A stretch of 64,000 bases of DNA from Rhodoferax sp. (GTDB lineage Bacteria; Pseudomonadota; Gammaproteobacteria; Burkholderiales; Burkholderiaceae_C), in contig NZ_JAAFHA010000001.1 in the NCBI RefSeq assembly GCF_010365055.1, positions 1 to 64,000 on the forward strand, written 5' to 3'. The translations under genes and the position numbers were made by a program. This document shows positions 1 to 64,000 of the stretch, piece after piece (position 1 is the first letter of the stretch; the number at the start of each line of letters is the position of its first letter). The notes beneath the pieces were generated by a model that was given only the letters and a program-made list of their open reading frames with translations, was not told the DNA's origin and searched no databases.

Positions 1-38
1 AAAAATCTATCTAACCATGAAGCCCTGAGCGCTGCAAA

Positions 39-308
39 TCACCAACACCCAAAACTAAATTTCGGAAATTTACAGAAAAGAAGTTGCTTTATCGCGGGCA
101 TGCCGATGAACTCCAATCCCGTGGCTGTAACGGTGGTCGCGGCATCGCTGCCACCGCTGGCACTCAGACCCAGACTCCCCAGTCCTAGCGTGGCAACGCC
201 ACCGAGCGCGCCCTTGAGCACTTGGCGGCGTTGCAGGTGAGTTGCTCCTGGCGCAATGCGTTCAGGCTTGCCGGATGCGGTGTTTGGGAATGAGAAATTT
301 AATGACAT
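39..308 (-). pseudogene. Truncated PhoX-like Tat-exported phosphatase N-terminus
   Basis: Only the first 89 residues of a secreted protein remain. A twin-arginine signal (LQRRQVLKGALGG, residues 25-37) is followed by a hydrophobic stretch and LSASGGSD, a lipobox-like site in which the expected Cys is Ser. The residues GLEFIGMPA resemble the start of the mature domain of PhoX/DUF839 alkaline phosphatases. After about residue 71 the resemblance stops and an AT-rich tail (IKQLLFCKF...) runs to a stop, so the gene looks interrupted near position 97. ATG 308 is chosen because AAGGGG lies just upstream; the tracked ORF starts too early. A Pho-box cluster sits 44 bp upstream, which supports the phosphatase identity. 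The family call is inferred from the N-terminus and the promoter only. Confidence 0.55.
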
Positions 309-351
309 GAAGACCCCTTGGGCTAAGAAGCCATCAGCATAGAAATCGATC

Positions 352-391
352 ATGACAGGTTGACGGCGGTTCGATGACAGTACTGTGAAAC
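352..391 (-). promoter_or_regulatory. Tandem Pho boxes upstream of the phoX-like fragment
   Basis: Read on the minus strand, four 7-mers are each separated by 4 bp: GTTTCAC, CTGTCAT, CCGCCGT, CTGTCAT. Units two and four match the PhoB half-site CTGTCAT exactly, and the 11-bp period is that of known Pho boxes. Exactly 10 bp after the last unit is TATGCT (336-341), placed as the -10 of a PhoB-activated promoter. The sequence match is direct; PhoB control is inferred. Confidence 0.75.
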
Positions 392-424
392 ACCGCAAAC
401 CCATGCTGTGGGGGGTTGGTCTGG

Positions 425-886
425 CTAAAGCACCTCGGGCGACTGCACCGTGACGACCACGGTTTGCGACTGCGCTTCTCGTTGACGATTGCGCAGCCAC
501 CAGACGGCCCCCTTTTTGACCGTGCATTCTGTCGCGCTCAAACCGAGCAACTGGGCAATGGTTTGGCCCAACGTGGGTTGATGGCCCACCACCAGCACGG
601 TACCTTTTGCAAGCGGCCATTGAACCAGCTCCAGCAACTCCACAGCACTGGCGCCCGGCGCCAGTTCCTCTCGCAACTTGTATTTGCGTCCCAGTGCCTG
701 CGCAGTCTGCTCACAACGGCGTGCCGGGCTCACAAAAATGCGGGTCCCTTCGGGCAACTGACGGTCCAGCCAGTTCGCCATGCGCACGGCTTGTTTTTCA
801 CCACGCGGGGTGAGTGGGCGGGCCATGTCGTCACAGCCGTCCAACCATTCCTGTGCCTCCGCGTGACGCCATAAAACGAGGTCCAT
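425..886 (-). CDS. sixA: SixA-type phosphohistidine phosphatase
   Basis: A 153-residue histidine-phosphatase-superfamily protein. The N-terminus MDLVLWRHAEA holds the catalytic RHG-type motif (RHA), a conserved SPARR Arg follows, and LVVGHQPTLG carries the second active-site His. SixA proteins remove phosphate from phosphohistidine, for example on HPt domains or PTS proteins. The start at 886 is chosen over the tracked 910 because it begins directly at the family N-terminus, one base after the ppk stop codon. That arrangement implies co-transcription and translational coupling with ppk. The exact substrate here is unknown. Confidence 0.85.
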   Translation of the reverse strand: MDLVLWRHAEAQEWLDGCDDMARPLTPRGEKQAVRMANWLDRQLPEGTRIFVSPARRCEQTAQALGRKYKLREELAPGASAVELLELVQWPLAKGTVLVVGHQPTLGQTIAQLLGLSATECTVKKGAVWWLRNRQREAQSQTVVVTVQSPEVL

Positions 887-887
887 C

Positions 888-2960
888 TCAGATACCGCGT
901 CTTTCATCATGGCCGGCGTAGCGCGCCATCAGGGCCGCTTGCGCGCCATGAGCCTGGTGATGGGGCTCACCCTTAACGCGCGCATAGGTGCCGTCTGGCA
1001 ACAACTCCCACGCGTCGACGCCATCATGCAAATAGGCCACCAACTCTTCATCCACAATGCGCTGGCGCTGGATCGGGTCGGTCACAGGCCAAGCCAATTC
1101 GACCCGGCGCAGCATGTTGCGGTTCATCCAGTCTGCGCTCGACAGGTACAACTCTTGCACCTCATCCTGGCGGAAGTAGAAGACCCGCGAGTGTTCCAGA
1201 AACCGGCCAATGATGGAGCGGACGCGGATATTGTCGGTGACGCCCGGCACCTGCGCCGGTAGCATGCAGGCGCCGCGCACGATCAGGTCGATCTTGACGC
1301 CCTTCTGCCCGGCCTGAATCAGCGCATGAATGAGGGCCTCATCGGTCAACGCATTCATCTTGGCCACAATGCGACCGACGCCACCCGATTCGGCCACGCT
1401 GCCCAACTTTTTGATCTTTTCAAGCAGCTTGCGTTGCAGATAGAACGGCGCCAGCAGCACGCGGTTGAGTTTGGGCAGCCGGCTGTGGCTGGCCAGATGG
1501 ACGAACACATTTTCGACATCCATGGTGAGTGCGTTGTCCGCCGTAATGTGACCCCAATCGGTGTACAAACGCGCCGTGCGCGGGTTGTAGTTGCCGGTAG
1601 ACAAGTGGGCGTATCGCACCAGACGCTTGCCTTCACGGCGGGTGATCAGCATCATCTTGGTGTGGGTCTTCAGGCCCACCACGCCGTACAAGACCTGCGC
1701 CCCGATGGATTCGAGCATCTCGGACCAGTTGATGTTGGCCTCTTCGTCAAACCGCGCCTTGAGTTCAACCACCACGGTCACTTCTTTGCCCCGGCGCACC
1801 GCCTCGCGCAGCAGGTCCATGAGCTCCGAGTCAGAGCCGGTGCGATAGATGGTCTGCTTGATCGCCAGCACCTGGGGGTCATTCACAGCTTCACGCAAAA
1901 AGGCCAAAACACCGCCAAAGCTCTCAAACGGTTGATGAATCAGGACGTCGCCGAGTTTGAGCTGCTCAAAAAACGAGACGCCCGGTGTCAACTGCGTTGG
2001 ATAACAGGACTGATAGACGGGAAAGCACAAATTGGGCAAAGAAACCAGATCGATCAACTGCGTGAGGCGAACCAGATTGACCGGCCCGGGCACGCGGAAT
2101 AGAGCCTGCTCCGGCAAATTAAACTGCTCGAGTAGAAACGCCGACAAGAAATCCGAGCAACTTGCCGACACTTCCAGTCGCACTGCCTGGCCAAACTGGC
2201 GCGACTCCAGGCCCTGACGCAAGGCCGTTCGCAAATTCCTGACATCGTCTTCATCCACCGCCAGATCAGAATGGCGCGTCACCCGGAACTGTGAAAATTG
2301 CCCGACGTCGCGCCCCGGGAACAACTCCGTGAGATGCGCCCGAATGACGCTCGACAGCGAGACAAAGTGGTAAGGCATACCTGATATCTTCTCTGGCATG
2401 CGGATCATGCGCGGCAACACGCGCGGCACCTTCACAATGGCAATCTCATTGGCACGGCCAAACGCGTCGTGGCCACCCAGGCGCACGATGAAATTAAGCG
2501 ACTTGTTGGCCACCTGCGGAAACGGATGAGACGGGTCCAGACCGACCGGAATCAACAAGGGGCGCACTTCACGCTCAAAGAACTGCTTGACCCAGCGCCG
2601 CTGGGCCTCGTTGCGCTCACCATGAGACACAACCTTGATGCCCTGCGCCTCCAGTGTCGGCATCACGTGATTGTTGTACAAGGCATACTGGCTCGCGACC
2701 AGGGTGTGGGCCGTCCTGGCAAGCCGCTCGAACGAGTCCGCCGTATAGATCCCCTTGGCATCGTGGCGCTGATGCGCCACCAGATGAGGCTCCGCCCGAA
2801 CTTCAAAGAACTCATCCAGGTTGGATGAGACGATGCACAGATAGCGCAGCCGCTCCAGCGGCGGAACGTCTTTGCGCCGGGCCCAGTCAAGCACCCGCTC
2901 GTTGAACGCAAAAATGCTGTGATCGCGATCAAGAAGCGTCACCGCTGCAGTGTTCGACAT
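888..2960 (-). CDS. ppk: Polyphosphate kinase 1
   Basis: Reversibly polymerises the ATP gamma-phosphate into polyphosphate. About 690 residues with the usual PPK1 order: N-terminal helical domain (LDRDHSIFAFNERVLDW), head domain, then two phospholipase-D-like C-terminal domains. The autophosphorylated His is in YAHLSTGNYN and the second conserved His in RFLEHSRVFYF. The tracked start at 3110 adds 50 unrelated residues. I prefer ATG 2960 because family alignments begin near LLDRDHS; ATG 2990 is possible and neither has a strong Shine-Dalgarno. A Pho box lies about 85-100 bp upstream and sixA follows directly, so the pair probably responds to phosphate starvation. Confidence 0.95.
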   Translation of the reverse strand: MSNTAAVTLLDRDHSIFAFNERVLDWARRKDVPPLERLRYLCIVSSNLDEFFEVRAEPHLVAHQRHDAKGIYTADSFERLARTAHTLVASQYALYNNHVMPTLEAQGIKVVSHGERNEAQRRWVKQFFEREVRPLLIPVGLDPSHPFPQVANKSLNFIVRLGGHDAFGRANEIAIVKVPRVLPRMIRMPEKISGMPYHFVSLSSVIRAHLTELFPGRDVGQFSQFRVTRHSDLAVDEDDVRNLRTALRQGLESRQFGQAVRLEVSASCSDFLSAFLLEQFNLPEQALFRVPGPVNLVRLTQLIDLVSLPNLCFPVYQSCYPTQLTPGVSFFEQLKLGDVLIHQPFESFGGVLAFLREAVNDPQVLAIKQTIYRTGSDSELMDLLREAVRRGKEVTVVVELKARFDEEANINWSEMLESIGAQVLYGVVGLKTHTKMMLITRREGKRLVRYAHLSTGNYNPRTARLYTDWGHITADNALTMDVENVFVHLASHSRLPKLNRVLLAPFYLQRKLLEKIKKLGSVAESGGVGRIVAKMNALTDEALIHALIQAGQKGVKIDLIVRGACMLPAQVPGVTDNIRVRSIIGRFLEHSRVFYFRQDEVQELYLSSADWMNRNMLRRVELAWPVTDPIQRQRIVDEELVAYLHDGVDAWELLPDGTYARVKGEPHHQAHGAQAALMARYAGHDERRGI

Positions 2961-3042
2961 CAATTTGGGTTGACGAAGGTATGAAGACATGAAGCCCAAG
3001 GTTCGTTTGTTACAGAAAGATGACCGATTGTTGAATTTTTCT

Positions 3043-3060
3043 GTGTCAATCGTGTGACAG
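3043..3060 (-). promoter_or_regulatory. Pho box upstream of ppk
   Basis: On the minus strand CTGTCAC-ACGA-TTGACAC forms two 7-mers with a 4-bp spacer, close to the PhoB consensus CTGTCAY. Ten bp downstream is AACAAT, a 4/6 match to a -10 box. Position and spacing are like the box upstream of the phoX fragment, though the second half-site is weaker. Confidence 0.6.
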
Positions 3061-3163
3061 CAGCTTACTCCAGACCCGGACCAGAAGGCTGGCACAGAGC
3101 CGAGCTCCACGGGCGATCAGGGATGCTTGCATCAACCTGCTTTGTTGATAGACTCCGATCGAC

Positions 3164-5788
3164 ATGATGCATGCCACCCACCAGAACCGTACGCGCCAAT
3201 GGCTCGTGGCGACGGTCGTCTTTTTTTTCAGTGCGGTGGCCGCAGTCTTTTTGATCTGGCGCTGGGAGCAACAAACACTTGTCGAAGCCCGCGCCCATGC
3301 CGCGGATATGGCCTCAGACCACGCGCAGACTTTGCAGCGCGATATCGAGCGCTCCTTGTCTGCCACCTACGCCATTGCCGCTCTGGTCCGCCAGGGTCAG
3401 GGCGATGTGCGGGATTTCGAGGCGGTTGCCACTGAAATGTTGCCGTTCTACCCAGGCATTGCCGCATTGGGGCTGTCACCCGGTGGGGTGATTCGAAGTG
3501 TGGTACCCCTGGCCGGCAATGAAAAGAGCATCGGCTTTGACCAGTTAAAGGACGTCGCCCAGAACAAAGAGGCGATCAAGGCCCGTGATACTGGCCGACT
3601 CACGCTGGCAGGCCCGCTCAAGCTGGCCCAAGGGGGAATGGGTATCGTGGGTCGCCTGCCCGTTTTTCTGACCAATGAGGCAGGACAGAAAACGTTTTGG
3701 GGTTTTACCAACGTGACCTTGCGGTTTCCTGAGGCACTGGCCTCGGCCCGGCTGCCTCTGTTGACGCAGCGCGGCTATTCCTACGAGCTTTGGCGAACCC
3801 TCCCCGACACCGGCGAGCGACAGAATATTGAAGCCTCTGGCACCACTGCGCTCGAATCGCCGGTAGAGCGCACCCTGGAACTGCCCAACGGCCAATGGAC
3901 ATTGAGTGTCACGCCGATCGGCGGCTGGGGCCAGTCAGGCAGTCGTGGGCTCACGATCGCCGCCGGATTGATGGTCAGCCTGCTGATGGCCTACCTCGCC
4001 TGGCTGTTGTATGAGATGAGGATGCGCGATCAAGGACTGGAAGTCCAGGTGAATGAGCGCACGGCTGAAATCCTGGCGACCCAGCGGCAACTCCAAGCCA
4101 CGCTGGGTGCCATTCCGGACCCACTCTTTGAGTTGGGACTGAACGGCCATTGTTATGACGCGCACTCGTCTCGGACGCAATTGCTGGCATGGCCAGTCGA
4201 TGATCTGATCGGCCAGACGGTCACGCAAGTGTTGCCACCGGAGGCGTGCCAAGTCGTCCTGGCGGCCTTGCAAGAGGCCAATGACAGCGATTGCTCAATT
4301 GGCAAACAAATCAAACTTCCGCTTGACAATGGCATGCACTGGTTTGAATTGTCGGTGGCGCGAAAGTCAGCATTGCCTGGCGAAGAGCCCCGCTTTCTGG
4401 TGCTATGCCGGGATATCACCGAAAGCAAACAGGCAGAGAGAAAAATCCGACTGCTGGCACACTTTGACTCACTCACGGGCCTGCCCAATCGGGTGTTATT
4501 GACTGATCGCTGTGGCCTGGCGCTGCACGCCGCGCAGCGCAACGACACACCGCTGGCGTTGATGTTTCTGGATCTGGATCATTTCAAGCACGTCAACGAC
4601 TCGCTCGGACACCAAGTCGGCGACGCGTTGCTGACTATGATGGCGGGGCGGCTCAAAGGCGCCGTGCGTGAGCAAGACACAGTGTCTCGTCTGGGTGGTG
4701 ACGAGTTTATTTTGGTGCTCCCCGATACGGATGCGGTGGGTGCGGCGCACATCGCCGAAAAACTACTGGAATCTGCATTGGTGGCGTTTGAGATTGCGCC
4801 GCATGAACTCACTGTGACGCCCAGCATCGGAATTGCCTTATTCCCCAGCGACGGTTCAGACTTTGACACGCTGTCGCGTTGTGCCGATGCGGCCATGTAC
4901 CGCGCCAAGCAGGATGGGCGCAACAACTATCGATTCTTCACCACCGAAATGCAGACGCGCTCGGAACGCACATTGGCGCTTGAAAATGCACTGCGCCGGG
5001 CGCTGGAGCGCAATCAGTTGTCGCTGCACTACCAGCCGCAGGTGTCTCTCGCAACTGGCAACATCATCGGCGCAGAAGCCCTGCTGCGATGGAATCACCC
5101 GGACCTGGGTGCAGTGTCACCCGTTGAATTCATTCCCGTGGCCGAGAGCTGTGGCCTCATTTTGCCCATCGGAGAATGGGTATTGCGCACTGCCGTCCAG
5201 CAATTCAAGACCTGGCTGGAGGCCGGGATGGCACCCATCACCATCTCAGTCAACCTGTCGTCGGTGCAGTTCCGCCATGCCGATCTGCCGGAGCTGGTGA
5301 GCACCATTCTGGATGAAGCCCGGTTGCCTGCCCATTTTCTGGAACTTGAACTGACCGAGGGCGTCGCCATGACGGATCCGTTGGGGGCCATCTCCGTCAT
5401 GAACGACTTGCACGAGCGCGGCGTGCGGATGTCAATTGATGATTTCGGCACGGGTTACTCATCGCTGAGCTACCTGAAAAAGTTTCGGATCTACAAAGTC
5501 AAGATCGATCAATCATTTGTTCGAGACATCACCGAAGACGCCGACGACAAGGCGATTGTGGGCGCCATCATCAGCATGGCAACGAGTCTGGGCATGCAGA
5601 CCATTGCCGAAGGGGTGGAAACCGAGGGACAGCTTGAATTCTTGAAGGCCAAGGGTTGTACCGAAGTACAAGGCTACTATTTCAGCCGGCCGTTGCCGGT
5701 TGAACAGTTTGAGGCGTTTATGCAGACAAGATCGCCTTCAAACCTGGCGTTTGTTCCCGGTGCGTCCGATGTCGATATAAGGCTCTGA
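3164..5788 (+). CDS. CHASE-PAS-GGDEF-EAL cyclic-di-GMP enzyme
   Basis: An 874-residue membrane protein for cyclic-di-GMP turnover. TM1 (about 12-34) and TM2 (about 262-287) flank a periplasmic CHASE-like sensor. A PAS segment (about 310-425) precedes GGDEF (about 428-590) and EAL (about 612-850). The cyclase motif RLGGDEF is intact, and an I-site (REQD) sits five residues before GGDEF. The phosphodiesterase half keeps AEALLRW, NLSSVQF, ELTEG, DDFGTGYSS, the K in KVKIDQSF and EGVETEG. Both activities are therefore possible. It is divergent from ppk and shares that intergenic region. No clear Shine-Dalgarno is seen, so ATG 3164 or 3167 could be used. The CHASE ligand cannot be read from sequence. 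Confidence 0.93.
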   Translation: MMHATHQNRTRQWLVATVVFFFSAVAAVFLIWRWEQQTLVEARAHAADMASDHAQTLQRDIERSLSATYAIAALVRQGQGDVRDFEAVATEMLPFYPGIAALGLSPGGVIRSVVPLAGNEKSIGFDQLKDVAQNKEAIKARDTGRLTLAGPLKLAQGGMGIVGRLPVFLTNEAGQKTFWGFTNVTLRFPEALASARLPLLTQRGYSYELWRTLPDTGERQNIEASGTTALESPVERTLELPNGQWTLSVTPIGGWGQSGSRGLTIAAGLMVSLLMAYLAWLLYEMRMRDQGLEVQVNERTAEILATQRQLQATLGAIPDPLFELGLNGHCYDAHSSRTQLLAWPVDDLIGQTVTQVLPPEACQVVLAALQEANDSDCSIGKQIKLPLDNGMHWFELSVARKSALPGEEPRFLVLCRDITESKQAERKIRLLAHFDSLTGLPNRVLLTDRCGLALHAAQRNDTPLALMFLDLDHFKHVNDSLGHQVGDALLTMMAGRLKGAVREQDTVSRLGGDEFILVLPDTDAVGAAHIAEKLLESALVAFEIAPHELTVTPSIGIALFPSDGSDFDTLSRCADAAMYRAKQDGRNNYRFFTTEMQTRSERTLALENALRRALERNQLSLHYQPQVSLATGNIIGAEALLRWNHPDLGAVSPVEFIPVAESCGLILPIGEWVLRTAVQQFKTWLEAGMAPITISVNLSSVQFRHADLPELVSTILDEARLPAHFLELELTEGVAMTDPLGAISVMNDLHERGVRMSIDDFGTGYSSLSYLKKFRIYKVKIDQSFVRDITEDADDKAIVGAIISMATSLGMQTIAEGVETEGQLEFLKAKGCTEVQGYYFSRPLPVEQFEAFMQTRSPSNLAFVPGASDVDIRL

Positions 5789-5789
5789 A

Positions 5790-6122
5790 TCAACGACCTG
5801 GCGTGTCGCTGTGCGACACATCAAAGCCATCTGCCACGTAGGCGGGGCCTTTCATGAGCCAGACAATGACACAGCCGATGGTGATCGTCACCACCAGCGT
5901 CCAGACAAAGATCACCAAGCCGATCATCACAAAATCAAACAGTTGAATGCGTCGCGCCAGCTCTGCCGCGCTGCCGTCAACGATCAAAAAACGCGCTGCA
6001 AGCGACATCAATGCCGGCAGCAGCGTACCGGCCAGACACACGCTCGGCATCAGGCGCAGCAAACGCCACTCCAGGCCGTAGGGCGTTCGCTGGAATCCAG
6101 GTAATTTTTGAAGCCAGTTCAT
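5790..6122 (-). CDS. Small membrane protein with two transmembrane helices
   Basis: A 110-residue protein of unknown function. Helix one spans about residues 24-47 (LMPSVCLAGTLLPALMSLAARFLIV) and helix two about 64-90 (FVMIGLVIFVWTLVVTITIGCVIVWLM). The N-terminus MNWLQKLPGFQRTPYGLEWR is basic and aromatic, and the tail is short and polar. It is convergent with the upstream cyclic-di-GMP gene, the stop codons being one base apart. It resembles conserved hypothetical membrane proteins of Burkholderiales, but I cannot assign a function. Confidence 0.75.
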   Translation of the reverse strand: MNWLQKLPGFQRTPYGLEWRLLRLMPSVCLAGTLLPALMSLAARFLIVDGSAAELARRIQLFDFVMIGLVIFVWTLVVTITIGCVIVWLMKGPAYVADGFDVSHSDTPGR

Positions 6123-6205
6123 GCGACGGATTTTAAGTGGGTAGCGCCTATCTTGCTGCCTGCAGTTCGCACAGCGCCGTCATCCCCAGGGTCAGATGCT
6201 GGTAG

Positions 6206-6721
6206 CTAGCGAAGCCACTTTTGCAGAAATTGGGCCTGGCCCATCGCCGGGTCAAGCTGGTAGTTGGCAAATCCGACGCGGTGATAGAGTTTGATGGCAC
6301 CTGCATTCCCCTGCAGCACTTCAAGCGTCAGTTTGCAGGCACCCCGCTCACGTGCCATTTGCTCAGCCAGAGCCAGCATCTTCTGGGCGACGCGCTGCCC
6401 GCGGTAGGCAGGCAAAACAGCCACATCATGCACATTGACCAAAGGCTGACAGGCAAAGGTTGAAAAGCCTTCAATGCAATTCACAAAGCCAACAGCAAGC
6501 CCGCCGCCGACCCCATCCACGTCGTCAAACGCCAGCACACTGAAGGCCTGCGGACGCGCGACGAGTGCCGCGATGAGGTTGACTTTGGTAAATTCACTCA
6601 AGGGCTCGCCGCCGCCCATCGGGTCTTGCGCATAGGCATTCAACAAGCTCACAAGTGCATCCGCATGCACAGGGTTGGCGTAGTCAGCGCGACAAACGCG
6701 CAGGGAATCGTTGGGCGCCAT
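6206..6721 (-). CDS. GNAT-family N-acetyltransferase
   Basis: A 171-residue acetyltransferase. The acetyl-CoA motif A is visible as VHDVAVLPAYRGQRVAQKML, with the R-G-Q-R-V-A pyrophosphate loop, followed by motif B around LEVLQGNAGAIKLYHRVGF. ATG 6721 (MAPNDSLRV) is preferred to the tracked 6760, because it lies two bases after the glmM stop and gives a compact GNAT domain. This suggests co-expression with glmM. The substrate is unknown. Nothing ties it specifically to glucosamine metabolism except position. Confidence 0.85.
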   Translation of the reverse strand: MAPNDSLRVCRADYANPVHADALVSLLNAYAQDPMGGGEPLSEFTKVNLIAALVARPQAFSVLAFDDVDGVGGGLAVGFVNCIEGFSTFACQPLVNVHDVAVLPAYRGQRVAQKMLALAEQMARERGACKLTLEVLQGNAGAIKLYHRVGFANYQLDPAMGQAQFLQKWLR

Positions 6722-6723
6722 GG

Positions 6724-8055
6724 TCAGGCTACCAGGGTGTTGGCAATCCGCTCGGCGCACGCCTTAGCCTGGTGGGCGTCACGCGCCTCGACCATGACGC
6801 GCACCAAGGGCTCAGTGCCACTGGCCCGAATCAACAAGCGGCCAGCGGCTCCCAGTTCAGTCTCCACCGCCTGCGATTCACTGGCCAAGTTGGCGCTAAC
6901 CTGCCAGTCCTGGCCGGGTTGCAGGCGAACATTGATCAGCGTCTGCGGAAATAGCGTCACGCCGGCGAGCAGTTCAGCCAACTTTTTGCCGCTGCGTACG
7001 CAGGCCTGCAACACCTGCAGCGCCGAGATTAGCCCGTCGCCGGTGGTATGTTTGTCCAGCGCCAGCAAGTGGCCTGAGCCTTCACCACCGAGCAGCCACT
7101 TGTGCTTTTCAAGTTCCTCCAACACATAACGGTCGCCGACCTTGGCGCGCACAAACTGCACCCCACGGGCTAGAAGCGCCACCTCCACGGCCATGTTGGT
7201 CATCAAAGTGCCCACGACGCCCGGTACCGGTTCATCGCGCCCCAGTCGCTCGTCCGCCAACAGATACAACAGCTCGTCGCCGTTGTACAGCCGCCCGGCC
7301 TGGTCCACCAGTTGCAGACGATCGGCGTCACCGTCAAGCGCCACGCCAAAATCAGCCTGGTGCGCCTTGACGGCTTCAATCAGTGCCTGCGGATGCGTGG
7401 CACCCACCTCGTGATTGATGTTTAAACCGTCGGGCGAACAACCAATGGCAACGACTTCTGCGCCTAGTTCGTGAAACACCTTGGGCGCCACCTGGTAGGC
7501 CGCACCATGTGCAGCATCGACCACAATCTTGACGCTCTTGAGCGTGAGATCGCTGGCAAAGGTGCTCTTGCAGAATTCAATGTAACGGCCTGCGGCATCA
7601 TCGAGTCGCCGCGTCTTGCCCAGGTTGGCGGAATCAGCCCATACCGGTGATTGTTCCAGCGCAGCCTCCACATCACGCTCCCAAGCGTCTGGCAGTTTGC
7701 TGCCTTGAGCACTGAAAAACTTGATGCCATTGTCGGCAAAGTTGTTGTGGCTGGCGCTAATGACCACGCCCAGCGAAGCACGCTGAGCGCGCGTGAGGTA
7801 GGCCACGCCTGGCGTCGGCAAGGGGCCCAGCAGCACGACATCGACACCGGCAGAATTGAAACCGCTCTCTAGCGCGCTCTCCAGCATATACCCCGAAATT
7901 CGGGTGTCTTTGCCAATCAGCACCGTGGGGCGCGCCTCTGTTCTTTTCAGCACACGACCCACCGCATGGGCCAGACGCAACACAAAATCAGGGGTGATGG
8001 GCGCTTGCCCTACCGTGCCGCGAATACCATCCGTGCCAAAATATTTTCTACTCAT
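6724..8055 (-). CDS. glmM: Phosphoglucosamine mutase
   Basis: Interconverts glucosamine-6-phosphate and glucosamine-1-phosphate on the path to UDP-GlcNAc for peptidoglycan and lipid A. The 443 residues match the family length. The phosphoserine loop is [13 protein letters not shown], the metal loop DGDADR, the sugar-binding loop GGEGSGH and the phosphate-binding loop [10 protein letters not shown]. The start [16 protein letters not shown] is canonical. It follows folP in the usual ftsH-folP-glmM order. A degenerate copy of the dispersed repeat lies between folP and glmM. Confidence 0.98.
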
Positions 8056-8056
8056 T

Positions 8057-8114
8057 GATCTACCCTTGTCTGTTTATCAAATGGACTTGAAGCCAGCTAT
8101 CTCTATCTTATAGC
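8057..8114 (-). repeat. Degenerate copy of the 49-nt dispersed repeat (folP-glmM junction)
   Basis: On the minus strand this reads CTATAAGATAGAGATAGCT, then about 25 variable bases, then ACAAGGGTAGATC. It resembles the 49-nt family (ACTAT...TAGCT...GGGCTAGAGGCC) but is several bases longer. It contains the folP stop codon TAG, in a different phase from the better copies. Membership is tentative. Confidence 0.4.
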
Positions 8115-8987
8115 GCCGAGCACGTCGAGAGCCTGCACGGTTTCCCGCACGTCATGCACACGGACAATGGCTGCGCCACGCTCCACCGCCAATAACGCAG
8201 CGGCCACGCTAGGCACCAGGCGCTCATGAACATCCAGCGCTGTCACAGAACCCGGTGAGCTGGATTTGACCGCTGCCAACGATGATTTTCGCGACCAGCC
8301 AACCAGCAGTGGATAGCCGGCACCGAGCAGTGCTTCCTGCCGGGCCAACAGCGCAAAATTCTGCGCCACGGTCTTGCCAAAACCAATGCCAGGGTCAATC
8401 ACGATGCGATTCTTTTCCACCCCTAGCCCATGCAACGCCTGCGCTGCATGCTTCAAAAACAATAGCACCTGCGGCACCACGTCGCCCTCCATCGGTGCCA
8501 CTTGCATCGTCAGGGGTTCACGGTGCATGTGCATCAGGCAGACGCCACAACGGGGGTGCTGTGCCACGACTTGCCTGGCGTTCAAGGCAGCGGGCGCAGT
8601 ACTGACGCCGGGCTCAGTCCAACGCAAAGCCCAGATGTCGTTGATGATGTCAGCGCCGACGTCCAGCACGGCTTGCATGACTTGTGGCTTGTAGGTATCG
8701 ACCGACACCGGCACCCCCAGGCGCACAGCTTCACGCACCACGGGCAGCACCCGCGCCAGCTCTTCGTCCAGCGGCAAGGGCAAAGCACCGGGACGGGTCG
8801 ACTCACCTCCGATGTCCAAGATATCAGCCCCCTCTTTGAGCAGCGTCTCACAGTGTCGCAGAGCCGCTGCCGTGGTGGCATGCTGACCGCCATCCGAGAA
8901 CGAGTCGGGTGTGATGTTGACAATGCCCATCACCTTGGGGCGATTGAGGTCAATCAGGAATCGGGCCGTGTTCCATTGCATGGTCAT
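8103..8987 (-). CDS. folP: Dihydropteroate synthase
   Basis: Condenses p-aminobenzoate with dihydropterin pyrophosphate in folate synthesis; the family is the sulfonamide target. The 294-residue TIM barrel shows GIVNITPDSFSDGG near the N-terminus and DIGGESTRPGA about 40 residues later, both pterin/pyrophosphate-binding signatures, and GWSRKSS near the C-terminus. The tracked start is a TTG at 8999. ATG 8987 (MTMQWNTARF) or ATG 8981 is more likely. It sits between ftsH and glmM as in many proteobacteria. A strong hairpin separates it from ftsH. Confidence 0.97.
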   Translation of the reverse strand: MTMQWNTARFLIDLNRPKVMGIVNITPDSFSDGGQHATTAAALRHCETLLKEGADILDIGGESTRPGALPLPLDEELARVLPVVREAVRLGVPVSVDTYKPQVMQAVLDVGADIINDIWALRWTEPGVSTAPAALNARQVVAQHPRCGVCLMHMHREPLTMQVAPMEGDVVPQVLLFLKHAAQALHGLGVEKNRIVIDPGIGFGKTVAQNFALLARQEALLGAGYPLLVGWSRKSSLAAVKSSSPGSVTALDVHERLVPSVAAALLAVERGAAIVRVHDVRETVQALDVLGAIR

Positions 8988-9048
8988 AAAGCGCGCCAAA
9001 TATTTGAAATGAACCAGTGCTAACTGTCGGCTCAGGCAGGGGGAAACA

Positions 9049-9077
9049 GAAACGGGGCTTGTCGCCCCGTTTCTTTT
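9049..9077 (-). terminator. Hairpin terminator after ftsH
   Basis: A perfect 10-bp stem, GAAACGGGGC with GCCCCGTTTC, and a 5-nt loop. The T-rich flank (TTTT) lies on the plus side, and TGTTTC follows on the minus side. It lies 15 bp past the ftsH stop and would limit read-through into folP. Confidence 0.7.
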
Positions 9078-9091
9078 AATACATACCGTTT

Positions 9092-11014
9092 TCAGGCAGC
9101 CGTAGGCGCCACATCCGGCTTCACTGCGGGCGTACCACCACTGCTACTGCTGTCACTACCGGCGGGCGGGATGCGTGGCGTCCAGTCTTTCGGCGGACGG
9201 GGCTCTTTACCGGCCATGATGTCGTCAAGCTGTTCGCTATCGATGGTTTCCCATTCCAGCAAGGCTTTAGCCATCGCATGCATCTTGTCCCGGTTGTCTT
9301 CAATGAGTTTTCGCGCCAGGCCGTACTGCTGGTCAATGATGCGACGCACCTCGGCGTCCACCTTCTGCATGGTCTCTTCACTCATGGTCGTGGTCTTGGT
9401 GACTGAACGACCCAAAAACACCTCACCCTCGTTTTCAGCGTAGACCATCGGGCCCAGGGCATCGGTCATGCCATAACGCGTCACCATGTCGCGCGCAATG
9501 TGGGTCGCACGCTCAAAGTCGTTGCTGGCGCCGGTGGTCATTTGGTTCATGAACACTTCTTCAGCAATCCGGCCACCAAACAGCATGCTGATCTGGTGCA
9601 GCATGTATTCGCTGTCGTAGCTGTAGCGGTCTTGCGCGGGCAAACTCATGGTGACCCCCAGGGCACGACCGCGTGGAATGATGGTGACCTTGTGCACCGG
9701 ATCGCACTTGGACAACAACTTGCCAATCAGCGCGTGGCCCGACTCGTGATACGCCGTGTTCTTGCGCTCGCTCTCGGGCATGACCATGCTCTTGCGCTCA
9801 GGACCCATGAGGATTTTGTCCTTGGCTTTTTCAAAGTCCACCATCTCGACCGTGCGGGCATTGCGTCGTGCCGCCATCAGGGCCGCTTCATTGCACAGGT
9901 TGGCGAGGTCCGCACCCGACATGCCCGGCGTACCGCGCGCGATTACGCCGGCATTGACGTCCTGACCCAAGGGAACCTTGCGCATGTGCACATTGAGGAT
10001 TTGCTCACGGCCCCGTATGTCGGGCAGCGTGACATACACCTGCCGGTCAAAACGACCCGGACGCAACAACGCGGAATCCAGAATGTCGGGGCGGTTGGTA
10101 GCGGCCACCACGATCACGCCAACATTGGTCTCAAAACCATCCATCTCCACCAGCATCTGGTTCAGGGTCTGCTCACGCTCATCATTGCCACCGCCCAAGC
10201 CGGCGCCCCGTTGCCGACCGACTGCATCAATTTCATCGATAAAAATAATGCAAGGCGCATTCTTCTTGGCGTTCTCGAACATGTCGCGCACGCGGGACGC
10301 GCCGACACCGACGAACATCTCAACGAAGTCAGAGCCCGAGATTGAAAAGAACGGCACCTTGGCCTCACCGGCAATGCCCTTGGCCAGCAGCGTCTTGCCG
10401 GTGCCGGGTGGGCCGACCAACAACAGGCCGCGCGGAATACGCCCCCCCAGTTTTTGGAATTTGGCAGGATCTTTCAGGAAGTCCACCACTTCCTTGACTT
10501 CTTCCTTGGCCTCGTCACAACCAGCCACATCCGCAAACGTGACCGTGTTCGTGTTTTCGTCAAGCAAGCGCGCCTTGGATTTGCCAAAACTGAAAGCACC
10601 GCCCTTGCCGCCGCCCTGCATCTGACGCATAAAGTAAACCCACACACCGATCAACAAGAGCATCGGTCCCCAGCTGACCAGCAGCGTCATGAGCAACGAG
10701 CCTTCTTCGCGGGGTTTGACATCAAATTTGACATCATTGGCGATCAGGTCACCTACCAGACCACGGTCCAAGTAAGTGGCGGTTGTGCGGACCCTGCGGT
10801 CGTCGGTCGTGACAGCCACAATTTCAGTACCGCCCTGCCCCTCCTGAATCACGGCACTCTTGATGCGATTGTTGCGAACTTCCTCCAGGAAGTCAGAGTA
10901 GCCCAGATACCCGGCGCTCGCAGGTCCCCGCGCATCAAACTGTTTGAATACGGTGAACAGCACAAGGGCTATAACAAGCCAGACGGCAATTTTTGAAAAC
11001 CACTGATTATTCAA
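9092..11014 (-). CDS. ftsH: ATP-dependent zinc metalloprotease FtsH
   Basis: A membrane-anchored AAA+ protease that degrades LpxC, sigma-32 and misfolded membrane proteins in well-studied relatives. An N-terminal TM helix (about 8-26) and a second (about 100-120) flank a periplasmic domain. Walker A is GPPGTGKT, Walker [12 protein letters not shown], and the zinc site HESGH. The tracked start 11026 is not the likely one. TTG 11014 (reading [12 protein letters not shown]) has GGAG exactly six bases upstream and matches family N-termini, giving 640 residues. rlmE lies upstream in the same direction. Confidence 0.97.
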
Positions 11015-11020
11015 GCGAGG

Positions 11021-11024
11021 CTCC
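11021..11024 (-). promoter_or_regulatory. Shine-Dalgarno fixing the TTG start of ftsH
   Basis: GGAG on the minus strand, then CCTCGC (6 nt), then TTG at 11014. No ATG in this frame lies near the conserved N-terminus, so the SD decides the start. Confidence 0.75.
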
Positions 11025-11132
11025 AAAGGGTGAGCAAATAAGAAGACAGAGATAACTTGGGTGGCATTTTAGGCGTTTCAAGATGCGCCCGGCATGGTTT
11101 TATGCCGTTCAGCCTCAGACAAAGCATGGGAT

Positions 11133-11807
11133 TCAAGGGGCTTTCAATCCCAGCCCGACCAGGAAGGTTTCCGAGGACTTGTCCCGGGATGCCTTGGGTT
11201 TGATCCGCTTGACCAGCACAAAGGTCTCCTTGAATCGTTTGACCAGTGGCTCGTAGGAAGCGCCATGAAACACTTTGGCCACCAGCGCGCCCTGCGGCTT
11301 CATGTGATTCTGGACGAATTCAAGCGCCAACTCAACCAGATTCTCAATGCGGGCAGCGTCGGCCGAGTCAATGCCCGACAAGTTGGGCGCCATATCGGAA
11401 ACCACCACATCAGCTTGGCGCCCCTGCATTTCAGCCTCCAACTGCAGCAAGATATCGGACTCGCGAAAATCCCCCTGCAAGAAGACGACGCCTTCGACCG
11501 GCTCCATCGGCAGGATATCGAGCGCAATGATGGTGCCGTTGAGTGCCCCGACCGCCGCTCCGCCACCCGTGGCGGTCTTGGGTGACATTTTGCGGCGCAC
11601 GTACTGGCTCCACGCGCCGGGGGTTGAGCCCAGGTCCACCACCAGTTGACCCGGCTTGATCAAACCCAGTGTTTCATCAATTTCCTTGAGCTTGTACGCG
11701 GCCCGCGCGCGGTAACCTTCAAGTTTTGCCAATTTGACGTAGGTGTCATTGACATGGTCGTTTAACCAGGCCCGATTGACCTTGCTGCTTTTAGTTTGGG
11801 ATTTCAT
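11133..11807 (-). CDS. rlmE: 23S rRNA 2'-O-ribose methyltransferase RlmE
   Basis: Methylates U2552 of 23S rRNA late in 50S assembly (RlmE/FtsJ/RrmJ family). The 224-residue Rossmann-fold enzyme shows [11 protein letters not shown] (catalytic Lys), the SAM loop [21 protein letters not shown] (catalytic Asp) and [10 protein letters not shown] (second Lys). It has an insertion of about 15 Gly/Ala-rich residues ([14 protein letters not shown]) after the SAM loop. It is upstream of ftsH, the common pairing, and its start codon is only 28 bp from that of divergent yhbY. Confidence 0.96.
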
Positions 11808-11835
11808 TTTTGCCTTCCTCGCCGATAATATAGAT

Positions 11836-12309
11836 ATGTCTCAAATTCAACTGACCCCCGCCCAACGCAAAGAGCACCGCGCAGAAGCGCATCACCTTGA
11901 CCCTGTGGTCATGATTGGTGGTGACGGGCTCACCGCCGCGGTAAAAAAAGAAGCCGATGCCGCGTTGAACGCGCACGGACTCATCAAGATTCGTGTCTTC
12001 TCGGATGATCGGGCCGCCCGCGAAGCCATGTTTCAAACCCTGTCCGACGAACTGAACGCCGCACCAATTCAGCATATCGGCAAGCTGCTGGTGCTCTGGC
12101 GACCGATACCGGAGAAGGAAAAAACGGTCGATGAAGATCGCATGCCCGGCCCGCGTGACTTCAAGGTTCTCAAATACAGCAAACGCGGCGGCCAGCGTCC
12201 CGAAGTCAAGACCCTGCGCGTGCTGGGCAACCAGCGCCTCACCCCAGGGGGTCAGGTCAAACGTGCCAAACCCAAGCAAATCAGCATCAAGAAGCGCAGC
12301 CAAACTTGA
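11836..12309 (+). CDS. yhbY: YhbY-family (CRM domain) RNA-binding protein
   Basis: A CRS1/YhbY domain protein associated with pre-50S ribosome assembly in E. coli. The 157-residue protein opens [19 protein letters not shown], followed by the CRM core with [17 protein letters not shown] and [10 protein letters not shown], and ends in a basic tail rich in Lys/Arg. ATG 11836 replaces the tracked 11743, which lies inside rlmE. No Shine-Dalgarno precedes it; instead GATAATATAGAT directly abuts the ATG, so the transcript may be leaderless. Divergence from rlmE puts two ribosome-assembly genes back to back. Confidence 0.92.
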
Positions 12310-12324
12310 AATTCTGAGCTCTTG

Positions 12325-12365
12325 CGGGACAGACCGCCATATGCGCTGCTACAAGCCCTGTCCCG
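12325..12365. terminator. Inverted repeat between convergent yhbY and DUF4149 genes
   Basis: CGGGACAG and CTGTCCCG form a perfect 8-bp stem with a 25-nt loop. It sits in the 62-bp gap between two convergent stop codons, a typical place for a bidirectional terminator. There is no T-tract, so intrinsic termination is uncertain. Confidence 0.35.
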
Positions 12366-12371
12366 AACATT

Positions 12372-12773
12372 TCAAGAACGCTGCGGCGTCAACTTCCAGA
12401 AGGTCACGCCGGCGCACAGCCATTGCAGTAGATACATGGCGCTGCCTACGCTGTGCCACAGGCGCAAGTTCTCGCGCGCCACAATGCGAGGCGCCACGGC
12501 AAATTCAGCCAGCGCCGCCAGCAACATCCCTGAAACTATATAAATAATAGCTGCATGCGCAGCAGGGACGGGGGTTAGAGCCTGATTTTGTCTTGAACTC
12601 ATCAGCAGCAGCAAGGCACAGACACAAGACACCCAAGTCTGAGCGCTGAACAAGCGCGCCGCCATCTGGCCTGCCAGCGTTGGGCTTGGCAGCGTCGCAA
12701 ACAATAAGGGCACGACCAGAAAACCGATCGTGCTCAGGCTGCCCCACCACAGCGCAGCCGCCCAAAACGGCAA
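12372..12773 (-). CDS. DUF4149 family membrane protein
   Basis: A small integral membrane protein of 133 residues with about four hydrophobic helices (near 3-27, 45-58, 72-93 and 107-127). The opening PFWAAALWWGSLSTIGFLVVPLLFATLP resembles DUF4149 proteins, whose function is not established. The frame opens with a TTG at 12773 just after the greA stop; CTG codons a little upstream are also possible, so the start is unsure. Residues about 63-80 (ALTPVPAAHAAIIYIV) are encoded by a copy of the dispersed repeat read on the opposite strand. Confidence 0.75.
   Translation of the reverse strand: MPFWAAALWWGSLSTIGFLVVPLLFATLPSPTLAGQMAARLFSAQTWVSCVCALLLLMSSRQNQALTPVPAAHAAIIYIVSGMLLAALAEFAVAPRIVARENLRLWHSVGSAMYLLQWLCAGVTFWKLTPQRS
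12535..12583 (+). repeat. 49-nt dispersed repeat copy inside the DUF4149 gene
   Basis: Starts ACTATATAAATAATAGCTGC and ends GGGGGTTAGAGCCT. It aligns end to end without gaps to the copies at 19293, 20631, 34778, 39387 and 50511. Read on the minus strand it encodes ALTPVPAAHAAIIYIV in the gene's frame. Confidence 0.75.
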
Positions 12774-12786
12774 CCGTGACAGCAGC

Positions 12787-13263
12787 TTAGACGTAACTCA
12801 CCGCCACCACTTCGTAGTGCTTGACGCCACCCGGCGCTTGCACTTCGGCGGTGTCGCCTTTTTCTTTTCCGATCAGCGCGCGGGCGATCGGGCTGCCAAT
12901 GTTGATCAACCCCAGCTTGATATCAGCCTCATCTTCACCCACAATTTGATAGGTGACTGACGCACCCGACGCTTCGTCTTCCAGCTGAACCGTGGCGCCA
13001 AACACGACCCGGCCATCCGCATGCAGGTCAGCCGGATCAATCACCTGGCACACGGAGAGCTTGCCTTCAATCTCCTGAATGCGCCCTTCGATAAAGCCCT
13101 GTTTGTCCTTGGCGACTTCGTACTCGGCGTTTTCGCTCAGGTCACCCTGGGCACGTGCCTCGGCAATGGCATTGATGACCCAGGGGCGCTCAACCGTTTT
13201 CAGTTTGTGCAACTCGGCCTTGAGCTTTTCAGCGCCGCGTTTGGTAATAGGAAGGGTAGCCAC
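12787..13263 (-). CDS. greA: Transcription elongation factor GreA
   Basis: Binds the RNA polymerase secondary channel and stimulates cleavage of backtracked RNA. With GTG 13263 as start (MATLPITKRGAEKLKAEL) it is 158 residues, the same as E. coli GreA. The coiled-coil tip carries the acidic pair in GDLSENAEYEVAKDKQ, and the globular C-terminal domain ends GGVKHYEVVAVSYV. The GTG has GGAG six bases upstream; the tracked start 13293 adds ten spurious residues. It lies downstream of carB but beyond a terminator hairpin. Confidence 0.97.
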   Translation of the reverse strand: MATLPITKRGAEKLKAELHKLKTVERPWVINAIAEARAQGDLSENAEYEVAKDKQGFIEGRIQEIEGKLSVCQVIDPADLHADGRVVFGATVQLEDEASGASVTYQIVGEDEADIKLGLINIGSPIARALIGKEKGDTAEVQAPGGVKHYEVVAVSYV

Positions 13264-13269
13264 GTGCTG

Positions 13270-13273
13270 CTCC
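13270..13273 (-). promoter_or_regulatory. Shine-Dalgarno fixing the GTG start of greA
   Basis: GGAG, then CAGCAC (6 nt), then GTG 13263 on the minus strand. The resulting protein has exactly the usual GreA length. Confidence 0.8.
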
Positions 13274-13284
13274 GATGTGGGATA

Positions 13285-13311
13285 TAAAAACAAAACCGCC
13301 CGTTCGGCGGC
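13285..13311 (-). terminator. Intrinsic terminator downstream of carB
   Basis: On the minus strand GCCGCCGAACGGGCGGTTTTGTTTTT forms a GC stem (CCGCC with GGCGG) followed by a T-rich tract. It lies 22 bp past the carB stop and ahead of the greA start. Confidence 0.8.
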
Positions 13312-13332
13312 ATTGACAAAAATCAGGTTCGA

Positions 13333-16300
13333 TTATGCCGTGATTGTCAGCGCACCTCTGGCGAGCGCCAACTGGGCATGCATTTCCTGGATCGAGATGA
13401 CACTCAGATCGTCCATATAACGCATCCCCTGCACGGCCGCCTCGGCGCCGGCAATGGTCGTGAAGGTGGTGACCCGCCCGAACAAAGCCGAGGTGCGGAT
13501 ATGCCGCGAGTCCGCAATCGCATTGCGCCGCTCTTCCACCGTGTTGATGACCAGCGCAATTTCCTGGTTCTTGATCATGTCCACAATGTTGGGGCGCCCT
13601 TCGGTCACCTTGTTGACCGTGGCACAACTCACCCCGGCCGCGTTGATTGCCAAGGCCGTTCCCTTGGTGGCCAGCACGGTGAACCCCAACTCCACTAAAT
13701 CACGGGCGACCTCAATGACACGGGGCTTGTCGTTGTTTTTGACCGAGATGAACACCTTGCCGGCGGGCTCGCCAGAGGGAGTGCGCGGTCTGGGCAATTT
13801 GGTTCCGGCGCCAATTTGAGACTTCACAAAGGCCTCGCCAAAAGTTTTGCCCACGCCCATCACCTCGCCGGTCGACTTCATCTCGGGGCCCAGTATCGTG
13901 TCCACACCGGGGAATTTGACGAACGGAAACACCGCTTCTTTCACGCTGAAATAGGGTGGCGTGACTTCCGTCCCGATGCCCTGCGAGGCGAGCGACTGCC
14001 CCACCATGCAGCGCGCCGCCACTTTTGCCAACTGAACGCCGGTGGCTTTGGACACAAAGGGCACGGTGCGGGATGCCCGTGGATTGACTTCCAGCACAAA
14101 AATCACATCAGCACCGTCCAGGCTCTGGATGGCGAACTGCACGTTCATCAAGCCGACGACATGCAAGGCCTCGGCCATGGCGGCGGTCTGGCGCTTGATC
14201 TCGGTCACGGTTTCCGCACTCAAACTGTAGGGCGGCAGCGAGCAAGCCGAGTCACCGCTGTGCACACCGGCTTGTTCAATGTGCTCCATGACGCCGCCGA
14301 TGAAGGTTTGGCCCTGCGCATCGCGTACGCAGTCCACATCGCACTCAATGGCGTCATTCAAAAAGCGGTCCAGCAGCACCGGCGAATCGTGGCTGACCTT
14401 GACCGCCTCGCGCATGTAGCGCTCCAGATCGCGCTGCTCATGCACGATTTCCATGGCGCGGCCACCCAGCACATAGCTCGGTCGCACCACCAGCGGGTAG
14501 CCCAGTGCGGCCGCCTTTTCAAGCGCCTCGGGCTCGGTGCGGGCAGTCGCGTTGGCGGGTTGGCGCAGCCCAAGTTCATGCAGCAACTTCTGAAAGCGCT
14601 CACGGTCTTCGGCGGCGTCGATCATGTCGGGCGAGGTGCCAATGATGGGCACGCCGTTGGCTTCCAGCGCCAGCGCCAGCTTGAGGGGTGTCTGGCCGCC
14701 GTACTGCACGATCACGCCATAGGGCTTTTCCTTGTCCACAATCTCCAGCACGTCTTCCAGCGTGACCGGCTCGAAATAGAGACGATCCGAGGTGTCATAG
14801 TCGGTCGACACGGTCTCGGGATTGCAGTTGACCATGATGGTCTCGTAGCCATCTTCGCGCATGGCGAGCGCAGCATGCACGCAACAGTAGTCAAACTCAA
14901 TACCCTGGCCAATGCGGTTCGGTCCGCCGCCGAGCACCATGATTTTTTTCCGATCCGTGGGCTCGGCCTCGCATTCGCTGCCGGTATCGAAGGGACTGGA
15001 GGACTCATAGGTCGAATAGAGATAGGCTGTGTTGGTGGCGAACTCGGCTGCGCAGGTGTCAACGCGCTTGTAGACCGGGCGCACACCCAGGGCGTGTCGT
15101 TTCTCACGCACCGCCGTGTCGGTGGTCTTGAACTGTTTGGCCAGGCGCCGATCGGAAAATCCTTTTTGCTTCAAGGCGCGCAAGGTCGCGCCGTCCATCG
15201 CATCCAGCGTGGAGCCCCGTTCCGGCGCGGGCAAGCGCTCAATCTCCAGCTCAATCTTGACGATCTGCTCAATCTGCACCAGAAACCAGCGGTCAATTTT
15301 GGTCAGCGCAAACACCTCGTCCACGCTCCAGCCAGCGGCAAAGGCGTCGCCGACGTACCAAATCCGATCGGGGCCAGGCTCGCCCAGCTCCTTTTCGAGG
15401 ATTTCACGGTCCTGGGTCTTCTCGTTCATGCCGTCGACGCCCACTTCCAGGCCGCGCAGGGCTTTCTGGAACGACTCCTGAAAAGTACGCCCCATCGCCA
15501 TCACCTCGCCGACCGATTTCATCTGCGTCGTCAAGCGGCAATCGGCCGCCGGGAACTTCTCGAACGCGAAACGCGGGATCTTCGTCACCACATAGTCAAT
15601 GCTCGGCTCAAAGCTGGCCGGTGTGGCGCCGCCCGTGATGTCGTTGCGCAATTCGTCCAGCGTGTAACCCACCGCGAGTTTGGCGGCGATCTTGGCAATC
15701 GGGAAGCCCGTGGCCTTGGAGGCCAATGCCGAGGAACGCGAAACGCGCGGATTCATCTCGATCACCACCATGCGTCCGTCATCGGGGTTGATCGAAAACT
15801 GCACGTTGGAGCCACCGGTATCGACGCCAATTTCGCGGAGAACGGCCAGACTGGCGTTGCGCAAAATCTGATATTCCTTGTCGGAGAGCGTCTGCGCCGG
15901 CGCGACTGTGATCGAGTCGCCGGTGTGCACGCCCATCGGGTCCAAATTCTCGATGGAACAAACAATGATGCAGTTGTCCGCTTGGTCGCGCACCACCTCC
16001 ATCTCGTACTCTTTCCAACCCAGCAGCGACTCTTCAATCAGCAATTCATTGGTCGGTGACGCTTCCAGACCGCGCTTGCAGATGACTTCGAACTCTTCCG
16101 GGTTGTAGGCAATGCCGCCGCCGGTGCCCCCAAGCGTGAAACTGGGCCGGATCACGGTCGGGAAACCCACCGTCTTTTGCACGCCCCAGGCCTCCTCCAT
16201 GCTGTGGGCAATGCCCGAGCGCGCCGAGCCCAGGCCAATCTTGGTCATCGCATCCTTGAACTTCAGCCGGTCTTCGGCCTTGTCTATCGCCTCGGGCTTG

Positions 16301-16653
16301 GCGCCAATCAACTCAACGTTGTACTTTTCGAGCACGCCGTGGTGCCACAGGTCGAGCGCACAGTTCAGCGCAGTCTGGCCGCCCATGGTCGGCAGGATCG
16401 CATCGGGGCGCTCCTTGGCGATGATCTTCTCGACCGTCTGCCAGGTGATCGGCTCGATGTAAGTCACATCCGCCGTGGCCGGGTCGGTCATGATGGTGGC
16501 CGGGTTGCTGTTGATCAGAATGACTTTGAAGCCCTCCTCGCGCAACGCCTTGCAGGCTTGCACGCCAGAGTAGTCAAACTCGCAGGCCTGGCCGATGATG
16601 ATCGGGCCCGCGCCAATGATGAGGATGCTTTTGATGTCGGTACGTTTTGGCAT
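13333..16653 (-). CDS. carB: Carbamoyl phosphate synthase large subunit
   Basis: Makes carbamoyl phosphate from bicarbonate, ammonia (channelled from CarA) and two ATP, feeding arginine and pyrimidine synthesis. The 1106 residues comprise two homologous ATP-grasp halves: the first opens [21 protein letters not shown] and the second [20 protein letters not shown]. An oligomerisation region lies between and an MGS-like allosteric domain ([12 protein letters not shown] onward) at the C-terminus. The 1106 residues are slightly longer than the usual 1073 or so. ATG 16653 ([10 protein letters not shown]) is preferred over 16686. It is separated from carA by a LeuE-type exporter gene. Confidence 0.98.
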
Positions 16654-16736
16654 GTTGAAGAACTGCTCTCTTGTAGTCACGCGCAACCGAGGGGCTGCAA
16701 TTTCAAATAACGAATTTCAGACGATGAACGACGAAT

Positions 16737-17402
16737 TCAAGTCAGATTGGCGGTGGCCAACTTGGCGCCGAACCACAAAAAAAGGCCACCGACCATGCTC
16801 GACAGTCCGGCTGACAGCCTTTTGCGCTGGGCAAATCCTTGCGCCAGCCTGGCCCCCGCGACGATCAGCACGGACAGATAGAGGGCGCTGAAGGTCATCA
16901 GGATAGCGCTCAGAATCAAGAACGGCACTTCGGGTTGGGCGTAGGCGGGGTCAATGAACTGCACAAAGAACGACAGCAAGAACAAAATCGCCTTCGGATT
17001 GAGCAGGCTGATGACCAAAGCGCGGCGAAACGGGCGCTGCAGATGGGCCGCCGTGATGGAGGCAGTCGCCACAGCGGCCGGCGCCTGAGGCGCGGTGCGC
17101 AAACTCATCAGCGCCGCGCGCAGCAGGTTGAAGCCTACCCAGGTCAGGTAACCGGCCCCCGCATACTTGACCACCATGAACATCGCCGGGTAAGTGCGCA
17201 AGATGCCGGCGGCACCCAACGCGGTGCAGACCAGCAAGATCGTGTCACCCACAAACACGCCATAAGCCCCCTGGAAACCCGCCCGCACACCTCGCGCGGT
17301 CGCCACCGACAGGACATACAGCGAGTTGGGCCCGGGCAGCAAAATGATGCCGAAAGCGCCAATCACATACGTCCACAGGTCGGTGACGCCGTAAAAACTC
17401 AT
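16737..17402 (-). CDS. LeuE-like amino-acid exporter (LysE/RhtB superfamily)
   Basis: A 221-residue inner-membrane exporter with about six hydrophobic helices. [18 protein letters not shown] is the RhtB/LysE signature near the N-terminus, followed by [30 protein letters not shown] is a second family motif near residues 130-150, and the latter closely resembles E. coli LeuE. Its ATG overlaps the carA stop by four bases (ATGA), so it is translationally coupled to carA and precedes carB. Amino-acid efflux is inferred from family; the substrate is unknown. Confidence 0.9.
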
Positions 17403-18586
17403 GCCCGCTGCTCCATTGCCCGCAGGAACCGGTCAAAAAGGCAGCCAATGTCATGGGGACCGGGCGAAGCCTCGGGATGGCCTTGAAAACAGAACGCCGG
17501 TTGGTCGGTGCGCTCGAGCCCCTGCAGGGTGCCGTCGAACAGGCTGATGTGGGTTGCACGCAAATTAGTCGGCAGCATGTTTTCATCCACCGCAAAACCG
17601 TGGTTTTGACTGGTGATCGAGACACGGCCGGTGTTCAGGTCTTTGACCGGGTGGTTGGCACCATGGTGGCCAAACTTCATCTTGAAGGTGCTGGCACCAC
17701 TGGCCAGCGCCATGATCTGATGCCCCAGGCAAATGCCAAAGGTTGGAATGCCGGATTCGATCAACTCAGCAGCGGCGGCAATGGCGTAGTCGCACGGCTG
17801 CGGGTCGCCGGGCCCGTTGCTCAAGAAGATGCCATCGGGCTGGTACTTGAGCGCATCAAACGCAGAGGTCTGTGCCGGCACCACGGTCACCCGGCAACCG
17901 CGTTCGGCCAACATGCGCAAAATGTTCTTCTTGACGCCAAAGTCGTAGGCGACGACATGAAATCTTGGCGCGGTCAGTTCACCGTAACCGGGCTTGCCGC
18001 CCAGGGGCGGCTGGGACAAGCGCCATTCGGTCTGGGTCCAGGCATAGGGCGCTTGAACCGTAACGACCTGGGCCAGATCCAGTCCCGCCATGGGAGACGC
18101 CGCCTGGGCCAGCGCAATGGCCTGGTCAATCAGCAGTTGGGTCACCGCCTCGCCCGGCGCCAGGGCCATGATGCAGCCGTTTTGCGCGCCCTGACTGCGC
18201 AACTGGCGTGTCAACCGGCGGGTATCAATATTGGCAATCGCCACCGTGCCCTCGCGTACCAGATAGTCGCCCAAGGACATGGTTTGACGGAAATTGGACG
18301 CCAGCAGCGGCAAATCCTTGATGACCAGACCGGCCACGTGCACCTTGTCCGCCTCCACATCTTCGTCATTGACACCATAGTTGCCAATGTGCGGATACGT
18401 GAGGGTGACGATTTGCTGGCAGTAGCTCGGATCGGTGAGGATTTCCTGGTAGCCGGTCATGGCGGTGTTGAACACCAGCTCGCCGACGGTGGAACCCGTG
18501 GCGCCAATGGAATGACCAACATAGACGGTGCCGTCTGCGAGCGCCAGGATGGCGGGGGGGGCATTTCCCTGTAAGGACAAAAGCAC
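17399..18586 (-). CDS. carA: Carbamoyl phosphate synthase small subunit
   Basis: The glutaminase subunit that supplies ammonia to CarB. It has 395 residues: an N-terminal CarA-specific domain ([36 protein letters not shown]) and a C-terminal class I amidotransferase domain. The nucleophile is in [12 protein letters not shown] and the catalytic His region is SQNHGFAV. The start is GTG 18586 with GGAG six bases upstream; the tracked 18631 adds 15 residues unlike the family. It is the first gene of carA-leuE-carB. Confidence 0.97.
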
Positions 18587-18592
18587 TGGGTT

Positions 18593-18596
18593 CTCC
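18593..18596 (-). promoter_or_regulatory. Shine-Dalgarno fixing the GTG start of carA
   Basis: GGAG, then AACCCA (6 nt), then GTG 18586. It selects a start that matches CarA N-termini. Confidence 0.75.
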
Positions 18597-18707
18597 GGAA
18601 AGGGTTTTCGGGTACGCCCACGCCCGCTCAAGATGAAACTCTTGGCTTGCTGCTTGAAGGGAATTGGCTTGGGAGGGCGCTAGGCGTACAGGGTGCGATG
18701 AGGCGCC

Positions 18708-18730
18708 CGAGTATACCCTAGGGTAAGCCC
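18708..18730 (-). promoter_or_regulatory. Candidate carA promoter with a palindrome at the -10
   Basis: On the minus strand the perfect 12-bp palindrome TACCCTAGGGTA (18714-18725) runs into TATACT, a good -10 hexamer, about 120 bp before carA. No convincing -35 is seen. A palindrome there could be an operator for arginine or pyrimidine control. This is weak. Confidence 0.35.
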
Positions 18731-18742
18731 TGAACCGAGTCG

Positions 18743-19531
18743 CTACAGGCCTGCTGCCGCGCTGGCGTGCAGGCAAATGGCGGCGGCGGCGGCCACGTTG
18801 AGCGACTCTTCACCGCCGGGCTGGGCAATGCGCACGTGCAGGCGGGCCAATGCTTCCAGCTCCGCGCTGACGCCCTGCCCTTCGTGCCCCAGCGCCCAGG
18901 CGCAGGGCAGCGGCAGCGCCTGATTTTTGATCGCCTCGTGCAAATTGGCGCCCCGGTGCGAACTGGTCACCACGATCGGCACGGCCAGCAGTGCCAAATC
19001 AGCCAGCGCCACGCCCTCAATCAATTGCAGGCCCCAGTGCGCCCCCATGCCGGCGCGCAGCACCTTAGGGCTCCACAGCGCGGCCGTGCCTTTGAGGGCG
19101 ATGATCTGTTTGAAACCGAAGGCCGAGGCACTGCGCAGGATCGAACCGACATTGCCGGCATCCTGCACCCGGTCCAGAATGACCGACGCCAGCTGCGGCT
19201 GCAAAGCGGCCAGCAGCGGCAAGTCGAACACAAAACCCATCTGGGACGGCGATTCCAGGCCACTGATCGTGGCGAATAATGCATCTGGAATGACTATATT
19301 TTTAATAGCTGCTACAGCATATTCCACGCGGGCTAGAGGCCAATAAGACTCTGAAAATACGCCGAGCGTGGGTGTCACATGCCGGGCCAGTGCCGCGGAC
19401 CCCAAGTGCTCACCTTCGGCCCAGAAGCGGCCCTGCTTGCGATAGCCGGTGTTGTCTTGCGCGAGACGGCGCAGGTCTTTGAGCAAAGCATTGTCACGCG
19501 AGCTGATGTGCTGAACCTGCAAATCGGTCAT
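18743..19531 (-). CDS. TrmH/SpoU-family RNA 2'-O-methyltransferase
   Basis: A SPOUT-class methyltransferase of 262 residues. An N-terminal substrate-binding part ([16 protein letters not shown]) precedes the knotted SpoU domain with motif 1 [17 protein letters not shown], motif 2 [12 protein letters not shown] and motif 3 [18 protein letters not shown]. It probably methylates rRNA or tRNA; the site cannot be told. Its ATG overlaps the rnhB stop by four bases, making it the last gene of the long minus-strand envelope cluster. Residues about 65-80 ([16 protein letters not shown]) are encoded by a copy of the dispersed repeat. Confidence 0.92.
19293..19341 (+). repeat. 49-nt dispersed repeat copy inside trmH-family gene
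   Basis: Starts ACTATATTTTTAATAGCTGC and ends GCGGGCTAGAGGCC, 49 nt, a full match to the family ends. On the minus strand it encodes [16 protein letters not shown] in frame with the host gene. Confidence 0.85.
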
Positions 19532-20187
19532 CGCGCCACCTCAATCAACACCTCGGCCACGGGTCGAAAGGTTTTGCGGTGCTGCGGACAGGCGCCATGC
19601 GCGGTCAAGGCCGCCAGATGTTGTGCCGTGCCATAGCCTTTGTGCTGGGCAAAACCGTACTGCGGGTACTGCAGATCGATGTCGACGCACCAGCGGTCGC
19701 GGTGCACCTTGGCCAGAATAGAGGCAGCCGAAATGGCGGCGACCAGCGCGTCGCCCTTGACAATGGCCTCAGCCCGCACGGTCAACACCGGCAGTCGGTT
19801 GCCATCGACCAGCACCAGCGCCGGTTTGAGACGCAAGCCCTCGACCGCCCGGCGCATCGCGAGCAACGTGGCCTGCAAAATGTTGAGTCGCTCAATCTCT
19901 TCGACGCTGGCCTGGGCAATGCAGCAGCACAGCGCTTTGGCGCGAATCTCGTCAAACAACTGTTCGCGTCGGCGCGCGCTGAGCATTTTGGAGTCCGCCA
20001 GCCCCTTGATCGGCTGCAGGTCGTCCAGAATCACGGCGGCGGCCACGACCGGGCCAGCCAGCGGGCCGCGCCCGGCCTCGTCCACGCCGGCGACCAGGCC
20101 CGCAACATCCCACAAGAGCGAAGCCTGTTTGACGGCCCGCCTGTGCAGAATTTCTTTTTCAGCCTTGGAGAACTTGCTGGATCGCAT
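19528..20187 (-). CDS. rnhB: Ribonuclease HII
   Basis: Cleaves the RNA strand of RNA/DNA hybrids and single ribonucleotides in DNA. It has 219 residues. The first metal-binding Asp-Glu lies in [17 protein letters not shown], and the later metal Asp in LVDGNRLP. C-terminal [11 protein letters not shown] and [15 protein letters not shown] are family-typical. ATG 20187 ([14 protein letters not shown]) is chosen; the tracked 276-residue ORF begins inside lpxB out of frame. It overlaps the lpxB end by 29 bp, the common lpxA-lpxB-rnhB arrangement. Confidence 0.96.
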
Positions 20188-21328
20188 GGGCGGCCAATCG
20201 GGGGGTGTCGCGCTGCAACTGCGTGTGCAATGCGGCAAATTTCTGTTGCAGGGAGGGTATTTTCGCAGGATGCGATGTGCGGGCCTCCAACCATTGCAGC
20301 ACTTCACGCGCCAGCGCCTGGGGTGTGGCTGCGTCTTGCAGCAGTTCGGGCACGACAAATTCGCCGCACAGGATGTTGGGCAAGCCGACCCAAGGCTGCA
20401 GTTGCTTGCGCCGCATGATCTGCCACGACAACCAGCCCATACGGTACGCGATCACCATCGGGCGCTTGAACAGGGCCGCTTCCAACGTGGCGGTGCCACT
20501 GGCGATCAGCGTCACATCGCAGGCCGCCAGCGCCGTGTGCGACTGCCCCTCCATAATCTGCAACTGGGCCTGCAGGCCGCTGGCCCGGGCCGCCTGCTCG
20601 ATGCTGGCGCGCAAGGCGGGAATCGCAGGTACTATGAACTTGATAGCTGGATGCGCTTTATTGATAAGGGCTGCAGCCTGAAAGAACCTCAAGGCCAAAT
20701 GATTGACCTCAGATTGACGGCTGCCAGGCAAGATGGCGACGACTTGATCGGTATCAAGCAGTCCCAAGGCCGCGCGCGCTGCCGGCCGGTCCGCCTCCAT
20801 CGGGATCACGTTGGCCAGCGGGTGCCCCACATAGGTCGCGGCGATGCCGTGCTGGGCCAGCAGAGCGGGCTCGAACGGGAAAATGCACAGCACATGGTCG
20901 ACACTGCGACGGATTTTCTCCACCCGCTCAGGGCGCCAGGCCCAGATGGACGGCGACACAAAATGCACGGTCTTGATGCCCTGCGCTTTCAGATCTCGTT
21001 CCAGATCCAGGTTGAAGTCGGGCGCATCCACGCCAATGAAGATATCGGGGCGACCCTGCAGCAGGCGCGCTTTGAGTTGCTGGCGAATACCCACAATCTC
21101 GCGGTAACGGCGCAGCACCTCCCAACCAAAGCCATGCACCGAGAGTTTGTCGTGCCGCCACCAGGCGACAAAGCCGCGGCGCGCCATCTGGGGGCCCCCG
21201 ATGCCGACGGCGCTCATGAGAGGCCATTGCTCGCGCAAACCATCGAGCAGCAAACCCGCGAGCAGATCGCCCGAGGCCTCGCCGGCCACCAGCGCCACCC
21301 TGAGTTCATGGCTCATGTCATCTGCCAT
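20159..21328 (-). CDS. lpxB: Lipid-A-disaccharide synthase
   Basis: Joins UDP-2,3-diacylglucosamine to lipid X at the inner membrane in lipid A synthesis. It has 389 residues, a GT-B-fold glycosyltransferase of the LpxB family. Visible motifs are [15 protein letters not shown] (N-terminal), [38 protein letters not shown] and [12 protein letters not shown] 21328 or 21316 may be used. Residues [16 protein letters not shown] lie over a degenerate copy of the dispersed repeat, with no evident length change. Confidence 0.97.
20631..20679 (+). repeat. 49-nt dispersed repeat copy inside lpxB
   Basis: Starts ACTATGAACTTGATAGCTGG and ends AAGGGCTGCAGCCT. It aligns over 49 nt without gaps but is the most divergent of the six. 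On the minus strand it encodes [16 protein letters not shown] in the same phase as the DUF4149 and trmH copies. Confidence 0.6.
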
Positions 21329-21351
21329 CTCGGCTGCAGTGCGCTTTATGT

Positions 21352-22146
21352 TCAGCGCACGATGCCGCGCTGGGGCGATGTCTGATCCAAAAATGAGAGC
21401 ATCATCTGCACGTCTGGTGTGGACTCAGGACTATTTGTTGCCAAATCTGCAATGCGCTCACGCGCCGCCTGCAGCGTCAGACCCTCGCGGTACAGCGCCT
21501 TGTGCATGGCTTTGACAGCAGCAATCCGATCTGGCGAAAAACCGCGACGGCGCAGTCCTTCATAGTTCATGGAGCGGGCCTGCGCTGGCTGGCCCTGGCA
21601 CATGACGAAAGGCGGCACGTCGGCAACCAACACCGTGCACAGGGCCGTCATGCTGTGCGCACCTATCTTCACAAACTGATGCACCACGGTAAAGCCGCCG
21701 AGAATCGCCCAGTCGCCCACATGGACGTGGCCCGCCAACTGGGAATTGTTGGCAAATATGGTCTTATTGCCGACGACGCAATCGTGCGCCAGGTGCACAT
21801 AGGCCATCAGCCAGTTGTCATCGCCGACGCGGGTGACACCCGCATCCCCGGGAGAGCCAATGTTGAAGGTGCAAAACTCACGAATGGTGTTGCGGTCGCC
21901 AATAATGAGTTCGCAGGGTTCTCCCGCGTACTTCTTATCCTGCGGAATGGCACCCAAGGAGTTGAATTGGAAGATGCGGTTGTCTCGTCCGATCGTGGTG
22001 TGGCCTTCGATCACGCAATGCGGACCAATCGTCGTTCCGGCGCCCACTTTCACATGAGGACCAATCAGGGTGTAGGCACCCACTGTCACCGAGCCGTCAA
22101 GCTCGGCCTGGGAATCGACAATCGCCGTGGCATGGATGGCTGTCAA
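21352..22146 (-). CDS. lpxA: UDP-N-acetylglucosamine acyltransferase
   Basis: Catalyses the first step of lipid A synthesis, transferring 3-hydroxyacyl from ACP to UDP-GlcNAc. The left-handed beta-helix is evident from repeated hexapeptides ([24 protein letters not shown]). The catalytic His region is [13 protein letters not shown], and the helical C-terminal domain follows [22 protein letters not shown] 22146 ([13 protein letters not shown]) has AAGG seven bases upstream and gives 264 residues against about 262 in E. coli. The tracked TTG 22164 is less like the family. Confidence 0.97.
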
Positions 22147-22153
22147 ATGAGCA

Positions 22154-22157
22154 CCTT
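22154..22157 (-). promoter_or_regulatory. Shine-Dalgarno fixing the TTG start of lpxA
   Basis: AAGG, then TGCTCAT (7 nt), then TTG 22146. The site overlaps the fabZ stop codon, implying coupling. Confidence 0.6.
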
Positions 22158-22597
22158 CAAGCAATCTTGCGCACCGCGCAGGTTAATTCGGCTTCCACAG
22201 CAAGTTCATCATCGACCAGGGCACGCGCCTTGAACTTGAAAACACCGGCCTTCATGCGCACCAACTCAACCTCAAGAATCAGTTGATCGCCTGGTTCCAC
22301 CGGACGCTTGAAGCGCACGCCGTCCATGCCGGCAAAATAGTAAACAGAGTCTTCGTTGGGCGTCGTATCGATCGCGTCAAACGCCAGCAACGCGGCGGCC
22401 TGCGCCAGCGCCTCCAGCATCAACACGCCCGGCATCACCGGCCGATGGGGAAAGTGGCCTTGAAAAAATGGCTCATTGATGGTGACATTTTTCAGTGCCC
22501 GGATACTCTTACCCTTGTCAAGCGCCAGCACCCGATCCACCAACAGGAATGGGTAACGGTGCGGCAATTGCTTGAGAATCTTATAAATATCCATCAT
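22157..22597 (-). CDS. fabZ: 3-hydroxyacyl-ACP dehydratase FabZ
   Basis: Dehydrates 3-hydroxyacyl-ACP in fatty acid elongation, competing with LpxA and LpxD for hydroxyacyl-ACP. The 146-residue hot-dog fold shows [13 protein letters not shown], the catalytic His in [20 protein letters not shown] and [22 protein letters not shown] 22597 or 22594 are both plausible; the tracked 22609 lies within lpxD. The order lpxD-fabZ-lpxA is the standard gram-negative arrangement. Confidence 0.97.
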
Positions 22598-22601
22598 CTT
22601 T

Positions 22602-23624
22602 TCACTCACTTCGTGTCGCTACGGCTTGGGCCGCGAGGTTTGATTTTTCGAATTCACCTATTTTTTCCTCCAGCACCCGAATGCGATCACGCAAGCTGTG
22701 CAGTTGCTTCAGTGATGCGGCATTTTTTTCCCAGGCGGCGTTGTCGTCAATCGGGAATATTCCAGTGTAGTGACCGGGCTTGCGCAGCGAGCGGGTGACC
22801 ACGCTAGCGGCTGAGATGTTGACCTCATCGGCCAGCGCCAGATGGCCCAACACAATCGCACCCCCGCCCAGGGTGCAGTGCGCGCCAATGGTGGCACTGC
22901 CCGCCACACCGACGCAGCCGGCCATGGCAGTATGTTGGCCAACCTTCACGTTGTGACCGATCTGTATCAGGTTGTCGAGCTTGACGCCGTCCTCAATCAC
23001 CGTGTCTTGCAGGGCGCCACGGTCAATGCAGGTGTTGGCGCCAATTTCAACATCGTTGCCGATACGAACCGCACCCAGTTGCTCAATTTTTTCCCAAGCG
23101 CCGCCATTGGGCGCAAAACCGAATCCATCGGCACCGATGACAACGCCCGAATGCAGCAGACAGCGCTCGCCGATGACGCAGTTCTCACCCACCGTAACGC
23201 GCGACTTGAGCACGGTGTCGGCGCCGATGCTGGCGCCACACTCGATCACACACAGGGCGCCAATGCTGGCGCGCGGGTGCACAAAAGCGTCAGGGTCAAT
23301 GACGGCACTAGGGTGAATTTGCGCCCGCACGGCGTTTGGCAAACTCTTCTTCCAGAGTTGAGTGACACGGGCAAAGTACAGATAAGGCTGCTCGGTCACG
23401 ATGCAGGCGCCACGTGCCATGGCGGCATCTCGCATCTTCGGACTGACGATGACGCACGCGGCACGCGAGGCCGCCAGTTGGTTCTGGTACTTGGGGTGGC
23501 TGAGAAAACTCAGCTGTTGGGGCGTTGCGCTTTCAAGCGGCGCCAGGCCTTCGATGCTGAGGCTGGCGTCACCGTGCAACTCACCGCCCAGCGACTCAAC
23601 AATCAAACCTAAAAGCAGCGTCAC
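22602..23624 (-). CDS. lpxD: UDP-3-O-(3-hydroxyacyl)glucosamine N-acyltransferase
   Basis: Adds the second hydroxyacyl chain in lipid A synthesis. 340 residues: an N-terminal uridine-binding domain ([18 protein letters not shown]), a hexapeptide beta-helix ([20 protein letters not shown]), the catalytic His segment [15 protein letters not shown] and a C-terminal helix ([14 protein letters not shown]). The start is a GTG at 23624 with a weak upstream SD. It lies between skp and fabZ. Confidence 0.97.
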
Positions 23625-23646
23625 ACGTCACTTGCCGGAGGCATCG

Positions 23647-24171
23647 TCATTTGGCGCCGTTCGAATTCAGAACCTTTAGGACTTTGTCGGTGATATCGAG
23701 TCTTGGATTGACATACACCGCATCCTGCAGAATCAGGTCATACTTTTCAGCCTCAGCCACTTGCTTGACGACTTTGTTGGCGCGCTCAATCACCTGCTGC
23801 AACTCTTCATTTTTGCGTGCGTTCAGGTCTTCCTGAAACTCACGACTCTTGCGCTGTACGTCACGATCCTGCTCCAGCAACTGCTTCTGCCGCGTCGTGC
23901 GCTGTGTTGCTGACAGAGTGGGTGCTTCGCGCTCAAAGTTGTCAGCCAGCGTCTTCAGCGCAGCCCTCGAATCCATGATTTCTTTTTCGCGCTTGGAAAA
24001 TTCCTGCTCAAGCTTGAGCTGCGCCGACTTGGCCGTACTTGCCTCCTTGAAAATCCGGTCGGTACTGACAAACCCGATCCGGGACTCCTGGGCCTGGGCC
24101 TGCATGTGTGCTGACACCAGTAAACCGCCCAGCGCGATGCTGGCAAGACTGTGACGTAGTAAATAATTCAT
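23647..24171 (-). CDS. skp: OmpH/Skp-family periplasmic chaperone
   Basis: A periplasmic holdase that escorts outer-membrane proteins to BamA. It has 174 residues. A signal peptide (about 1-27) ends AQAQAQ, then IGFVSTDRIFKEA opens the mature protein. A long charged helical arm (KLEQEFSKREKEIMDSRAAL onward) forms the Skp tentacle, and YDLILQDAVYVNPRLDITDKVL closes the body. Its ATG overlaps the bamA stop (TGATG), so it is coupled to bamA. Confidence 0.95.
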   Translation of the reverse strand: MNYLLRHSLASIALGGLLVSAHMQAQAQESRIGFVSTDRIFKEASTAKSAQLKLEQEFSKREKEIMDSRAALKTLADNFEREAPTLSATQRTTRQKQLLEQDRDVQRKSREFQEDLNARKNEELQQVIERANKVVKQVAEAEKYDLILQDAVYVNPRLDITDKVLKVLNSNGAK

Positions 24172-26462
24172 CAGAAACTCGTTCCAATTTGAAATTGCAT
24201 GGTCTGTATTTTATCGCCGTCATATTTCTTGATCGGCTTGGCGAAGGCCAGACGCAAGGGTCCGACTGGCGAAATCCAGCTGATGCCCACCCCGACCGAT
24301 GCGCGCAGACTGCCCGCGTTGGCATTGACGCCACCGGAGCCGCCGACACTGCCGGCATCAGCAAAAGCATACATCCGCAAGGTCCGGTCATTGCCGGCGC
24401 CCGGGAAGGGAGACAGTATTTCGGCGTTCAAATTCAATTTTCGGGTGCCCCCCAAGACGGCCTCTTGGCTATCACGTGGCCCCAGGCTGCCCTGCTCAAA
24501 CCCGCGTACCGATCCCAAACCACCACCGTAAAAATTCTTGAACACGGGGTAGGATTTATCGCCGGCGGATGCGCCCACGCCCACCTCAGCGTTAAATGCC
24601 GCCGTGAATTGCTTGCTGAGCGGGATAAATTCCTGGAACTGGTAAGTGGCCCGCACGTAACGCACGTCGCCCGCGGGCGACCATTCCGCGTTGGCGCGCT
24701 GATAGCGGCCCGAGTTCGGCGCCAGTGCACTGTCGCGACGATCGCGCGACCACCCCACCGTCAACGGAATGGCCAGACTGGAAAGTCCATATTCCTTAAT
24801 GTGGGCGTCGTAAGTTGTTGGCAACAGATCACCGGGGACAATGGTCGTATTCTCGACACCCGCCCCAAAATAGACCGTGTCCGTCTCGGTGAACGGCACG
24901 CCAAAACGCAGACTGCCACCCGAGGTCTTGAGCTTGTAATAGCTGTCGTCCTGGTAGGGGCTGCTGGTCCGGTAGTACACGTCAATGGTTCTGGAAACGC
25001 CGTCGGGCGTGAAGTAAGGATCGGTGGTGTTGAAAACAACCATCCGGTTGTATTTGCTGGTGTTGACCTGCACACCCAAAGAGTTGCCCGAACCAAAGGC
25101 ATTTTCCTGTTTCAGACCAAATGAGAGTCCAAGCCCGTCGCCACTGGAGTAGCCGGCACCCAGACTCAGACTACCGGTGGGCTTTTCAACCACGTTGATG
25201 CTCAGATCGACCTGATCGGGTGAACCGGGCACTTCTTGGGTCTCGATACCGACCTCCTTGAAGTACCCGAGCCGATCGACGCGGTCGCGAGACAACTTGA
25301 TCTTGTCAGCGTCATACCAGGAAGCTTCAAACTGGCGAAACTCCCGGCGCACCACCACATCACGCGTGCGGCTGTTGCCGGTGACGTTGATTTTGCGCAC
25401 ATAGGCCCGCCGGGATGGCTCTGCCTGCAGCACCAAGGCGACACGGTTGTTGGCGCGATCAATGTCAGGGCGCGCCTGCACCCGTGCAAACGCGTAACCA
25501 AAATTACCGAAATAGTCGGTGAACGCCTTGGTGGTCTTGGCCACTTCATCGGCGTTATAGGCCTCGCCGGGACGGATGGTCACCAGCGACTTGAACTCAT
25601 CGTCCTTGCCCAGGAAATTTCCTTCAAGCTTGACGCCGCTGACAATGAAGCGCTCACCTTCAGAAATGTTGATGGTGATGGAAATATCCGTCTTGTTGGG
25701 CAAGATCGCCACTTGCGTGGAGTCGACCTTGAACTCCAGATACCCCCGCGTGAGGTAATACGAACGCAAAGTTTCAATGTCGGCATTGAGCTTGGCGCGT
25801 GAATAGCGATCCGCCTTGGTGTACCAGCTCAACCAGCCCCCCGTGTCCAGGTCAAACAGGCCACGCAAGGTCGACTCGCCGAAGACTTTGTTGCCCACGA
25901 TCCGTATTTCGCTAATTTTTGCCGTCTCACCCTCGGTCACTGTAAACGTCAGATTGACCCGGTTGCGTTCAATCGGCGTCACTGTTGTGACCACTTCGGC
26001 GGCATACAGGCTGCGATTGATGTACTGCCGCTTGAGCTCCTGCTCGGCGCGATCAAGTTGGGCTTTGTCAAACGGGCGGCCATCGGTCAGACCGACATCA
26101 CGCAAGGCTTTCTTGAGAACGTCCTTGTCAAACTCCTTGGTGCCGACAAACTCAACCTCGGCAATCGTCGGGCGCTCCTCAACCACAATCACCAGCACAT
26201 CGCCATTGACCTCAATGCGCACGTCCTTGAACAAACCCAGCGCAAACAGCGTGCGAATGGCCGAAGTGCCCACTTCATCGTTGTAGACGTCGCCGACCCG
26301 AACCGGCAGCGACACGAAAACCGTGCCCGGTTCCACGCGCTGCAAGCCCTCAATACGAATATCGCGCACCGTAAACGGGCTGACCGCCCAGGCCGTGCCG
26401 GCCACAAAGACCAGAGAAGCGACGGCGGAAACGGTGCGCAGAGCAAAGCGATTAAATTGCAT
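24171..26462 (-). CDS. bamA: Outer membrane assembly factor BamA
   Basis: The central subunit of the beta-barrel assembly machine. It has 763 residues with a signal peptide ending near AVS, five POTRA domains (about 25-420; first FTVRDIRIEGLQRVEPG) and a 16-strand barrel. The barrel carries the SVRGFEQGSLGP segment of loop 6, with the conserved VRGF, and ends in Phe (IGTSF). ATG 26462 (MQFNRFALRTV) gives a proper signal peptide; the tracked start adds 16 residues. It sits between rseP and skp. Confidence 0.98.
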   Translation of the reverse strand: MQFNRFALRTVSAVASLVFVAGTAWAVSPFTVRDIRIEGLQRVEPGTVFVSLPVRVGDVYNDEVGTSAIRTLFALGLFKDVRIEVNGDVLVIVVEERPTIAEVEFVGTKEFDKDVLKKALRDVGLTDGRPFDKAQLDRAEQELKRQYINRSLYAAEVVTTVTPIERNRVNLTFTVTEGETAKISEIRIVGNKVFGESTLRGLFDLDTGGWLSWYTKADRYSRAKLNADIETLRSYYLTRGYLEFKVDSTQVAILPNKTDISITINISEGERFIVSGVKLEGNFLGKDDEFKSLVTIRPGEAYNADEVAKTTKAFTDYFGNFGYAFARVQARPDIDRANNRVALVLQAEPSRRAYVRKINVTGNSRTRDVVVRREFRQFEASWYDADKIKLSRDRVDRLGYFKEVGIETQEVPGSPDQVDLSINVVEKPTGSLSLGAGYSSGDGLGLSFGLKQENAFGSGNSLGVQVNTSKYNRMVVFNTTDPYFTPDGVSRTIDVYYRTSSPYQDDSYYKLKTSGGSLRFGVPFTETDTVYFGAGVENTTIVPGDLLPTTYDAHIKEYGLSSLAIPLTVGWSRDRRDSALAPNSGRYQRANAEWSPAGDVRYVRATYQFQEFIPLSKQFTAAFNAEVGVGASAGDKSYPVFKNFYGGGLGSVRGFEQGSLGPRDSQEAVLGGTRKLNLNAEILSPFPGAGNDRTLRMYAFADAGSVGGSGGVNANAGSLRASVGVGISWISPVGPLRLAFAKPIKKYDGDKIQTMQFQIGTSF

Positions 26463-26510
26463 TTTGAATATTAAAAAGTCAAGCCGGTGTTGAATGTCAA
26501 CGCCAGACAT

Positions 26511-27872
26511 TTAGCCAAATAAGCGGGTGATATCGTTAAAGAGGGCAATCGACATCAAAAGGAACAGGATCGCAACGCCACCGCGTTGCAGAGTTTCCAT
26601 CCAGGCATCCGAGACCGGTTTGCCCGTCACACCCTCCCAAAGATAATACATCAGGTGACCACCATCCAGAACCGGCAATGGCAGCAAATTCAAAACGCCC
26701 AGGCTGACACTGATCAGAGCGAGAAACAGCAAGTACTGCGTCAGTCCCATTGCGGCAGACTTGCCGGCGAAATCCGCAATCGTCAAAGGACCGCTGAGGT
26801 TTTTGACCGACGCCTCGCCAATCAGCATCTTGCCCATCATTTTGAGCGTCAAGAGCGAGACATCCCAGGTGCGCGTCACACCGCGCCACAATCCGTCGAT
26901 TGCGCCGTAGCGCACCGTCACCAGCTCTGGTATGGCGCCCACGTAGGCGCCGATTCGTCCCACCGCCAACTCGCCCTCTTGCCGAACCTCAGGAGTGACG
27001 ATGATTTCAAGCTCCGTTCCGGCCCGGTCAATCTTCCAGGCAGCCGGCACGGCCTTCCCATTCACCACCGACGCGCGAATCAGCTGGCGCAACTGTTGGC
27101 CGTCCAGAACCGGCCTTGATCCGACCTGGCGCACCAGATCGCCGTCACGCAAGCCGGCCTTGTCGGCCGCAGAGCCCGCCATGACCTCGCCAATGACCGG
27201 CCGGGTGTGCGGGCCTACGACCCCAATCTTGTGGAACAAATCAGCATTGGCCTCGCTGGCATCCATGCCGGCCAGCTTGAGCAGCACTTCGCTGGTGTCG
27301 GTGCGGCCCGGCGTCGTCAGCTCCAGACGCACGTCCTGCCCTTCCAGCGCGCCCCGGGTCAAGAGCCAGCGCAGGTCTTCAAACGAGGCCACGCTTTGCA
27401 GTTCTTCGTCGGCAAAGCCGGCGCGCTGCACCCGCTCGCCGCCGACCACGCCGGCTTGTTGCGCCACCGAGCCCGCCTCGGGGCTGGCCAGAATGGCTGC
27501 CGGATACTCCACGCCGCTCCAGTTCACTGCCGCATATAACAGCGCCGCCAGCAGCAAATTGGCCACCGGGCCCGCCGCCACGATCAGCACGCGCGATCGC
27601 AAGGGTTGGTTGTTGAAGGCGAGATGCCGCTCACCCTCGGGTACCGGCGATTCGCGCTCGTCGAGCATCTTGACGTAGCCGCCCACCGGAAAAGCGCACA
27701 GCGCAAATTCGGTCGATGAACCCTTGGGCTGCCAGCGATACAGCGTTTTACCAAAACCAATGGAAAATCGCAGCACTTTGACACCACAAGCCACGGCCAC
27801 GCGGTAATGTCCATACTCATGGATCGCTATCAACAGGCCGAGTGCCAATACAAAGGACGCAAGGGTCAGCAT
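26511..27872 (-). CDS. rseP: RIP metalloprotease RseP (site-2 protease)
   Basis: An inner-membrane intramembrane protease that cleaves the anti-sigma factor RseA and signal-peptide remnants in E. coli. It has 453 residues. The zinc motif HEYGH is in the first TM helix (about 5-25), two PDZ-like domains lie centrally (about 120-300) and the third zinc ligand is in LPLPVLDGGHLMYY. A final TM helix ends ITRLFG. The sequence follows dxr and precedes bamA by 48 bp, as in most gram-negatives. Confidence 0.96.
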   Translation of the reverse strand: MLTLASFVLALGLLIAIHEYGHYRVAVACGVKVLRFSIGFGKTLYRWQPKGSSTEFALCAFPVGGYVKMLDERESPVPEGERHLAFNNQPLRSRVLIVAAGPVANLLLAALLYAAVNWSGVEYPAAILASPEAGSVAQQAGVVGGERVQRAGFADEELQSVASFEDLRWLLTRGALEGQDVRLELTTPGRTDTSEVLLKLAGMDASEANADLFHKIGVVGPHTRPVIGEVMAGSAADKAGLRDGDLVRQVGSRPVLDGQQLRQLIRASVVNGKAVPAAWKIDRAGTELEIIVTPEVRQEGELAVGRIGAYVGAIPELVTVRYGAIDGLWRGVTRTWDVSLLTLKMMGKMLIGEASVKNLSGPLTIADFAGKSAAMGLTQYLLFLALISVSLGVLNLLPLPVLDGGHLMYYLWEGVTGKPVSDAWMETLQRGGVAILFLLMSIALFNDITRLFG

Positions 27873-27893
27873 GGTTCTTTAAAACGGGCTTGA

Positions 27894-29087
27894 TCAGCGA
27901 GCGACACGGCGTACCGCTTGCTGCGCGGCAGCACGCGACGCGGCATCCAATGCCAGCAGATCGTCCAGCGATTGCGGACTGGCCGGCACCACCGACTCGA
28001 GCGTTTCCAGATTGACGCCATGAATCTGGTCAAAGCGTATTTGGCCGTCAAGAAACGCAGCAACCGCCACTTCATTGGCGGCGTTCAACACGGCGGTTGA
28101 ACCGGAAGGCGCATTCAGAACTTGCCACGCCAGCTTCAAACCCGGAAAACGTTGTTCGTGGCCGTTCGAGTCCAGCGACTCGAAGGTCATATCTGCCATC
28201 ACCCGAAAATCCAGCGCGCCAGCACCCGAGGCCATCCGGTCGGGCCAGGCCAGGCCATAGGCAATCGGCACTTTCATGTCGGGCGTGCCGAGTTGGGCCA
28301 GCACGGAATTGTCTTTGTACTGCACCATGGAATGAATGACGCTCTGCGGGTGAATCACGACCTCGATCTGTTCTGGCGTGACACCAAACAGGAAGCGCGC
28401 CTCAATGACTTCCAGGGCTTTGTTCATCATGGTGGCGGAATCGACTGAAATCTTCCGCCCCATGACCCAATTGGGGTGGGCACAGGCCTGCGCAGGTGTT
28501 ACGTCCCGCAGCGTATGGGGCGCGCGCTGCCGAAAGGGTCCACCCGACGCCGTGAGAATAATTTTGTCAATCTGGCTCGACCAGACCGCAGCATCATCGG
28601 GCAGTGACTGAAAAATGGCCGAATGCTCGCTGTCAATCGGCAGCAGCTTGGCGCCCCCTGTGGTGACCGCCTGCATGAAATAAGCGCCCCCCACCACCAA
28701 GGCTTCCTTGTTCGCCAGCAACAGACGTTTGCCGGCGTGGGCCGCAGCCAGACAGGAGGCCAGGCCGGCGGCACCCACAATCGCCGCCATCACCGCATCC
28801 GCCTCTTCGTGCGAGGCAATCATGGCCAAGGCCGACGCACCCCAAAGAACCCGAGTCGTCAGACCAAGGTCGCGGCATTGACGCTCCAGCACACGACCGT
28901 GCGGCTCGCTGACCATGACGGCAAACACGGGTTTGAACTGCACACACTGCTGCAGTAATAATTCGTTCTGCGTCGACGCGCTCAGGGCGAACACCTCGAA
29001 CCGGTCGGGATGGCGCGCAATCACGTCAAGCGTGCTGACCCCAATGGAACCGGTTGAGCCCAGAATAGCGACCCGCTGTTTAACCAT
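27894..29087 (-). CDS. dxr: 1-deoxy-D-xylulose-5-phosphate reductoisomerase
   Basis: Converts DXP to 2-C-methyl-D-erythritol 4-phosphate in the MEP isoprenoid route. At 397 residues it is close to E. coli (398). The NADPH loop is ILGSTGSIG, the metal and substrate motifs are LLPIDSEHSAIFQSL and ASGGPFR, and SVDSATMMNKALEVIEA follows. ATG 29087 (MVKQRVAILG) is the preferred start, although the ATG at 29105 overlapping the cdsA stop would add coupling. Note that uppS, usually next to cdsA, is absent. Confidence 0.97.
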   Translation of the reverse strand: MVKQRVAILGSTGSIGVSTLDVIARHPDRFEVFALSASTQNELLLQQCVQFKPVFAVMVSEPHGRVLERQCRDLGLTTRVLWGASALAMIASHEEADAVMAAIVGAAGLASCLAAAHAGKRLLLANKEALVVGGAYFMQAVTTGGAKLLPIDSEHSAIFQSLPDDAAVWSSQIDKIILTASGGPFRQRAPHTLRDVTPAQACAHPNWVMGRKISVDSATMMNKALEVIEARFLFGVTPEQIEVVIHPQSVIHSMVQYKDNSVLAQLGTPDMKVPIAYGLAWPDRMASGAGALDFRVMADMTFESLDSNGHEQRFPGLKLAWQVLNAPSGSTAVLNAANEVAVAAFLDGQIRFDQIHGVNLETLESVVPASPQSLDDLLALDAASRAAAQQAVRRVAR

Positions 29088-29104
29088 GCTCGTCACACCC
29101 TTCA

Positions 29105-29959
29105 TCAAAGCTGTGCCACCGAGTAAAGCATCATCGCCAGTGGCAAGGTGGGCAACAAGGCGTCCACCCGGTCGAGCACGCCGCCATGACCTGGCAGCAA
29201 GCCACTGCTGTCCTTGACACCCGCACTGCGCTTCACCAGTGACTCAAACAAGTCACCCACCACACTCATCGCCGCCAAAAATAGGGCAACAATCAGCAGC
29301 AACCAGCCGCCGTGTCGGCCCAGGTGGGTAAAAAAACTGGGTACGGTGCTGGTCCAGGCGGAATCCAACCAGCGCCAGGTAAAGGCCAGCGCGATGACGC
29401 CTGCCATGCCGCCCCACACACCTTCCCAGCTTTTGCCGGGGCTGATGCTGGGTGCAAGTTTGCTGCGGCTGAAACGCCCGCCGAAGGTGCGGCCCGCAAA
29501 ATAGGCACCAATGTCTGCCACCCACACCAGCACGAGGATAGACAATAAAAAATTGATGCCAATCACCCGGGCCTGCGCCACCGCCAGCCAGGCCAGGCAC
29601 AGAGCCAGCAGGCCTGCGAGCAGCCGCAGCGCGCGCGGATGAACCGCCCAGGCGGACACACCGCGGTGCAACACCCAGGCGCCAGCCAGCACCCAGACAG
29701 CGCCCGCGGCCAGCCAGAGCCCGGACAACGATCGCTCCAGCAAGCCTGACCACCAAGCCACGGCGCAAAGCAGTCCACAAACCGCGCCCACAGCCAGCGA
29801 AACCGATTGGCCATAGCCGTTCAGGCGAGCCCACTCCCATGCACCGGCAGCAATCAGCAACAGGGCGATGGCGCAAAACGGCTCGGGCGAACGGTAGAAC
29901 ATGGCCGGCAGCAAGATAAGCAGCAGGACCAGGGCAGTGATAACGCGTTGCTTCAACAT
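29105..29959 (-). CDS. cdsA: Phosphatidate cytidylyltransferase
   Basis: Makes CDP-diacylglycerol from phosphatidate and CTP at the inner membrane. It has 284 residues with about eight hydrophobic helices. The family signature near the C-terminus is SVVGDLFESLVKRSAGVKDSSGLLPGHGGVLDRVDALL; the DLFES and KDSS segments carry metal-binding acids. Upstream GAYFAGRTFGGRFSRSKLAPSISPGKSWEG is also conserved. Its stop overlaps a possible dxr ATG. The 109 bp between frr and cdsA is where uppS would normally be. Confidence 0.96.
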   Translation of the reverse strand: MLKQRVITALVLLLILLPAMFYRSPEPFCAIALLLIAAGAWEWARLNGYGQSVSLAVGAVCGLLCAVAWWSGLLERSLSGLWLAAGAVWVLAGAWVLHRGVSAWAVHPRALRLLAGLLALCLAWLAVAQARVIGINFLLSILVLVWVADIGAYFAGRTFGGRFSRSKLAPSISPGKSWEGVWGGMAGVIALAFTWRWLDSAWTSTVPSFFTHLGRHGGWLLLIVALFLAAMSVVGDLFESLVKRSAGVKDSSGLLPGHGGVLDRVDALLPTLPLAMMLYSVAQL

Positions 29960-30068
29960 TTAGTCGCTCTCAGGCAAAGCCAGGCACCAAGGTCGACACT
30001 ACGCTCGCCACGACACGCTGGCCTGCCAAGTGCTGGGCACATAAGGCGAGAGGCAAGGTTGCTGCCAA

Positions 30069-30629
30069 TCAAACCGCCATGATCTCTTGCTCTTTGGCAG
30101 CCACCAGTTGGTCGATCACGATGATGTGCCGGTCCGTCACTTTCTGAATGTCGGTCTCGCAGCGTTTTTGCTCATCTTCCGAGGCCAGTTTGTCCTTGAC
30201 GGCTTTTTTGATCGCCTCATTGGCATCACGGCGCAAATTGCGGACCGCAATCTTGGCGCCCTCGCCCTCATTGCGGACCACTTTGGTCAGTTCCTTGCGC
30301 CGCTCCTCCGACATGGCGGGCATCGGGACCCGGATCAAGTCGCCCATGGACGATGGATTGAGTCCCAGGTCGCTGTCACGAATGGCCTTTTCAATCTTGG
30401 CGCCCATGCCCTTTTCCCAGGGTTGCACACTGATGGTGCGAGCATCCAGCAAGGACACATTGGCCACCTGGCTGATCGGCAGCATGGCGCCGTAATAGTC
30501 AACGTGCACAGAGTCCAGCAACGCTGGGTTGGCGCGGCCGGTCCGAATCTTGGTCAGGTTGTGTTTAAACGCTTCGATGGATTGGTCCATCTTGCCTTCA
30601 ACCGTGTTTTTTATATCGGCAATCGTCAT
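30069..30629 (-). CDS. frr: Ribosome recycling factor
   Basis: Splits post-termination ribosomes with EF-G. The 186 residues form a three-helix bundle plus a beta/alpha domain. Typical segments are [61 protein letters not shown] and IRNLRRDAN-type [13 protein letters not shown]. It follows pyrH by 60 bp, as in most proteobacteria. Confidence 0.98.
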
Positions 30630-30689
30630 GGTTTTTCCTCACTCGACTATTCAAAGGGCACTGTTCAAAAGGATGCGATTTTGACACGG

Positions 30690-31412
30690 TCAGGCATAAA
30701 CCAGCGTGCCCTCGTCTTCGCCCATCACCACACGCTTGAGCGCGCCGTGTTTCAAGATAGAAAACACCTTGATCGGCAGCTTTTGATCACGGCACAGAGC
30801 AAAGGCGGTAGCGTCCATGATGCCCAGGTTTTGCGCCATCGCGTCATCGAAGGAGATTTTGCTGTAGCGGGTGGCCTTCGGGTCTAACTTTGGGTCGGCG
30901 GTGTAAACGCCATCGACCTTGGTCGCCTTGAGCACCACCTCGGCACCGATTTCAGCGCCGCGCAAGGCCGCGGCGGTATCGGTGGTGAAAAACGGGTTGC
31001 CGGTGCCAGCGGCAAAAATCACCACTTTTCCTTCTTCCAGGTATTGCAGTGCCTTGGGGCGAACATAGGGCTCCACCACCTGCTCAATCGCAATCGCCGA
31101 CATGACGCGCGCCGTCAACCCCGCCTTGTTCATGGTGTCACCCAGGGCCAGGGCATTCATGACGGTAGCCAACATGCCCATGTAATCGGCCGTGGCCCGG
31201 TCCATCCCGACCGAGCCGCCCGCCACACCCCGAAAGATATTGCCCCCGCCAATGACCACCGCCAACTGCACACCCAGACGGGTCACCTCGGCGATCTCGT
31301 CGACCATGCGCACGATCGTGTCACGGTTAATACCAAATGGGTCATCGCCCATCAGGGCTTCGCCTGACAGCTTGAGCAAAATACGCTTGTGGGCTGGTTT
31401 GGCGACGGACAT
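30690..31412 (-). CDS. pyrH: Uridylate kinase
   Basis: Phosphorylates UMP to UDP; the bacterial enzyme is hexameric and allosteric. It has 240 residues of the amino-acid-kinase fold: [46 protein letters not shown] and the substrate loop [19 protein letters not shown] 31412 is chosen because AGGAG lies six bases upstream (AGGAGTTCATCATG) and the tracked extension of 67 residues is not family-like. Confidence 0.98.
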
Positions 31413-31452
31413 GATGAACTCCTGATGTGATGACGTTTGAGCGGGTAAGTCC

Positions 31453-31483
31453 AAATTCAGACCGATGATCGTGCGCTGAATTT
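31453..31483. promoter_or_regulatory. Inverted repeat in the tsf-pyrH leader
   Basis: AAATTCAG and CTGAATTT form a perfect 8-bp stem with a 15-nt loop, 41 bp before the pyrH start. There is no T-tract, so it is more likely an RNA structure or a binding site than a terminator. Function unknown. Confidence 0.35.
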
Positions 31484-31524
31484 GTCTATTGAGAAAGCCC
31501 GTTTTGCGGCGGGTTGAATGGCAA

Positions 31525-32448
31525 TCAGCCGGCCTGTTTGACAGCGGCCAGTTGGGCGGCCACTTCAGCGGCAAAATCCTCGACCTTTTTCTCAATGCCT
31601 TCGCCCACGACATACAGCGTGAACGCCTTCACGGTCGTGCCAGTGGCCTTGAGCATCTGCTCGACCGTCTGTTTGTCATTTTTCACAAACGACTGGTTAA
31701 ACAGAGACACTTCCTTGAGGTATTTCTGCACACCGCCTTCGATCCGCTTGGCGACGATCTCGCTTGATTGAACCGGCTTGCCAGCCGCTGTTGCCACTGA
31801 CGCATCTTCAGCCGCTTTGGCAGCTGCCACGGAACGCTCCCTGGCGACCAGATCAGCGGGGACATCGGCAGCGGACAAAGCCACTGGTTTCATCGCGGCG
31901 ATGTGCATGGCCACGTCCTTGGCAGCAGTGGCGTCACCTTCAAACTCAACCACGACACCAATGCGGGTACCGTGCAAATAAGTGGCCAGCTTGGCGCCTG
32001 AGGCAAAGCACTTGAAGCGGCGAAAGCTCATGTTCTCGCCGATCTTGCCGATCAGGCCCTTGCGCACGTCTTCCAGTGTTGGCCCAAAGCCATCCTGGCT
32101 ATACGGCAAGGCAGCCAGCGCCGCCAAGTCAGCAGGATTGTTCTGCGCGATCAGCTTCGCCGCCGCATTGGCCAGGGCCAAGAAGCTATCGTTCTTGGTG
32201 ACAAAATCGGTTTCGCAGTTAACTTCAAGCAACGCGCCCACATCACCGTCCATGTAACTGGTGATCACGCCTTCGGCAGTGATACGACCAGCGGCCTTGC
32301 CGGCTTTGCTGCCCAATTTGACGCGCAGCAATTCTTCGGCCTTGGCCATGTCGCCTTGCGCCTCGGTCAAGGCACGTTTGCACTCCATCATGGGCGCGTC
32401 CGTTTTGCCACGCAGTTCAGCCACCATGCTCGCGGTAATTGCAACCAT
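31525..32448 (-). CDS. tsf: Elongation factor Ts
   Basis: The nucleotide-exchange factor for EF-Tu. It has 307 residues. The N-terminal UBA-like domain is [30 protein letters not shown], the core has the TDFV motif ([13 protein letters not shown]), and the dimerisation region and C-terminal module follow. ATG 32448 has GGAG six bases upstream; the tracked start 32463 is not needed. It follows rpsB with a terminator-like hairpin between them. Confidence 0.98.
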
Positions 32449-32489
32449 TTTTTTCTCCGTCATCAGTTCAACTATTTAAAGGGGGACTC

Positions 32490-32518
32490 AAAAAAGGGGC
32501 CGACAAGCCCCCTTTTTA
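32490..32518 (-). terminator. Terminator/attenuator between rpsB and tsf
   Basis: On the minus strand AAAAAGGGGGCTTGTCGGCC folds with the following CCTTTTTT, giving a GC stem of about 5 bp extended by A-T pairs, then a T-run. It lies 16 bp after the rpsB stop. Partial termination here would lower tsf relative to rpsB. Confidence 0.75.
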
Positions 32519-32533
32519 AGGGCGACAGACAGC

Positions 32534-33289
32534 TCAGGCAGCTGCTTCGTTCACTTCAACAAACTCATCAGCGCTCTCGGCGGCGGCGACGGCCTTGACC
32601 ACATCGTCCACCGCGTTGGAGCGGCCTTCAATGATGGCATCGGCAATGCCGCGCGCATACAAAATGACCGCCTTGGAGGAGTCATCGTTACCCGGAATGA
32701 TGTAATCAATGCCTTCGGGTGAGTGATTGGTATCGACCACGGCAATCAGCGGAATGCCAAGCTTCTTGGCTTCGGCAATCGCAATTTTGTGAAAACCGAC
32801 GTCAATCACAAAAATCGCGTCCGGCAAGGTCGTCATATCCTGAATGCCGCCAATGTCGCGTTCCAGCTTGGCCAGTTCGCGCGCGAACATGAGTTGCTCT
32901 TTCTTGCTCAAGCTGTCCAGACCCGCTTCTTGCTGGATCTTCATGTCTTTGAGGCGCTTGATCGAGGTCTTGACCGTCTTGAAGTTGGTCAACATGCCGC
33001 CGAGCCAACGCTGGTCGACGTAAGGCACGCCGGCGCGCTGGGCTTCCAGGGCGACGGTCTCACGGGCCTGGCGCTTGGTGCCGACCATCAGCACGGTGCC
33101 GCGGCGGGCGGAAACCTGGCTGGCAAACTTGGCAGCCTCCTGGAACATCGGCAGCGATTTTTCCAGGTTGATAATGTGAATCTTGTTGCGATGGCCGAAG
33201 ATGAACGGGGCCATTTTGGGGTTCCAGAAGCGAGTTTGATGGCCAAAATGGACACCGGCTTCCAGCATTTCGCGCATGGTAATTGCCAT
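32534..33289 (-). CDS. rpsB: Small ribosomal subunit protein uS2
   Basis: A structural 30S protein. It has 251 residues, with [26 protein letters not shown] at the start, [14 protein letters not shown], the S2 signature [17 protein letters not shown] and [31 protein letters not shown] 33289 is selected (SD-like GGAATTAATT upstream) over the tracked 33301. It is the first gene of the minus-strand cluster that runs to trmH and is divergent from the amidase gene. Confidence 0.98.
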
Positions 33290-33440
33290 AATTAATTCCA
33301 AAGGTTAGGTCTAAAATCCAGTTCGTTTTTGCCACTCTTGAAGACGCTTCTGATGCGTCAGCCAGAATTGCAACACCTTGATGAAACTGGTTTGCTGATT
33401 TGCTCACCAAATAGCCACTTAGGCCACCCAGCAAAGCCCG

Positions 33441-34784
33441 ATGATTATAGCCTGCGATTCCATGCTTTCCGACCTCCACACAACACGCCAGCGCTTGCGC
33501 TGCGGCCAAACCCAGGCCAGCAGCGAAATTGAGCGCGCCATCGATGCCGCGCAATCGACCCGCTGCCAACATGCTTTCGTGCAAACCACCTTTGACGCGG
33601 CTCGCACCACCGCCAACGCCCCTGACATTGAGCACTTGCCGCTGGCGGGCCTGGCCGTTTCCATCAAGGACCTGTTTGATGTGGCCGGACAGCGCACCTG
33701 CGCTGGCTCGGTGGTCCTGAGAGATTCCCCGCCCGCCTTGCGAGACAGCCCCGCCGTCGCGCGCTTGCGCCGCTCCGGTGCTGCCCTCATGGGGCGCACC
33801 CACATGGTGGAGTTTGCCTTCTCGGGCGTCGGCACCAACCCGCACTTCGCCACACCGGCAAACCCGCACAGCATCGACCTGCCGCTCATTCCCGGCGGTT
33901 CATCCTCGGGCGCTGCCGTGTCAGTGGCCAGCGGCGCAGCCTTTATTGGTTTGGGAAGCGACACCGGCGGCTCGATCCGCATCCCGGCGGCTCTGAACGG
34001 CATTGTTGGCTTCAAAAGCACCGCCCGCCTGGTGCCAACCGACGGCGCCCTGCCGCTGTCAACCACGCTTGACACAGTCTGCGCCATGACCCGCAGCGTG
34101 CGTGACGCGATCCTGGCGCACGAACTGCTGGCCCAGCGCCAAGTTACGCGCAGCGCCGCACCCTTAGGCGCCTACCGTCTGGCCGTCGCCAGCACCCTGA
34201 TGCAGGACGACCTTGACGCCACCGTAGCAACCGCCTGGCAGCGCACCCTGGCCACCCTGCGTCGGGCCGGGGCCCGGATTGAAGAAGTCAACCTGACCGA
34301 GATCAGCCAACTGCAGTCCATGCAGGCCACCGGCAGCTTCGCGGCGGCGGAGAGTTACGCTTGGCATCGCTCCTTGCTCGAACAAAAAGGCGATGCCTAC
34401 GACCCGCGCGTGGCAAGCCGCATCCGGCGCGGCGCCAGCATGAGCGCCTACGATTACCTCACGCTGCTGCGCGAGCGGCAACGCTGGATCAGCCGGATGA
34501 CCGCCGCCCTGCAAGGCTTTGACGCGGTGTTGTCGCCCACCGTGCCCATCGTGGCACCGCCGATCGCAGAGCTGGCACCAGGCACGCAGCGCGACGCTGC
34601 TTTTTTGCGCGTCAACGCCCTGCTGCTGCGCAACCCCAGCGTGGTCAACATGTTCGATGGCTGCGCGCTGTCGCTCCCATGCCAGGGTCCCGACGAGTTA
34701 CCGGTGGGTCTCATGATCTGGGCCGGGGCGCTGCGCGACGATACCGTGCTCAACCTGGCGATCCAGATCGAACAAATACTATAA
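33441..34784 (+). CDS. Amidase signature family hydrolase
   Basis: A 447-residue amidase of the Ser-cisSer-Lys class. The catalytic Lys is in AVSIKDLFDVAGQ, the cis-Ser in GSDTGGSIRIPA and the nucleophile Ser in PGGSSSGAAVSVASG. GatA-like spacing is present, but no gatB or gatC is adjacent, so it is more likely a stand-alone amidase than the tRNA amidotransferase subunit. The substrate is unknown. ATG 33441 or ATG 33462 may be used. The last codons and stop (ATA CTA TAA) come from a copy of the dispersed repeat. Confidence 0.9.
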   Translation: MIIACDSMLSDLHTTRQRLRCGQTQASSEIERAIDAAQSTRCQHAFVQTTFDAARTTANAPDIEHLPLAGLAVSIKDLFDVAGQRTCAGSVVLRDSPPALRDSPAVARLRRSGAALMGRTHMVEFAFSGVGTNPHFATPANPHSIDLPLIPGGSSSGAAVSVASGAAFIGLGSDTGGSIRIPAALNGIVGFKSTARLVPTDGALPLSTTLDTVCAMTRSVRDAILAHELLAQRQVTRSAAPLGAYRLAVASTLMQDDLDATVATAWQRTLATLRRAGARIEEVNLTEISQLQSMQATGSFAAAESYAWHRSLLEQKGDAYDPRVASRIRRGASMSAYDYLTLLRERQRWISRMTAALQGFDAVLSPTVPIVAPPIAELAPGTQRDAAFLRVNALLLRNPSVVNMFDGCALSLPCQGPDELPVGLMIWAGALRDDTVLNLAIQIEQIL

Positions 34785-34826
34785 AAATAGTAGCTACTCG
34801 CGTTTATTACACGGGGGCTAGAGGCC
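34778..34826 (+). repeat. 49-nt dispersed repeat copy at the amidase 3' end
   Basis: Starts ACTATAAAAATAGTAGCTAC and ends GGGGGCTAGAGGCC. It supplies the amidase stop codon TAA. It shares GTAGCTAC with the copies at 39387 and 50511. Confidence 0.9.
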
Positions 34827-34903
34827 AATTACATAGGCAGTTGAGGACAGAGCGCCGCGTCGCTGCGGTCTGTCCCGCAAGGTTAATTAGAAATAAGGGC
34901 TTC

Positions 34904-36130
34904 ATGAAAATTGCAGTTATTGGCGCCGGCATCATCGGCATCACCACGGCCTATGAGCTTAGCTGTGATGGGCACGAAGTGACCGTGCTGGAGCGTTGCG
35001 GTGCCGCGGCCGAAGAAGCCAGCTTTGCCAATGCCGGCATCGTGGCGCCCGGTATGCCGACCCGGGATCGCAGCCATTTTTTCAGCCGCCCTGCCCCCAT
35101 CCGCCTGGGCTGGCCCATTGCCCCGCACGAACTGGCCTGGTTCTGGAACTGGCATCGCGCGCGCCGCAGTGACCGCGCTCAGGTCAATCGAGCCCAGATG
35201 CAGACCCTGGCCAGCTATAGCCAGGAGCGCTTGCACCAGATCACGGCGGATTTAAAACTGGACTATGAACGCAGTGACGGCCTGCTGCTGTTGCTGCGCA
35301 CCGAGCAGGACAGCAAGATGATGCAAGCGGGCCTGCAACGGCTGCGTGAGACGGGCCGGGAATTCAAGGAACTGAGCGCACTCGAGGCCCGCAAGAGCGA
35401 GCCCGCCTTGAGTCCTGACACGCCATTTTTTGGTGCCATTGCGCTCGTCAATGCCGAAGTCGCCAACTGCCGCCAGTTTGCCTTGCTGCTCAAGAACGAG
35501 TCCCAGCGCCGTGGCGTTGAATTCGCATTCAACACCGAGGTGACGCACATCGAAAGCGCCAGCGGTGTCACACTCACGGTCGCCGGCGACTCGAACGCCT
35601 ACCCCTTTGACGCCGCCGTGATTTGCGCTGGGGCGAATTCGGCGCGCCTGCTTGTGCGCCTGGGCATCAAGCTGGCGCTGGCCGCCCTGCATGGCTATTC
35701 GATCAGCGCCCCGATTCGCGAGCCGCTCAATGCACCACGCAGTGCTGTGGTCGATCAACGCCACCAGGTGGCTATTTCACGCCTGGGCAACCGGGTGCGC
35801 GTGTCAGGCCTGGCCGAACTCGGCGGGGTGCCTGGGCACAAGCGCGCCGACGCGCTGCAAACGCTGTACCAGGCCTTGCACGACTGGTTCCCTGGCGCCG
35901 CCAAGCTGTCAGGCGGCGTGCAGGAATGGAAGGGCGCACGCCCGACGCTGCCCGACGGCGCGCCGATGTTGGGTGCCAGCGGTATACCGGGCCTGTGGCT
36001 GAACCTGGGCCAGGGTGCCAGCGGTTGGGCCATGAGTTGCGGTTGCGCCCGAGCCTTGGCCGACCTGATGGCAGGCAAGGCGCCTGAGTTCGACCTCAAC
36101 GGACTCGGCATCGAGCGCCTGGGTCGCTAA
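34904..36130 (+). CDS. DadA-like FAD-dependent D-amino-acid dehydrogenase
   Basis: A 408-residue flavoprotein of the DAO family. The dinucleotide-binding loop IAVIGAGIIGITTAYELS is at the N-terminus, followed by SFANAGIVAPG, a D-amino-acid dehydrogenase feature. NLGQGASGWAMSCG near the C-terminus is the FAD-binding end. It probably oxidises D-amino acids and passes electrons to the respiratory chain. ATG 34904 with AAGGG upstream is chosen over the tracked 34679, which lies within the amidase. The neighbour amidase could be functionally linked, which is speculation. Confidence 0.87.
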   Translation: MKIAVIGAGIIGITTAYELSCDGHEVTVLERCGAAAEEASFANAGIVAPGMPTRDRSHFFSRPAPIRLGWPIAPHELAWFWNWHRARRSDRAQVNRAQMQTLASYSQERLHQITADLKLDYERSDGLLLLLRTEQDSKMMQAGLQRLRETGREFKELSALEARKSEPALSPDTPFFGAIALVNAEVANCRQFALLLKNESQRRGVEFAFNTEVTHIESASGVTLTVAGDSNAYPFDAAVICAGANSARLLVRLGIKLALAALHGYSISAPIREPLNAPRSAVVDQRHQVAISRLGNRVRVSGLAELGGVPGHKRADALQTLYQALHDWFPGAAKLSGGVQEWKGARPTLPDGAPMLGASGIPGLWLNLGQGASGWAMSCGCARALADLMAGKAPEFDLNGLGIERLGR

Positions 36131-36190
36131 AACAGGACAGTCATCGGGCCTGCTACATTGACACCCTACCCGGTCACGGAAAATTCCCGC

Positions 36191-37033
36191 ATGAGCCCTG
36201 AACTCTCTTTAAAACTGGCCGCTGCTGTCGACGGCATGCCCGCGTTTCCCAAAAGCGTGCAGAAAATCCTGGAGCTCACGCGCGACGTCAACTGCTCACC
36301 CAAGGATCTGGTGCAAGTCATTGACAAAGACCCGGTGGTCACGGTCAAAGTGCTGCGCGTGGTCAACTCGGCTTACTACAGCCTGCCCAAGCAGATCACC
36401 TCGATCAACCATGCGGTGGTTTACCTGGGCTTTAACACCATCAAAAACCTGGCCTTGAGCATCGCGGCCATCGGCATGTTGCCCGCCAGCAATGCGGCCG
36501 GTTTCGACGGCGCGCAGTACCTGATTCACTCGCTGTCCACGGCAGCGATTGCCAAGCAACTGGCCTTGCGTCTGGATGACGCCGACCCGATGGACTGCTT
36601 CATTGCCGGCCTGCTGCACGATTTTGGCAAGGTGGTGTTCGCGCAGTTCATGCCGAGCGAATTTCGCCAGGCGCTCGAAACCAGCCAATGGAACGAGAGC
36701 TCACTGCACCTGGCGCTGCGGGACGTGATCGGTGCTGATCACGCGGTCGTCGGCGCCATGCTGGTCGAAAAGTGGCGTTTCCCGGCTGAGCTGGTGGAAA
36801 CCATCCGCTGTCAGTTTGGCCCCGAGGTCAAAGACACACCGATGATTGCTTGTGTCTTTGCCGCCAACCAGATCAGCAAGAGGCTCGAATTTGGCTTTGC
36901 CGGCAACCGCTGCGTCGAACAATTGCCACCCGCTGTTGCGCAAAGGCTGGGTGGCACCTTGGATGAACTGATTGTCTCCTTGGGCGATTTGGCACCCCTG
37001 CTGGAAGAAGCCAAAATATTTTCAAAAGTTTGA
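36191..37033 (+). CDS. HDOD domain signalling protein
   Basis: A 280-residue stand-alone HDOD domain protein. The core begins VDGMPAFPKSVQKILELTRD, then VVTVKVLRVVNSAYYSLPKQITSINHAVVYLGFNTIKNLAL, the HDOD signature. LLHDFGKVVFAQFMP is the HD-like helix. HDOD proteins lack catalysis and act as protein-binding or output modules in signal transduction. ATG 36191 with GGAAAA upstream is preferred; the tracked start is a TTG at 36158. A metal-dependent hydrolase gene follows 9 bp downstream. Confidence 0.9.
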   Translation: MSPELSLKLAAAVDGMPAFPKSVQKILELTRDVNCSPKDLVQVIDKDPVVTVKVLRVVNSAYYSLPKQITSINHAVVYLGFNTIKNLALSIAAIGMLPASNAAGFDGAQYLIHSLSTAAIAKQLALRLDDADPMDCFIAGLLHDFGKVVFAQFMPSEFRQALETSQWNESSLHLALRDVIGADHAVVGAMLVEKWRFPAELVETIRCQFGPEVKDTPMIACVFAANQISKRLEFGFAGNRCVEQLPPAVAQRLGGTLDELIVSLGDLAPLLEEAKIFSKV

Positions 37034-37042
37034 GGTCACTGC

Positions 37043-37930
37043 ATGAAAGTCAGATTTTGGGGGGTGCGCGGCTCCATTGCTTCACCCGGCCCGAGCACGG
37101 TGCGCTATGGCGGCAACACCACCTGCATCGAGATTCGCACCGACGACAACGAGTTGATCATCCTGGACGCCGGCACCGGCATTTTTCCACTCTCGCAGAC
37201 CCTGCTGGCCGAGTTGCCGGTCACGGCCAACGTGTTCATCAGCCACTCGCACTGGGACCACATTCAGGGCCTGCCGTTTTTCATCCCCAACTTCATTCCT
37301 GGCAACACCTTGCGCCTGCATGGCGCCTTTGACCCGGTGTCGGGCAAGGGCGTGGAACAGGTGATGGCGGTGCAACTGCAGTACAGCTATTTCCCGGTGC
37401 GCGAGGCCGAGATGAAGGCTCGCATGGAATACATCACGCTCACGCCCGAGCAGAGTATCCAGATTGGCTCCGCCACGGTTACACCTTTTCTCATGAACCA
37501 CCCCGTGATTGACTTCGGTTACCGCATTGAGGCCAACGGCAAGTCGGTGTTTTTTACCGGGGACCACGAGCCGCCGCTCAACATCTACGAACCAGGCGAC
37601 GAGAGCTACGCCGACTATCAAGGGTTTGTTGATGAAAAAAACGACAGCATCCTGCGCGCCATGCAGGGCGTCGATGTCTTGATTGCCGACAGCTCCTACA
37701 CTGAAGCGGAATATCCGGCCAAAAAAGGCTGGGGCCACGGCACCTTCAACTCCAGCATGGCGTACGCCAAGGCGGCTGGCGCCAAGATGCTGTTTTGCAC
37801 GCACCATGAACCGACCCGCAGCGACGATGCTCTCGAAGCCGCTTTCCGCCAAGTGCTGCTTGACAACCCGTCGCCAGCCGGTGGCCCCGAGGTTCGACTC
37901 GCGCGCGAGGGCGAAACCTACGAGTTTTAG
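37043..37930 (+). CDS. Metallo-beta-lactamase-fold hydrolase
   Basis: A 295-residue MBL-fold protein with N-terminus MKVRFWGVRGSIASPGPSTVRYGGNTTCIEI, seen in phosphodiesterase-like members that often accompany signalling genes. The zinc motif is SHSHWDHIQGLPFF (HxHxDH with Trp before Asp). Further ligands are in FTGDHEPP and in CTHHEPTRSDD near the C-terminus. It could hydrolyse a cyclic nucleotide or phosphodiester, but the substrate is not readable. It is tightly linked to the HDOD gene (9 bp) and to nnr (5 bp). Confidence 0.85.
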   Translation: MKVRFWGVRGSIASPGPSTVRYGGNTTCIEIRTDDNELIILDAGTGIFPLSQTLLAELPVTANVFISHSHWDHIQGLPFFIPNFIPGNTLRLHGAFDPVSGKGVEQVMAVQLQYSYFPVREAEMKARMEYITLTPEQSIQIGSATVTPFLMNHPVIDFGYRIEANGKSVFFTGDHEPPLNIYEPGDESYADYQGFVDEKNDSILRAMQGVDVLIADSSYTEAEYPAKKGWGHGTFNSSMAYAKAAGAKMLFCTHHEPTRSDDALEAAFRQVLLDNPSPAGGPEVRLAREGETYEF

Positions 37931-37935
37931 AACCG

Positions 37936-39399
37936 ATGCAAAAAATAGACTTCCGAACCCGCCACGCCTTGTTCGGCCTGGATGCCACCCGCCGAATTGA
38001 GCAGACGGCTCAGGCCGCCCTGCCCGCTCACACCCTGATGCAGCGCGCCGGGCTGGCCGTGGCGCAACTGGCGCTCGCCATTGCGCCGAACGCCCAGCGC
38101 ATCTGGATCGCTTGCGGCCCCGGCAACAACGGCGGCGACGGGCTGGAAGCGGCCCTGCACTTGCAGCGCTGGGGCAAGCAGCCGGTGCTCACCTGGCTCG
38201 GCAGCCCCGAGCAGGCGCCACCGGACGCTGCGGCGTCTTACCAGCGCGCGGTGGCGGCCGGCGTCACGTTCTCGCAGACGCCGCCCAGCGAGTTTGATCT
38301 GTGCATCGATGCCTTGCTGAGCATCGGCAGCCAGCTGCGGGAACCTGATGGCCGCATGGCCGCATGGATCCAAATGATCAACGCCAGCCAGCAAGCGGTG
38401 CTGGCGGTGGACGTGCCCACCGGCCTGCACGCCGACACCGGCGCCGTGACGAAGCTGAGCGTCCAAGCCACCCACACCTTGAGCCTGCTCACGCTCAAAC
38501 CTGGCCTGTTCACCGCGCATGGGCGCGACGCCGCTGGCAGCGTCTGGCTGGCCGACCTCGACGTGAACCAACTCAACGCCCTGGCGCAACAACCGGTTGC
38601 GCCCACGGCCTGGCTGGCAGGCGCGCCACCCACAGCCATGCGCCTGCATGCCTCGCACAAAGGAAGCTACGGCGATGTCGCTGTGATTGGCGGCGCAGCG
38701 GGCATGACAGGTGCGGCCCTGCTGGCGGCCTCAAGCGCGCTGCACGCGGGCGCCGGCCGGGTTTTTGTCGGCTTGCTCGACGGCGGCACGCTGAGCGTGG
38801 ACACCAGCCAACCCGAGCTGATGTTCCGACCGGTCGATGCACTTGACCTGTGCGCAATGACGGTGGTCTGCGGCTGTGGTGGCGGCGACGCTGTGCGCGC
38901 CCAACTTCCCAAGGTTTTATCGAGCACAGCCCCCGTCGTTATCGATGCAGATGCTTTAAATACAATAGCTATTGACACCCAGCTACAGGCCTTGCTAGCC
39001 GAGCGCAGCCTGCGCAACGCCGCCACGGTGTTAACGCCGCACCCACTGGAAGCCGCACGCCTGCTGGGCAGCAGCGCCGCACGGGTACAGGCTGATCGCC
39101 TCGCCGCTTGCGGGCAACTGGCCGAGCGCTTTGCCTGCACCGTGGTACTCAAAGGCTCGGGCACCGTGATTGCCGCGCCCGGTCAGACGCCTGTCATCAA
39201 CCCCACCGGCAACGCCCGTCTGGCCACCGCCGGCACGGGCGATGTATTGGCGGGTCTGATTGGCGCGCGCCTGGCCGCTGGCCTGGATGTTTTCGATGCC
39301 GCCTGCCAGGCGGTCTACCAGCATGGTCTGGCAGCCGATCAGTGGCCAGGCGCGCAGCCCCTGACGGCTGGCGCTTTGTCGCAGTTACTATTCAAATAG
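37936..39399 (+). CDS. nnr: Bifunctional NAD(P)H-hydrate epimerase / ADP-dependent dehydratase
   Basis: Repairs hydrated NADH and NADPH. It has 487 residues: the YjeF-N epimerase domain (about 1-220) with LMQRAGLAVAQLAL and GPGNNGGDGLEAA, and the ribokinase-like dehydratase domain (about 235-487) with GSYGDVAVIGGAAGMTGAALL, VIDADALN and NPTGNARLATAGTGDVLAG. The last residues and stop (TTA CTA TTC AAA TAG) come from a dispersed repeat. A short internal segment after IDADALN may be a degenerate copy of the same repeat. Confidence 0.95.
   Translation: MQKIDFRTRHALFGLDATRRIEQTAQAALPAHTLMQRAGLAVAQLALAIAPNAQRIWIACGPGNNGGDGLEAALHLQRWGKQPVLTWLGSPEQAPPDAAASYQRAVAAGVTFSQTPPSEFDLCIDALLSIGSQLREPDGRMAAWIQMINASQQAVLAVDVPTGLHADTGAVTKLSVQATHTLSLLTLKPGLFTAHGRDAAGSVWLADLDVNQLNALAQQPVAPTAWLAGAPPTAMRLHASHKGSYGDVAVIGGAAGMTGAALLAASSALHAGAGRVFVGLLDGGTLSVDTSQPELMFRPVDALDLCAMTVVCGCGGGDAVRAQLPKVLSSTAPVVIDADALNTIAIDTQLQALLAERSLRNAATVLTPHPLEAARLLGSSAARVQADRLAACGQLAERFACTVVLKGSGTVIAAPGQTPVINPTGNARLATAGTGDVLAGLIGARLAAGLDVFDAACQAVYQHGLAADQWPGAQPLTAGALSQLLFK
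38953..38991 (+). repeat. Possible degenerate dispersed repeat inside nnr
   Basis: AAATACAATAGCT and CAGCTACAGGCC resemble the two conserved ends of the 49-nt repeat, but the spacing is 10 nt shorter. It encodes residues after the conserved IDADALN. Tentative. Confidence 0.3.
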
Positions 39400-39435
39400 T
39401 AGCTACAAGTGCAAGCAACACAAGGGCTAGAGGCC
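39387..39435 (+). repeat. 49-nt dispersed repeat copy at the nnr 3' end
   Basis: Starts ACTATTCAAATAGTAGCTAC and ends AAGGGCTAGAGGCC. It supplies the nnr stop codon TAG in the same reading phase as the amidase and kinase copies. Confidence 0.9.
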
Positions 39436-40118
39436 TATTTTATATAACAAATAGTCCGAATGATCTCGATCAATATTCAGCAAAGGTGTTGACTCAGTGC
39501 GAATGCCGCTCCGAATCTGGTGCGAACACGCCCAGTCGAACTTGGCAAATGCGCTATTCTTGCGCTGTCCGAAATCGTTGAAGCCGCATCAACCCCGATG
39601 GAACAAAGCCATCGCCAAGCGAACCTGTATGAACTTGAATCTCTTTCAACCGCGCTCGCTCGTTGGCATCGGCCAACGTGGAGCAACGCACGGCTTGACG
39701 CAATCCCATACTGCAGAGTCTGGTGGCGTTGGCGCCCCGTGTGGCCTCGATGTCGCGCAAGAACTCGCGCCAAGTGAGTTGCGCATAGGCCATGACGCGT
39801 GCAAAACTGGTCCGGGGCACAAACGCCATCAACTGGGTAAAAAGCGTCTTGCCAAGATTCATGAGCAATCCCAAAAATTGTCAATTAGTTTCGACTTGGT
39901 AGATGGCTGATGGTTTTAGCTGGACGGAGTAAGGCGGCTATGACTTCATCTGGCTGCACCCACTGCAACCCGCCAGTAGGAACAAGTCATGCTGACAGCT
40001 ACATTCCCCCTGTGTACGAGCCTTGCTGCGGCCTTTTGCCATCCCTTCGACCGCATTCAGAACATGGCTTGGATGCCTGCCTCGTCGCCGGCGAACGACC
40101 TGAATTGGGGCGCTCAAT
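39436..40118. other. Gene-poor interval with an IS4 remnant
   Basis: About 680 bp between nnr's repeat and the signalling operon contains no intact gene. The only recognisable content is the transposase fragment at 39655-39862. ORFs on either strand in the rest show no family likeness. The operon promoter probably lies in 39863-40118, but I see no convincing -35/-10 pair. Confidence 0.6.
39655..39862 (-). pseudogene. IS4-family transposase N-terminal remnant
   Basis: Begins MNLGKTLFTQLMAFVPRTSF, then AYAQLTWREFLRDIEATRG and RQAVRCSTLADANE, typical of the DUF4372-type N-terminus of IS4-like transposases. Full-length relatives have a segment between SFARV and MAYAQLT that is missing here, and after STLADANE the frame continues into unrelated residues. 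It is an internally deleted and truncated fossil with no catalytic DDE core. No terminal inverted repeats were recognised. Confidence 0.7.
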
Positions 40119-43100
40119 ATGAAAAGCTTGACCCTGTTTTTGAAGACCCCTACGAGGGTGGTCATCGCGGTCGGTTTGATCATACTGGTGGTGGAACTTT
40201 TGATCATGCTGCTGATCTCAGCCGTCACAGAGGGATCGTCTCTGAACGCATGGCATTTCGTCGATCCCATCCTGCTCACCGCGCTCGTTTCCCCCGCCCT
40301 CTATATCCTGATCTTCAGGCCGATGCGCAACCAGCAAGTCGAACTCGAACGGCAACTCGTCGAGTGGCGCCGCAATGAGCAACTGACTGCATTAATTGGA
40401 GCCATCCCTGATTCAGTTTTCCTAAAGGATGGCGAAGGGCGCTGGCTGGTAACGAATGAACCCGCCAAACAGCTTTTCCACTTGCACGACATTCCCTGGC
40501 AGGGTAAAAGCGACATGGAATTGGCGGATCTGCATCCGGCATTGCGCGCCGTGCACGAGGGATGCCTGGCGAGCGATGAGAAGGCCTGGCAGGCAGGCAA
40601 GCTGCTGGTAGGCGAAGAAATCGTGGCAGGGGAAGATGGTCGACGCGCGATCATAGAGATGCGCAAGGTACCGCTGTTCGGCAACGAGGGGCAGCGCAAG
40701 GGATTGGCAATCATCGGGCGCGACATCACCGCGCGCAAGCAGGCAGAGCAGACGCTCAGAGTAAGCGAAGAGCGCTTCAAAACCATGTTTGTGCAGGCGC
40801 CTTTGGGCATTGCCTTGATCGATTCGCTTGCAGGACATATCTACGAAGTCAATCCGCGCTTCGCTGAGATTGCCGGAAGGTCAATGGAAGAGTTGGCGGA
40901 TATTGATTGGTTACAAATCACACACCCCGATGATGTGCAGGCAGACCTGGAAAATATGGCTCTGTTGAATGCCGGAAAGATAAACCGATTCCAGATGGAA
41001 AAACGCTATCTTCACCCGGATGCCACGGTCGTTTGGATCAACATGACGATTGCAGCCTTGAAAGTCGGCGATAAGGCTCGCCCACACCATCTCTGCATGA
41101 TTCAAGACATCACCGAGCGCAAGCAGACCGAAGCCTTGCTCAAAGAGCAACAAACGCAGATCAAACTCGCCGCTCAGGTATTCGCGCAGGGCCGCGAAGG
41201 CATCACGATTTCCGATGCGCGGGGCAATATCGTCTTGGCAAACAAGTCCTTTGCCGCAATCAGCGGCTACACCGAGGCTGAGCTGCTCGGCAAGAACTCG
41301 CGCACCTTGTCTTCCACACGGCACAGCCCGGGGTTCTACCGTGCCATGTGGGATAGCATCAACACCAAAGACTACTGGGCCGGCGAAATATGGGATCGCC
41401 GCAAAGATGGCACTGAATACCCCGCGTGGCTGGCGATCTCCACCATGCGCGACGAGCAAGGGCAGATCACGCATTACCTCGGCAGCTTCAGTGACCTGAG
41501 CGATGCCAAGGTCGCAGAAAACCGCATCCAGTGGCTGTCTTATTTCGACGCCCTCACCGGCCTGCCCAACCGCGTTCTGCTGAAGGACCGTACCACGCAC
41601 TCCATCAATGTGGTGCAGCGCGCCAGCGCGCCCCTGACCATGATGTTGGTGGGTATTGACCACTTCAAGAGAGTCACCGACACCCTGGGACACCACATCG
41701 GCGACGAGCTGCTGGTGGAAGTAGCCAAACGGCTCGGTAACTCGGTACGCGCCCAGGACACCGTGGCCCGCTTGGGTGGAAATGAGTTTGTTCTGGTGCT
41801 ACCGGACACGCCAGCGGCAGGCGCCGCACACCTAGCCACCGAACTGCTGTGGACAATGGCCCAGCCCTACCAACTGGGAGGCCACGAGCTAACCCTGACC
41901 GCCTCCATCGGCATCGCCAGGTACCCCGACAACGGAAGCGACTTCGACGCGCTGCTCAAGGCCGTGGAACTTGCCCTGCACCGCGCCCAAGCCAATGGGC
42001 GCGACACCTTTGAGTTCTACAGCGACGACATGTACCAGCAGCTGCTCGCCCGCGATCACATGACCAAGGCCTTGCGCCATGCCGCCGCGCTCGACCAACT
42101 GCAACTGCTCTATCAGCCACTGGTAGACCTGCAGACCGGACAGATCAGCGGCCTGGAGGCGCTGCTGCGCTGGCACCACCCCGAGTTGGGTTCGGTCTCG
42201 CCTGTCCAGTTCATTCCACTGGCCGAGGAATCGGGCTTGATCAAGGGCATTGGCGAGTGGGTTTTACGGCGCGCCTGTAGCGACATTCGCGCTTGGCTGG
42301 ACAAGGGCATCAAGGTCCCGCCCGTAGCGGTCAACGTCTCGCCCCTGCAGTTTCGTGATCCCGATTTGATTGCCCAGGTGAAAAGTGCCATGTCCGAGTC
42401 GCAGGTCGATCCCCTGCTTATTTACCTCGAAGTGACCGAGGGTGCGCTGATGGATGATGTTCCTCGCAGCGAGGCCACGCTCAGGGAATTCAAGAGCTTG
42501 GGCGTGAAACTCTCGCTGGACGATTTTGGCACGGGTTACTCATCACTGAGCTACCTCAAGCGCTTCCCCTTTGACAAGGTCAAGATCGACCAGTCTTTTG
42601 TGCGCGACATCACCACCAACCAAAGCGACGCAGTGATCGCGAAGGTGATCATCTCCATGGCCCATGGTCTGGGCTTGAAGGTCATTGCCGAGGGCGTGGA
42701 AACCGAAGCCCAGTGCGAGATGCTGCGCACCCATGTCTGTGACGAAATTCAGGGTTATTTCTTCTCCAAGCCGATTTCCACCCAGGCTATCGAAGAGCTT
42801 TTCGCTGAAGGCCGACAATTACCGCCCCATCTGCTGCGCCTGCAAAAGCCGCAACGCACACTGCTGCTGGTGGACGACGAGCCCAACATCCTGGCCTCGC
42901 TCAAGCGCCTGTTCAGGCGCGATGGCCATGTCATTCTGACCGCCAACAGTGGCGCGCAGGGGCTGGAGTTGTTGTCCAAACAAAAGGTTGATCTGATCAT
43001 CTCGGACCAGCGCATGCCGGGCATGACCGGGGTGGAGTTCTTGCGCGCCGCCAAAGCGCTGTACCCTGACACGATTCGCATCGTGCTGTCAGGCTACACC

Positions 43101-43655
43101 GAGTTGCAGTCGGTGACGGATGCCATCAATGAAGGCGCCGTCTACCGCTTTTTGACCAAGCCGTGGGAGGATGAGCCGCTGCGCGAGCACATCAACAAGG
43201 CCTTTGAATACAAGGAGTTGCTGGAGGAAAACCGCCAGCTCGACATCAAGATTCGCACCACCAACCAGGAGTTGATTGCTGCCAATCGGCAACTCGGCGA
43301 CATCCTGCAAAACAAGCGCCACCAGATTGAACGCGACGAAACCAGCCTGGCGATTGCGCGTGAGGCCTTGCAGCACATGCCGCTGCCAGTGATTGGGGTG
43401 GACGACGAAGGCTTGATTGCATTTGTAAATGTTGCCGCCGAGCACCGGTTCGCAGACGCTGGCGCGTTGCTCGGCGTTGAACTTGCGCAAGCACTACCCA
43501 CCGTTGATGCAGCCATCGCCGCTACCGCTGAAGGCATGCCCTGCGAGCTGCTGATTGACGACACCCGCTACCTGGTCAAGTGGAACCCCATGGGCCTCCG
43601 CTCGCGCTCCAGGGGCAAAATAGTCACCTTGATTCATACCGGGCCTGTTGCATGA
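40119..43655 (+). CDS. PAS-GGDEF(degenerate)-EAL-REC sensory protein
   Basis: A 1178-residue hub protein. Two TM helices (about 12-37 and 47-67), three PAS domains (about 85-205, 215-335, 345-465), GGDEF (about 470-640), EAL (about 650-890), a receiver (about 912-1025), a coiled coil and a C-terminal PAS-like segment (about 1085-1178). The cyclase motif is RLGGNEF, with Asn for the metal-binding acid, so cyclase activity is doubtful. The I-site RAQD is kept. EAL residues look intact (LEALLRW, DDFGTGYSS, KVKIDQSF, EGVETEA). The REC phospho-Asp is in IISDQRMPG, followed by TKPWE. Its stop overlaps the next small ORF (ATGA). A C-terminal REC on a GGDEF-EAL protein is unusual. Confidence 0.93.
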   Translation: MKSLTLFLKTPTRVVIAVGLIILVVELLIMLLISAVTEGSSLNAWHFVDPILLTALVSPALYILIFRPMRNQQVELERQLVEWRRNEQLTALIGAIPDSVFLKDGEGRWLVTNEPAKQLFHLHDIPWQGKSDMELADLHPALRAVHEGCLASDEKAWQAGKLLVGEEIVAGEDGRRAIIEMRKVPLFGNEGQRKGLAIIGRDITARKQAEQTLRVSEERFKTMFVQAPLGIALIDSLAGHIYEVNPRFAEIAGRSMEELADIDWLQITHPDDVQADLENMALLNAGKINRFQMEKRYLHPDATVVWINMTIAALKVGDKARPHHLCMIQDITERKQTEALLKEQQTQIKLAAQVFAQGREGITISDARGNIVLANKSFAAISGYTEAELLGKNSRTLSSTRHSPGFYRAMWDSINTKDYWAGEIWDRRKDGTEYPAWLAISTMRDEQGQITHYLGSFSDLSDAKVAENRIQWLSYFDALTGLPNRVLLKDRTTHSINVVQRASAPLTMMLVGIDHFKRVTDTLGHHIGDELLVEVAKRLGNSVRAQDTVARLGGNEFVLVLPDTPAAGAAHLATELLWTMAQPYQLGGHELTLTASIGIARYPDNGSDFDALLKAVELALHRAQANGRDTFEFYSDDMYQQLLARDHMTKALRHAAALDQLQLLYQPLVDLQTGQISGLEALLRWHHPELGSVSPVQFIPLAEESGLIKGIGEWVLRRACSDIRAWLDKGIKVPPVAVNVSPLQFRDPDLIAQVKSAMSESQVDPLLIYLEVTEGALMDDVPRSEATLREFKSLGVKLSLDDFGTGYSSLSYLKRFPFDKVKIDQSFVRDITTNQSDAVIAKVIISMAHGLGLKVIAEGVETEAQCEMLRTHVCDEIQGYFFSKPISTQAIEELFAEGRQLPPHLLRLQKPQRTLLLVDDEPNILASLKRLFRRDGHVILTANSGAQGLELLSKQKVDLIISDQRMPGMTGVEFLRAAKALYPDTIRIVLSGYTELQSVTDAINEGAVYRFLTKPWEDEPLREHINKAFEYKELLEENRQLDIKIRTTNQELIAANRQLGDILQNKRHQIERDETSLAIAREALQHMPLPVIGVDDEGLIAFVNVAAEHRFADAGALLGVELAQALPTVDAAIAATAEGMPCELLIDDTRYLVKWNPMGLRSRSRGKIVTLIHTGPVA

Positions 43656-43771
43656 GCGATTTGCAGCGACAAGACCGGTTGAAACGATTATTTCGGCTGG
43701 CTGGCAACAACGCAGAGGGGCGCTACCTGCTTGCGCTCATGGCGCGCTACCGGGGGGTTGCCTTGCCATGA
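43652..43771 (+). CDS. 39-residue translationally coupled small protein
   Basis: A small ORF starting MSDLQRQDRLKRLFRLAGNN and ending YRGVALP. Its ATG overlaps the stop of the 1178-residue protein (ATGA at 43652), and its own stop overlaps the ATG of the HDOD gene (ATGA at 43768). Two back-to-back 4-bp overlaps in a co-directional operon argue for translation. The peptide is basic and amphipathic at the N-terminus, with no TM helix or signal. I do not recognise the family. It may be a small regulator or merely serve coupling. Confidence 0.6.
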   Translation: MSDLQRQDRLKRLFRLAGNNAEGRYLLALMARYRGVALP

Positions 43772-44610
43772 ACCACATCGTGATGGACGACGTGCTGGGA
43801 AGAATCCACAACCTGCCATCGCTGCCGGTGGTGGTGATGGAGTTGTTGGCGAGCATGGGCCAGGACGACGCCAACATTGAGGCGCTGGCGGAAAAGATCG
43901 CAATGGATCAGGCGTTGACTGCCAAAATATTGCGCCTTGCGAATTCATCCTTTTATGGCATGACGCGCCAGGTCACCACCATCCAGGAGGCCATTGCCAT
44001 GCTGGGTTTCAGAACGGTACGCAGCCTGGCCACCACCTCCGCCCTGATTGGCAACTTCTCCGCCAACCCGGGCAACAGCTTCAATTTCGCCCCGTTCTGG
44101 CGTCACGCCATTGCGGTTGCCGTGTGCGCCCGGGAACTGGCTCCCCATCTCAATCTCAACCCGGACCAGGCCTACACCGCAGGCCTGCTGCACGACATTG
44201 GACGCTTGGTGTTGGTAACGCAGTTTCAACCGCAGTACCAGGCCACCATGAGGTACCGGGCTGAGCATGATTGCCATCTGCTGGATGCCGAACACGCCGT
44301 ACTGGGCCTTGACCACGCGCAGGTGGGCCACGCGCTGACGCAACACTGGAAATTCCCGCTGACCATGCAACAAGCGCTGGCCGAGCACCATGCGCCCAGC
44401 AGCCTTGGCATGCAAGCCCTCTCGCTGGTGGTGATGGCCGCTGACGCCATTGCCCATGCGCTGGACTTGTCGATGGACGCCGACGATCTGGTTGCACCTG
44501 TGCCGCTGGGTCTGTGGGAACAATTGGGTCTGGATGAAGCGACCCTGCTGCAGGTGTTTGCAAGCGTCGAGCAACAATTCAACGCCACCAGTCTGCTTTT
44601 AAACGGCTGA
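43768..44610 (+). CDS. HDOD domain signalling protein
   Basis: A 280-residue HDOD protein, the same length as the one at 36191. The domain opens GRIHNLPSLPVVVMELLASM, then ALTAKILRLANSSFYGMTRQVTTIQEAIAMLGFRTVRSLA. The HD-like helix is AGLLHDIGRLVLVTQ, which retains an HD pair, followed by LAEHHAPSS. ATG 43768 is chosen because of the ATGA overlap with the small ORF; the tracked start 43648 is out of phase with the coupling pattern. It probably serves as an output or scaffold partner for the operon's REC and kinase proteins. Confidence 0.9.
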   Translation: MNHIVMDDVLGRIHNLPSLPVVVMELLASMGQDDANIEALAEKIAMDQALTAKILRLANSSFYGMTRQVTTIQEAIAMLGFRTVRSLATTSALIGNFSANPGNSFNFAPFWRHAIAVAVCARELAPHLNLNPDQAYTAGLLHDIGRLVLVTQFQPQYQATMRYRAEHDCHLLDAEHAVLGLDHAQVGHALTQHWKFPLTMQQALAEHHAPSSLGMQALSLVVMAADAIAHALDLSMDADDLVAPVPLGLWEQLGLDEATLLQVFASVEQQFNATSLLLNG

Positions 44611-44622
44611 GGACTCAAGCTG

Positions 44623-46092
44623 ATGAATAGTCCAATCCCAGCAAATGCGACGGCAGCAAAAGGCCTTGCCGACGTCGATCAAGCCATTTTTTTTAATGCC
44701 AGTCCGGTCCCGACCTTCGTGATCGACTCGAACCATGTAGTCACCCATTTCAATCACGCCTGCGCCATGACCCTGGGGGTCACCGCGGACCAAGTGGTAG
44801 GACGCAAAGGCATTGGTCGTGTTTTTCATGGGCATGACCGGCCCATGATGGCCGACCTGATCGTCGATGGCGTCATGCAAAAGGCCGTCGACGATCTGTA
44901 CCAGAGTACCTATCGCGGTTCACTGGCAGTCGTCGATGCCTACGAGGCCGAGGCCTTTTTTTCCAGCTTGAGCAGCACCGGGCGATGGTTGTTCTTCACC
45001 GCGGCGCCGATTCGAAACCAGCAGGGCGAACTGGTGGGCGCAATTGAAACCTTGCAAGACATTACCGAGCGAAAAGTGGCGGAAGCCGCGTTGATGAAGG
45101 CGCAGCTCGAAGTCGAACAGATGGTCGAGCAGCGCACCGCGCAGTTGGCGCAGGTTAATCGCACCCTGCGCGATGATGTCAAACGTCGCGAAACTGCAGA
45201 ACGCGGACTGCTGGACCGCAATGACGAACTCAACGCCCTCAATGTCAAGTTGTCAGCCGTCAAGGAACATCTGATTCAATCTGAAAAGCTGGCCTCCATT
45301 GGCCAACTGGCCGCTGGTATTGCGCGTGAAATCAATAACCCGATTGGCTACATTTTTTCCAACTTTGGCACGCTGGAGAACTACCTGACACAACTGTTCG
45401 CCATGCTGGACGCTTATGAAAAAGCAGAAGCTTCATGCCACACACCACAAACCCTGCAAGAGCTTCAGGCCAAGCGCGAAGAAATTGAACTGGCGTTTCT
45501 GAAAGAAGATATTCCGGTATTAATGCAGGAGTCCAAAGAAGGCATCGTGCGGGTGCGAAAAATCGTGCAGGACCTGAAAGATTTTTCGCACGTGGACAGC
45601 AACCCCGATTGGCAATTTTCCGACATGAACCAGGGTATTGACTCAACGCTCAATGTGATCAATAACGAGATCAAGTACAAGGCCGATTTGGTCAAAGACT
45701 ATGCCGACCTGCCCGAGGTGCAATGCATGCCCTCGCAGATCAACCAGGTGGTAATGAATCTGGTGCTTAATGCGGCGCAAGCCATGGGCACTGAGCGCGG
45801 CAAGATCACAGTGCGCACCGGTGTGGCCGATGACAAGGTCTGGCTGGAGGTGATTGATGACGGCAGTGGCATCCAGAAGGATGTTTTGCCGCGCATCTTT
45901 GACCCGTTCTACACCACCAAACCGGTCGGCAAAGGCACCGGCCTGGGGTTATCGTTGTCATATGGCGTTGTGCAAAAACATCATGGCAGCATCGAAGTTC
46001 AAACTGAAATGGGCAAAGGCAGCACCATTCGCGTCACGCTACCACTCAAGCAGCCCGCCACGCCAGCAGCCAATGGAGCCAACGCAACATGA
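44623..46092 (+). CDS. PAS histidine kinase lacking the phosphoacceptor His
   Basis: 489 residues, no TM helix, so cytoplasmic. PAS (about 20-150), a coiled coil (about 150-220), a dimerisation helix pair and HATPase_c (about 350-475). The H-box reads LAAGIAREINNPIGY; the paralogue at 48856 has LAAGVAHEINNPVGF. Arg235 (CGT at 45325-45327) replaces the His (CAT needs one base change). The ATP-binding boxes appear intact: NLVLNAAQA, DDGSGI and GTGLGLSLS. It therefore cannot autophosphorylate at the usual site and may be a scaffold, decoy or regulatory partner. Its stop overlaps the next gene (ATGA). Confidence 0.9.
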   Translation: MNSPIPANATAAKGLADVDQAIFFNASPVPTFVIDSNHVVTHFNHACAMTLGVTADQVVGRKGIGRVFHGHDRPMMADLIVDGVMQKAVDDLYQSTYRGSLAVVDAYEAEAFFSSLSSTGRWLFFTAAPIRNQQGELVGAIETLQDITERKVAEAALMKAQLEVEQMVEQRTAQLAQVNRTLRDDVKRRETAERGLLDRNDELNALNVKLSAVKEHLIQSEKLASIGQLAAGIAREINNPIGYIFSNFGTLENYLTQLFAMLDAYEKAEASCHTPQTLQELQAKREEIELAFLKEDIPVLMQESKEGIVRVRKIVQDLKDFSHVDSNPDWQFSDMNQGIDSTLNVINNEIKYKADLVKDYADLPEVQCMPSQINQVVMNLVLNAAQAMGTERGKITVRTGVADDKVWLEVIDDGSGIQKDVLPRIFDPFYTTKPVGKGTGLGLSLSYGVVQKHHGSIEVQTEMGKGSTIRVTLPLKQPATPAANGANAT

Positions 46093-47438
46093 CGGACAAC
46101 AGCACCACGGCACCCGGCGCCCGTGCAGCGCTGCTGCCCACAATTTTGTGCGTCGACGATGAGCCCAACATTCTGTCGGCGCTCAAACGGCTGTTTCGTG
46201 GCAAAGGATGGCAGGTATTGTCCGCCGAAGGGGGCCAGGCCGCCCTGGCGCTGCTGGAGACGCAGACCGTTGACCTGGTCATCTCTGACATGCGCATGCC
46301 AGAGATGGATGGTGCCCAATTTTTGGCACGGGTGCGCGTACGCTGGCCCGACACGGTACGCCTGCTGCTGACTGGTCATTCCGACATCGACGCCATCATC
46401 GAGGCCATCAATCGGGGTGAGATTTACCGCTACATCACCAAACCGTGGGACGACAACGACATCGTACTGATCGTGCGCCAGGCGCTGGAACGTCAAGCAC
46501 TGGAGCACGAGAAGAAGCGCCTGGAAGCGCTGACCACCCGCCAGAACGAAGAACTCAAGACCATCAACGCGAGCCTGGAAGCCAAGGTTGAAGCGCGCAC
46601 CACTGAACTCAGGGTCGCCAACGAGTCACTGCAAAGCGCCAATGAAAGACTGAAAAGCAGTTTCGTCACGTCGATCAAAGTGTTCTCCACCTTGATGGAA
46701 ATGCGTGGCGGTAACCTGGCCGGGCACTCGCGTCGGGTGGCTGATCTGGCGCGGCGCATGGCCACCAAACTCCAACTCGATGGCAAGCTGGTGCAAGACA
46801 TTTTTGTCGCTGGCTTGCTGCACGAAATTGGAAAAGTGGGGTTTGCCGACGAACTGCTCAACACGCCGGTGGCAATGATGAAACCAGAACAGTTGGACGC
46901 CTACCGCAAGCACACGGTGCAAGCCGAGCAGTTGCTGCTGCCGCTGACCGAATTGCGCGCTGCCTCCGACATCATCACAGCACAGTTTGAACGCTTTGAT
47001 GGCACCGGCTTCCCGACCCGGCTCGTCGGGCCAAACATACCCATTGGAACCCGGATTTTGTCGCTGGCCAGTGACTACGACAACATGCAAATCGGCACGC
47101 TGACGCACAGCCGTCTGAAACCGGAAGAAGCCAAAATTCTGATTGTCCGTAGCAGCGGGCAGCGCTATGACCCGGAGGTGGTGAGCGCCTTCCTGGAAGT
47201 GCTCAGTGGCGTGTCACGGCAAGCCGCTGGCAAGGAAAACTTTGCTGAAATGATGGTCAAAGCGTGTAACCTGAAAGCAGGCATGGTGCTGGCACGCGAT
47301 CTCATCGCACCGAGCGGCTTGTTGATGTTGTCGGCAGAGCATGTGTTCGATCAACGCATGATCGGCAAGATCATCACTTTTGAAAAGTCAGGCGGCATGG
47401 AACTGACCGCCTACATTCGCGTGGACAGAGCATCCTGA
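46089..47438 (+). CDS. Response regulator with degenerate HD-GYP domain
   Basis: 449 residues: REC (about 17-130) with CVDDEPN, phospho-Asp in ISDMRMPEMDG and TKPWDD, a coiled coil (about 135-195) and an HD-GYP domain (about 195-385). The HD motif is LLHEIGKVG (Glu for Asp). The HHExxDGxGYP motif reads AQFERFDGTGFP, losing both His and the Tyr of GYP. Hydrolysis of cyclic-di-GMP is therefore unlikely, though binding may persist. The REC is closely similar to that of the 40119 protein (VDDEPNIL, KRLFR). Coupled to the degenerate kinase upstream. Confidence 0.92.
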   Translation: MTDNSTTAPGARAALLPTILCVDDEPNILSALKRLFRGKGWQVLSAEGGQAALALLETQTVDLVISDMRMPEMDGAQFLARVRVRWPDTVRLLLTGHSDIDAIIEAINRGEIYRYITKPWDDNDIVLIVRQALERQALEHEKKRLEALTTRQNEELKTINASLEAKVEARTTELRVANESLQSANERLKSSFVTSIKVFSTLMEMRGGNLAGHSRRVADLARRMATKLQLDGKLVQDIFVAGLLHEIGKVGFADELLNTPVAMMKPEQLDAYRKHTVQAEQLLLPLTELRAASDIITAQFERFDGTGFPTRLVGPNIPIGTRILSLASDYDNMQIGTLTHSRLKPEEAKILIVRSSGQRYDPEVVSAFLEVLSGVSRQAAGKENFAEMMVKACNLKAGMVLARDLIAPSGLLMLSAEHVFDQRMIGKIITFEKSGGMELTAYIRVDRAS

Positions 47439-47546
47439 GCAGGAATTTTCTGAATGAACATCCGGTACACAAACAAGCGTCAGATTTTTGGACCAGCCCG
47501 TCAATGCCTGGTTTTTACCCGTGGCTTGGGTTGTGACAAAGCGATC

Positions 47547-47551
47547 AGGAG
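47547..47551 (+). promoter_or_regulatory. Shine-Dalgarno fixing the TTG start of the HD-GYP gene
   Basis: AGGAG, then CCTGGT (6 nt), then TTG 47558. Confidence 0.75.
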
Positions 47552-47557
47552 CCTGGT

Positions 47558-48859
47558 TTGAACGCCACGGCCAACCGCAATATCTCCGTGGACCAGCTTC
47601 GCGTGGGGCTGTACGTCCATCTCGACTTGAAGTGGTTTGAGCATCCGTTCGCGTTTAGCCATTTCAAGATCAAGTCCGAAGAACAAATCACGCTGATCCG
47701 CAGCCTGGGTCTGAAAACGGTGCGCTTTAGCTCGGAGCTGAGCGAGGGCAGTGCCCCTGCCCAGATGGTCGAGCCGCTCGCGCCCGACCTCAACGCCCCT
47801 GCGCTAACCCCCGCCAGCACTGCGCCAGAGCTATCCCCGATCATGCTGGCCAAGCGGGCCATGATGGCGCAGATGCGGCTGCGAAGGCAGGACACCGAGC
47901 GCATAGAAAAAGCTTTCATCGACACGGCCAGGACCATTCGCGACATCGAGAAGAACCTGTACAGCCGACCGCTTGAGGCCGCGCAGCAGGCCACCTTGCT
48001 CATCGGTCAGATGACCGATTCGATCCTCAGTGCTCCTGAACTCGCGATTCAGGTCATGGGCGACAAGTTGGGGGGCGACGAGCTGTACCTGCATTCGCTC
48101 AACGTCACCATGCTGTCGATCATGATGGCGCGCGATATCAAACTGCCGGTGGCGGTCGTGGGCGTGCTCGGCGTCGGGGCGCTGCTGCATGATATTGGGC
48201 GCAAAGAAGTGCCTGACAAGATTCTGCGAAAAACCGAAGCGCTGACGCAAGCCGAGCGTAGTTTCTATGAAATGCACTGCCAGTTTGGCGTGGAGATGGG
48301 TCAGCGCATGGGTCTGGCACCGGCGGCGCTGGCGACCATCCGGGAGCATCACGAGTTGTTTGACGGCGCCGGCTATCCGGCCAAACTCAAAGGCGAATCG
48401 ACCAGCTTGCTGTCGCGCATTGTGGTCATTGCCAATTACTACGATGAGTTGTGCAACCCGTCGGCCATCGCCGACGCGCTGACGCCGCATGAAGCACTGT
48501 CCCTCATGTTTGCCAAATTACGCAGCAAGTTCGACCCCAAGCTGCTGCAGGTTTTCATTCGCTGTCTGGGTGTGTATCCGCCAGGTACGATCGTGCAGCT
48601 GTCCAACGGCGCCATTGGCATGGTGGTAACCGTGAACACGGCACGCCCCATGAAGCCCACGCTGATGGTGTATGACGCCGAGGTAGCCAAGGATGACGCG
48701 ATTTTGCTTGACATGGAGCGTGAGACCGAGGTCAACATTGCGAAAGCCATCCGGCCGGCCCAAGTGCCGCAAGAGGTGTACAACTACTTGAGCCCGCGCA
48801 AACGGGTCAGCTACTACTTTGATGCATCGTCCACACGGCCACAGGCGGGCACGCCATGA
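47558..48859 (+). CDS. DUF3391 and HD-GYP cyclic-di-GMP phosphodiesterase
   Basis: 433 residues. The N-terminal DUF3391 region opens ISVDQLRVGLYVHLDLKW. The HD-GYP domain (about 165-355) is canonical, with ALLHDIGRKEVPDKIL and REHHELFDGAGYPAKLKG, the metal-ligand motifs all present. It should hydrolyse cyclic-di-GMP to pGpG or GMP. The start is TTG with AGGAG six bases upstream. It ends with an ATGA overlap into the second kinase. It sits beside a degraded HD-GYP paralogue, so the operon holds one active and one probably inactive copy. Confidence 0.95.
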   Translation: MNATANRNISVDQLRVGLYVHLDLKWFEHPFAFSHFKIKSEEQITLIRSLGLKTVRFSSELSEGSAPAQMVEPLAPDLNAPALTPASTAPELSPIMLAKRAMMAQMRLRRQDTERIEKAFIDTARTIRDIEKNLYSRPLEAAQQATLLIGQMTDSILSAPELAIQVMGDKLGGDELYLHSLNVTMLSIMMARDIKLPVAVVGVLGVGALLHDIGRKEVPDKILRKTEALTQAERSFYEMHCQFGVEMGQRMGLAPAALATIREHHELFDGAGYPAKLKGESTSLLSRIVVIANYYDELCNPSAIADALTPHEALSLMFAKLRSKFDPKLLQVFIRCLGVYPPGTIVQLSNGAIGMVVTVNTARPMKPTLMVYDAEVAKDDAILLDMERETEVNIAKAIRPAQVPQEVYNYLSPRKRVSYYFDASSTRPQAGTP

Positions 48860-50517
48860 ATTCGCTGGCCAGACTGATGCTTGACAACAGCCCCGAGATG
48901 GCGCTTTTGGTCAACCCGGTCACACTGCAGATCATGATGGCCAACGCGTCGGTGGTCAAGACACTGAACTACTCGCTGGCACAGTTGCAGGGCTTGGCGA
49001 TCACCGAGGTCGAGAGTGCGCTACAGGATGTGTTTTATTGGGAAGATGTTCGAGCTGGCCAGTATCTTGAAGTACAGAGTCAGGAGGGGCTGTATCGCCG
49101 CGCGGATGGCGAGCTGCTTCCGGTCAGCAAGTCAATTCGGCTGCTCAACTATCAGGGGGCACCCCTGTTGCTGGTGCAGGCCGTGCAGACAAGAGATGAG
49201 CGCAAGGCGCAGGACGCGCTGGCGCACACCTTGTCGCAGTTGCGTGCCACGCTGGAGTCCACCGGCAATGGCATCCTGGTCATTGGCTGGCAGGGACAGA
49301 TCGAGAGCATGAACCGGCTGTTTGGCAGGATGTGGGAGGTTTCTGACGATCTGCTCGACTCGCATGACGATGCGCGCATTCTCGGTTTTGTGGCCGGGCG
49401 TGTGATCGAGTCCGAGTTGCTTCACACCCGATTGAGTGCAATCGTGGACCAGCGTGAGACCGAAGACCTGCTGCACCACCAGGACGGTCGCGTGTTCGAG
49501 GTCAGCTCGCGTCCACAGTACCTGGGTGAGCAGATCATAGGGCGCGTGTTTGGTTTTCAGGACATCACCCAGCGCACGCTGGCCGAAGCCGCCTTGCGTG
49601 AATCGCGCGACCTGCTGGAACAAAGAGTGCAATCCCGAACAGCCGACTTGAATACCGTCAATGAGACGCTGCAGCAAGAAAAGGAGCGCCAGGCCATTTT
49701 GATCAAGCGACTGGAAGAGGCGCAAAACCAGCTGCTGCAATCGGAGCGCATGGCGTCTATCGGTCAACTGGCGGCCGGGGTAGCGCATGAAATCAACAAT
49801 CCGGTGGGCTTTGTCAACTCCAATCTGGGCTCCTTACAGCGCTATGTCACCGACATGCTCAGGCTGCTGTCGGTCTACGAGAAGGCCGAGGGAGCCCTCC
49901 CTGGGGCAGCAATGCAAGAGATAAGCCAGGTAAAAGCGGACATTGATGCCGAGTTCCTGCGCGAAGACGTGGCCAACTTGCTCGTCGAATCGCTGGACGG
50001 GCTCAAGCGCGTCACGCGCATCGTGCAGGACTTGAAAGATTTTTCTCATGTGGATGAATCGGAGCGCCAGTGGGCCGACCTGGAGGCCGGGCTGGAGAGC
50101 ACCTTGCGCGTGGTCTGGAATGAGCTCAAGTACAAGGCCGAGGTGATCAAGGAGTTTGCAGGTATTCCGCAAGTCGAATGCTTTGCTTTTCAGCTTAACC
50201 AGGTGTTCATGAACCTGTTGATCAACGCCTCGCACGCCATTGAAGGGCGTGGCACCATTGCCGTCCGCACCGGGCACGACGACGCCTGTGTGTGGGTGGA
50301 AGTGCAAGACAGCGGCCGCGGCATCAAGCCGGAGCATCTGTCCCGGATTTTTGAGCCGTTTTTCACGACCAAACCGGTCGGCCAAGGCACCGGGCTGGGG
50401 CTTTCACTGGCTTACGGTATTGTCAAAAAACACGACGGACGCATTGAAGTCAAGAGCGAATTGGGACTGGGGACGGTGTTCCGGGTGATCCTGCCAAAGA
50501 AAACTAGAATACTATAA
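48856..50517 (+). CDS. PAS histidine kinase (intact H-box)
   Basis: 553 residues, soluble. Two PAS-like segments (about 5-120 and 125-255), a coiled coil, then a HisKA-like H-box LAAGVAHEINNPVGF with His311 present and HATPase_c with NLLINASHA, DSGRGI and GTGLGLSLA. It is a close paralogue of the kinase at 44623 (shared RIVQDLKDFSHVD, and so on), but with the His kept, so it is probably the active kinase for the REC domains in the operon. The final residues RIL and stop (ATA CTA TAA) come from a dispersed repeat. Confidence 0.94.
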   Translation: MNSLARLMLDNSPEMALLVNPVTLQIMMANASVVKTLNYSLAQLQGLAITEVESALQDVFYWEDVRAGQYLEVQSQEGLYRRADGELLPVSKSIRLLNYQGAPLLLVQAVQTRDERKAQDALAHTLSQLRATLESTGNGILVIGWQGQIESMNRLFGRMWEVSDDLLDSHDDARILGFVAGRVIESELLHTRLSAIVDQRETEDLLHHQDGRVFEVSSRPQYLGEQIIGRVFGFQDITQRTLAEAALRESRDLLEQRVQSRTADLNTVNETLQQEKERQAILIKRLEEAQNQLLQSERMASIGQLAAGVAHEINNPVGFVNSNLGSLQRYVTDMLRLLSVYEKAEGALPGAAMQEISQVKADIDAEFLREDVANLLVESLDGLKRVTRIVQDLKDFSHVDESERQWADLEAGLESTLRVVWNELKYKAEVIKEFAGIPQVECFAFQLNQVFMNLLINASHAIEGRGTIAVRTGHDDACVWVEVQDSGRGIKPEHLSRIFEPFFTTKPVGQGTGLGLSLAYGIVKKHDGRIEVKSELGLGTVFRVILPKKTRIL

Positions 50518-50559
50518 AAACAGTAGCTACTGACACAGTCCACATGCGGGCTAGAGACC
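50511..50559 (+). repeat. 49-nt dispersed repeat copy at the kinase 3' end
   Basis: Starts ACTATAAAAACAGTAGCTAC and ends GCGGGCTAGAGACC. It supplies the TAA stop of the kinase gene, in the same phase as the copies at 34778 and 39387. Confidence 0.9.
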
Positions 50560-50576
50560 GATTTCCTATATAAAAC

Positions 50577-51332
50577 CTAGCCGCGCCCGGCAAACGGCAT
50601 TTTGGTCGCCATCACGGTGTGGAACATCACATTGGCTTCCAGCGGCAAATTGGCCATGTACAGCACCGACTGGCCGACGATGGCCACATCCATCAAGGGT
50701 TCAATCGCCATCTCACCATTGGCCTGCACAATGCCGGTCGCCATGCGCTGCGCCATCTCGGTGGCGGCGTTGCCAATGTCAATCTGACCGACGGCAATGT
50801 CGTATTTCCGGCCATCGAGTGACGCCGCCTTGGTCAGGCCGGTGACGGCGTGCTTGGTCGCGGTGTAGGCAATTGAATTGGGGCGCGGCGTCGTGGCAGA
50901 AATCGACCCGTTGTTGATGATGCGCCCGCCGCGTGGCGTCTGTGCTTTCATCACGCGAAACGCCTGCTGAATGCACAAAAACATGCCGGTGAGGTTGATA
51001 TCGACCACATTTTTCCACTGCGCCAGTGTCAGGTCTTCCAGGGCAATACCGGGTGCATTGACGCCGGCATTGTTGAACAGCACATCGACCCGCCCGAATG
51101 CGCTCACTGCGGCGTCAAACAGCGCCTTCACAGAATCAGCGTCCGAGACATCGGTCGGAACCGCCAGCGAGCGCTGTGGCGCCGCACCCAATGCAATCAC
51201 GTCGGCCAGTGGCTCGGGGCGCCGTCCTGCCAGCACCACACGGTGTCCGTCCTTGAGAAGCGCCAGCACCACTGCTTTGCCAATGCCGCTGCCTGCGCCG
51301 GTGACGATGGCTATTTTTGAATTTGAAGTCAT
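50577..51332 (-). CDS. Short-chain dehydrogenase/reductase
   Basis: A 251-residue classical SDR. The cofactor loop is VTGAGSGIG (TGxxxGxG), NNAG is present as [11 protein letters not shown] and the catalytic Tyr-Lys pair in [16 protein letters not shown] Ser is expected in [13 protein letters not shown]. An AGRRPEP segment after strand two suggests NADP(H). The substrate is unknown. Convergent with the kinase gene and divergent from nothing obvious; rnr follows upstream on the same strand. Confidence 0.9.
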
Positions 51333-51368
51333 ATCGGTTGCTTGTGTGAAAAAAAAAGTGAACGCAGA

Positions 51369-53621
51369 TCAGGAGCGTCGACGTGGCTTGCGGCCTGGGT
51401 CCTTGCTCGTGCTCTTGCTTTTGCTGGCGGTTTTTGGCGAGCGCGCATCGGGCTCTGATATTTTCCGCGAGGAGCGCTTGCCTGTTGCGCTTGCTGACTC
51501 GCCAGCGGTCGCGTCACGGCTGCCAGCGGCGCGCGACAACTCTTTGTCTTTGCCGCCCCGTGAAACCGTGCCTTCCCCCTCGTGAATCAGCCGGAAATCA
51601 ATGCGGCGCCCATCCAGGTCGACCCGGCTGACCTGCACCTGCAGCCGGGTGCCAATGGCGTAGCGCATACCGGTGCGCTCGCCGCGCAACTCCTGGCGCA
51701 TCTCATCGAACTTGAAGTAGTCGCCCCCGAGTTCGGTGATGTGCACCAGTCCTTCGACATACATGGCGTCCAGTGTGACAAAAATACCGAAACTGGTCAC
51801 GGAACTGACCACCCCCCAGTATTCCTCGCCCAGGTGCTCGCGCATGTACTTGCACTTGAGCCAGGCTTCGACGTCGCGGCTGGCCTCGTCGGCGCGGCGC
51901 TCGTTGGCGCTGCAATGCAGGCCAGCGGCTTGCCAAGCCTGGGTATCAATACTCAATTTTTTCGGCTTTTGCCCCGGCTCGGCCACGCGGGCGGCGAGGC
52001 CTTTTTCGAGCCGCCGTGACAGCTTGGCGTGCGCCTCACCCGGCAGCGGCAGCACCGGCAACTGGTATTTGGTCTTGGCCAAGATCGCCTTGATGACCCG
52101 GTGCACCAGCAAATCAGGGTAACGTCGGATCGGGCTGGTGAAATGGGTGTAGGCATCAAAGGCCAAGCCGAAATGCCCCTCGTTGACCGGCGTGTAAATC
52201 GCCTGCTGCATCGAGCGCAGCAACATGGAGTGAATCTGCTGGGCGTCGGGCCGGTCTTTGGTGGCGTTGGCAATGGCCTGGAACTCGCCCGGCGAGGGAT
52301 TGTCACTGATGGACAAACCCACGCCCGTGACTTTGAGGTAGTTGCGCAGAATTTCTTTTTTCTCGGGGGTCGGGCCTTCATGCACCCGAAACAAGCCTGC
52401 ATGCTTGCTCTGCGCTATGAAATCAGCGCTGCAAACGTTAGCGGCCAGCATCGCTTCTTCGACAATCTTGTGGGCATCGTTGCGTGTGCGCGGGATGATT
52501 TTCTCAATGCGTCCGCTCTCGTCGCACACGATCTGCGTCTCAACCGTTTCAAAATCGACCGCGCCGCGGCGTGCGCGCGCCTGCAGCAAAGCCCGATAAA
52601 CGTCGTGCAGATTGATCAGATCGGGCACCCGCTCCTGGCGCTTGAGGGCCTCGGGCCCGCGCGTGTTGGCCAGGATCGCGGCCACCTCGGTGTAGGTAAA
52701 GCGGGCGTGGCTCCACATCACCGCCGGGTAAAACTGGTAAGCCGTGACCTCGCCGTCCGCGCTGACCATCATGTCACACACCATGCACAGGCGTTCGACC
52801 TCCGGGTTGAGCGAACACAGTCCGTTGGACAATTTCTCCGGCAGCATCGGGATCACACGACGCGGGAAATACACGCTGGTGGCGCGTTCATAGGCGTCAA
52901 TATCAATGGCCGAGCCGTTCTCCACGTAATGACTCACGTCCGCAATGGCGACGAGCAAACGCCAGCCCTCTACAGCTGTTTTGCCTTTGCCGATTTTCAC
53001 CGGCTCGCAGTAGACCGCATCGTCAAAATCACGCGCATCTTCGCCGTCGATCGTGACCAAGGGCACGTCGGTCAGATCCACCCGGTGCTTCTTGTCCTGC
53101 GGACGCACCTGGTCCGGCAGGGTGCGCGCCAACGCAATACAGGCGTCGGAGAATTCATGCGGCACACTGTATTTGCGCACCGCAATTTCTATCTCCATGC
53201 CAGGGTCATCGACCTCACCGAGCACCTCCTTGATGCGTCCGACCGGCTGGCCGTACAAGGACGGTGGCTCAGTCAACTCAACCACCACCACTTGGCCGGT
53301 CTTGGCCAGGCCAGTCGCCGCTTTTGGAATCAAGACATCCTGCCCGTAGCATTTGTCTTCCGGCACCACAATCCAGATGCCGCTTTCCTGCAGCAAGCGC
53401 CCGATGATCGTCTTACTGGTTCTCTCGATGATCTCAAGCACGCGACCTTCGGGGCGACCCTTGCGGTCACTGCGCACAATGCGCACCTTGACCCGGTCCT
53501 TGTGCAACACGGCACGCATCTCGTTGGGGGGCAGATAGATGTCGGGTTGGCCGTCAGCACGGGTCACAAACCCATGACCGTCACGGTGACCCAGCACAGT
53601 TCCTTCAATTTCGTCCAGCAA
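51369..53621 (-). CDS. rnr: Ribonuclease R
   Basis: A 3'-5' exoribonuclease of the RNB family. It has 750 residues: cold-shock domains (EGTVLGHRDGHGFVTR near the start), the RNB catalytic domain with TIDGEDARDFDDAVYCE (metal Asp cluster) and HFTSPIRRYPDLLVHR, an S1 domain (GVVSSVTSFGIFVTLDAMYVEG) and a Lys/Ser-rich tail. The N-terminal winged-helix region of E. coli RNase R is absent; the frame starts with a TTG and no clear SD. In-frame sense codons continue upstream toward the tRNA without an earlier start. The true start remains unresolved. Confidence 0.93.
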   Translation of the reverse strand: MLDEIEGTVLGHRDGHGFVTRADGQPDIYLPPNEMRAVLHKDRVKVRIVRSDRKGRPEGRVLEIIERTSKTIIGRLLQESGIWIVVPEDKCYGQDVLIPKAATGLAKTGQVVVVELTEPPSLYGQPVGRIKEVLGEVDDPGMEIEIAVRKYSVPHEFSDACIALARTLPDQVRPQDKKHRVDLTDVPLVTIDGEDARDFDDAVYCEPVKIGKGKTAVEGWRLLVAIADVSHYVENGSAIDIDAYERATSVYFPRRVIPMLPEKLSNGLCSLNPEVERLCMVCDMMVSADGEVTAYQFYPAVMWSHARFTYTEVAAILANTRGPEALKRQERVPDLINLHDVYRALLQARARRGAVDFETVETQIVCDESGRIEKIIPRTRNDAHKIVEEAMLAANVCSADFIAQSKHAGLFRVHEGPTPEKKEILRNYLKVTGVGLSISDNPSPGEFQAIANATKDRPDAQQIHSMLLRSMQQAIYTPVNEGHFGLAFDAYTHFTSPIRRYPDLLVHRVIKAILAKTKYQLPVLPLPGEAHAKLSRRLEKGLAARVAEPGQKPKKLSIDTQAWQAAGLHCSANERRADEASRDVEAWLKCKYMREHLGEEYWGVVSSVTSFGIFVTLDAMYVEGLVHITELGGDYFKFDEMRQELRGERTGMRYAIGTRLQVQVSRVDLDGRRIDFRLIHEGEGTVSRGGKDKELSRAAGSRDATAGESASATGKRSSRKISEPDARSPKTASKSKSTSKDPGRKPRRRS

Positions 53622-53671
53622 GCCGCTGGGTTGGCTAATATTCTTGATACAATAACTCTCTTTCCTGAAAT

Positions 53672-53756
53672 GCCCGGATGGCGGAATTGGTAGACGCGCA
53701 CGGTTCAGGTCCGTGTGCCGAAAGGTGTGGAGGTTCGAGTCCTCTTCCGGGCACCA
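53672..53756 (+). tRNA. tRNA-Leu (anticodon CAG)
   Basis: 85 nt including the encoded CCA. Acceptor stem GCCCGGA pairs with TCCGGGC (with one G-T). The anticodon stem CACGG/CCGTG encloses the loop TTCAGGT, anticodon CAG. A long variable arm (class II, TGCCGAAAGGTGTGG) and the T-loop GGTTCGAGTCC are typical of leucine tRNA. It decodes CUG, the main Leu codon in GC-rich genomes. It is divergent from rnr with only about 50 bp between. Confidence 0.97.
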
Positions 53757-53769
53757 ATATTAATGAAAT

Positions 53770-53805
53770 CCAGAAATCTTTTAACAAGGTTTCTGGTTTT
53801 TTTTT
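53770..53805 (+). terminator. Intrinsic terminator after tRNA-Leu
   Basis: CCAGAAATC pairs with GGTTTCTGG (9 bp with one G-T) around a 9-nt loop, followed by nine T. It ends the tRNA transcript 14 bp after the tRNA 3' end. Confidence 0.9.
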
Positions 53806-53869
53806 GACCAAAAGCCGCCACGTGGGCAGTGGCGCCTGGTTTGTCCTGAAATGTTCCAAGCGTTGAATC

Positions 53870-55264
53870 TTAAAACGGCTGGGCCACGAGATCGTGCCCC
53901 TGGGCGCCGACAATGCGCGCTTTGGTAAATTCACCAACTCGCAAAGTCTTGCTGATTTTCTCCGGTGGCAGCAGTTTCACCACACCATCAATCTCAGGCG
54001 CATCGGCATAGGAGCGACCCACGCCGCCTTTTTTGCCCAAACCCGGCGCCGAATCGATGAGAATCTGCATCGTGCTGCCAATGCGCTGCCGCAGTTTGGC
54101 GCTTGACACCGCCTCCGCCACTGCCATGAAGCGTGCGCGCCGCTCTTCACGCAGTTCAATCGGCAACATACCGCCAAGCTCATTGGCAACAGCGCCCTGC
54201 ACCGGGCTGTAGGCGAAACAACCGGCCCGGTCAATTTGCGCCTCACGCATGAAATCGAGCAGATGCGAGAATTCTTCTTCCGTTTCACCGGGAAAGCCCA
54301 CGATGAAGGTACTGCGAACCACAATGTCGGGACAGAGTTCACGCCAGCGCTGGATGCGTTCCAGATTTTTCTCACCGCTGGCCGGGCGTTTCATGCGCTT
54401 GAGCACATCCGGATGGCTGTGTTGCAGCGGCACATCCAGGTAGGGCAACACTTTGCCTGTGGCCATCAAGGGCAACAGATCATCGACGCTCGGGTACGGG
54501 TAGACATAGTGCAAACGTACCCAGGCACCATACGGCTGCGCCATCTCGCCCAGCGCGGTAGCGAGTTCCAGCAGACGGGTCTTGATCGGTTTGCCGTCCC
54601 AGAAGCCGGTACGGTATTTGACATCCACGCCATACGCCGACGTGTCCTGACTGATCACCAGCAACTCTTTCACACCGCCTTCAAACAGGGCGCGTGCTTC
54701 TTTCAGCACGTCACCAATCGGGCGCGACACCAGATCACCACGCATGGACGGAATGATGCAAAACGTGCAGCGGTGGTTGCAGCCTTCACTGATCTTGATG
54801 TAGGCGTAATGGCGCGGTGTGAGCTTGATGCCCGCCACCCCAAACGCATTGGGCACCAGGTCAACAAACGGGTCGTGCGGCTTGGGCAGGTTGGCGTGCA
54901 CGGCGTCCATCACCTCCTGCGTGGCCTGGGGGCCGGTCACGGCCAGCACGCTGGGGTGCATTTGGCGCACCAGGTTGCCACCGCCCTCAGTGGATTTGGC
55001 GCCCAGGCAACCGGTGACAATCACCCGGCCGTTTGCGGCGAGTGCCTCACCAATGGTGTCCAGGCTCTCCTTGACCGCATCGTCGATGAAACCACAGGTG
55101 TTGACGATCACCAGATCGGCCCCCTGAAATGTCTTGGAGGTTTGATAACCCTCGGCACTCAACTGCGTGAGGATCAGTTCGGAATCGGTCAGCGCCTTGG
55201 CGCAACCCAGGCTGACGAAACCGACTTTGGGTGCCGTATTGCTTTTTGTAATAACTTCGCTCAT
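53870..55264 (-). CDS. rimO: Ribosomal protein S12 methylthiotransferase RimO
   Basis: A radical-SAM enzyme that adds a methylthio group to Asp88 (E. coli numbering) of ribosomal protein S12. 464 residues. The N-terminal UPF0004 domain has three conserved Cys ([18 protein letters not shown] and VTGCLGAK); the radical SAM cluster is [16 protein letters not shown] domain forms the C-terminus (after [10 protein letters not shown]). It is convergent with the tRNA and follows phaR in the same direction. Confidence 0.97.
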
Positions 55265-55298
55265 AAATAAATAGTTAGTCCCAACAATCGCAGGTAGC

Positions 55299-55832
55299 TC
55301 AGCGTTTTATACCAAAAGCGCCCAGCATCTGGCCGGTCTGCTTTTGCATCTGTTCCTGCATTTGTTCGAACAGGTTCTTGGATTGCTCCAGTTTTCCGCC
55401 CAACATGCCCTGCAGCACCGGCGACTGCAAGGCCATGAATTGTGTCCACATTTCTGGTGACAACCCTTTGCTTTGCTCTGCAAATTTGGCCTGGACGTCC
55501 ATCAGCTGCTGCATGTTTTTTTCCAGGTAGCCGCCCATAAAACCCTGCATCGCATGGCCATAAAAACGGATCACACTGGCCAGCACCGGCGCGGTGAACA
55601 TGGGAGAGTCATTGGACTCCTCTTCCAGAATGATTTGCAGCAGAATGCTGCGCGTCAGGTCTTCGCCGGTTTTCACATCGATCACGACAAAGGGCTCACT
55701 CTCCATCACCAGGCGTTTGACTTGGGCCAGGGTGATGTAACTTGACGTGTCGGTGTCGTAGAGGCGCCGGTTCGGGTATTTCTTAATAATGCGCTGGGCG
55801 ACATTGGTCTCAGCGGCTTTTTTGGATGGCAT
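55299..55832 (-). CDS. phaR: Polyhydroxyalkanoate synthesis repressor PhaR
   Basis: A DNA- and PHA-binding repressor that controls phasin and its own synthesis. 177 residues. The N-terminal DNA-binding domain is [29 protein letters not shown]; the PHB accumulation regulator domain includes [18 protein letters not shown], and the C-terminal helix is Gln/Met-rich ([14 protein letters not shown]). No phaC or phaA is in the window. Upstream on the minus strand is a TGCTGCAGCGCA sequence that could be its operator. Confidence 0.95.
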
Positions 55833-55879
55833 GTGGTTCCCTTTGGCTCAGATCTAAGCTGAAATAGCTTTATTGCGCT

Positions 55880-55900
55880 GCAGCACATTTCAGGGATCAG
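55880..55900 (-). promoter_or_regulatory. Possible PhaR operator upstream of phaR
   Basis: On the minus strand GTGCTGCAGCGCAA is a partial palindrome of TGC/GCA repeats, similar to PhaR sites described in other bacteria, about 55 bp before the phaR start. Low confidence. Confidence 0.25.
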
Positions 55901-56109
55901 GCCAACACCCAAACCCCGCGGTTTCCCCTGAGGCCAAGTGCAGTCAAGGGCGTTTACCTGGCGCAATGGGGCCGGAAGCAATCAAAACAATAGCGCGGAT
56001 TTTACCCTCTCCGGAAACAACACGGTCCAACAGGCGCCCCATACCCGGAAAGCGTCAAAGAATCCAGACCTACAACCTTGAGCCCGTCACACGTCAAGCA
56101 ACAGAAGGG

Positions 56110-56397
56110 TCAACCCAACGCCTGGCGCTTGGCAACCCGATCGCCCACAAATCCAAAAGCAAAATTCAGCCCTTCGGCCATGGATTGTTCGATGGCATGG
56201 CGTTCATGCTCAGTCAGATAGAACATCATGTCCACATCGTGCCTGACATAACGCGCGGGCAAACGGTTCAATGCGACACAGGCCACATCAGCCAGCATGT
56301 CGGACGTGAAATCCGGGTGCGCCTCGGCCTGCTGGGCGACTGCCTCAAACACCAGCCGTTCGTAATAGTTGTGCACCTGTTCAAAATTGATAACCAT
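56110..56397 (-). CDS. ComFB-family protein
   Basis: 95 residues, matching the late-competence ComFB family: INFEQVHNYYERLVFEAVAQQ, then DMLADVACVALNRLPARYVRHDVDMMF. The family DVAxxALNRLPxRYV signature is complete. Recent work reports ComFB proteins as cyclic-dinucleotide receptors in cyanobacteria. The 4-6 Cys of some members are mostly absent here. ATG 56397 has GGGAGG upstream. With the many cyclic-di-GMP enzymes in this window, a receptor role is attractive but inferred. Confidence 0.8.
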   Translation of the reverse strand: MVINFEQVHNYYERLVFEAVAQQAEAHPDFTSDMLADVACVALNRLPARYVRHDVDMMFYLTEHERHAIEQSMAEGLNFAFGFVGDRVAKRQALG

Positions 56398-56669
56398 AAA
56401 TCCTCCCAAAAAATGCCAGACATCAACCGTTCAACAGAATCACCTTAGCAGTTCCCCTTGCCCCTGACAAGAAAAAGCCACGGGAAAATGAGGAGGAAAC
56501 GCGCTGTGACCGGGGCACCAAAGCGGATGACAGCTATGAAACATGTAGCAGACTTCAATCTGCGCTATAGTTTCGACTCGCGCCGGGTAACCAAGGCCAT
56601 CAAATGACGATGACTTTCGCCAGTTTAAGACGCCCGTCAATTAATTAATGCCAACAGGAGAGCTGTCTC

Positions 56670-56981
56670 ATGAGTACCAAAGAAAATGCCGCAATCGGTC
56701 AACTGCTTGAACTTCTCGAGTCGCGTTATGCCATTCGGGTTCTGTGGGCCTTGCGGGATGGTCATGCGCAGACTTTTCGATTGCTGCAAGACAGCGTCGG
56801 CACCATTACCCCCAACACACTGAACACCCGTATCAAGAATATGCGCGCGGCCGGGCTGCTCGATCATGGCAATGACGGCTACGTCGTCACAGCCCTGGGA
56901 GCCGATCTACTCAAGCGCCTGGCCGACCTGCCGGCCTTTGCCACCAAATGGGCGGCCACCCAAGCCAAGAAAGACATTTGA
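56670..56981 (+). CDS. HxlR-like winged-helix regulator
   Basis: 103 residues, a single winged-helix domain. LLELLESRYAIRVLWALRDGHAQTFRLLQDSVGTITPNTLNTRIKNMRAAGLL is HxlR-type helix-turn-helix (helix then NTLNTRIKNM recognition helix), and DGYVVTALGADLL is the wing. AGGAGAG lies upstream. The conserved Cys of redox-sensing HxlR members is not seen. Target genes are unknown. Confidence 0.8.
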   Translation: MSTKENAAIGQLLELLESRYAIRVLWALRDGHAQTFRLLQDSVGTITPNTLNTRIKNMRAAGLLDHGNDGYVVTALGADLLKRLADLPAFATKWAATQAKKDI

Positions 56982-57080
56982 ATATTCTGATCTGCTAAAT
57001 TTATTTAGAGATTAATGGCTGTAGCCCCCGTCGCACGGGCGCATACAGCTATCTTTTTTGCATCTAACAAGGACTCCATC

Positions 57081-57434
57081 ATGACAACAACCTCCTCCGG
57101 GCTTCAATACGAAGACACTGTGATCGGCTCTGGCGCGCAGGCAACCAAGGGCCAAAGCGTCACCGTTCACTACACGGGTTGGCTTTATAACGACGGCGTC
57201 CAAGGTGCCAAGTTCGACTCCAGCAAAGACCGCAACGACCCGTTTGTGTTTTCGCTCGGCGCCGGTATGGTCATTCGCGGTTGGGACGAAGGCGTGGCCG
57301 GCATGCAGGTGGGCGGCGCACGCACCCTGATCATCCCGGCGGCGCTGGGCTACGGCGCACGCGGTGCCGGTGGTGTCATTCCGCCCAACGCCACCTTGAA
57401 GTTCGACGTCGAACTGCTCGGCCTGTCGGGCTGA
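57081..57434 (+). CDS. FKBP-type peptidyl-prolyl isomerase
   Basis: 117 residues, a single FKBP domain without a signal peptide, so cytoplasmic. VTVHYTGWLYNDGVQGAKFDSSKDRNDPFVFSLGAGMVIRGWDEGVAGM and IPAALGYGARGAGGVIPPNATLKFDVELL hold the conserved aromatic pocket residues (Y, F, D, W, Y, F). ATG 57081 with AAGGA upstream is preferred to the tracked 57015. Confidence 0.95.
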   Translation: MTTTSSGLQYEDTVIGSGAQATKGQSVTVHYTGWLYNDGVQGAKFDSSKDRNDPFVFSLGAGMVIRGWDEGVAGMQVGGARTLIIPAALGYGARGAGGVIPPNATLKFDVELLGLSG

Positions 57435-57538
57435 CCTGCTGCGCCACCAAGCGCTGACCCCGCGGCCCGAACCGGCCGCCAGTTGCCGGATCTACGCCCG
57501 AGCGAGCTTGCCGTCGGCGCGTCGTGCACTAATGCGCT

Positions 57539-57566
57539 CTTGAATTGTTCGTGTTCGGCCCCACGT
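57539..57566 (+). promoter_or_regulatory. Sigma-32 heat-shock promoter upstream of grpE
   Basis: CTTGAAT, 13-bp spacer, CCCCACGT. This matches the RpoH consensus (CTTGAAA-N13-CCCCATNT) at nearly every position. It is about 35 bp before grpE and should drive grpE-dnaK-dnaJ. Confidence 0.85.
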
Positions 57567-57600
57567 CAGGGGTTTAGCATTTCACATTTGCCTTATCCGT

Positions 57601-58164
57601 ATGTCTGAAACCAATCCAAACCCAAACACCCCACCCGCTTCCGATTACCGGAGCACTGAAGAAATGGTCGCCGCACAGGCCGCCTATGAGGGCGATGCGT
57701 TGGCAAAAGCGCAAGCCGACCTGGCTGAGCTGCAAGCCAAAAGCGCCGAACTCGCCGACCAGTACCTGCGTGCCAAGGCCGAGGCCGACAACGCCCGGCG
57801 CCGTGCCGATGACGAAATCTCAAAGTCGCGCAAGTTCGCGGTCGAGGCTTTTGCTGAAAGTTTGCTTCCGGTGGCAGACAGCCTGGAGGCGGGCCTGATC
57901 ATCAAGGACGCCACCAACGAGCAGATTCGCGAAGGCGCCCAGGCGACCCTGCGCCAACTGCTCGCTGCACTGGAGCGCAACAAAGTGATGCCCATCAACC
58001 CCCAGCCTGGGACGACCAAATTTGATCCGCATCAGCATCAGGCCATCAGCGTGGTCCCTTCTGAATTTGAGGCCAACACCGTGGTCACGGTGCTGCAAAA
58101 GGGCTACGCCATCGCGGATCGTGTGCTACGGCCTGCACTGGTCACCGTCGCCGCACCAAAATAA
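57601..58164 (+). CDS. grpE: Nucleotide exchange factor GrpE
   Basis: 187 residues. Charged coiled coil (about 20-90: [22 protein letters not shown]), then the beta domain with [39 protein letters not shown]. Releases ADP from DnaK. Starts at ATG 57601 immediately after the sigma-32 promoter region, with no obvious SD. dnaK follows 85 bp downstream. Confidence 0.97.
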
Positions 58165-58249
58165 TTGACAACCAGGTGGTCACGGCGGCTTGAAAATTTT
58201 CTGCTTGGCCACACGTTAAAAACATCTGAATTTCACTGAAGGAAAAATC

Positions 58250-60205
<1,956 letters not shown>

Positions 60206-60244
60206 GCGCTTGCGCTGGACATTGTTGTAAACACTGAAAAGGGG

Positions 60245-60274
60245 CGCCGCGTTGAATATCGATTCAACGCGGCG
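60245..60274 (+). terminator. Perfect hairpin between dnaK and dnaJ
   Basis: A 13-bp perfect stem (CGCCGCGTTGAAT with ATTCAACGCGGCG) around ATCG, followed by TTTGCGTT. It lies 40 bp past the dnaK stop and 28 bp before dnaJ. Probably a partial terminator or mRNA processing/stability element that lowers dnaJ. Confidence 0.6.
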
Positions 60275-60302
60275 TTTGCGTTGAAACCAGGCACTCAAAG
60301 AC

Positions 60303-61442
60303 ATGGCTAAAAGAGACTACTACGAAGTCCTGGGCGTTCCCAAGAACGCCTCTGACGAAGAAATCAAAAAGGCTTATCGCAAACATGCGATGAAGCACCA
60401 CCCGGACCGCAATCAGGGCGACACGTCCAAAGCCGCCGAGGAAAAATTCAAAGAGTCCAAGGAAGCCTATGAAATGCTGTCGGATCCGCAAAAGCGTGCG
60501 GCCTACGACCAGCACGGCCATGCCGGTGTCGATCCGAATATGCGCGGCGGACCCGGTGCGGAAGGCTATGGCGGCTTCGCCGAAGCCTTTGGCGACATTT
60601 TTGGCGACATGTTTGGTCAGCAGCGCGGACGCGCTGGCGCGGGCGGCGGGCGCCAGGTCTTCCGTGGCAGCGACCTGAGCTATGCCATGGAAGTGACGCT
60701 GGAAGAAGCGGCGCGGGGCAAGGATGCCCAGATCCGGATTCCGAGCTGGGAATCGTGCGACGTCTGCCATGGCAGCGGCGCCAAGCCCGGCACCCAGGCC
60801 AAGACCTGCGGCACCTGCAGTGGCTCGGGCGCCGTGCAAATGCGCCAGGGCTTTTTCAGCGTGCAGCAAACCTGCCCGACCTGCCGCGGCACGGGCAAGG
60901 TCATTCCCGAACCTTGCACCGCCTGCCACGGACAGGGCAAGATCAAGAAGCAGAAAACGCTGGAAGTCAAGATTCCGGCCGGTATCGACGGCGGCATGCG
61001 CATTCGCAGTGCCGGCAACGGTGAGCCCGGCACCAATGGCGGCCCCGCCGGCGACCTCTACATCGAAATCCGGCTGAAAAAGCATGACATTTTCGAGCGT
61101 GATGGCGATGACATCCATTGCTCGGTGCCGATCAGCATCGTCACGGCTTCGCTGGGTGGTGAAATTGATGTCCCGACGCTGGCCGGCAAGGCCGCCATTG
61201 ATATCCCCGAAGGTACCCAGACCGGCAAGCAGTTCCGCCTGCGTGGCAAAGGCATCAAAGGCGTGCGCGCCAGCTACCCTGGCGATCTGTACTGCCACAT
61301 TCTGGTGGAGACACCGGTCAAGCTGAGCGAACACCAGCGCAAGCTGCTGCGCGAGCTTGACGAGTCGCTGAAAAAAGGCGGCAGCAAACATTCGCCCAGC
61401 GGCGACAGCTGGACGGACCGGCTGAAAAGTTTTTTCAGTTGA
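60303..61442 (+). CDS. dnaJ: Chaperone DnaJ (Hsp40)
   Basis: 379 residues. J domain (about 5-70) with the HPD motif (HHPDRNQGD), a Gly-rich linker (about 75-120), the zinc-finger region with four CxxCxGxG repeats ([32 protein letters not shown]) and C-terminal substrate-binding domains. Co-chaperone that delivers clients to DnaK. Confidence 0.99.
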
Positions 61443-61479
61443 TGAAAATCACGTAGCGTCCAAAAAACTGACGCCTCAG

Positions 61480-61521
61480 AAAATGCCACGAAGGATTTTG
61501 ATGTCCTCGTGGCATTTTTTT
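61480..61521 (+). terminator. Intrinsic terminator after dnaJ
   Basis: AAAATGCCACGA pairs with TCGTGGCATTTT, extended by GGA/TCC, followed by seven T. It closes the grpE-dnaK-dnaJ unit. Confidence 0.95.
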
Positions 61522-61565
61522 GTGCATAGTGTGGGCGTGACATCACTTGAGCGGGACATTTCCAC

Positions 61566-62930
61566 ATGAGCGTCAACATTACTTTTCTGGGAGGTGCTGG
61601 CACCGTCACCGGTTCCAAGTATCTGGTGCGCCACGGCGCCGAGAGTCTGCTGGTGGACTGCGGTCTGTTTCAGGGCTACAAGCCGCTGCGCCTGCGCAAC
61701 TGGACCCGTTTGCCCGTCGCACCGAACCAGATTGATGTGGTACTGCTCACCCATGCCCACCTGGACCACAGCGGCTACCTGCCGCTGCTGGTGAAGCAAG
61801 GCTTCTCGGGCCATGTGCACGCCACCAGCGGCACGCGCGACCTGTGCCGCATCCTGCTGCCCGACAGCGGTCACATCCAAGAAGAAGATGCCGCATTTGC
61901 CAACCGCCACGGTTTCTCCAAGCACGCGCCCGCCCTGCCCTTGTACACCCGGCAAGACGCACTCGATTGCCTGCCCCGGTTGAAGGCGGTCGACTTTGGC
62001 AAGACCTTCCAGCCGATCCCCGGCTGGCGCGCCACCTTCTCCTCGGCCGGGCATATTCTGGGTGCCGCCAGTGTGTTGCTAGAAGTGGCCGGACGGCGGA
62101 TTTTGTTCTCCGGCGACCTGGGCCGCCCCGACGACCTCATCATGAATCCCCCGGCCAATGCGCCAAACGCCGACACGGTCTTGATCGAGTCCACCTATGG
62201 CGACCGCGAACACCCCAAAGAAGACGTGCTGGACGAACTGGCGCCTGCGCTGCAGCGGTTAGCCAAACGTGGCGGTGTGGCCGTGATTCCGGTGTTTGCA
62301 GTGGGACGGGCCCAAGCCCTGCTGCACGCAATTCATCAACTCAAGCTGCGCGGCGACCTGCCCACCTCACTGCCGATTTTTCTGGACAGCCCGATGGCCG
62401 TCCACAGCACCCATTTGTTTGAGCAGCATCTGGGTGAACACCGGCTCAGCAGCAAGGAAAGCCACGCCCTGACGCGCTCGGCCACCATGGTCAGCAGCAC
62501 CGATGAGTCACGTGCCTTGGCCAGTCGGCACGGCCCGATGGTGATTCTGTCGGCCAGCGGCATGGCCACCGGCGGGCGGGTGCTGCATCATTTGGCCCAC
62601 CACGCAAGCGATCATCGCAACATGATCATCCTGACCGGGTACCAAGCACCCGGGACCCGTGGCGCGACCATTGCCAGTGGCGCCAAGTCGGTGCGCTTGC
62701 ACGGTCGCGAGGTTGAGATCAATGCCGAAGTTGTGCAATTGCAGTCAGCCTCCGCCCACGCCGATGCCAACCAGCTGTTGGCCTGGCTGCGCACCATGCC
62801 CCAAGCGCCTAACCAAGTCTACGTGGTGCACGGCGAACTGGGCGCATCTGATGCACTTCGCCTGCGCATCAAGCATGAGTTGGGCTGGCGGGCCAGCATG
62901 CCCGAACACGGTTCGACTTGGCCGACTTGA
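61566..62930 (+). CDS. MBL-fold beta-CASP RNA nuclease
   Basis: 454 residues. The MBL core has VDCGLFQGYK, the zinc motif LLTHAHLDHSGYLP, the later ligand GHILGAASV and FSGDLGRPDD. The beta-CASP domain follows with VFAVGRAQALL, SGMATGGRVLHHL and a C-terminal RMMBL-like HADANQLLAWL. Close to YsfH/CPSF-like RNA-processing enzymes of bacteria, so an RNase is likely but the substrate is unknown. Begins 44 bp after the dnaJ terminator. No heat-shock promoter was seen. Confidence 0.93.
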   Translation: MSVNITFLGGAGTVTGSKYLVRHGAESLLVDCGLFQGYKPLRLRNWTRLPVAPNQIDVVLLTHAHLDHSGYLPLLVKQGFSGHVHATSGTRDLCRILLPDSGHIQEEDAAFANRHGFSKHAPALPLYTRQDALDCLPRLKAVDFGKTFQPIPGWRATFSSAGHILGAASVLLEVAGRRILFSGDLGRPDDLIMNPPANAPNADTVLIESTYGDREHPKEDVLDELAPALQRLAKRGGVAVIPVFAVGRAQALLHAIHQLKLRGDLPTSLPIFLDSPMAVHSTHLFEQHLGEHRLSSKESHALTRSATMVSSTDESRALASRHGPMVILSASGMATGGRVLHHLAHHASDHRNMIILTGYQAPGTRGATIASGAKSVRLHGREVEINAEVVQLQSASAHADANQLLAWLRTMPQAPNQVYVVHGELGASDALRLRIKHELGWRASMPEHGSTWPT

Positions 62931-62943
62931 GCCATCGCCCAAG

Positions 62944-63339
62944 TTATTGGCCGGGCGTCACCATGATGCTTTTGCGCAGGACCCCACCAGCCTCGACACC
63001 GCTTTGGACATTGCCCTCACCGAGAATGCGCGCCTGGCAAGCAATGCGATCGTCACCCTGGTGGGCATCACAGCGCCGCAGCGCATTCTGTTGGTACTGA
63101 TCAGGGGCCCCGGCGAGGGCACCGCGGCGGGCGGCGGCCAAAGCGTTTTTTGCCTCCAGGCGGCAGGTCGCGCGATCCTGGTTTGATTGTCCGCTGGCGC
63201 ACGCGGCCATGTCCTGGCGGTAGCGCGCCTGTGCGTCGCTTGGGGCACTGGGGCTGGCCGCCAGTGCGGCTGTGGCGCCCAGCACGGTGGCCGTTGCGGC
63301 AAGAACGAGATTGCGAATTGAAAGGCGAATGCGGGTCAT
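62944..63339 (-). CDS. Small secreted protein with two paired-Cys motifs
   Basis: 131 residues. Signal peptide MTRIRLSIRNLVLAATATVLGATAALA (cleavage after ALA) and a mature part with two similar units: CASGQSNQDRATC-RLEA and CDAHQGDDRIAC-QARI, each a Cys pair 11 or 10 residues apart. The pattern looks like an internal duplication and recurs in uncharacterised secreted proteins of Burkholderiales. Function unknown; probably periplasmic with two disulfides. ATG 63339 gives a clean signal peptide with AAAGGA upstream. Confidence 0.75.
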   Translation of the reverse strand: MTRIRLSIRNLVLAATATVLGATAALAASPSAPSDAQARYRQDMAACASGQSNQDRATCRLEAKNALAAARRGALAGAPDQYQQNALRRCDAHQGDDRIACQARILGEGNVQSGVEAGGVLRKSIMVTPGQ

Positions 63340-63576
63340 GATGAAATCCTTTGTTGGACGGGTTGACAAATGCGGCGGTCTCAAGCGTGGAGCGCTTATG
63401 AATACCGATGGGCGCATCAAGCGGCGGATCGGGTGGCTCCACGGGTACGGCTCAAGATTAAGACCAGAATCCTGCGCTGTCTGTGCGCTCGCGTACCGAA
63501 GCGGAAATCATCCCAAGTCGATCATCGCTGACGCCACTGGAAAAGGCACCGGATTGAAGACGTCAGCCAGAACCCG

Positions 63577-64000
63577 TCACGGCCGCATTTTCGATTTTTT
63601 GCGTGCAGCGGGCTTGGGCAACACGGCGCGAAGCAGGGCCTCACAGCTTTCCACTGACATATAACGTGGCACCGGGTAATTGATGTCCGCTTCACGGCAG
63701 GCGGCTCTCGCCAACGCGGGAATGTCCGCTTTGCGCAGCTGGTTCAGTTGGCGGGGAATATCAAGGTCGCGGCTCAACGCGTCGATCGACGCCAGAAACT
63801 TCTGCGCCAGCACGTCCTCTTGCTCCCCCGAGGTCCCCACTTCGGCCTGCAGCGCCAGAACCGCGAGTTTATCGTTGACGGCAGGGCTGGAGAACCTCAG
63901 AACATGCGGCAGCATGATGGCATTGGCCAGACCATGCGGCGTGTGGTATTTGCCGCCGAGTTGATGGGCAATGGCGTGGACATTGCCAACATTGGCTCGT
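63577..64000 (-). CDS. Iron-containing alcohol dehydrogenase, C-terminal part
   Basis: The gene runs off the right edge; about the last 140 residues are present. The visible part includes GNVHAIAHQLGGKYHTPHGLANAIMLPHV, the family's metal-binding segment with several His, and a C-terminal helical domain (VPRYMSVESCEALLRAVLPKPAARKKSKMRP). Fe-dependent group III ADHs reduce aldehydes or oxidise alcohols with NAD(P). The substrate cannot be read. The tracked ORF starts at an internal Met; the true start is outside the window. Confidence 0.85.
   Translation of the reverse strand, partial: RANVGNVHAIAHQLGGKYHTPHGLANAIMLPHVLRFSSPAVNDKLAVLALQAEVGTSGEQEDVLAQKFLASIDALSRDLDIPRQLNQLRKADIPALARAACREADINYPVPRYMSVESCEALLRAVLPKPAARKKSKMRP

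Follow-up and report, generated by a model that had tools for sequence, protein, structure and literature searches.

Probable recurrent replacement of the operon uppS gene by a diverged, polysaccharide-linked UppS in Rhodoferax sp. and its relatives

The gene for undecaprenyl diphosphate synthase (uppS) is absent from its native place between frr and cdsA in Rhodoferax sp. (NCBI RefSeq assembly GCF_010365055.1), and the genome carries two intact uppS genes on other contigs, both of a UppS clade (type B) separate from that of the in-place comamonad gene (type A). Taking the genome together with its relatives, it is very probable that the essential function passed more than once to a UppS encoded in glycan clusters, and that the native type A copy in the operon was deleted once type B was present. 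The core genes of the frr-uppS-cdsA operon are regarded as stable, single-copy genes, and UppS is a target of antibiotics; in these genomes, the operon copy appears to have been dropped repeatedly for a polysaccharide-linked copy that often lacks Arg39, a residue contacted by modelled inhibitors. That an essential operon gene was replaced recurrently is well supported, and the case is unusual without amounting to a new kind of system.

We analysed a window of 64,000 nucleotides (positions 1 to 64,000 of the forward strand of contig NZ_JAAFHA010000001.1), in which the minus-strand gene order is rpsB-tsf-pyrH-frr-cdsA-dxr-rseP-bamA, normal apart from the missing uppS (Table 1). The preliminary description of this DNA had held that 109 bp separate frr and cdsA with no UppS between them and that the rest of the cluster keeps its usual order, and both statements proved exact: the spacing is precisely 109 bp, and no PF01255 match was found anywhere in the 64-kb window. 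No uppS remnant was detected in the gap, whose local similarity to a congener's uppS scored 19, compared with a median of 18 and a 95% value of 22 for shuffled sequences. Within the same 109 bp, no terminator-like or promoter-like site was found and the fold was no better than that of shuffled sequence.

Table 1. Genes and spacer at the frr-cdsA site of the Rhodoferax sp. window
Feature	Position	Strand	Evidence
frr-cdsA spacer of 109 bp, uppS absent (deletion scar)	29960..30068	-	no remnant above shuffles; 740-804 bp in relatives with uppS
frr, ribosome recycling factor	30069..30629	-	TIGR00496, 220.5 bits versus cut-off of 149.1
cdsA, phosphatidate cytidylyltransferase, directly downstream of scar	29105..29959	-	congener orthologs in frr-uppS-cdsA-dxr order, 59-80% identity
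pyrH, upstream neighbour, order normal	30690..31424	-	pyrH precedes frr in relatives from the family and order, 67-93% identity
dxr, downstream neighbour, order normal	27894..29108	-	dxr after cdsA in relatives

Across the whole genome (188 contigs, 4.33 Mb, 100% complete, 2% contamination), PF01255 has just two matches, C35:5072-5728 and C110:1508-2164, both of them full-length and free of internal stops. Both proteins score above the TIGR00055 cut-off (284.7 and 278.8 bits versus 109.55, over model positions 1-228), the C35 protein matches E. coli UppS (1JP3) at 4.8e-68, and both genes lie downstream of tolA. On C35, the order is ribBA-ribH-nusB-aminotransferase-tolQ-tolR-tolA-uppS, which places uppS after the ancestral tolQRA and outside any glycan cluster; G033, G006, G015, and G027 share this order up to tolA and have no uppS after it. 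On C110, the order is tolR'-tolA-uppS-SLBB/Poly_export-rmlA-rmlC-PglF-like-VanZ, followed by gltX on the other strand. The C110 gene stands at the head of a group of genes for glycan synthesis and export and so belongs to a polysaccharide locus, which the C35 gene does not; neither is an in-operon comamonad (type A) gene, as that site is empty and both genes fall in clade B.

The tolR-tolA-uppS block is duplicated at 87% DNA identity (L003:3540-5746 on C35 and L004:1-2182 on C110); C110 starts inside tolR, and the assembly does not close the duplication. Since dS between the blocks is 0.35-0.58 and dN/dS is 0.06-0.14 (0.58 and 0.14, respectively, for the two uppS copies), the duplication is old and under purifying selection. 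The C35 contig has other peculiarities. Its first 94 bases, which lie inside ribBA, recur unchanged at the starts of C65 and C162 (L003:1-94, L103:1-94, and L104:1-94), a branch in the assembly graph; C162 continues as ribBA-ribE-ribD, and C65 looks like another region. Just after the C35 uppS lies an open reading frame (L003:5821-6480) that resembles a transposase fragment by eye and has no Pfam or NCBIfam match, and the flank beyond it (a BCCT transporter and a P-type ATPase) is unlike that of relatives.

Among 37 genomes of the genus, including this one, uppS lies beside cdsA in 27. It is gone from the site and present elsewhere in this genome (G000), G006, G015, G017, and G020; G027, in which cdsA is at a contig end, has probably suffered the same loss, giving 5-6 genomes of the genus with type B only. 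In the remaining four genomes, all incomplete, uppS was not found. Other families of the order have uppS beside cdsA in all 24 sampled genomes. Outside the genus, the site lacks uppS in G233, G122, G148, G249, G141, G244, G184, G275, and G124. The frr-cdsA gap measures 5-170 bp where uppS has been lost versus 740-804 bp where it is present, and the scars vary in length and sequence between lineages. Those of G148, G249, G184, and G275 (L158, L287, L284, and L285) contain a GC-rich hairpin, in most cases with a T run after it; by eye the structure looks like a terminator, and it could split the operon. On a host tree built from frr, cdsA, and pyrH, absence from the operon requires 8 parsimony changes, at least 4 of them forced, meaning that the in-place gene was lost about eight times among genomes that were partly picked for holding type B and whose ratio of loss to retention is not a family frequency. 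All 13 genomes without native uppS in this tree carry type B. Both types are held by G171, G236, G083, and G211, which are plausible as the expected intermediates.

Several claims of the preliminary description can be judged from these results. Its statement that uppS normally sits beside cdsA in comamonads agrees with the 27 congeners, its expectation that the gene must be elsewhere was confirmed by the two full-length copies on C35 and C110, and its mention of a deletion was right insofar as the operon has lost its native gene. It had also raised an assembly error. The genome is indeed fragmented, into 188 contigs, but the contig is 139,657 bp long with the site about 30 kb from its start, far from either end, and the same absence is seen in 13 other genomes of the family, some of them nearly closed (G141 in one contig, G275 in three, and G244 in eight); we therefore regard removal of uppS by misassembly as practically untenable. 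A separate question is whether C35 or C110 stems from a contaminating related species, in which case the genome would have one type B copy rather than two. The contamination estimate of 2%, the 87% identity of the tolR-tolA-uppS stretch shared by C35 and C110, and the start of C110 inside tolR would all fit this reading, which we nevertheless consider unlikely, given that the genome's only full-length gltX sits on C110 and that positions 95-3568 of C35, the only ribH-nusB-tolQ stretch, are single in the genome. The main conclusion holds with either copy alone, as each is type B.

Where type B came from bears on how the loss is read. A 115-row tree, its bootstrap not yet fully converged, unites all 22 type B sequences in a single clade (100/95) and keeps them separate from the 54 comamonad type A sequences; the nearest neighbours of B are Thiobacillus sequences, and B falls outside type A (93/85 and 97/86). 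The preliminary description had allowed for a site normally empty in close relatives or for a relocated copy; the first does not apply, and the intact uppS genes found elsewhere, which might suggest that the native gene itself moved out of the operon, belong to a different UppS clade. Type B is about 50% identical to in-place comamonad UppS (about 47-52% within the genus), whereas type A genes within the genus share 68-81% identity with the G033 gene, and four genomes carry both types, making simple relocation very improbable. Ancient duplication within the family, with both types in the comamonad ancestor followed by loss of B in most lineages and of A in some, needs no foreign origin and is a variant of the takeover that differs only in the source of type B. 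We hold it to be a possible, if somewhat doubtful, account. Approximately unbiased (AU) tests are compatible with it, as a smaller set did not reject A and B as one clade (p = 0.248), and monophyly of the genus's type B was not rejected either (p = 0.254); on the other side stand the position of B with Thiobacillus in the full tree, its sparse occurrence (about 15 genomes, G122 and G124 included, in an even sample of 251 from the family), and the presence of type A only in the other sampled members of g48, g50, g96, and g136. The position of B with Thiobacillus suggests an origin outside the family, and a proven foreign origin was dropped as a claim because A and B as one clade were not rejected. 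The 115-row tree also groups the G015 type B with that of G233, from another genus (99/90), but since a second tree leaves this grouping open and the genus's type B was not rejected as one clade, it may be taken as a hint of movement between genera. Divergent extra cis-prenyltransferase genes occur beside a normal uppS at L078 (G018, about 28% identical), L265 (G297), and L267 (G123), and are possibly a third class.

Type B genes are linked to surface-polysaccharide clusters. At least 15 of the 22 adjoin glycan markers (SLBB/Wza, Wzc/Wzz, PglF, sugar transferase, rmlA/rmlC, WecA, or RfaH), and the same markers were found at none of 39 in-place loci searched up to 10 kb on each side, the markers being comamonad-derived and less sensitive in distant taxa. 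The neighbour is an SLBB export protein at C110 here and in G015, G017, G020, G171, and G233; a Wza-phosphatase-Wzc set in G124; Wzc and a flippase in G236; a PglF-like dehydratase and a bacterial sugar transferase in G006; rmlA/rmlC in G148 and Limnohabitans planktonicus; rmlA in G249; and UDP-glucose dehydrogenase and a flippase in G083. RfaH lies beside type B in G015, G017, G141, G244, G249, and Limnohabitans planktonicus, and in G275, rml and glycosyltransferase-like genes lie within about 6 kb (open reading frames read by eye). No marker was seen near the C35 copy, a second copy in G233, the G027 gene (contig end), the G211 gene (short locus), or one Limnohabitans locus. The second type B uppS of G233 (L263; G233:C24:101701-102396) is in a region without a polysaccharide marker, and in the same genome the end of contig C43 carries an N-terminal fragment of UppS.

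The catalytic machinery is largely retained. We checked 16 active-site positions by alignment to E. coli UppS 1JP3, and 15 are kept in the C35 protein, including the equivalents of D26, N28, R30, H43, S71, E73, N74, W75, R77, R194, R200, S202, and E213, which we take to be catalytic or substrate residues of the E. coli enzyme. The Arg39 equivalent is V in both the C35 and C110 copies and V or A in 14 of 22 type B sequences, versus R in all 20 type A and all 21 outgroup sequences checked. Docking places Arg39 in the phosphate-binding pocket (PMC6339874). The full E. coli-type pocket, of which this absent residue is a part, is narrower than the UppS family and does not define it. Type B without Arg39 is the sole UppS found in this genome, G006, G015, G017, G020, G148, G249, and G124, and because it stands alone in several genomes, it presumably works, full activity being assumed.

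Polysaccharide clusters consume undecaprenyl phosphate, and a UppS gene of their own would top up the carrier. In the takeover that we favour, type B, linked to surface polysaccharide, would already have been in the same cell as native type A and would have supplied undecaprenyl diphosphate for peptidoglycan, lipopolysaccharide, and the cluster's own polymer; the in-operon type A gene, made redundant, would then have been deleted several times independently. In this genome, type B would persist as two diverged, apparently functional copies, both after tolA. We infer that type B carries the essential function and that gain came before loss, and any regulatory consequence is to be read likewise. 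A more speculative extension, which we think improbable, is that type B is a distinct functional UppS subclass with an altered phosphate pocket (no Arg39), and that its expression from glycan operons of the RfaH type ties carrier supply to surface-polysaccharide output, with cell-wall synthesis depending on a mobile glycan cluster. The family offers natural sets (A only, both, and B only) for testing the handover of an essential enzyme, and annotation based on synteny misses uppS in part of it.

Compared with known systems, the proteins described here are UppS by TIGR00055 and PF01255, with a full-length domain, scores beyond the curated cut-off, and the listed residues of E. coli 1JP3, from which they differ in having V for R39. 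Within the literature searched, which included few subscription journals, we found no report of this replacement, but did find precedents for a uppS2 in a glycan locus. The studied precedent is uppS2 of Clostridioides difficile in the anionic-polymer (PSII) locus, likewise a surface-polysaccharide locus with a second UppS gene in it (PMC4973711). C. difficile keeps uppS1 beside frr and the cytidylyltransferase gene, and its UppS2 shares just 25% identity with B. subtilis UppS (PMC4973711); in the present genome, by contrast, the operon has lost its uppS and the replacement is a close UppS. RfaH cluster CL6, whose neighbours encode UppS (PMC7593976), resembles the six RfaH-adjacent type B loci above, a comparison made by RfaH-UppS adjacency and not by lineage; that source reports adjacency alone, and loss of the operon uppS is reported in the accessible parts of neither PMC4973711 nor PMC7593976. 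The closest general parallel is xenologous or paralogous displacement, in which, as here, an essential operon gene is replaced several times by a diverged homolog at another site; the present case differs in that the replacement is associated with polysaccharide clusters and its foreign origin is only suggested.

Follow-up and report, generated by a model that had tools for sequence, protein, structure and literature searches.

A NosR-type two-component gene cluster for cyclic-di-GMP in Rhodoferax, with a cognate kinase that is probably being exchanged

Here, I describe a cluster of signalling genes in a stretch of Rhodoferax DNA (64,000 nucleotides, hereafter the window) which, with rather better than even confidence, is a NosR-type two-component hub for cyclic-di-GMP whose cognate kinase is in the course of being exchanged. 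In sequence, an old module comprising the genes for an EAL-REC protein, a small ORF, an HDOD protein, the histidine kinase K1 and a NosR-family response regulator is followed by a second module that has been added to it, DUF3391-HD-GYP and the kinase K2 (Table 1). The pathway has apparently been caught midway through this exchange, and apparently in two lineages: the old kinase seems to have been disabled or deleted, and a related one installed beside the same response regulators.

The seven ORFs at 40119-50517 are co-oriented, with ATGA overlaps at 43652, 43768, 46089 and 48856, and the domain assignments of the original prediction were borne out by Pfam and NCBIfam profiles. The HDOD gene begins at 43768, the mechanical ORF that starts at 43648 being too long. 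The 39-codon ORF corresponds to the end part of a small protein, which has 110 residues in genomes G338 and G329 and is shorter (about 70) in G316. A further ORF of 35 codons, absent from the earlier gene list, fills most of the gap between the NosR and DUF3391-HD-GYP genes; it is also found in Rhodoferax ferrireducens, with seven synonymous and three non-synonymous codon changes, mostly in third positions, and its being a real gene is suggestive only. Promoter or terminator matches that could divide the cluster occurred at chance level only, with none in the gap at 47438-47558. About 3 kb upstream of the cluster, a second HDOD gene lies in a different gene neighbourhood (36158-37033 of the window); an upstream ORF (39477-39884), considered as a transposase remnant, has no Pfam match.

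Table 1. Positions in the window of the genes, candidate ORF and altered codon of the cluster
Feature	Position	Strand	Basis or remark
PAS(x3)-GGNEF-EAL-REC protein	40119..43655	+	Profile matches, motif alignment; C-terminal REC of NosR type
39-codon ORF, shortened version of a conserved small protein ahead of HDOD	43652..43771	+	
HDOD protein	43768..44610	+	PF08668, 213.7 bits
K1, PAS histidine kinase without phospho-acceptor His (R235), remaining boxes conserved	44623..46092	+	
CGT codon (Arg) of K1, CAT/CAC (His) in homologues	45325..45327	+	
NosR-family response regulator, REC and catalytically dead HD-GYP	46089..47438	+	NF053512, 575.6 bits
Candidate 35-codon ORF, overlapping the following TTG start	47454..47561	+	Suggestive only
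DUF3391-HD-GYP protein, Asp to Asn (N293), HDxxK to HDxxR	47558..48859	+	
K2, PAS histidine kinase, H-box intact	48856..50517	+	

The absence of the phospho-acceptor histidine from K1, already noted in the original prediction, is confirmed. The change to arginine takes one base, a transition from CAT to CGT. Histidine is kept in 65 of 66 homologous kinases, arginine being present only in the K1 of the window. In the sister species, R. ferrireducens T118 (genome G303, recognised by its replicon of 257,447 bases, which over 5 kb matches plasmid NC_007901.1 at 100% identity), K1 is a short relic with two internal deletions, at the joints of which short repeats are found. In genome G311 no K1 separates K2 from NosR, though this genome is incomplete. 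K1 thus appears to be losing its function in this Rhodoferax. Apart from R235, unusual residues are not in excess in it (1 column of 262, the mean over 46 kinases being 0.41), so that the change may be very recent, or a sequencing error, or else K1 may still be under selection.

That the arginine codon comes from faulty sequencing or assembly, or from a mutation of this one strain, is an unlikely explanation but one to be kept in mind. It would leave the strain with two working kinases, the state seen in G348 and G307, where both are intact within one cluster, and it agrees with a single transition in a kinase otherwise fully conserved and with a draft genome of 188 contigs; yet the sister genome is independent evidence that K1 can be dispensed with. 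I also consider it improbable that K1 is a working pseudokinase, retained in a phosphatase or scaffold role in which it would dephosphorylate the receivers or form mixed dimers with K2. The boxes for ATP binding are intact in it, as is E..N of the phosphatase motif, only one otherwise invariant column being changed, and phosphatase activity has been inferred as the main function of NosK in Burkholderia pseudomallei (PMC12570481); against this, R235 is unique among the 66 homologues and the gene is mostly deleted in the sister species. For the same two reasons, the near universality of the histidine and the deletion in T118, the suggestion that the histidine-less kinase evolved as a scaffold is not supported. 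An elaborated version, in which K1 is kept as a phosphatase only or as a scaffold and, on the receivers that both serve, opposes a kinase captured recently, the whole being arranged around the EAL phosphodiesterase and three catalytically defective cyclic-di-GMP domains (GGNEF, the HD-GYP of NosR and DUF3391-HD-GYP), is quite improbable.

The favoured reading, exchange of the kinase, draws on the likeness of the two receivers. The C-terminal receiver of the EAL-REC protein matches positions 1-172 of NF053512 with 204.9 bits, and the REC-HD-GYP protein matches positions 1-422 of this NosR family model well above its curated cut-off of 400 bits. The two receivers share 64 identical positions in an alignment of 151 columns. 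The first-helix region of a receiver governs its kinase specificity, and there the stretches DDEPNIL and LKRLF are identical between the two. The phospho-acceptor aspartate is retained by the NosR receiver in the alignment. In the EAL-REC gene, the part for the N-terminal sensory region (40119-41145) has no DNA-level alignment with its T118 counterpart, whose product of 1355 aa has a different N-terminus, while the remainder aligns; the input domain has been swapped.

As to the output domains, the first gene has, as had been noted, a degenerate GGDEF motif (GGNEF), and all close orthologues have GG[N/K/R]EF or worse, so that this degeneration is fixed across the genus. Likewise, the HD-GYP domain of NosR is degenerate in the manner first described (HE for HD and QF for HH), and its ligands read N-H-H-E-K-H-Q-F in nearly all copies of the cluster in the genus; a dead domain that is fixed and conserved fits the proposed non-catalytic role, regulatory rather than catalytic. 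The damage in the cluster is therefore of two kinds, fixed in these two domains and recent in the histidine of K1.

The other HD-GYP protein had been taken as intact. It does carry the HD, HH and GYP letters, but R215 replaces the Lys of HDxxK (giving HDxxR) and N293 the metal/acid-base Asp. N293 is placed by an alignment to solved HD-GYP structures that has no gaps from the HHE motif up to and including this residue. Asn is common to 23 of 23 close relatives (the subfamily members found). Asp occupies the site in all 30 of the more distant DUF3391-HD-GYP proteins sampled from the order, among them another one of this genome (L124), and 23 of the 30 have the full HD...K...HH...D set. DUF3391 is also the N-terminal domain of PA4108. 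With PA4108-type phosphodiesterases the protein shares its domain order and the HD, HH and GYP letters, whereas its subfamily differs in the two residues given above; both are described as catalytic and both are present in PA4108, and Bd1817, with Asn at the same site, has no detectable activity (PMC3774798). Lowering of cyclic-di-GMP by this HD-GYP, as first proposed, does not agree with the loss of Asp and Lys, and the protein probably binds cyclic-di-GMP rather than hydrolysing it fast. For this reason the EAL domain, with its complete set of EAL, Asn, Glu, DD, Lys, Glu and Gln in the motif alignment, is, as judged from its motifs, the sole cyclic-di-GMP domain of the cluster that is fully equipped for catalysis.

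The distribution of the genes among relatives speaks for two modules. The core of EAL-REC, small ORF, HDOD, kinase and NosR recurs, whole or in part, across Betaproteobacteria; linkage of its four larger genes, again whole or partial, was seen in Rhodoferax, Undibacterium, Massilia, Duganella, Pseudoduganella and further genera, and a Propionivibrio MAG has part of the core, with no NosR seen. In G323, G316 and G028 the pair DUF3391-HD-GYP and K2 is separate from the NosR core, and in G062 the two are divergent. In G348, G307 and G311 the inserted pair parts EAL-REC from the kinase and/or NosR genes farther downstream, in G312 it lies directly 3' of EAL-REC with no NosR nearby, and in the window and T118 it is downstream of NosR. 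Directly ahead of the pair in G323, G316, G304 and G028 is a gene which I take to be uppP; T118 has a single K2-type match, about 157 kb from uppP. In a K2 tree of 17 rows, several forks of which are open, the window and T118 group with G323, G316 and G309 (96/96), the copies of G323 and G316 being stand-alone, and G307, G312, G348 and G311 form a separate group (100/100). This suggests that the NosR cluster acquired the DUF3391-HD-GYP/K2 module on two or more occasions; ancestral linkage followed by several separations is the alternative, two joins being the simplest reading.

A check of linkage in relatives, asked for at the outset, thus had a divided outcome: the NosR core recurs in whole or in part, and the order of seven genes as a unit does not, since in most relatives the two modules lie apart or in another arrangement. 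It is very doubtful that the seven products form a single conserved complex in which the HD-GYP is active and the degenerate partners act as sensors. Co-orientation and the four ATGA overlaps are in its favour; the separate or differently ordered modules and the HD-GYP without catalytic Asp and Lys oppose it. What stands of the idea of paired intact and damaged parts is that two-component and cyclic-di-GMP genes are linked here and provide two receivers, a complete EAL domain and, in K2, a kinase that appears competent; what falls is the single conserved unit and the active HD-GYP.

In the exchange that I favour, K1 is being displaced, and K2 would sense through its PAS region, autophosphorylate and phosphorylate both of the similar receivers, those of the EAL-REC protein and of NosR. 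Phosphorylation of the receivers would set the phosphodiesterase activity of the EAL domain, the part that would lower cyclic-di-GMP, NosR with its dead HD-GYP fold would bind and modulate the EAL protein as HnoD does with HnoB (PMC6335343), and HDOD and the small ORF may be assembly parts. R. ferrireducens T118, this strain and G338/G316 offer natural pairs for studying how specificity survives the replacement of a kinase, and with this cluster the question whether HD-GYP proteins that are catalytically dead regulate EAL enzymes can be put to a clear test.

Membership of the NosR family raises the question of nitric oxide. No NosP-type FIST protein was found in the cluster or elsewhere in this genome, and no HNOB match (H-NOX) either. 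Signalling of NO as in NosRPK, with a sensor encoded elsewhere, has little to commend it: the family of NosR and the strong, NosP-type FIST genes inside the same cluster in G142 and G001 point that way, but the sole FIST gene of this genome is of the weak type (74.8 bits, versus about 150-185 for the strong type) and lies on another contig (C6), and there is no H-NOX in this genome. T118 likewise has only a weak-type FIST gene, outside the cluster, and no H-NOX. Of the kinases adjoining NosR, K1 is without and K2 with the phospho-acceptor histidine. In G329, the entire NosR cluster (L110, G329:C1:326000-345900) is fragmented, as if decaying, and the genome has an H-NOX gene instead.

The original prediction recognised no described relative; close precedents do exist in NosR/NosK and HnoB/HnoD (PMC12570481, PMC6335343), and the Rhodoferax cluster is probably a relative of the NosR system that controls cyclic-di-GMP. 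EmbRS of Rubrivivax is unrelated, and a literature search for NosP combined with HDOD found nothing. In B. pseudomallei, NosR, with REC and an altered HD-GYP (HG-GTP), is encoded beside the kinase NosK, which phosphorylates it, and the NO sensor NosP (PMC12570481). Common to both is a NosR-family REC protein with a dead HD-GYP, its gene accompanied by one for a soluble histidine kinase; the Rhodoferax cluster differs in having no NosP, in its extra EAL-REC, HDOD, DUF3391-HD-GYP and second kinase, and in its histidine-less K1. HnoK/HnoB/HnoD of Shewanella oneidensis likewise combines an EAL phosphodiesterase regulator with a degenerate HD-GYP regulator, sharing of the kinase being expected, and there HnoD, the dead HD-GYP protein, binds HnoB and inhibits it (PMC6335343). 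The Rhodoferax system differs in that its EAL protein has additional PAS and GGDEF domains and a C-terminal REC and in the lack of an H-NOX match, and a counterpart here of the direct binding of HnoD to HnoB is putative.
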